IMG/VR virus record: IMGVR_UViG_3300028883_000148
Location: 1 to 21,023 of that record
DNA: 21,023 bases
Strand: one strand, 5' to 3'
Origin: a virus
In this document: positions 1-21,023 of the stretch, in pieces
How the letters are laid out: each line of letters begins with the position of its first letter
Position numbering within the stretch: the first letter of the stretch is position 1
The notes under the pieces: generated by a model
The model's input: the letters and a program-made list of their open reading frames with translations, nothing else
Database searches by the model: none
What the model was told of the DNA's origin: nothing
Program-made: the position numbers and the translations under genes

Positions 1-635
1 CGGCAATCGAGGCTCTCACTGGCGTCGTCTCCGCCCAATACGATACAACCCTCGACCGATTCTATATTATCACGACCGAAGCCTTCGCTCCGACGTATTC
101 GATCAACGACGGATCGGTCGTTGGAACGATTACGTTCGAAGTCGGAGATACAAGATCCGCTCCGGCTCATTCGATTGAGGTTTTTGTTGAGGGCGGGACC
201 GATCAAAACGTCGCGGAGAAGATCTGGGAAGTAAAGCCCTCCGGAATCCAGACTCACGGCGACGATTTTGCTACGGTTCAGGATTCAAACGGCGACGATC
301 AGGTTATATATTTCAGTCGCCCGGTGACGCAATATGCTCACCTTGAGATAACGATTACGAAGAATACAGAAGAAACATATCCGACCGATGGCGACAACCA
401 GATCAAGGCGAACGTCGTTGAATACGGGGAAGAAAACCTCGGCGTCGGCGATAACTTCATTCTTCAAAAGTTCGTCGGACCGGTCTTCGAGGTTTCCGGT
501 ATTGCAACGGTCGTGATCCGGATCGCAGTTACGGCAACGGCTGGCGGAACGCCCTCGTGGGGAACGTCGAATATTTCAATTCCGGACAACGAGGTTCTCG
601 CGTTCGCGACGACCCGGGTAACGGTAATCTCATGA
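1..635 (+). CDS. Baseplate J-like protein, C-terminal part
   Basis: The frame is open from the left edge (first full codon at base 3) and runs 210 codons to TGA at 633-635, so only the C-terminus is present. Residues about 58-85 have the pattern typical of Baseplate_J proteins (phage P2 gpJ / Mu gp47 family): a hydrophobic strand, V-E-G-G, then A-x-K-I-W and K-P-x-G-I-x-T-H-G. These proteins form the baseplate wedge of contractile tails, so the phage is probably a myovirus. The stop overlaps the next start as ATGA, indicating translational coupling to the next tail gene. The identification rests on pattern recognition of this C-terminal region. Confidence 0.8.
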   Translation, partial: AIEALTGVVSAQYDTTLDRFYIITTEAFAPTYSINDGSVVGTITFEVGDTRSAPAHSIEVFVEGGTDQNVAEKIWEVKPSGIQTHGDDFATVQDSNGDDQVIYFSRPVTQYAHLEITITKNTEETYPTDGDNQIKANVVEYGEENLGVGDNFILQKFVGPVFEVSGIATVVIRIAVTATAGGTPSWGTSNISIPDNEVLAFATTRVTVIS

Positions 636-1258
636 GCGAACTCACCTTTATCTCTGATCACGAGGATCAGGCAATCGCCCGTCTTGTAACTCAATTCCGA
701 GGCGAAGAGTATATCGAGGGGATTGTTGCTTCGCTCGTCTCTGAGATCCAGTCGCTTGAGGACGTCTTCGAGGAACTGGCAACGGAACGCGATGTAATGA
801 ACGCGGTCGGCGAACAACTCGATCTCCTCGGAGATCTTGTCGGGGAAAGCAGGAACGGTCGCGACGACGGCGAATATCGGATCGGGATCTTCATTCGGAT
901 CGGATCAAACGTATCTCACGGAACGCCCGAGGATCTTCTCGCGATCCTGATCCTTGCAACCGGTTCGGATTGGGGAAGAATCGTCGAACTGTTTCCGGCG
1001 GCGTTCAATCTGTATTGCGAAGACTTCGGATCAATCGTCGGCGAGGATCTCTACGATATCATATATCGGACCGCTCCGGCGGCGATCGGATCGACCTTGA
1101 TCGTGACCGGCGGAGGGGAGGCCCGGGGCGACCTTCTTGTCTTTGATCTTCCCGGAGAACATGAGACATACGGCGGCAAGGGATTGAGTGAACTCAATAC
1201 TTCGACCGGGCTCGATTATGAAAAGCTCGGCATTATCCCAGAAGCGATTACTTTTTAG
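632..1258 (+). CDS. DUF2612-like tail/baseplate protein
   Basis: 208 residues from the ATG at 632, which overlaps the Baseplate-J stop. An in-frame ATG at 557 is rejected because it lies inside the upstream gene. Residues about 45-100 contain the pattern Q-L-D-L-L-G-x-L-V-G-E-x-R-x-G-x-x-D-x-E-Y-R followed by N-x-S-x-G-T-x-E-D-L. This resembles DUF2612 and the gp48/gpI group of proteins that sit directly after Baseplate-J in contractile-tail phages and help build the baseplate wedge or join fibres to it. The middle is hydrophobic and aromatic, and the C-terminus is acidic. Position and motif agree. The exact role is inferred. Confidence 0.7.
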   Translation: MSELTFISDHEDQAIARLVTQFRGEEYIEGIVASLVSEIQSLEDVFEELATERDVMNAVGEQLDLLGDLVGESRNGRDDGEYRIGIFIRIGSNVSHGTPEDLLAILILATGSDWGRIVELFPAAFNLYCEDFGSIVGEDLYDIIYRTAPAAIGSTLIVTGGGEARGDLLVFDLPGEHETYGGKGLSELNTSTGLDYEKLGIIPEAITF

Positions 1259-1267
1259 AGGTTAAGA

Positions 1268-1918
1268 ATGGCAAAGCCGACAAAAGAACCAAAGTGGGCG
1301 ACAAGTGATCAGGTTGATCCTGTTTCCGGAATGGATAATGTGATCGATCCGACAACGGCTCAAGAAGATTACGGGTATACTTACAAGGATTACCCGTCGC
1401 GGCAAATATGGAACTATTTGTTCCGATGGATTTATAATTGGCTCAAGTACTTCGAAACCGAAACCGATAATCCGGGCGTTTCTGGCGATTCGGGGCTCGG
1501 AACGGCGGCGGGGAAAGATTACGGAACAGACGTCGGCAAACTTCCCGAGAATACGGAAGCTCTCGCCCTCAATAAAGGGGCATACAGAAAGCGCGTTATC
1601 GCCTATCAATTTACGAAGACAGTTGCAACGTCAACCGTGTATCTATTCACAACCGCCGCCGCCGATGGGATTCCGCTTCCCGAGGCAGGAACAGTCGTGA
1701 AGCTCAAGGTTTGGGACGGAACGTCTGTTTTTACTGCGAGTCTTAATCCGGAGAACTTTGCCGAGGGAGACACTTTAAACCTTCTTTTTGCGTGGGGTGG
1801 ATCCAACTTCGGTTGTAATATCGTGAAGAACGGGGCGACCTCTGCAATGGGAATCGCTTCGGGAATTGCCGGGTCCGTTACGTTATATATAACGGTTGAG
1901 TATCAATACACTGACTGA
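1268..1918 (+). CDS. Tail fibre-like protein
   Basis: 216 residues, with GAGG at 1258-1261 upstream of the ATG. Residues 1-60 match a common opening of phage tail-fibre and receptor-binding proteins: W-A-T-S, D-P-x-S-G, N-V-x-D-P, a tyrosine-rich turn, P-S-R-Q-x-W-N-Y, then W-x-Y-N-W-L-K-Y-F-E. This segment attaches the fibre to the baseplate. The rest alternates polar and hydrophobic residues with many Gly, Ala and Thr, compatible with a beta-rich shaft or tip. At 216 residues it is short for a complete fibre, so it may be an adaptor or a small fibre. Its position after baseplate genes and before lysis genes fits. No chaperone gene is visible. Confidence 0.6.
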   Translation: MAKPTKEPKWATSDQVDPVSGMDNVIDPTTAQEDYGYTYKDYPSRQIWNYLFRWIYNWLKYFETETDNPGVSGDSGLGTAAGKDYGTDVGKLPENTEALALNKGAYRKRVIAYQFTKTVATSTVYLFTTAAADGIPLPEAGTVVKLKVWDGTSVFTASLNPENFAEGDTLNLLFAWGGSNFGCNIVKNGATSAMGIASGIAGSVTLYITVEYQYTD

Positions 1919-1927
1919 GAGGAACCG

Positions 1928-2728
1928 ATGAAAGCAAAGACATTGAGAACGATCATTCTCGTTTTATTGGTAATTCTGATCGCGACGCCGGTTGTCATGT
2001 ATGCCGTCTTTATGGAACGACTTGATTATCTTGATCGCGTTCTGGATCAAGTCGAAGCGCGTAACGATTCGATTCGGCAGGTTGACAGTATCACATACCA
2101 GCGATATGCGCTCGAAGTGAAGAATGATCGCGAGATCCGTGATCAGGTCGAGGCGAATCTTCGGAGACTTCTCGAAGGAAAGATTCGGGCATATACTGAA
2201 CTCTCAATACAGCTTGAAACTCTTCGCGATTCGATCTCTAATTCAGAACCGCCGGATCAGATCGACACTCTCCAGAACGGAATGATCCGAATATCATTCC
2301 CGGCAAGCAGGCGAGAATACCCGGGATATAATATATCTCTTCAGCCGACGGTCTTTGTCCCAAAGGTTCACGGTCTTCGACCGGACTCAGTGCAAGTTTC
2401 TAGTGTTATCGAGACGGAATTCGATCCGATCGGCATCGATATCGTATTGACTGAAAATAAAAGCGGGATCTGGGAGACGACTGTTCGAAGCGATTCGCCT
2501 ATATTTAATGGAGCCAGCTCACTCGAAACGTTCGTGAATCCGTATAGAGAGGGATTCTTCGACCGATTGTTCTTGTCCGGAGGGATTGGTGTTCAATCTC
2601 CCGGCGGGATATACGCTTCTGCTGGAATTGGTTATAAATGGACTCGGATTCGGGTAATTGCCGGACCGGGCGTCTCTGGGCTTGAGCTTGGAGGCGAAGT
2701 GAAAGTATCGTCTCTATGGCCCTTTTAA
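1928..2728 (+). CDS. Membrane-anchored coiled-coil protein with C-terminal beta region
   Basis: 266 residues, with a strong SD (GAGAGGAACCG) before the ATG. Residues 8-28 form one hydrophobic segment without a signal-peptidase site, so a signal anchor with the C-terminus outside the inner membrane is likely. Residues 30-105 are charged heptad-like sequence, probably coiled coil. Residues 110-205 look globular. Residues 210-266 show about four amphipathic strands rich in Gly and aromatics and end in W-P-F, resembling the C-terminal Phe signal of outer-membrane barrels. It lies just before holin and endolysin. No family was recognised with confidence; a spanin-like role or an envelope-bound tail component are possibilities. 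Confidence 0.6.
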   Translation: MKAKTLRTIILVLLVILIATPVVMYAVFMERLDYLDRVLDQVEARNDSIRQVDSITYQRYALEVKNDREIRDQVEANLRRLLEGKIRAYTELSIQLETLRDSISNSEPPDQIDTLQNGMIRISFPASRREYPGYNISLQPTVFVPKVHGLRPDSVQVSSVIETEFDPIGIDIVLTENKSGIWETTVRSDSPIFNGASSLETFVNPYREGFFDRLFLSGGIGVQSPGGIYASAGIGYKWTRIRVIAGPGVSGLELGGEVKVSSLWPF

Positions 2729-2738
2729 AGGGTTCGCT

Positions 2739-3257
2739 ATGTATTATCGAAAATATATCGACGAAGATCCGGAGGTTCCCGTGACCTATTTACTCGGAAC
2801 GGTCGCCAGTTCCCTCAGTAATTATGGGACAAAGACGATCATATCTGCACTTGCATCTCTGATCGGAGTAATCGTCGGGCCGTGGAACCCGGTATATACG
2901 GCGGCGATTATTCTTCTCCTTGCAGATCAAGTGACGGGAACGGTTTCCTCGATAACAAGGGGCGAATTCTCGGCAACGGTCCTCGGCAAAAAGACAGCGT
3001 TCAAGATCATTATCTATGGTATTGCCTTTATAATGGCCCATCAAATTGCTCAAATTGGCTATAATACCGAAGGTTCAAGGCTTCGCGATCTCTTTGAGTT
3101 CCATCGCCTTCTCGTAAACTTTGTCGCGACGTGGATTGCAATTACGGAGTGGGAAAGCGTCGGGAAAAATATCCGATCCATCGGCGGGCGATGGCCCTCA
3201 ATTGCGTCGCTTGTTGCGCTTGGGTTCAAAATCAAAAAGATTCTGAAGGGCAAATAA
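2739..3257 (+). CDS. Phage holin (holin family 4-like)
   Basis: 172 residues. Hydrophobic segments lie near residues 35-47, 52-63, 88-106 and 125-136. The pattern L-L-A-D-Q-V-T-G, a short polar stretch with G-x-x-S-A-T-V-x-G-K-K, then a hydrophobic helix and I-T-E-W-E-S-V-G-K-N-I resembles the phage holin_4 / Cp-1-like family. These proteins open the inner membrane at lysis so that the endolysin can leave. It overlaps the next gene (TAATG) and is followed by the endolysin. A second in-frame start, GTG at 2781 (codon 15), has a better SD (GGAGG, 5 nt spacing) than the first ATG. The extra 14 residues are strongly charged, as in dual-start holin/antiholin pairs. Confidence 0.75.
   Translation: MYYRKYIDEDPEVPVTYLLGTVASSLSNYGTKTIISALASLIGVIVGPWNPVYTAAIILLLADQVTGTVSSITRGEFSATVLGKKTAFKIIIYGIAFIMAHQIAQIGYNTEGSRLRDLFEFHRLLVNFVATWIAITEWESVGKNIRSIGGRWPSIASLVALGFKIKKILKGK
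2771..2783 (+). promoter_or_regulatory. Internal SD and GTG start of the holin
   Basis: GGAGG at 2771-2775 stands 5 nt before the in-frame GTG at 2781. Use of both starts would give a 172-residue and a 158-residue product from one gene. Confidence 0.45.
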
Positions 3258-3475
3258 TGTTCAAGACAAAAAGACAGCGAGCGACATATATCGGAATCTT
3301 TTCGATTTTGTTTATAGTCGGATTGAGTTCGATCCGTCCGGAGATTGGTTCGGTTTCAACGGTCGCGATTGGTGCGATTGGAACAATGGTTGCCGGATAT
3401 ATCGCCTCTCAGGGAGTAAGTGATACGTGGGGCAAAGATAATCCAAACAGGAGGACCGATGAGCAGGAAGCTTGA
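3257..3475 (+). CDS. Small two-TM membrane protein
   Basis: 72 residues, starting at the ATG that overlaps the holin stop (TAATG, 3255-3259). Residues about 10-27 and 33-50 form two hydrophobic segments rich in Ile, Gly and Val. The N-terminus is basic (K-T-K-R-Q-R) and the C-terminus charged, with R-R near residues 65-66. The gene overlaps the start of the endolysin by 17 bp. Its position between holin and endolysin, small size and topology suggest a holin-like or antiholin-like accessory protein. No family was recognised. Confidence 0.7.
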   Translation: MFKTKRQRATYIGIFSILFIVGLSSIRPEIGSVSTVAIGAIGTMVAGYIASQGVSDTWGKDNPNRRTDEQEA

Positions 3476-3974
3476 AGACCTTAATCTCGAGACCCGTGGA
3501 AAGTGTCGCAACGTTCTTTCACTTTGTGAAGCCCGGGGAATCGATGTTGTTCTTCTGAATACCCGACGAAGCTTCGAGGAACAGGCAAGGCTTTACCGGA
3601 AGGGAAGATCGATCTGCAAGATCCAAGAGAAAGAGGATGAGCTTCGCTTCAAATGGGGGCGTCCTGATCTTGCAGAGATCTTGATCAACGTCGGACCGCA
3701 AGCCGGGAAGTTGATTGTAACGAACGCCGGACCGGGGCAATCGATTCACAACTATGGAGGAGCGTTCGATTCCGTAGTACTCATGAACGGGAAGGCGGTC
3801 TGGGAGATCAACGACGGCGTGAACGACGAGGAGGAGCTTGAACTCTGGAATCGTTACGGCTCAATCGTCGAAGAGTGCGGTCTCGAATGGGGAGGGCGAT
3901 GGACTGATCCAGCCGATTACCCTCACGCTCAAGAGCCGGGCGTGGACTGGCGGGATCTGATAAGGGCGGGATAA
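3459..3974 (+). CDS. Endolysin, peptidase M15-type (L-Ala-D-Glu / D-Ala-D-Ala peptidase)
   Basis: 171 residues from the ATG at 3459, preceded by AGGAGGA at 3449-3455. An earlier in-frame ATG (3420) lacks an SD and lies deeper in the previous gene. T-R-R-S-F-E-E-Q-A-R-L-Y-R-K-G-R (residues 35-50) is the classic N-terminal signature of M15C-type phage lysins. S-x-H97-N-Y-G-G-A-F-D104 supplies two zinc ligands, and the third is H156 in the segment following W-G-G-x-W. The enzyme cuts stem peptides of peptidoglycan. There is no signal peptide, so release depends on the neighbouring holin. Relative to short M15C lysins it has an insertion of about 30 residues around 52-90. Last gene of the + operon. 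Confidence 0.88.
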   Translation: MSRKLEDLNLETRGKCRNVLSLCEARGIDVVLLNTRRSFEEQARLYRKGRSICKIQEKEDELRFKWGRPDLAEILINVGPQAGKLIVTNAGPGQSIHNYGGAFDSVVLMNGKAVWEINDGVNDEEELELWNRYGSIVEECGLEWGGRWTDPADYPHAQEPGVDWRDLIRAG

Positions 3975-4004
3975 CCGTCGCTTCATGTACTCTCCCTTGC
4001 GAAA

Positions 4005-4031
4005 GAGCCCGGGCGTCGCGCACCCGGGCTC
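4005..4031. terminator. Hairpin between convergent operons
   Basis: A perfect 9-bp inverted repeat, GAGCCCGGG (4005-4013) and CCCGGGCTC (4023-4031), with a 9-nt loop. It separates the + strand lysis genes from the - strand genes and can form in both transcripts. Neither side has a clear T-run, so intrinsic termination is likely but not textbook. Confidence 0.6.
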
Positions 4032-4038
4032 GATTCAT

Positions 4039-4566
4039 TTACATCTGTTCGACTTGTTTTCGATATTTTTCGAAAGCCCAATTGAGAAGATCATTATCGC
4101 GTAATATGGAATTACAATCCTCCAGGCGCGACGACTGAAAAATAAGATCTCCGCCACCGTCAACAAGATCAAGAATCCCGTATTCGTCGAAATGCCCGAA
4201 GTTATCTTGTGTTGGATCCTCGTATCGGACAACCCAGAAAAACTCCCCAGACTTTTTCGTCGGGTGATATTTTGAATGAATACTTACTTCATGGACAAAA
4301 ACATGAGAACGAAGGATTCCAAGAGCGGCCTCTTTCTCACGCCGGGCGATTGCCGCGTTCGCAAACATAACCGCCTCTTCAATCTTTGTGAGGGCGAGCG
4401 ACTGTTCACGGCTCGCGGGAGTTGATCTGAGAATCTGTTGAGCAAGGTTTTTCGCTTGCTCCCGGATTGCCTCATATCTTTCGCTCTGCCCTTTAAAAGG
4501 GGCGTGATATGTAAAGCAAAGATCGATTTCATCAACTTGGGTTTCCCGTAAGCGATAATTAATCAT
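4039..4566 (-). CDS. Acb2/Tad1-like cyclic-nucleotide sponge with extra C-terminal domain
   Basis: 175 residues, with AAGGAG before the ATG. Residues 17-76 carry the hallmark of the Acb2/Tad1 hairpin family: F-T-Y-H-x-P, G-Q-x-E-R-Y-E-x-I-R-x-x-A-K, then S-R-E-Q-S-L-A-L-T-K-I-E-E-A-V-M-F-A-N-A-A-I-A-R. Known members are phage proteins that bind and sequester cyclic oligonucleotide or cADPR-type signals, blocking CBASS or Thoeris defence. The typical Acb2 is about 95 residues. Here about 90 further residues follow (roughly 88-175), mixed alpha/beta, with F-F-W-V-V-R-Y and an acidic, Asp/Gly-rich middle, not recognised. The signal bound by this protein is unknown. It is the last gene of the - strand operon, next to small accessory genes, as is usual for anti-defence genes. 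Confidence 0.82.
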   Translation of the reverse strand: MINYRLRETQVDEIDLCFTYHAPFKGQSERYEAIREQAKNLAQQILRSTPASREQSLALTKIEEAVMFANAAIARREKEAALGILRSHVFVHEVSIHSKYHPTKKSGEFFWVVRYEDPTQDNFGHFDEYGILDLVDGGGDLIFQSSRLEDCNSILRDNDLLNWAFEKYRKQVEQM

Positions 4567-4579
4567 ACTCTCTCCTTGT

Positions 4580-4798
4580 TTACTTCCTCGGTTTATGTTT
4601 GAAGCTTCGGACCGACTTCATTATGGCCCGGTCGTGGCGTTCTTGATACATTCTTTCGTCAAACTCGCGATCTCCCGCCTCTTCCTTCCTGCGGTCAATC
4701 GTACAACGAGAACACTCGCCCTTTACGCTCAACCATACAACCTCGCGACTACAAGTCTCACATATTTTCGGAGCGTTCGATCCAGTTGTCTTCGACAT
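4580..4798 (-). CDS. Small zinc-ribbon protein
   Basis: 72 residues. Two Cys pairs, C13-x2-C16 and C29-x2-C32, form a likely zinc ribbon, followed by a very charged C-terminal tail of Arg, Lys, Glu and Asp. GAGG lies 6 nt before the ATG. The gene overlaps the 3' end of the nuclease gene by 41 bp. A nucleic-acid or protein-binding role is plausible but unproven. Confidence 0.65.
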   Translation of the reverse strand: MSKTTGSNAPKICETCSREVVWLSVKGECSRCTIDRRKEEAGDREFDERMYQERHDRAIMKSVRSFKHKPRK

Positions 4799-5270
4799 TG
4801 TCGCCTCTGAGTTTTTTCGGCTTTCTCTGAAAAGATCTGAATCTGAATGGGTAACGCGATGCCGCGATCCTGAACTTTACCCGGGCGTCTTCTTCCCACC
4901 CTCGCGGTCCCTTAATCTCGATCAGTTCGATCGTTCCGTCGTTCATCATTATATCGAAGTCTGGCGTATAGAAAACAGTCGGCTTGTGATCAGGATCGGA
5001 CACTACAAGCTTAATTGACTCAAACGAGAGCCAAGTAATTCGACCGTCTTGATATCGCGGAAGAATCCACTCAAGAAAGAACGCCTTCTCCGTCTGATTC
5101 ATCTTCCCGGGGCGGTGAACGCCGCGAGCCTTTGCAGTCGAAGTAGTTTGCTTCTTCTGGGTCGATCTCTTGGTCGAACTCTGGGAACTCGATTCGAAGA
5201 GATGAGGATTCCTCTTCTTGATCCCGGGCTTGCTCAGGATCGTCTCCGCTTCTTCCTTTGTCAGCGGCAA
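4758..5270 (-). CDS. PD-(D/E)XK family nuclease (DUF1064-like)
   Basis: 170 residues from a TTG at 5268-5270, chosen because GGAGGG ends 4 nt upstream; the open frame also has a TTG at 5294 without an SD. After a Ser/Lys/Gln-rich linker (residues 25-56), the core has E61, Y-T-P-D104-F, and E118-I-K120-G. This is the PD...ExK arrangement of the PD-(D/E)XK fold, followed by a helix and basic C-terminus. The layout resembles DUF1064 and related phage nucleases, which are thought to act on DNA junctions or ends; substrate here unknown. The N-terminal N-P-H-L segment is also common in this group. The first 200 bp overlap the upstream ORF in another frame. Confidence 0.75.
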   Translation of the reverse strand: MPLTKEEAETILSKPGIKKRNPHLFESSSQSSTKRSTQKKQTTSTAKARGVHRPGKMNQTEKAFFLEWILPRYQDGRITWLSFESIKLVVSDPDHKPTVFYTPDFDIMMNDGTIELIEIKGPRGWEEDARVKFRIAASRYPFRFRSFQRKPKKLRGDNVEDNWIERSENM

Positions 5271-5457
5271 GCTTCCCTCCGATCTTGTCAGCAATCACGA
5301 TAATGAGATCCGCCTTTTCGCGAACCTGATTCGCCGCAACCAGCAAATGAGTACGGGACTCTTCATCTCCAATCTCGCCCGCGACGGCATCATAAAACGA
5401 TGCAGACGAACGAAGCCAGTCGGCTGAGATCCGTAATAGCGATGGGTAATCTTTCAT
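5071..5457 (-). CDS. Hypothetical protein overlapping the nuclease gene
   Basis: 128 residues, starting at an ATG coupled to the upstream stop (ATGA at 5454-5457). The SD is weak. Residues 1-60 look like a helical bundle with a hydrophobic I-I-V-I segment near 53-56. From about residue 65 the sequence is very acidic (E-E-E, D-P-E-E) and this half lies in the 200-bp overlap with the nuclease gene in another frame. No family was recognised. The N-terminal half outside the overlap has normal codon use and would otherwise leave a gap, so a gene here is likely. Confidence 0.55.
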   Translation of the reverse strand: MKDYPSLLRISADWLRSSASFYDAVAGEIGDEESRTHLLVAANQVREKADLIIVIADKIGGKLAADKGRSGDDPEQARDQEEESSSLRIEFPEFDQEIDPEEANYFDCKGSRRSPPREDESDGEGVLS

Positions 5458-5573
5458 AGCCAGAAGACCCGGTAAGATCCCGGAAGATCGCCTTCTTTCA
5501 CGAGGGCGACGCGATCTCTGTAATTGACTGCATACGCCTCGCCCGGGAGATCAAGAAACTCGTTCAAGCTCAT
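5454..5573 (-). CDS. Very small hypothetical protein (39 aa)
   Basis: 39 residues from the ATG at 5571-5573, preceded by GAGG and the TAA of the upstream gene with 1 nt between. A longer in-frame reading from 5711 overlaps the neighbour heavily and lacks an SD. The sequence is N-E-F-L-D-L-P-G-E-A-Y followed by a strand-rich end (R-V-A-L-V-K-E-G...Y-R-V-F-W-L). No family was recognised. Start and stop couple to both neighbours (ATGA downstream). Confidence 0.5.
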   Translation of the reverse strand: MSLNEFLDLPGEAYAVNYRDRVALVKEGDLPGSYRVFWL

Positions 5574-5574
5574 A

Positions 5575-5817
5575 TTATCCTCGCCGGTAAGATCCAATTT
5601 CTCCCGGAGGGAGATTGGGGATCGATGAATCAGGGGCAAGCTCTTCAAAATAGCTTGTTTTGAGCTGTCTGATCGGAACTGGGGCGACTGATCTTCCGAC
5701 CGGCTGAACATACAATCTCCCGCTTACCTTGTAAATGTCGACGACTTGCCCGTCTTTGTCTTTTGCGTGAGATCCGACAAAATATCGCCCGTTATTGCTT
5801 GGTTTCCCGTACGGCAT
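5575..5817 (-). CDS. Hypothetical protein (80 aa)
   Basis: 80 residues, ATG at 5815-5817, two bases after the upstream stop. The sequence reads as a small beta-rich domain: G-R-Y-F-V-G-S-H-A-K-D-K-D-G-Q-V-V-D-I-Y-K-V-S-G-R is a turn with strands, followed by a looser Pro/Ser-rich C-terminus. No cysteines. No family was recognised. Tight spacing places it in the same operon. Confidence 0.55.
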   Translation of the reverse strand: MPYGKPSNNGRYFVGSHAKDKDGQVVDIYKVSGRLYVQPVGRSVAPVPIRQLKTSYFEELAPDSSIPNLPPGEIGSYRRG

Positions 5818-5819
5818 AT

Positions 5820-6284
5820 CTACCTCGCTTTTTTTTGCTGGAGAACATAGCGATCGATCAGGAGATACGAATCGTCGACTCCTGCGATTGCTTTTTCCCC
5901 TTTATTTGTTAAATGGTATCGATAGGACCACGACCTCCCGTCTTGGATCCTCTCTCGATCAAGGAACCCTCTGGCGAACAGCCGGGGAGCCCAATCACTA
6001 AGATAGAATCCTTCAGATTCAAAGAACTCCCAATTCTGCCAGTATTGCACGAGCGGAACCGGGTTTACGATATATGTCCCAGTCTTTTCGTGATCTGTAA
6101 AATCAAACGGGACTTGAATCTCGCGTTGATTCGGATCGTAATTTTTGCCGTAATGATTAATAATTGCAAGAACGATACATTCAATCGGTTCCGCGTTCTG
6201 GAGTGTCGCCGGGATTGCCGCCTCTTTTTTGATCTTCGGAACCTGTTCAACGAGTCCCGGAAAAGATTCCTGTTTCCTACTCAT
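5820..6284 (-). CDS. Putative winged-helix protein
   Basis: 154 residues; the ATG overlaps the upstream stop (ATGA at 6281-6284) and GGGAGG precedes it. Residues 95-135 look like the end of a winged helix: W-A-P-R-L-F-A-R-G-F-L-D-R, a turn, then Y-R-Y-H-L-T-N-K-G-E-K-A-I. This wing-and-helix pattern is common in phage DNA-binding regulators. The N-terminal half has an acidic patch and P-F-D-F-T-D. No family was recognised, so a DNA-binding role is an inference. Confidence 0.55.
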   Translation of the reverse strand: MSRKQESFPGLVEQVPKIKKEAAIPATLQNAEPIECIVLAIINHYGKNYDPNQREIQVPFDFTDHEKTGTYIVNPVPLVQYWQNWEFFESEGFYLSDWAPRLFARGFLDRERIQDGRSWSYRYHLTNKGEKAIAGVDDSYLLIDRYVLQQKKAR

Positions 6285-6649
6285 AAGAAGAGCCTCCCTT
6301 GCGACGATCCCTTTTCCATCGATTCACGGGTCTTTTTCATTACGGAATAGATTGTGTATATCTTTTGCGCCCTCGCCTCAAGGTGTCTCATTGTAAGATC
6401 AAGCTCGGACGCTTTGATCGCAGTAAAGTAACCCTTAGACGTTGATCCAATCGGCTCGCCGGTAACCCTAAGATATTGAACGATCGTTCTCAGTTCACGA
6501 ACGTTAATCCCGAACTCTCGGCAAAGACTCGAGGATAATACAGGATTATCGATCGTGAACGATAACAGGCGGAGCCGGACCGCATTTACAAGCTTCTCAA
6601 GCTTCGGCGATATTGTAAAGGTAAAGTCTTCGAATCCCGGGAGTTTCAT
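6281..6649 (-). CDS. Winged-helix DNA-binding phage protein
   Basis: 122 residues with a strong SD (GAGGGAACCG) before the ATG. Residues 36-80 form a winged helix: L-S-S-S-L-C-R-E-F-G-I-N-V-R-E-L-R-T-I-V-Q-Y-L-R, then G-E-P-I-G-S-x-x-x-G-Y-F at the wing. A C-terminal helix (85-112) follows with M-R-H-L-E-A-R-A-Q-K-I. This resembles a common class of phage HTH proteins in which the helix after the wing carries E-A-R-A or similar. It may regulate transcription or take part in replication. First gene after the hairpin at 6671-6696. Confidence 0.65.
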   Translation of the reverse strand: MKLPGFEDFTFTISPKLEKLVNAVRLRLLSFTIDNPVLSSSLCREFGINVRELRTIVQYLRVTGEPIGSTSKGYFTAIKASELDLTMRHLEARAQKIYTIYSVMKKTRESMEKGSSQGRLFL

Positions 6650-6670
6650 CGGTTCCCTCTCGAAGTAAAG

Positions 6671-6696
6671 CCCGGACCGGGGCGACCCGGCCCGGG
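6671..6696. terminator. GC-rich hairpin, possible terminator
   Basis: Arms CCCGGACCGGG (6671-6681) and CCCGGCCCGGG (6686-6696) pair over 11 positions with one A-C mismatch, and the loop is GCGA. It lies in the 78-bp gap between two - strand genes. No T-run follows on the - strand, so it may be a processing or attenuation site instead. Confidence 0.45.
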
Positions 6697-6727
6697 TATA
6701 ATTGCCTTAATCAAAAAGAGGTCTCAA

Positions 6728-7690
6728 TCAAAAAGGTGTCTCGTTCTGAAGAGGTCTCTCGATCTGAGGACACTCGCCCTCATAAATACGAGTACAGGCA
6801 CGCGGTGAAACCTCGTCGCGAATCTTCTGCCCGATCGCTTCGATCGCGATATCCTGATCCTTCGCTTTCGCGAACCAGCGGAAGATAAACTTCGGATCTC
6901 CGCCAGTCTCAGAAGGCATTGCGATATGAAAACGAACCATAATCGTATGCAACGGCCCGCCTTTGAAGACCCGACTCTCGATCTTCCAGAGACGCGGGAA
7001 TTCAAATGAATCAGGATCGCCGTTTTCCTTCTGGAAGATCAAGGAAACGTTATCGGTATTCGGATCGATCACGCTCTCGTACCGGATCTGTTCCTTGAAC
7101 TTGATCGAGAGGAGTGCGAGTTGAATATCCCGGAGAGTTGTGTCCATCGGCTTGAATTCACCGGCGTCGAAACCGCCAAACGCCCCGATCATTCCGCCGT
7201 AGATCGTGAGATGTTCGATCAGGGATTCGCGGGAGAACCCTCCGCCCGGGAACCATGTTTCGAGATCCGGTTCCTTCTTCAGGTCGAACGAGACAACTCC
7301 ATCGACCGGGAACAGTTCATCGACGACGGCAAAGACGCCCTTCTCGTTGAAATAAATCGACGACCGTTCCGGCAAGAAAAGACCGGACCAGTTGATAAAG
7401 GAGACGAGATCGTCGAAGCAGAGAATCTTCCGGTTCGTCTTCGCCCGATACGGACGCTTCTCGACGACACTCATTCCGGACCCGTCGTATGCGAAGATCA
7501 TTCCATCGCGTACCCGGGGATCATTGGGATCGTTCGGGATAACCTGAATCGATCGCTTTTCGACGAGATCGCCGATTTTCTTTGCCATCTCGTTCAAAGG
7601 GATCTGAATCGACGACGCCTTCACGACTTGACTCAAATCGATTTGCGCAGGCTGGCTTTCCGCCGCCGTTTCTTTGTTCTTTCCTTCCAT
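6728..7690 (-). CDS. DUF2303-like phage protein
   Basis: 320 residues from the ATG at 7688-7690, which has GGGAG 5 nt upstream; ATGs at 7702 and 7705 lie before this SD. An N-terminal polar stretch leads to helices, then F-D-D-L-V-S-F-I-N-W and a strand-rich part (I-Y-F-N-E-K-G-V-F-A-V-V-D-E-L). A central region has L-I-E-H-L followed by the repeated L-R-D-I-Q-L-A-L-L-S-I, and the end has R-F-H-I-A-M-P...F-R-W-F. The order of elements resembles DUF2303 (YfdQ-like) proteins, found in phage recombination and replication regions and of unknown function. The match is by overall layout, so it is tentative. Confidence 0.6.
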   Translation of the reverse strand: MEGKNKETAAESQPAQIDLSQVVKASSIQIPLNEMAKKIGDLVEKRSIQVIPNDPNDPRVRDGMIFAYDGSGMSVVEKRPYRAKTNRKILCFDDLVSFINWSGLFLPERSSIYFNEKGVFAVVDELFPVDGVVSFDLKKEPDLETWFPGGGFSRESLIEHLTIYGGMIGAFGGFDAGEFKPMDTTLRDIQLALLSIKFKEQIRYESVIDPNTDNVSLIFQKENGDPDSFEFPRLWKIESRVFKGGPLHTIMVRFHIAMPSETGGDPKFIFRWFAKAKDQDIAIEAIGQKIRDEVSPRACTRIYEGECPQIERPLQNETPF

Positions 7691-7732
7691 TACAGCTCCC
7701 ATCATTCTTCTGTTTAACTGCGTAAAAATGGA

Positions 7733-7977
7733 TGGGGAAGGCAGGATTCGATACCTGCATGGAGTCAGAGAATTGTAGGCGTTGCTTGGACGCCTCGTTT
7801 TCTCGGTTTTTCGTTGGACCGTTTGGGCTTACAAGCATATCTCCATACCGAAGTTTAAGCGAACCTCATGCTGGAGCCTCCGCTATGCCACAGCGCAACA
7901 CCGGCCATTAGACCCTTTCGCAGCTAACGGACTCCTTCGTCTGCATCCTTTAAGCGTCTCTATTCCGCCACTTCCCC
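7733..7977 (-). ncRNA. tRNA-like structured RNA, about 245 nt
   Basis: Almost all of the 322-bp gap 7691-8012 can fold as one RNA on the - strand. GGGGAAG (7977-7971) pairs perfectly with CTTCCCC (7740-7734) as a 7-bp acceptor-like stem. TGGCGGAAT then AGACGC (7970-7954) resembles a tRNA-Leu D-arm with a shortened loop. GCAGG and CCTGC form a T-arm directly before the 3' acceptor strand, with TCGAAT in an 8-nt loop, one base too long. Before it, GGAGTC (7935-7930) pairs with GACTCC (7766-7761), and a hairpin spans 7768-7804. Encoded CCA is not seen, and no anticodon arm fits. It could be a tmRNA-like, intron-bearing or degenerate tRNA. No tmRNA tag was found. Confidence 0.5.
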
Positions 7978-7989
7978 AAACGATTGTCA

Positions 7990-8013
7990 ATAAAGGCAGG
8001 ATATAGCCTTTAT
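7990..8013 (-). terminator. Hairpin upstream of the tRNA-like RNA
   Basis: On the - strand ATAAAGGC (8013-8006) and GCCTTTAT (7997-7990) form a perfect 8-bp stem with an 8-nt loop, followed by T and GACA. It starts at the stop codon of the upstream gene and ends 12 bp before the RNA. It may be a terminator or a processing site releasing the RNA 5' end. Confidence 0.5.
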
Positions 8014-8381
8014 CAGTTCTTCGAACTCGGTTTCGCGTCCTCGTCGGCGACCCGATCATTCATGACGAACATTCCGAACTGTTTCACGTCGTTCGAGGTA
8101 ACGTTCGTCTTGAGTACGCCGTCTTCCTCGACAATCTTCCCGGAGGTTGTATACCCGGGATATTTTGCCGAGACGTGGGCGGAGATATCAAGGAACGGGT
8201 CGAGAACCTGATTCTCCCGACGACCCTTGAGCTTGATCTTGACAGTAACCTCGCCAGACGGCTCAAGCCCGGTCTTCGGATCTTTCATCGCCTGATGAAC
8301 GCGAGCGATCTCGTCCTCGATGCGGTCGGCAACGTGCCCGCCGATCACGTTGTTAATGGTAAGCTTCTGATACTTTGCCAA
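8013..8381 (-). CDS. Phage 'replication terminator'-type protein
   Basis: 122 residues from a TTG at 8379-8381, preceded by GGGAG. The pattern is a short N-terminal strand, G-G-H-V-A-D-R-I-E-D-E-I-A-R-V-H-Q-A-M-K-D-P-K-T, then V-T-V-K-I-K-L and a strand I-S-A-H-V-S-A-K-Y-P-G-Y. This matches the layout of small phage proteins often labelled replication terminator protein: a helix ending in N/D-P-x-T, then alternating strands and a charged tail. The label is conventional and the molecular function is not established. It lies between the exonuclease and the tRNA-like RNA. Confidence 0.6.
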   Translation of the reverse strand: MAKYQKLTINNVIGGHVADRIEDEIARVHQAMKDPKTGLEPSGEVTVKIKLKGRRENQVLDPFLDISAHVSAKYPGYTTSGKIVEEDGVLKTNVTSNDVKQFGMFVMNDRVADEDAKPSSKN

Positions 8382-8444
8382 AGGATCTCTCCCTTCTTGG
8401 ATTGCAGACAGTCGCCCGGGACCGCCCGCTTTCCAGTCGTTTTA

Positions 8445-9299
8445 CTACGGAATCAAACGCAAGGCAACGGCAAGCTCCCGGGCGAGAACCGCGTCTTCAA
8501 TACAATACTTCGCGATGAGCTTTCCTTCGCCGGCGGCGATCGCCTCGGGAATCACTTGCGCCAAAGGTCGACCGCCGAACATTGCCGGGTCTGAGACCTT
8601 CTCCTTCCCGAGAAGGATCTTTGCCATAAAGTTAAGCGACTTCCTGTTTGCCGGGATATACTCACGACCGAACGGCTCGATCGTGTCGACAATATAGTCA
8701 CCGGTCTTCCACTCGGGGCCGAGATACGTTTCCCGGATCGCCTTCGCCCGGTTGAACGTGAGAACGCCCAGCCGAAGCGATCTGGCGACAATGAGCTTCA
8801 GGTCGAACTCTTTGAGGTTGTGCCCGACGAGCGGGACGAATTCGCCGGTCCTCGGATTCACGTAATCCCAGAACGCGAGGAGCATCTCTTCCTCGGACGG
8901 GTATTCAGGGAATCCCGAATCTTTGATCGTTGTGAACACCTTCGGCTCATTGTCCGGAACATCGAGGGCGATAATCGGAATCCGTGCAAGCCAACGATCG
9001 AGGCTCATTGTACGTTTGATCTGTTCCTCAAAGCGGTCGAGGGCTCCCTCCGACTTTTCCTCGAAGTCTTCGCGTGCTTGCTCAACCCGGGCGGACCACG
9101 CCAGCTCAACCCGTTCCCGGGCTTCCGGAGTCTTCGCGTTTCCGTATTTCAGCTCCGGCTCTTCAAAGACCGGAGGCTCAAAGACCGGAAGAATGTCCGG
9201 ATCGTTCCCGAACTTTTCCCGCGTCGCCTCGTCCGGATGAGTCTCGATATCGAGGCCATGAAAAGGGAAGTTCGGCGTATTGTGTCTCGGGTTATACAT
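8445..9299 (-). CDS. DEDDy-type 3'-5' exonuclease
   Basis: 284 residues with GGGAG before the ATG. The three exonuclease motifs are visible: L-D17-I-E19-T (motif I), G-H-N161-L-K-E-F-D166 (motif II) and Y265-C-I-E-D269 (motif III, the Y-x3-D of DEDDy enzymes). The family is related to the proofreading domain of B-family polymerases and removes nucleotides from DNA 3' ends with two metal ions. An unusual helical, Glu/Arg-rich segment (about residues 45-105) is inserted between motifs I and II; it may be a coiled coil for partner binding. No polymerase domain is present. It probably works in phage replication or repair with the neighbouring DNA proteins. Confidence 0.82.
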   Translation of the reverse strand: MYNPRHNTPNFPFHGLDIETHPDEATREKFGNDPDILPVFEPPVFEEPELKYGNAKTPEARERVELAWSARVEQAREDFEEKSEGALDRFEEQIKRTMSLDRWLARIPIIALDVPDNEPKVFTTIKDSGFPEYPSEEEMLLAFWDYVNPRTGEFVPLVGHNLKEFDLKLIVARSLRLGVLTFNRAKAIRETYLGPEWKTGDYIVDTIEPFGREYIPANRKSLNFMAKILLGKEKVSDPAMFGGRPLAQVIPEAIAAGEGKLIAKYCIEDAVLARELAVALRLIP

Positions 9300-9314
9300 T
9301 ACATCTCCCTTCGG

Positions 9315-10163
9315 TTAAATGGGTAAAGAATCCTGATCGCCCGGGCGAGAACCTCCGGGGCGTTGATCAGTATCATATTCGTAGCGAGGTTCTCGTGGCG
9401 ACTCCTCTTGTGTTGGCGGTTTCGCGGCGACCGGTTTCTTGTTGTAATTGTCAAGGATCTTGAGCGCCGATCTCCAGTAGAACTCCGCCGGGCGTGGATT
9501 CGCCCGATCGCGAGATCGATATCCAAGCTCAATAAAAACGGACGTCCGATCTTCCGGTCTGATCTTGTCGGCGAGATCCGGGCGTACACACTTCACGGCC
9601 TCGATAATATCAAACGACGCAATAAAAGCTTTCATTACTTCTTGAGCTTGCATCTCGAGTCGACGTTCAAGATCCGCCTTCTCTGCATCGGAAGCCGGTC
9701 GATCCTGATCTTCCGGCGGCGGAGAATCGTCGCGTTCTGGCGGAGCGGAACTGGTTGTCGATCCATGAGGGCGATTCTGGCGACGGGTTTCACGCCGGGA
9801 AGGCTGTTCTTCGTCTTCTGTTCCGACTGGCGGCGGCGGAGAATCGCTTGGGTCTGGAAGAGGGGTTTTCGAACCGGGTGGATAATAAATATAATACTCG
9901 GGCTTTGTCTTGTGATATATGTCAATCTCTTTGCCTTTGAGATCGCCCTCGATCTGATCAAGCGTTCTCCTCATCTTGTCAGACGGGAACCACATTGCAT
10001 CGATCCATCGATCATTACCGATCATTTCATTCACAGGAATTCCCCAAGTACGCCGGGCTTTCCCGTTGAATTCATTATCGTACGGACCGAGGAAGTTGCT
10101 TGACTCAAGTCGAACCCTCTTCGACTTTCCGATATCGACCTTCAGTGTCGGCTTCTTTGCCAT
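9315..10163 (-). CDS. Putative DNA-associated protein with Pro/acid-rich linkers
   Basis: 282 residues with a strong SD (GGAGAGAACCG). The N-terminal 95 residues are strand-rich, W-G-I-P-V-N-E, W-F-P-S-D-K-M, then G-K-E-I-D-I-Y-H and Y-Y-I-Y-Y-P, an arrangement like small OB-type phage proteins. Residues 100-160 are low complexity (P, S, D, E, R, Q). A helical region (160-245) has A-F-I-A-S-F-D-I-I-E-A and a Y-W-R-S-A-L-K segment. The C-terminus is again low complexity. An SSB-like or exonuclease-partner role would fit the location, but no family was recognised with confidence. Confidence 0.55.
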   Translation of the reverse strand: MAKKPTLKVDIGKSKRVRLESSNFLGPYDNEFNGKARRTWGIPVNEMIGNDRWIDAMWFPSDKMRRTLDQIEGDLKGKEIDIYHKTKPEYYIYYPPGSKTPLPDPSDSPPPPVGTEDEEQPSRRETRRQNRPHGSTTSSAPPERDDSPPPEDQDRPASDAEKADLERRLEMQAQEVMKAFIASFDIIEAVKCVRPDLADKIRPEDRTSVFIELGYRSRDRANPRPAEFYWRSALKILDNYNKKPVAAKPPTQEESPREPRYEYDTDQRPGGSRPGDQDSLPI

Positions 10164-10184
10164 CGGTTCTCTCCTCTATGCCCC

Positions 10185-10403
10185 TTATTTGAAGTGCAGG
10201 TCTTTCCGCCTTGCCCGGGAGAGATATACGTTCAAGTTGCGCTTGTTTGCGCCGCTTGCCCTCTGCACGCGACCGCTCTCCCAATTCTGAATCGACGTAT
10301 AATCGCAACCGATCCGGTTCGCAAGCTCGCTCTGGGTAAGATTCATCTCTTCGCGAACCTGCCGTACATGCCTTCCCCATGCCGAAGGCTTTATTTTACT
10401 CAT
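10185..10403 (-). CDS. XRE-type helix-turn-helix regulator
   Basis: 72 residues, with GGAAGGAG before the ATG. Residues about 10-45 have the Cro/CI layout: R-x-V-R-Q-V-R-E-E-M-N-L-T-Q-S-E-L-A-N-R-I-G-C-D-Y-T-S-I-Q-N-W-E-S-G. The last part is basic (K-R-N-L, R-A-R-R-K). It is a short phage repressor or Cro-like protein that binds operator DNA as a dimer. It is the first gene after promoter P3, whose spacer holds an inverted repeat also found at P1 and P2, so it is a good candidate for binding these sites and controlling itself. Direct proof is not available from sequence. Confidence 0.85.
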   Translation of the reverse strand: MSKIKPSAWGRHVRQVREEMNLTQSELANRIGCDYTSIQNWESGRVQRASGANKRNLNVYLSRARRKDLHFK

Positions 10404-10428
10404 CGCTCACTCCTTCCGTGTATGAATT

Positions 10429-10457
10429 AATATAGCTATACTGAATCTTCAAGTAAA
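10429..10457 (-). promoter_or_regulatory. Promoter P3 with operator
   Basis: On the - strand TTTACT (10457-10452), 17 nt, and TATATT (10434-10429). The operator TACTTGA-N4-TCAGTA, imperfect by one inserted base, occupies 10439-10455. A related element, CAGAACGTTCAGTA (+ strand), lies at 10461-10474 and overlaps the end of the methyltransferase gene. Confidence 0.6.
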
Positions 10458-10468
10458 GCCCAGAACGT

Positions 10469-11170
10469 TCAGTAAAGCGGAAGCTCCTGAGAGAGGCTCT
10501 GGGATATCAGTCGACAATAATCCGCCTTTGATTCGATCAGAACAGCAGATCGACCGAGACGCTTTGCCGCGATTCCTGTTATTCCAGACCCGGCGAACGG
10601 GTCGAGGATCGTTCCGCCCGGGGGACAATGCAGTTCGATGAGCTTCCCGATCAGTTCGTACGGTTTCGGCGTCGGATGCCCGACGGTCTTCGTCGGGTTG
10701 TATACCCTTTGATAATCGAGGATATTCACAACGTCGCGACCGCCTCCCCAATAATACGAGCCGTTCATTGTCGCGAAAAAGATGAGATCAAGAACCGGGC
10801 GATATCCCTTGTCAAGATTCCCCATTCCCAAGAGAACCCGATTCCATCCAAGAACCTGAACATTCGGGAACAGGTCGAGAATGAGCTTTCCGATCTCGTG
10901 GGTTACCCGGTAATGAGTTGCCGACGCGAACAGGAGAAACGTACCATCTGGCTTCATGAGCCGGGGAAGTTGCGGAAGAACTTCGCGGAGAAGAGCGAGA
11001 GTCTCGTCTGATTTATCATTCATAATGATATGAGACTTCTTCCGAGTCTTTTTAATCCGATGAGATTCGTAGTCTTGCCCGTACGGCGGATCGGTAAGGA
11101 TCAGGTCGAACGACCCGGTCGGAAGCGTCGGCAAGACGTCGCGGCAATCGCCCTCGTAAAGCTCTTTCAT
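10469..11170 (-). CDS. DNA methyltransferase, N4/N6 beta class
   Basis: 233 residues. The catalytic motif D27-P-P-Y30 comes first, and the AdoMet-binding motif D-P-F-A-G-S-G (about 190-196) comes near the end, as in beta-class N6-adenine and N4-cytosine enzymes. H-P-T-P-K-P lies between them, a typical feature of this family. It transfers a methyl group to adenine or cytosine in a DNA site not deducible here. No restriction-enzyme gene adjoins it, so it is likely an orphan phage enzyme protecting phage DNA. Its ATG overlaps the upstream stop (ATGA). Its 3' end overlaps operator-like sequence of P3. Confidence 0.9.
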   Translation of the reverse strand: MKELYEGDCRDVLPTLPTGSFDLILTDPPYGQDYESHRIKKTRKKSHIIMNDKSDETLALLREVLPQLPRLMKPDGTFLLFASATHYRVTHEIGKLILDLFPNVQVLGWNRVLLGMGNLDKGYRPVLDLIFFATMNGSYYWGGGRDVVNILDYQRVYNPTKTVGHPTPKPYELIGKLIELHCPPGGTILDPFAGSGITGIAAKRLGRSAVLIESKADYCRLISQSLSQELPLY

Positions 11171-11376
11171 CGCGTTACCGTCTTTACAAGCTTTTCAGTT
11201 CCGGCGAAGTTCTCGTAAACAAAGATCGTATCGATTGATTCTTGTTCCGCAAGAATCTTTTCAATCTTCGGGGCAACGTTCTGAAGATGAGCGTTTGATT
11301 CGGCAAGCGTTCCGGTCGCGGATCTGAAGTCGATTCGATACGCTTTTTTGCCGCAAGGCTTCAATGTGATCGACAT
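11167..11376 (-). CDS. Hypothetical protein (69 aa)
   Basis: 69 residues, ATG at 11374-11376, overlapping the methyltransferase start. It has an alternating strand/helix pattern: a strand with Y-R-I-D-F, a helix with H-L-Q-N-V-A-P-K-I-E-K-I-L-A-E-Q, then a strand I-D-T-I-F-V-Y-E-N-F. No family was recognised. It is a small compact alpha/beta protein in the DNA-modification cluster. Confidence 0.6.
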   Translation of the reverse strand: MSITLKPCGKKAYRIDFRSATGTLAESNAHLQNVAPKIEKILAEQESIDTIFVYENFAGTEKLVKTVTR

Positions 11377-11378
11377 AC

Positions 11379-11588
11379 TTACTCCTCGTCTTCCAGTTCT
11401 TTGAGGATCTGTTCGTAATCGCCGTCTTCCAGAGAGGCAAGATCATAAACCTCGTCAAAAACCCTCGCTATGAATCTTGAATTCCCGGAATCGTAAGCAA
11501 CCCGAACCCTTTTCAATACCCGATCTCGTTCTTCGAGTTGTCCTCGAAGCGACTTGATCGTATCGCGTAACGCTTGATTCTCGTCCAT
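11379..11588 (-). CDS. Small coiled-coil protein (69 aa)
   Basis: 69 residues from the ATG at 11586-11588, preceded by AAAGGAG. A longer open frame upstream runs through the tRNA-like element and is rejected. Residues 1-25 form a charged heptad-like helix, and the C-terminus is acidic (E-D-G-D-Y...E-L-E-D-E-E). No family was recognised. The SD lies 16-20 nt after the tRNA-like element. Confidence 0.65.
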   Translation of the reverse strand: MDENQALRDTIKSLRGQLEERDRVLKRVRVAYDSGNSRFIARVFDEVYDLASLEDGDYEQILKELEDEE

Positions 11589-11612
11589 CGGATCTCCTTT
11601 GTTTTTACCTTG

Positions 11613-11683
11613 CGGGGAACCCGGGATTCGAACCCGATGAGACGCCAGACAGGGAGGAGAGTTGCCCATCTTGTCTGTTCCCC
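11613..11683 (-). ncRNA. tRNA-like element, 71 nt, without a normal cloverleaf
   Basis: On the - strand GGGGAAC (11683-11677) pairs perfectly with GTTCCCC (11620-11614) as a 7-bp acceptor stem. Directly before the 3' strand is a canonical T-arm: TCGGG, loop TTCGAAT, CCCGG. The 39 nt between do not give D- and anticodon arms. Instead CAGACA and TGTCTG pair as one long hairpin. G follows the acceptor at the discriminator position and CCA is not encoded. It may be a degenerate tRNA or a tRNA mimic. It sits directly after the ATPase-gene hairpin and before the next SD. Confidence 0.5.
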
Positions 11684-11686
11684 TTC

Positions 11687-11705
11687 GCCCGGGAACCGCC
11701 CGGGC
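11687..11705. terminator. GC-rich hairpin after the ATPase gene
   Basis: GCCCGGG (11687-11693) and CCCGGGC (11699-11705) form a perfect 7-bp stem with a 5-nt loop, right after the ATPase stop on the - strand and just before the tRNA-like element. No T-run follows, so a processing role is possible. Confidence 0.5.
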
Positions 11706-11711
11706 TCGGGT

Positions 11712-13235
11712 TTACTTCTTGATCTTCCCGTCTTCGATCGGGATCGCGAGAGGACCGATCGACCGTCGGGTCGTGTACCAAAGTTGTGCTCCGGATTCCG
11801 TGATCATTGCCTCGATTATTGCGTACGATCGACCGGCGATCTGATCGGCTTCGTCTGCAATCACGAGCGGGAACTTGGATCCTCGGCGGAGCGGGATCGC
11901 GAGAACCGCTTGGAGCTGTTCAATCCCGGAGCATTGTGCAAGCGGAATATCGTTGATATAAACGCCGTCTTCCCGGAATTCCATACCCTCGACCGGAAGA
12001 TCCGCCCGCTTCATTGCGTCGTAACGCTCTCGTTCGAGGCGGGCGAGTCCCTTCTTCAGATTCGCGTATCGCCGTTCAACCTTCTCGAGTTCTGCTTTAT
12101 GCTCAAGAAGCTCGCCCTTCAGACGGACCTTTTCATTCGTACGATCAATCGATTCAACCCGGGAGCGGATATTGTCAACGTCGGGAAGGTCGCCGATCTC
12201 TTCCCGGCTCTGTTCGAGATCAATTATCTCGGATTCGGTCGAGGACTTCTCTGTTTGAAGAGCCTTGAGCCGGTCGTTCTTCTTTTGGGCTTCGGCAAAA
12301 TAATTGTCGCCGAGTTCTTTTTTCTTGGCCTTCGCCTCTCCCTTGATCCGTTCGATCTCGCGCTGTTCCCAGTCGTCAACTTTCGCAGTTGAAGAATTGA
12401 GTATTTCGAGATCTTTGTCGAACTCCGCCTTCAGATCTTCAATAACTTCGGGGATCTGTTCAAGCCGGGCCTGCTTGCTTGCAATGTCGTTCTCGATCTT
12501 CTCGGCGGTCTGAATGATCCGGAGGGCCTCTTCCTGTTCCTCAAGAAGCTCGGTTGTCGTGATATACTGATCAGGTGTTTCCGGCGGGATCTCTTCGAAG
12601 TTGTCAACGATGCCCTGAAGATCACGGCGACGCTTGTTCAAGACCTTCCGCTTCGCTTTAATCTTCTCTTGTCCTCGAGAGTTGCGATCGAGATCGATAT
12701 CAACGTTCACGATTGAAAGAAGTTCCTCGACTTGCTTTTTCGGGTCTTTGCGAAGAAGCTCAAGGAAGTCGAAGCCGAACCGGGCACCCATAGCATTGAG
12801 TTCGGTCTGCTTGGCTTTTACGTCTTCCTTGCCGACTTCGTGAACAATGTTCACGGTAAGGGTGGGCGTTTTCTGTTCTTCGGTCTTCGGGTCGATCAAC
12901 GCCTCGAGAATAACCTCGCGACGCGGAATACGCTTCGTAATGTTCCCTTCTTCATCGAGTTCAACGTCGCCGATCTCTGCTTTCGCGAATCCGTAAAGCT
13001 CGCCCTTCCGGAGGAGCTGTTTCGGAACCGCTCCGGCACCCTTAAACATCGATGCCAGAGTCCTCAAAACAGAAGACTTGCCTTGCCCGGTCTCGCCAGT
13101 AAGCTCAACCATATTCCCGGCGGGCTCGATTACGAGTTCCTCGATCCCGAGAATATTCTTGATCTCAAGACGAAGTATTATCCACTTACCCGGATCTTCG
13201 GGCGTTCCCTCGTTGAACTGCAATTCCTGATTCAT
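11712..13235 (-). CDS. RecF/SbcC-like AAA ATPase with long coiled coil
   Basis: 507 residues with GGAGAACCG before the ATG. The N-terminus has L-R-L-E-I-K-N-I-L-G-I and Walker A G47-E-T-G-Q-G-K-S54. Residues about 175-405 are long, charged, heptad-like coiled coil rich in Glu, Lys and Arg. The C-terminus has L-A-Q-C-S-G-I-E-Q-L-Q-A-V-L (signature-like) and Walker B V-I-A-D-E-A-D (458-464). This is the architecture of SMC/Rad50/RecF-type phage ATPases working in recombination, repair or end processing. It lacks a visible hinge zinc hook. A partner nuclease could be encoded elsewhere in the genome; the exonuclease at 8445 and the nuclease at 4758 are candidates. Confidence 0.8.
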   Translation of the reverse strand: MNQELQFNEGTPEDPGKWIILRLEIKNILGIEELVIEPAGNMVELTGETGQGKSSVLRTLASMFKGAGAVPKQLLRKGELYGFAKAEIGDVELDEEGNITKRIPRREVILEALIDPKTEEQKTPTLTVNIVHEVGKEDVKAKQTELNAMGARFGFDFLELLRKDPKKQVEELLSIVNVDIDLDRNSRGQEKIKAKRKVLNKRRRDLQGIVDNFEEIPPETPDQYITTTELLEEQEEALRIIQTAEKIENDIASKQARLEQIPEVIEDLKAEFDKDLEILNSSTAKVDDWEQREIERIKGEAKAKKKELGDNYFAEAQKKNDRLKALQTEKSSTESEIIDLEQSREEIGDLPDVDNIRSRVESIDRTNEKVRLKGELLEHKAELEKVERRYANLKKGLARLERERYDAMKRADLPVEGMEFREDGVYINDIPLAQCSGIEQLQAVLAIPLRRGSKFPLVIADEADQIAGRSYAIIEAMITESGAQLWYTTRRSIGPLAIPIEDGKIKK

Positions 13236-13250
13236 CGGTTCTCCTCTTGG

Positions 13251-13469
13251 TTAAAATGAACGATCAAGGATCTCTTTGTTCAGAGCGGCAAGATCCTCTT
13301 CCAGTTGATTCATGCCGTCGATAAACGCAGTAACGCGCTTGATCGATACCGAATCCGGACTCGAAACCAAGTCGCGGAAAATCTCCTCGCTTTCGGTAAC
13401 AAGCTTGTCGACACGGTCGCCTCCGATAATCGGAAGCCCGGCGAACGGATTGCCTTTCGGTTCTGCCAT
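13251..13469 (-). CDS. Small helical protein (72 aa)
   Basis: 72 residues, first gene from promoter P2. After a Gly/Pro-rich N-terminus, residues 20-70 form two amphipathic helices (V-D-K-L-V-T-E-S-E-E-I-F-R-D-L and a C-terminal L-E-E-D-L-A-A-L-N-K-E-I-L). No family was recognised. It precedes the ATPase gene by 15 bp and may be a partner of it. Confidence 0.6.
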   Translation of the reverse strand: MAEPKGNPFAGLPIIGGDRVDKLVTESEEIFRDLVSSPDSVSIKRVTAFIDGMNQLEEDLAALNKEILDRSF

Positions 13470-13505
13470 ACGAAACCTCTTTTCTGTTTATGAACGATAA
13501 TACTC

Positions 13506-13534
13506 AAAATACCTTACTGAATCCTCAGTATCAA
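13506..13534 (-). promoter_or_regulatory. Promoter P2 with perfect inverted-repeat operator
   Basis: On the - strand TTGATA (13534-13529), 17 nt, TATTTT (13511-13506). A perfect inverted repeat, TACTGA-GGAT-TCAGTA, occupies 13515-13530, overlapping the -35 end and spacer. It would let a dimeric repressor block polymerase. Confidence 0.65.
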
Positions 13535-13878
13535 GAGATCTCTCCGGAATTGGTATCTTTGCCCGCCTCCGGGGAGATCGTTGTTTGTGGGTTGTTTTTT
13601 ACTTCATAAAACAGGGTTCCTTTAAGTTCGTCGAGAAGGTCTTCCAATATTTGCGACTTTTCATAGCCGAACGATACCCAAGCAAGATTGCCTTTTCCGT
13701 CTGGAATATCTTCTCGATAAAAGAATCCTATTTTAACCGGCGACTGAAGATCTCGGTAGAACTTGAATCCATTATCAAGAAGGAACTTTTCAATCCTTTT
13801 AACCGCCTCGATTGATTCTTGAATATGGTTCAGGTCTTCCGTGATCGCTTGCGGAATATTCTCGATAAGCCTTCTCAT
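13531..13878 (-). CDS. Hypothetical protein (115 aa)
   Basis: 115 residues, ATG overlapping the helicase stop (ATGA at 13875-13878), so it is translated with the helicase from P1. N-terminal helices (I-P-Q-A-I-T-E-D-L-N-H-I-Q-E-S-I-E-A-V-K-R) are followed by a strand-rich part with F-F-Y-R-E-D-I-P-D-G-K-G and W-V-S-F-G-Y. Composition is lower in GC than the neighbouring helicase. No family was recognised. Confidence 0.6.
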   Translation of the reverse strand: MRRLIENIPQAITEDLNHIQESIEAVKRIEKFLLDNGFKFYRDLQSPVKIGFFYREDIPDGKGNLAWVSFGYEKSQILEDLLDELKGTLFYEVKNNPQTTISPEAGKDTNSGEIS

Positions 13879-15884
13879 ACATTCTCCTTCCCGGCGATCA
13901 GTTCGAGAAGATCTTCCGGATATTGCCGACGATACTTCAGAACGATAGCCCGCCCGAGGATCGCTTGCTTCGGCGTGAGGCTGTTCTGGCGGGCGAGTGA
14001 GTGTCCGATCCGGATGTCTGCCTTCGAGAACCCCATGCCGTCTTCAGAGAATGCTCCGTCGCAATACCGGGCAACGATCCGGAGGGCGGAATGAATCGCG
14101 GAGATCTGTTCGTCTGTAAGCTTCGCCGCTTGTTCTTCGACGTGGCGGCGGGAGAGAGCTTTTGTTGCGGCTTCATCTACCTCGGCGGCGACTTGTGCTT
14201 CGAGGGATTCAAGGTCGATATCAATCGAAGATTTATCGATCTGATTATCGAGGGCTTTGTCGATTACTTCCTGTTTGTTCACAATGGCCCGGGCGATCTC
14301 GGCGTCGAGGCTTCCTTCAAGTACGATATGCTGAACAAGAACTGAGTTCGCTTGCCCGATACGGTGAGCCCGGTCTTCGGCTTGTGTCACATTCCCGGGA
14401 ACCCAATCAAGCTCCGCAAAGACGACGTGAGACGAGGCGGTAAGCGTCAAACCGACGCCCGCTGCGATAATGTTCCCGACGAAGAGCTTCACTTCCGGGT
14501 TGTTCTGGAATTCTTGAACCGCCCGGTCTCGCTCCTGCATCGGAGTCTCGCCGGTAATCCGAACCGTCGACCCGGGCAAGTCTTTTTCGATCGCTTTGAT
14601 AATCCCGTCGATTACGTCTTTATGATGAGCGAAACAGATCACTTTCCCAGACGAATCAATCGCGTCTCGGAGATGTTCAACGACGAACGGGATCTTCGAT
14701 ACAGCGGTATCGTGGCGAACCTTACTCATTTCAGAAAAAGCGGCAAAGCTTCCCTCGTTCAATGCCCGGACCGCCGCCCGGTAATCGTCTGGATTATCGG
14801 AAGCTTTCGCCAGTTCAACGGCATCGCGAAGACGGCTTAGATAATCCTCTTTAGCTTCGTACGCCGCTCGTTCGGACGCAATCGCGGAAGAGGAACCGTT
14901 TGAGGGGAGTTCAATTACTTGTCGGATCTTTGCCGGGAGTTCGGTAAGAACCTCGCTTTTCAGCCGGCGAACCATTATTGAAGACCGGAGCTTCTCCTGA
15001 AGTTCCTCGAGGTTCGACGCTCCCGATACGTCCCATCCGAACCCGTTATAATGCTTATCGCAGTATCTCGAAGTATAATAGTGCCAGCTCTTCCACGTCG
15101 CCGGATCGAGGGCATGAATGATCGGGAACAGTTCGACCGGTCGATTCACGATCGGCGTACCGGTAAGAAAGATCTTCCGGCGAGCCGGAATCGGCTCAAC
15201 CTTCTTCTCTGGATCTTTATTCCACTTACCAAAGACGGAGATCGTACGTTGAGCCTTCGGGTTCTTCAGGTAATGAACTTCGTCGGCGATCAATAAGTCC
15301 CAAGTAACGGCGTTGAGAGCTTGTTTGTGTTTTGTCAAGACGTCGTAATTCACGATCACGATATCAGGGTTCCCGGCGGGGTAATTCTGTTTAACAATGA
15401 TTCCGATCGATAACTTCCGAACAAGCCATTTGATAAGCTCTCGCCGCCAGTTCAGACGAAGCGAAGACGGACAAATAACGAGAACCCGTTTGATCGTCGG
15501 GTCTGAATTGATCACGCCGATCGCTTGAATCGTCTTCCCGAGACCCATCTCGTCTGCGATCAGTGTCGAAGGGCGACCGGAGGCGAATGCAATCCCGGCT
15601 TTCTGAAAAGGGAGGTAGTTAAGCCCTTCCGGGCGGGGAAGTTCAACGTCGGCGGAAGTCGCCCGGGACGCCTCAAGGCTTTCCCGTTTATGGCGAACAA
15701 TCTCCTCGAGGGCATTCTGGAGGTCAGGGTCGGCATACTTGCGGAGCTTGAGAGCCTTCTCCGGGTCGTCTGTTCTCCATTGCTTGAGCTTGCCGGACCA
15801 ATAGAACCCGGCGGCTTTCGGAATATGACGTTCCTCATACGTCGATTCCGCGACAAAAAAAGCGCCTTCTTTCAAAAGCTTCAT
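13875..15884 (-). CDS. SNF2-family DNA helicase/translocase
   Basis: 669 residues from the ATG at 15882-15884; an earlier ATG (15899) overlaps the SD GAGGAGAG and is rejected. Residues 1-60 form a small HARP-like domain (strand, K-A-A-G-F-Y-W, W-R-T-D-D-P). Motifs: Walker A D-E-M-G-L-G-K-T (about 111-118), D-E-V-H (201-204), G-T-P-I-V-N-R, then V-G-L-T-L-T and D-R-A-H-R-I-G-Q. This is the two-lobe SNF2 engine; phage versions resemble SMARCAL1-type annealing helicases and may remodel forks. A C-terminal region of about 100 residues is not recognised. Promoter P1 lies directly upstream. Confidence 0.88.
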   Translation of the reverse strand: MKLLKEGAFFVAESTYEERHIPKAAGFYWSGKLKQWRTDDPEKALKLRKYADPDLQNALEEIVRHKRESLEASRATSADVELPRPEGLNYLPFQKAGIAFASGRPSTLIADEMGLGKTIQAIGVINSDPTIKRVLVICPSSLRLNWRRELIKWLVRKLSIGIIVKQNYPAGNPDIVIVNYDVLTKHKQALNAVTWDLLIADEVHYLKNPKAQRTISVFGKWNKDPEKKVEPIPARRKIFLTGTPIVNRPVELFPIIHALDPATWKSWHYYTSRYCDKHYNGFGWDVSGASNLEELQEKLRSSIMVRRLKSEVLTELPAKIRQVIELPSNGSSSAIASERAAYEAKEDYLSRLRDAVELAKASDNPDDYRAAVRALNEGSFAAFSEMSKVRHDTAVSKIPFVVEHLRDAIDSSGKVICFAHHKDVIDGIIKAIEKDLPGSTVRITGETPMQERDRAVQEFQNNPEVKLFVGNIIAAGVGLTLTASSHVVFAELDWVPGNVTQAEDRAHRIGQANSVLVQHIVLEGSLDAEIARAIVNKQEVIDKALDNQIDKSSIDIDLESLEAQVAAEVDEAATKALSRRHVEEQAAKLTDEQISAIHSALRIVARYCDGAFSEDGMGFSKADIRIGHSLARQNSLTPKQAILGRAIVLKYRRQYPEDLLELIAGKENV

Positions 15885-15919
15885 CGATTCTCTCCTCATA
15901 ATTCAATGAACACAAAGGA

Positions 15920-15948
15920 AAGATAATTCACTTAACGTTCAGTGTCAA
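15920..15948 (-). promoter_or_regulatory. Promoter P1 with operator
   Basis: On the - strand TTGACA (15948-15943), 17 nt, TATCTT (15925-15920). CACTGAACGTTAAGTG, palindromic apart from one mismatched pair, lies at 15929-15944. A second half-site-like element, ATACTGAACTTTACTC, sits just upstream at 15949-15964. Confidence 0.65.
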
Positions 15949-15964
15949 GAGTAAAGTTCAGTAT

Positions 15965-16004
15965 AAAAAAGCCCGCTTAAACGACCGAAGCCGAGGAAGC
16001 GGGC
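15965..16004 (-). terminator. Intrinsic terminator
   Basis: GCCCGCTT (- strand, 16004-15997) pairs with AAGCGGGC (15978-15971), followed by TTTTTT (15970-15965). It ends the replication operon before promoter P1. Confidence 0.8.
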
Positions 16005-16062
16005 GAGGCGAATGAGACACCGAGACAAGAATAAGGTACACAATAAATAGAGAACCCACAAG

Positions 16063-16554
16063 CTACGGTCGATAAGTTCCGTCGCCAGAATTGAGGGCTT
16101 CTTGAATCGAGTCGGGAAGGCGGCTGGCTTTCGCGATCGCGGCATCGACGATCTTCAAGAATTCATTCCGCTTTGCGCCTCTGGCGAACAGGATATCGAC
16201 AATAACGTCGCCGAAGTACGGACTCTTCGCCAGCTCATCGAGGACTTCCTGCGATTCAGGATAACGAGGCTTCATCTCCGCGACCTTCTCCCGGGCGATA
16301 TTTATCGCCTCTTCGGCGACAGATTCAATCTTCACGCCGGTCCCGTCGTCGTAATCGTGGATTCGCCCGGGGAGACAATGGCGACAAAGATATTTCGCGA
16401 TCGGAACCCACGTTTTTTCTGAAATATACTCATGCCCTTCAATAAAAAACTCAGCGACTCTCATTTCACATTGTTCGCAGATTCCCGAATCGGAGGAGAA
16501 TTGATCCTCTCCATAGTTACCGGTTATATACCGGTCTGGGTTTACGTCACTCAT
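16063..16554 (-). CDS. Zinc-ribbon protein (163 aa)
   Basis: 163 residues. Two Cys pairs, C26-x2-C29 and C57-x2-C60, with strand-rich sequence between them, indicate a zinc ribbon. Residues 75-163 are helical. The upstream SD is AAAGGAG. It is the last gene of the replication operon, before the T-tailed terminator. No family was recognised; a replication or regulatory accessory role is possible. Confidence 0.65.
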   Translation of the reverse strand: MSDVNPDRYITGNYGEDQFSSDSGICEQCEMRVAEFFIEGHEYISEKTWVPIAKYLCRHCLPGRIHDYDDGTGVKIESVAEEAINIAREKVAEMKPRYPESQEVLDELAKSPYFGDVIVDILFARGAKRNEFLKIVDAAIAKASRLPDSIQEALNSGDGTYRP

Positions 16555-16576
16555 CGTTTACACTCCTTTTTTTGTT

Positions 16577-16813
16577 TTATTTATGATAATATTTCCCGTG
16601 GATTCGGCAATACTTTTCCGCTGGACAAAAATCACAATACTCTGCTGTATTGTCCGAAACGCACCCATTTGGATGAATAGAACTTTCGTGGAATGTGACA
16701 GGGACATTCTTTGCGACCCATATACAAAGGTCTTTATGTGCATCCGATAAAGAGATGTACTCTCTCTTACTCACTAAATTTTCGTATTCTTCTTGTGTTA
16801 AAAGTATTTGCAT
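16577..16813 (-). CDS. Small Cys-rich phage protein
   Basis: 78 residues with GAGGAG before the ATG. The start Q-I-L-L-T-Q-E-E-Y-E-N-L and the end with C51, then Y-C60-D-F-C63-P-A-E-K-Y-C69 and a final K-Y-Y-H-K, match a common type of small phage protein whose C-terminal cysteines probably bind zinc. Function is unknown. It is clearly more AT-rich than its neighbours and has no GATC in its coding sequence, unlike most of the window. Confidence 0.6.
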   Translation of the reverse strand: MQILLTQEEYENLVSKREYISLSDAHKDLCIWVAKNVPVTFHESSIHPNGCVSDNTAEYCDFCPAEKYCRIHGKYYHK

Positions 16814-16816
16814 CGG

Positions 16817-17590
16817 TTACACTCCTCTCCGCATATCCTCTCCCGTGATTGGAAGAAGTTGTAAGATTGCATGAAGCCGGGACGTGACCGGGGCGGCTCC
16901 GCCGCCGACGACCGATCTCTCGATCGCTTCCAGTTCGCCCGGCGTTCTGTTTGTAATCACGATCAAAGTCTTCTGGCGATCGACGATATGTTCAATCACT
17001 TCCCGGAAGACCTCGAAGGAATAGGCTTTCGTCGACGCTTGGAACAGTTCATCGACGCAAATAATCTGATTAGCCCGGTAAAGGCGGGCGATCTCGTGCG
17101 GCGTCGATTCAAGCGTGGCGGCAAAGACCGCGTTCATATACGCCCGATGAGTTGTATAGTGAAACCGGCGAGGATTCAGCCGGTCGAACCGAGTTACAAG
17201 CTCGACAAAGATCCGGGCGGCAAGATCCGTCTTTCCTCTCCCTTCCAGACCGTACAACCAGAACCCTCCGCCGAAAAGCCGTTCTTTCTGTTTGAGGAAG
17301 GTTTCGAGTACCTTATTCACTTCAGAACTATTCCCGTTCCGGAGTCTTCCCGGAAGCCCGGTCGTCGCGTTCTGGGCAACGGGAAGAGTAAACCCGAGGC
17401 GGCGATACAACCAATTCTCAAGCCCTGAATCGAGAAACTGTTTTCGGAGAGGCTCCCTTATCCGCTTCTCTTTCTGTTCCTCTTCAATCCTAATTCGTTC
17501 TTGTTCCGCGAATCTCGCCTCAATATGTTCCTCACAAAGATCATAGTTCAGGATTGACTCACGATCACAACCCTCAATTTTACACTTCAT
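16817..17590 (-). CDS. DnaC-like helicase loader ATPase
   Basis: 257 residues from the ATG at 17588-17590, preceded by GAGGGAACCG; the open frame runs further upstream but over the previous gene. The N-terminus has C3-x4-C8 and C19-x2-H22, a likely zinc site. The AAA+ core has Walker A G114-L-E-G-R-G-K-T121, Walker B I-C-V-D-E-L (177-182), I-V-I-T-N-R (sensor-like) and S-R-L-H (arginine-finger-like). Proteins of this type load the replicative helicase onto an initiator-bound origin. It follows the iteron-containing initiator gene closely, which supports the assignment. No helicase gene is visible here, so it may use the host helicase. Confidence 0.8.
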   Translation of the reverse strand: MKCKIEGCDRESILNYDLCEEHIEARFAEQERIRIEEEQKEKRIREPLRKQFLDSGLENWLYRRLGFTLPVAQNATTGLPGRLRNGNSSEVNKVLETFLKQKERLFGGGFWLYGLEGRGKTDLAARIFVELVTRFDRLNPRRFHYTTHRAYMNAVFAATLESTPHEIARLYRANQIICVDELFQASTKAYSFEVFREVIEHIVDRQKTLIVITNRTPGELEAIERSVVGGGAAPVTSRLHAILQLLPITGEDMRRGV

Positions 17591-18095
17591 CGGTTCCCTC
17601 GAGAAGTTTATGGTCTGGCAGATCTTCTGGAGAAGATAATAACATCGGGACCGTAAATACTCCAGTCTCGTAAGCTTCATCGATTGAAGGCACAAGCGTT
17701 TGATAAACCGTCGACCCGGACGGGAGAACGGTGAACGGAAAAAGAGCTTGATCGATTGGAAGAATCCCGTCGTCGACGGCAACGAGAACCGCCTTGATAT
17801 ACAACGCAAGAGATCGCCACTTACGGCGAACCTCTTTTTCATATTCCTCTTCCGCCGCCTTCGCTGTTCGTCGCGTACCTCTAGCGGAAGTGTGAGTGAA
17901 CCGTTTATCGTTCGGATCTGGGAGATCAATTCCGAGTCTATATTGTCTTCCAGACAGCGAAAAGCCGATCCCGGCGTAAGAGTCCCGGGCATAATAGAGA
18001 TACTGATCCGCTCCGAACCGGCGGAGATTACGCTCGATTTCTTCCCGGGAGGCGAAGCTCGAAACAGAAGTTCCCTCAGAATATTTCCTATTCAT
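17580..18095 (-). CDS. Conserved phage protein of unknown function
   Basis: 171 residues from the ATG at 18093-18095, with GGAAGGAG upstream; the frame has earlier ATGs but they fall inside the initiator gene. The pattern T-S-V...E-I-x-R-N-L-R-R-F-G-A, I-G-F-x-L-S-G-R-Q-Y-R, R-R-K-W-R-S-L-A-L-Y-I-K-A-V-L, and L-P-S-G-x-T-V matches a protein found in many tailed phages. Function is not established. Its position between initiator and helicase loader suggests a replication-related role. It overlaps both neighbours by a few bases. Confidence 0.7.
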   Translation of the reverse strand: MNRKYSEGTSVSSFASREEIERNLRRFGADQYLYYARDSYAGIGFSLSGRQYRLGIDLPDPNDKRFTHTSARGTRRTAKAAEEEYEKEVRRKWRSLALYIKAVLVAVDDGILPIDQALFPFTVLPSGSTVYQTLVPSIDEAYETGVFTVPMLLSSPEDLPDHKLLEGTDEV

Positions 18096-19140
18096 CGGCT
18101 TCTCCTTCCTGATCCTTGAGATACAGATCAAAGTATTCGCGACCGGCATCGTTGAGAGTAAACGTCTTCTCAAAGCGTTGATACTTCCCGAACCCGGACC
18201 GGGCGATTGCTTCAGCTGTTTTGTTGATCCCGGAGCTTCCGATCAATATCGTCGAACCGCCTTCGGCAATCGCTCTCCGGATCACATCTTCTTGAATGTC
18301 GCTCAAGATTCGGCGGTGCGTTGAATGAGATCGCTTTTCCGGTATTGTCCCGTCGAGATCCTGATTCACGGTTGCGCCGGTAACGACGAGATATCGTTTT
18401 TCAATATCCTTCCATCGCGCAAGCTTCCCGAATACATTCGTTACCTTGTACGGATAATCAGTCGTCGGGAGATCATTCTCTACGAACCAGAGAATCAGGT
18501 CTTGTAAATGATTTGCGTCGACTTCGCCGCGAACGAGAAGATTCTGGCAATTCCTGATTGCCTGTTCCCGGATCGCCTTCGTTGAATACCCGGGCTTCCA
18601 CACTGCACGACCAAGCAAATAAACGTCGACGAGATTTGTCGCGAGGCTCAACGCCTTCCTCGGGGAAAGCTTTTCAATAGATGGCATAGTACTCTCCTCT
18701 GGCTTTGTTTCTACTTCTTTACTTCTATGTGACTTGTGAGTTACATCTTGTTGTGACTTGTGAGTTACATCTTCCGTTATATCTTGCAGTATTCTATCGT
18801 TTAGCATTAAGAGACGTGACTTGTGAGTTACATCATTTCGATGAAAAGGAAGGTCGTACGATGAAGATCGAGGACCGCGACGACTCCGAACAACGAGCCC
18901 GGATTCCTCAAGGCGGCGAATCATTCGATTCACATAGACTCGATCGGTCCCGAATTCTTTTGCAAGCGTTGATTGCCCGGGGAAAGCAGATCCATTATTC
19001 CCGGCGAAGAACTTGAGCCGAAGGTATATCAGGATCGCGGTTCCCGAATCTCTGAGACTCGAAAGAATCCGCAATTCCTCAAAATTGAGAGGCTCATACC
19101 CTTGTGGGGAAGAATTAAAAGAGTTATCTTCTTCGTACAT
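18088..19140 (-). CDS. Replication initiator with winged helix and internal iterons
   Basis: 350 residues, SD CGAGAACCG (moderate). Residues 35-95 form a winged helix of the type seen in phage O-like initiators: S-A-F-P-G-Q-S-T-L-A-K-E-F-G-T-D-R-V-Y-V-N-R-M-I-R-R-L-E-E-S-G-L-V. Then D-V-T-H-K-S occurs three times (103-108, 124-129, 132-137), encoded by the 19-bp repeats. The middle (155-260) is helical, and the C-terminus has a second helical part. In lambda the origin iterons lie inside gene O, the same arrangement as here. Downstream lies the DnaC-like loader. Likely role: binds the iterons and recruits helicase loader and helicase. Confidence 0.75.
   Translation of the reverse strand: MYEEDNSFNSSPQGYEPLNFEELRILSSLRDSGTAILIYLRLKFFAGNNGSAFPGQSTLAKEFGTDRVYVNRMIRRLEESGLVVRSRRGPRSSSYDLPFHRNDVTHKSRLLMLNDRILQDITEDVTHKSQQDVTHKSHRSKEVETKPEESTMPSIEKLSPRKALSLATNLVDVYLLGRAVWKPGYSTKAIREQAIRNCQNLLVRGEVDANHLQDLILWFVENDLPTTDYPYKVTNVFGKLARWKDIEKRYLVVTGATVNQDLDGTIPEKRSHSTHRRILSDIQEDVIRRAIAEGGSTILIGSSGINKTAEAIARSGFGKYQRFEKTFTLNDAGREYFDLYLKDQEGEADE
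18729..18834. repeat. Three 19-bp iterons, candidate replication origin
   Basis: GTGACTTGTGAGTTACATC occurs exactly at 18729-18747, 18753-18771 and 18816-18834. Spacings are 24 and 63 bp, multiples of three, so the coding frame is kept. The unit is an imperfect palindrome (GTnACT-N4-AGTnAC). The 44 bp between copies two and three are AT-rich, as expected for a melting region. Confidence 0.7.
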
Positions 19141-19164
19141 CGGTTCTCGAATACCTCTTTGTCC

Positions 19165-19199
19165 AAACGCCCGGACGGTTCCCTCGCCGCCGGGCGTTT
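19165..19199. terminator. Strong bidirectional hairpin
   Basis: AAACGCCCGG (19165-19174) and CCGGGCGTTT (19190-19199) form a perfect 10-bp stem extended by three inner pairs. The stop codon of the upstream - strand gene lies at its edge. It may attenuate transcription entering the initiator gene. Confidence 0.65.
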
Positions 19200-19494
19200 A
19201 CTTTTGATCTCTAATAAGCTGCGACTCTTTTTCTGTAAATAATCCCCACCCGATCAAAGTGTTTTCCACGATAACCGAAAAAACAGTCAGAGATACACGA
19301 TAATCTTGTATCACTTCATTAAAAACATCTAATGGGCTTAATGAGGCATTATTTAAAAGTGGTCCAATTCTTACCGTATACACTAAACTATTCGCACCAA
19401 TACCCCAAGACGGAGGCATAATAGGCAAAGCGCCTTCGTTTAGTGCGTAGACAATCTCTTCCTCAGAATTGCACAAATAAGGGATCAGAACCAT
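19198..19494 (-). CDS. AT-rich hypothetical protein (98 aa)
   Basis: 98 residues from the ATG at 19492-19494, with GAGG 5 nt upstream; an earlier in-frame ATG at 19521 overlaps the previous gene and lacks an SD. The sequence is mixed: P-Y-L-C-N-S-E-E-E-I-V-Y-A-L-N-E-G-A-L-P-I, then a hydrophobic strand-rich middle with V-R-I-G-P-L and V-S-L-T-V-F-S-V-I-V. It is markedly more AT-rich than its neighbours, so it may be a recent arrival. No family was recognised. Its position just after the early regulator is a common place for phage accessory genes. Confidence 0.6.
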   Translation of the reverse strand: MVLIPYLCNSEEEIVYALNEGALPIMPPSWGIGANSLVYTVRIGPLLNNASLSPLDVFNEVIQDYRVSLTVFSVIVENTLIGWGLFTEKESQLIRDQK

Positions 19495-19504
19495 AACAAC
19501 CTCG

Positions 19505-19747
19505 CTACTTTTGGTCTTCACTCAACACAAGTTCCGCTTGTGCAGTGTAAAGCGGCGACCGAACCTCTTCTTCAGCAAGTCGAATGATCGCTTCCCGATG
19601 AGTCTCTTGCGGTTTCGCTCCTCCAAGCCAGCGTTGGACCGTCGACGGCGTGACACCGACTCGCCTCGCTATGTCGACCGCTTCCGGATAGATCTCGTTC
19701 AAGATATTCAGAGCGACTTTATACTTCGGAGGTCTTACTGCTTGCAT
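19505..19747 (-). CDS. HTH DNA-binding regulator
   Basis: 80 residues with AGGAG before the ATG. Residues 22-42 form a helix-turn-helix: A-V-D-I-A-R-R-V-G-V-T-P-S-T-V-Q-R-W-L-G-G. The N-terminus is basic (R-P-P-K-Y-K). Early phage regulator, first gene from promoter P0 in a divergent region, so it probably controls the early genes. The shape is closer to YdaS/Cro-like small proteins than to a full repressor. A partner role with the other XRE protein is possible. Confidence 0.75.
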   Translation of the reverse strand: MQAVRPPKYKVALNILNEIYPEAVDIARRVGVTPSTVQRWLGGAKPQETHREAIIRLAEEEVRSPLYTAQAELVLSEDQK

Positions 19748-19786
19748 ACGTTCATTCTCCTATTTACCTTAAATAGCGACTCTGGA

Positions 19787-19815
19787 AAGATAGTCTAATC
19801 GCTCGGTAAAGTAAA
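19787..19815 (-). promoter_or_regulatory. Promoter P0 for the early regulator
   Basis: On the - strand TTTACT (19815-19810), 17 nt, TATCTT (19792-19787). It does not contain the TACTGA-N4-TCAGTA operator. A convincing + strand promoter for the divergent genes was not found in the gap. Confidence 0.5.
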
Positions 19816-19833
19816 CATAAAACAGGAGCAAAG

Positions 19834-20127
19834 TTGAAAGATATTCCGCTCGGTCTGATTTTCCGGCTCTCAGATGGGGTCGAAAGTATTGTTCCTGAAG
19901 AAGTTAAATATGAGGAGGTAAGCGATGCCGAGGCTCATGAGCTTTTCAATGACGACCGATCGGGTCCGGGACTGGTCGAAGACAGTAACCCGGCGTATGG
20001 GCTGGAAACATCTCCGGTCGGGCGACGAATTGATCGCAGTCGAAAAGGCGATGGGTCTCAGGAAGGGCGAGAAGGTAAAGAGAATCGCCTTGATCCGGGT
20101 TGTATCGATATCGATTCCGAGACTTGA
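19834..20127 (+). CDS. Possible small protein overlapping the ASCH gene
   Basis: 97 residues from a TTG at 19834, with AGGAG 5 nt upstream. The first 30 codons lie before the next gene and have normal codon use. From 19925 it overlaps the ASCH-like gene in another frame, and its C-terminal half is polar and Gly/Arg/Asp-rich as expected of shadow reading. It may be translated as a leader or be spurious. No family was recognised. Confidence 0.35.
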   Translation: MKDIPLGLIFRLSDGVESIVPEEVKYEEVSDAEAHELFNDDRSGPGLVEDSNPAYGLETSPVGRRIDRSRKGDGSQEGREGKENRLDPGCIDIDSET

Positions 20128-20278
20128 TTCCATCGATCAGAGAGATGTGATCCGGGAGGGCTTTCCCGGAATGAAGCCGAAGGAATTCGTCGAGATGTTC
20201 TGCAAGGCGAATCATTGCAAGCCGGAAGATTGTGTTCGGCGGATTCACTTCGAATACATTGAGGCGTATAATGGGTAA
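19925..20278 (+). CDS. ASCH-like phage protein
   Basis: 117 residues with GAGGAGG before the ATG. The pattern M-S-F-S-M-T-T-D-R-V-R-D-W-S-K-T-V-T-R-R-M-G-W, then a G-D-E-L-I-A-V-E-K strand, V-K-R-I-A-L-I-R-V-V-S-I, E-G-F-P-G-M and a final I-H-F-E-Y-I strand matches a conserved phage protein with the ASCH fold, a relative of the PUA fold. ASCH proteins bind RNA or modified nucleosides; function of the phage members is unclear. It overlaps the methyltransferase start by 8 bp, so the two are translationally coupled. Confidence 0.72.
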   Translation: MPRLMSFSMTTDRVRDWSKTVTRRMGWKHLRSGDELIAVEKAMGLRKGEKVKRIALIRVVSISIPRLDSIDQRDVIREGFPGMKPKEFVEMFCKANHCKPEDCVRRIHFEYIEAYNG

Positions 20279-21023
20279 TATAATTCAATGCAATGCGGCT
20301 GAATGTGATACGTTGTTAGAAGATAATTCGGTCGATATTATTATAACGTCTCCGCCGTATTATGACCTCAGAGATTATAATAATGATAAAAGTGTGTGGA
20401 ATGAAGTCAATTATATACCTATACTTGGGGGCAATGAATATAATGTAAAAAAACAAGAAACAACACTCGGGAATGAATCTGATTATATGGACTATATCGG
20501 TCACTTGGTATTCATATTCAGAATATTAAAAGACAAATTGAAAGATACTGGTTGTATGTTTGTGAATATCGGCGATACATACGCGAGCAATTGGGCTTGC
20601 AATAGAAATAATGGATCTCACAAAGAGGCATGTGCTTATGACAAGAGAAAAAATAGGCTAATTCACGGAGTAAAAGATCGGGAGCTTTTGGGTATCCCGT
20701 GGCGATTCGCGTTCGCAATGCAAGCGGACGGTTGGTATTTAAGGCAAGAGATTGTATGGGATAAAACGATTCCTACTTCAGAAAAATCACAATCAAGGTT
20801 TAAGCGTCAATTTGAAACTATTTTTATGTTCACTAAAATATCTAAAGGTTACAAGTTCTTCAGTGGTACAAAAAATTTCGAAAATAATAGTAATGTTTGG
20901 AAGATCCCTATTCGACGTTATATAAAAACGAATTCGGCAAGTTATCCAGAAGCTCTCGTCGCTCAATGTATACGCGCAATTGATCCAGATAAAAATGCAG
21001 TAATTCTCGACCCTTTTCTCGGT
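20271..21023 (+). CDS. DNA methyltransferase, TSPPY type, 3'-truncated by window
   Basis: The reading frame is open for 251 codons to the window edge. T26-S-P-P-Y30 near the N-terminus is the catalytic motif of beta-class enzymes, often N4-cytosine ones. L-R-Q-E-I-V-W-D-K-T-I-P and, near the end, I-L-D-P-F-L-G (start of the AdoMet motif) follow as expected. It is very AT-rich compared with most of the window and poor in GATC, which suggests separate acquisition. The start overlaps the ASCH-like gene. Target base and site cannot be deduced. Confidence 0.85.
   Translation, partial: MGNIIQCNAAECDTLLEDNSVDIIITSPPYYDLRDYNNDKSVWNEVNYIPILGGNEYNVKKQETTLGNESDYMDYIGHLVFIFRILKDKLKDTGCMFVNIGDTYASNWACNRNNGSHKEACAYDKRKNRLIHGVKDRELLGIPWRFAFAMQADGWYLRQEIVWDKTIPTSEKSQSRFKRQFETIFMFTKISKGYKFFSGTKNFENNSNVWKIPIRRYIKTNSASYPEALVAQCIRAIDPDKNAVILDPFLG

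Follow-up and report, generated by a model that had tools for sequence, protein, structure and literature searches.

A phage Acb2/Tad1-type hairpin protein with an orphan C-terminal extension

Phage sponges are usually minimal proteins. The Acb2 protomer comprises a short N-terminal helix and two long antiparallel helices, whereas in Tad1 a beta-sheet is followed by two helices (PMC12043709). In Acb2 of phage T4, Phe82 base-stacks on the bound dinucleotide and an alanine mutant of Tyr8 does not bind (PMC12657218), while the substitution T68M is described as lowering binding affinity (PMC12657230).

The protein described here is encoded at positions 4039-4566, reverse strand, of a virus contig of 21,023 bases (IMGVR_UViG_3300028883_000148), the whole of which was analysed and is referred to below as the window. 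The open reading frame, taken from the ORF listing, encodes 175 residues and starts at an ATG with a good ribosome-binding site directly upstream (4567-4578, reverse strand; of the acaaggagagag or AAGGAG type, as read from the sequence). It is the final gene of a leftward block, which meets a rightward holin-endolysin block (2739-3974; Phage_holin_4_1 and Peptidase_M15_4) at a G+C-rich stem-loop at about 4005-4031, between the convergent endolysin and hairpin genes. The region 3990-4045 folds at -27.2 kcal/mol with a z-score of -3.7. The stem-loop is probably a terminator, although it was missed by a terminator consensus scan and has few T residues in its tail. The same leftward block encodes a DUF1064/resolvase-like protein (window 4758-5294), an N6/N4 DNA methylase (10469-11170), an AAA-like protein matching phrog_1499 (11712-13235) and an SNF2-type helicase (13875-15899), the nearest relatives of which are those of Thermus phages MN1 and phiLo at 38-39%. 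No sister phage of the contig was found when IMG/VR was searched via the helicase or the resolvase.

Residues 19-75 (4342-4512, reverse strand) matched the profile PF24729, Acb2_Tad1_hairpin, over all of its positions (1-58 of 58) with an E-value of 2.4e-17 and 63.3 bits (65.2 bits in a genome search), far above the curated cut-off of 27 bits; phrog_1454 was matched at E 1.2e-22. None of 14 control genomes yielded a match to the PF24729 model, and the hairpin match is therefore not attributable to chance. When the hairpin family was sought in 398 genomes of one phylum, the sole match over the cut-off was the starting genome itself. A profile built from 25 hairpin members and compared with the PDB recovered 'Acb2 homolog 43' (9ptq) at E 7.6e-11, Tad1 chains at about 2e-5 and T4 Vs.4/Acb2 at 0.025. 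Alignment to T4 Vs.4 with hhalign gave a probability of 90% and a shared helix-2 motif, residues 56-74 aligning with residues 64-82 of T4 Acb2.

Structure prediction with AlphaFold2, using an alignment of 73 sequences (the protein and 72 relatives), placed helices at residues 4-17, 27-48 and 53-88, with block means reaching pLDDT 98; the single-sequence model (pLDDT 46) was too poor for use. Confidence was highest over residues 31-70 (pLDDT 96-98), in the hairpin domain, and lower for the short N-terminal helix (4516-4557, reverse strand; block pLDDT 76-80). These predicted helices correspond to the described Acb2 protomer, and a Tad1 sheet would precede the hairpin, where helix 4-17 alone is found and there is no room for a sheet. 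Residues 1-88 thus belong to the Acb2 sequence family and have the predicted Acb2 architecture of a short helix and a long helical hairpin. An earlier sequence-only reading had proposed an Acb2/Tad1 hairpin at residues 17-76. The profile matches bear out this assignment and the model folds as expected for the family; the layout is that of Acb2 and not of Tad1. Among viral models (BFVD), the nearest Foldseek matches were annotated Acb2/Tad1 hairpin proteins, and a Foldseek search of the PDB returned nothing below E 0.5. A VIA-align match to T4 Vs.4 (Z 6.8, rmsd 5.8 over 66 residues) was given no weight, since simple helical hairpins reach similar scores and the comparison scarcely probed the tail region.

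By hhalign, Thr60 aligns with Thr68 of T4 Acb2, and the family-conserved residues F18, Y20, H21, P23, R35, R53, E54, T60, E63, N70 and R75 are all present. The position of T4 Phe82 is occupied by Ala74, as in most of this hairpin subfamily, and the counterpart of T4 Tyr8 is Tyr20 or else His21, the choice hanging on one gap. Two further positions depart from the family: residue 68 is Phe where 95% of 133 members have Trp, and residue 24 is Phe where 73% have Lys.

At 175 residues the protein is not the small stand-alone protein that is typical, if not strictly defining, of Acb2. Beyond the hairpin lie 98 residues (78-175; 4039-4335 including the stop codon, reverse strand), slightly more than the 90 or so estimated in the sequence-only reading. 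The aromatic strand (GEFFWVVRY) and Asp/Gly segment (DLVDGGGD) noted in that reading are both present. Among 186 distinct other hairpin sequences, fewer than 10 residues follow the hairpin in 170, 10-29 in nine, 30-59 in four and at least 60 in three; this sample is weighted towards the nearest hairpins and is no unbiased census. The present tail was common to none of these 186. A last scan employed the full protein for confirmation, so that a sister with the same tail should have ranked high, and none was seen among the best 80.

C-terminal additions to the hairpin are already known in other phages. In MalagasyRose gp5 the hairpin is followed by phrog_2864 (E 2.7e-8), in KimJongPhill gp38 by phrog_20502 (E 4.9e-10), and a hairpin protein on an IMG/VR contig (L473) has a tail of 133 residues. 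The architecture is therefore not in itself new, only this particular tail. Hairpin proteins of between 134 and 195 residues also occur in the BFVD library. The tail of the IMG/VR protein (IMGVR_UViG_3300009784_000079, 1522-2124) consists of an acidic linker and then about 75 residues that by eye resemble a bacterial Ig-like domain; Pfam matched the hairpin alone. In Cohnella sp. GbtcB17 (L218) about 92 residues lie in frame before the hairpin and have a sub-threshold match to PGDYG (E 0.0047), a possible N-terminal fusion. In L044 the hairpin gene runs at its end into an ORF of 127 residues (3192-3575) with no Pfam match, the two overlapping at an ATGA junction. Genes downstream of other hairpins shared no family, and none resembled the tail.

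In Paenibacillus phages Hayley, Vegas, Likha, Heath and others, the stand-alone hairpin is labelled 'phosphomannomutase', evidently a misannotation of an Acb2/Tad1 protein of about 70 residues. Cyanophage S-2L, a phage with 2-aminoadenine DNA, has an unannotated ORF of 71 residues of the Acb2/Tad1 hairpin type (MW334946.1, about 35199-35414; about 1486-1701 of locus L003; tblastn E 2e-12). It lies in the space that separates S2L_47 from S2L_48, and its end is overlapped by the start annotated for S2L_48.

Codon statistics favoured frame 0 in both halves of the present gene (0.17 in the N-terminal and 0.13 in the C-terminal half), the other two forward frames scoring negatively in both (-0.07 and -0.58 in the C-terminal half). 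Residues 1-88 and 89-175 form a single continuous coding unit. No in-frame ATG, GTG or TTG occurs in codons 77-174, which means that the tail cannot be an ordinary gene of its own that was joined on through a lost stop codon. Its third-position G+C is 0.39, lower than in 98% of equal windows in other genes (1.8% are as low), a weak hint of a separate origin. The tail is acidic, with a net charge of -6. Both AlphaFold2 runs, single-sequence and with alignment, gave the order strand-strand-strand-helix-helix at low confidence (pLDDT 46-70).

Searches with the tail returned no match in Pfam, PHROGs, NCBIfam or PADLOC at the sensitivity used, only a chance match among PDB sequences (E 0.66), and no relative by tblastn in 50,697 phage records at E-values up to 10. 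No relative was found in IMG/VR by peptide patterns or in GTDB contigs, and none was accepted from the records of 50 phages with a hairpin or helicase. No family searched backs the possibility, raised in the initial reading, that a known Tad1 subgroup has this tail as a standard part. With these searches, contig collections would reveal close relatives and curated families moderate ones, and distant relatives may therefore exist. Several candidates were rejected: a match among those 50 records (in G052; E 0.0014) lay antisense to a likely real gene, a match of 47% over 19 residues in L044 was within no plausible gene, a degenerate two-motif DNA scan gave chance matches only, and a suggested likeness to small phage proteins that begin with HTPGPW was borne out by no profile match. 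An Acb1-like 2H phosphoesterase was also considered; such enzymes need two H-x-S/T motifs, and the tail has one H-x-T (His-Pro-Thr) and no Pfam match. As no other motif was recognised, the sequence does not support an enzymatic role for the tail, and the suggestions of the sequence-only reading that it could cut the signal or act on a second defence found no backing.

The reading favoured here, at somewhat better than an even chance, is that of a cyclic-nucleotide sponge of the Acb2 type to which an accessory domain has been added, the latter capping or tuning the assembly. By analogy with the family, the helical part would form a hexamer, and the hexamer would sequester cyclic di- and/or trinucleotides from CBASS-like defences, so that the effectors would not be switched on. 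From its position, the tail would most likely pack on the outside of the ring and cap the pockets or tune assembly or ligand choice, rather than act as an enzyme. In T4 Acb2 the ligand-stacking Phe82 is located at the far end of the second long helix, and here the tail emerges where this helix ends, its domain starting about 15 residues beyond residue 74, which aligns with Phe82. Against this reading stand the ambiguous equivalent of Tyr8, the replacement of Phe82 by Ala74, the substitutions W68F and K24F and the low-confidence fold of the tail, and a domain of 98 residues on each protomer could disturb the known hexamer contacts.

A dual function, in which a normal helical sponge carries by fusion an independent module directed at a host protein, nucleic acid or a second defence, is possible if rather unlikely. 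The unrelated tails of MalagasyRose, KimJongPhill and L473 suggest that the hairpin tolerates unrelated cargo, and the low third-position G+C is a weak sign of separate origin; however, no relative or motif indicates any target, and the acidity of the tail disfavours nucleic-acid binding. It is improbable that the hairpin serves solely as an oligomerisation scaffold that binds no nucleotide, with the tail as the working part: the alterations at positions 68 and 24 and the uncertain Tyr8 equivalent would fit such a role, but the other near-invariant hairpin residues are kept, Thr60 included. There is a similarly slim chance that the tail is an undescribed domain cooperating with the sponge; it might, for instance, degrade the nucleotide once trapped or block a second defence, and the whole would then be a two-in-one anti-defence protein. 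A sequencing or assembly frameshift joining a stand-alone hairpin gene to its neighbour is very unlikely: a TGA stop in another frame does lie directly after ATCGCCCGGCG, the point at which sister proteins terminate (IARR/IARN), and the same fusion was found in no other phage, but the tail has no start codon with which to form an ordinary gene, one frame carries the coding signal throughout and the strong stem-loop follows the annotated stop.

If the favoured sponge with an accessory domain proves to have a tail that is a mere stabiliser, the protein would represent a minor structural variant. Stable, differing extra domains would instead make the hairpin a platform for added functions, and would directly test whether fusion can confer sponge specificity or a second anti-defence activity. 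The protein is of moderate interest, since its tail is an orphan with a function that truncation could readily probe.

Among described proteins, MalagasyRose gp5 and KimJongPhill gp38 share the order of a hairpin and then a small C-terminal phage domain, although their tails, phrog_2864 and phrog_20502, have no similarity to the present one. The nearest phage relatives are the stand-alone hairpins of Paenibacillus phages (Pahemo, Sitara and others), with 51-62% identity over the hairpin; unlike the present protein, they have 68 residues and end at the hairpin. Tad1 (8kbh, 7uav) belongs to the same hairpin family and has the helix-2 motif SRE..AlT..EEA.m in common, but its beta-sheet precedes the helices (PMC12043709), whereas here a helical segment of 17 residues comes before the hairpin and the added domain after it. 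The closest solved sequence to the family profile, Acb2 homolog 43 (9ptq), is likewise a helical hairpin, but is a stand-alone protein of 76 residues with no tail. Relative to Acb2 itself (T4 Vs.4 and gp24 of a Pseudomonas phage; PF24729), known members of which have about 90 residues, the present protein carries 98 extra residues and has F82 and possibly Y8 replaced, while sharing the short N-terminal helix, the two long antiparallel helices, the helix-2 motif and the equivalent of T68.
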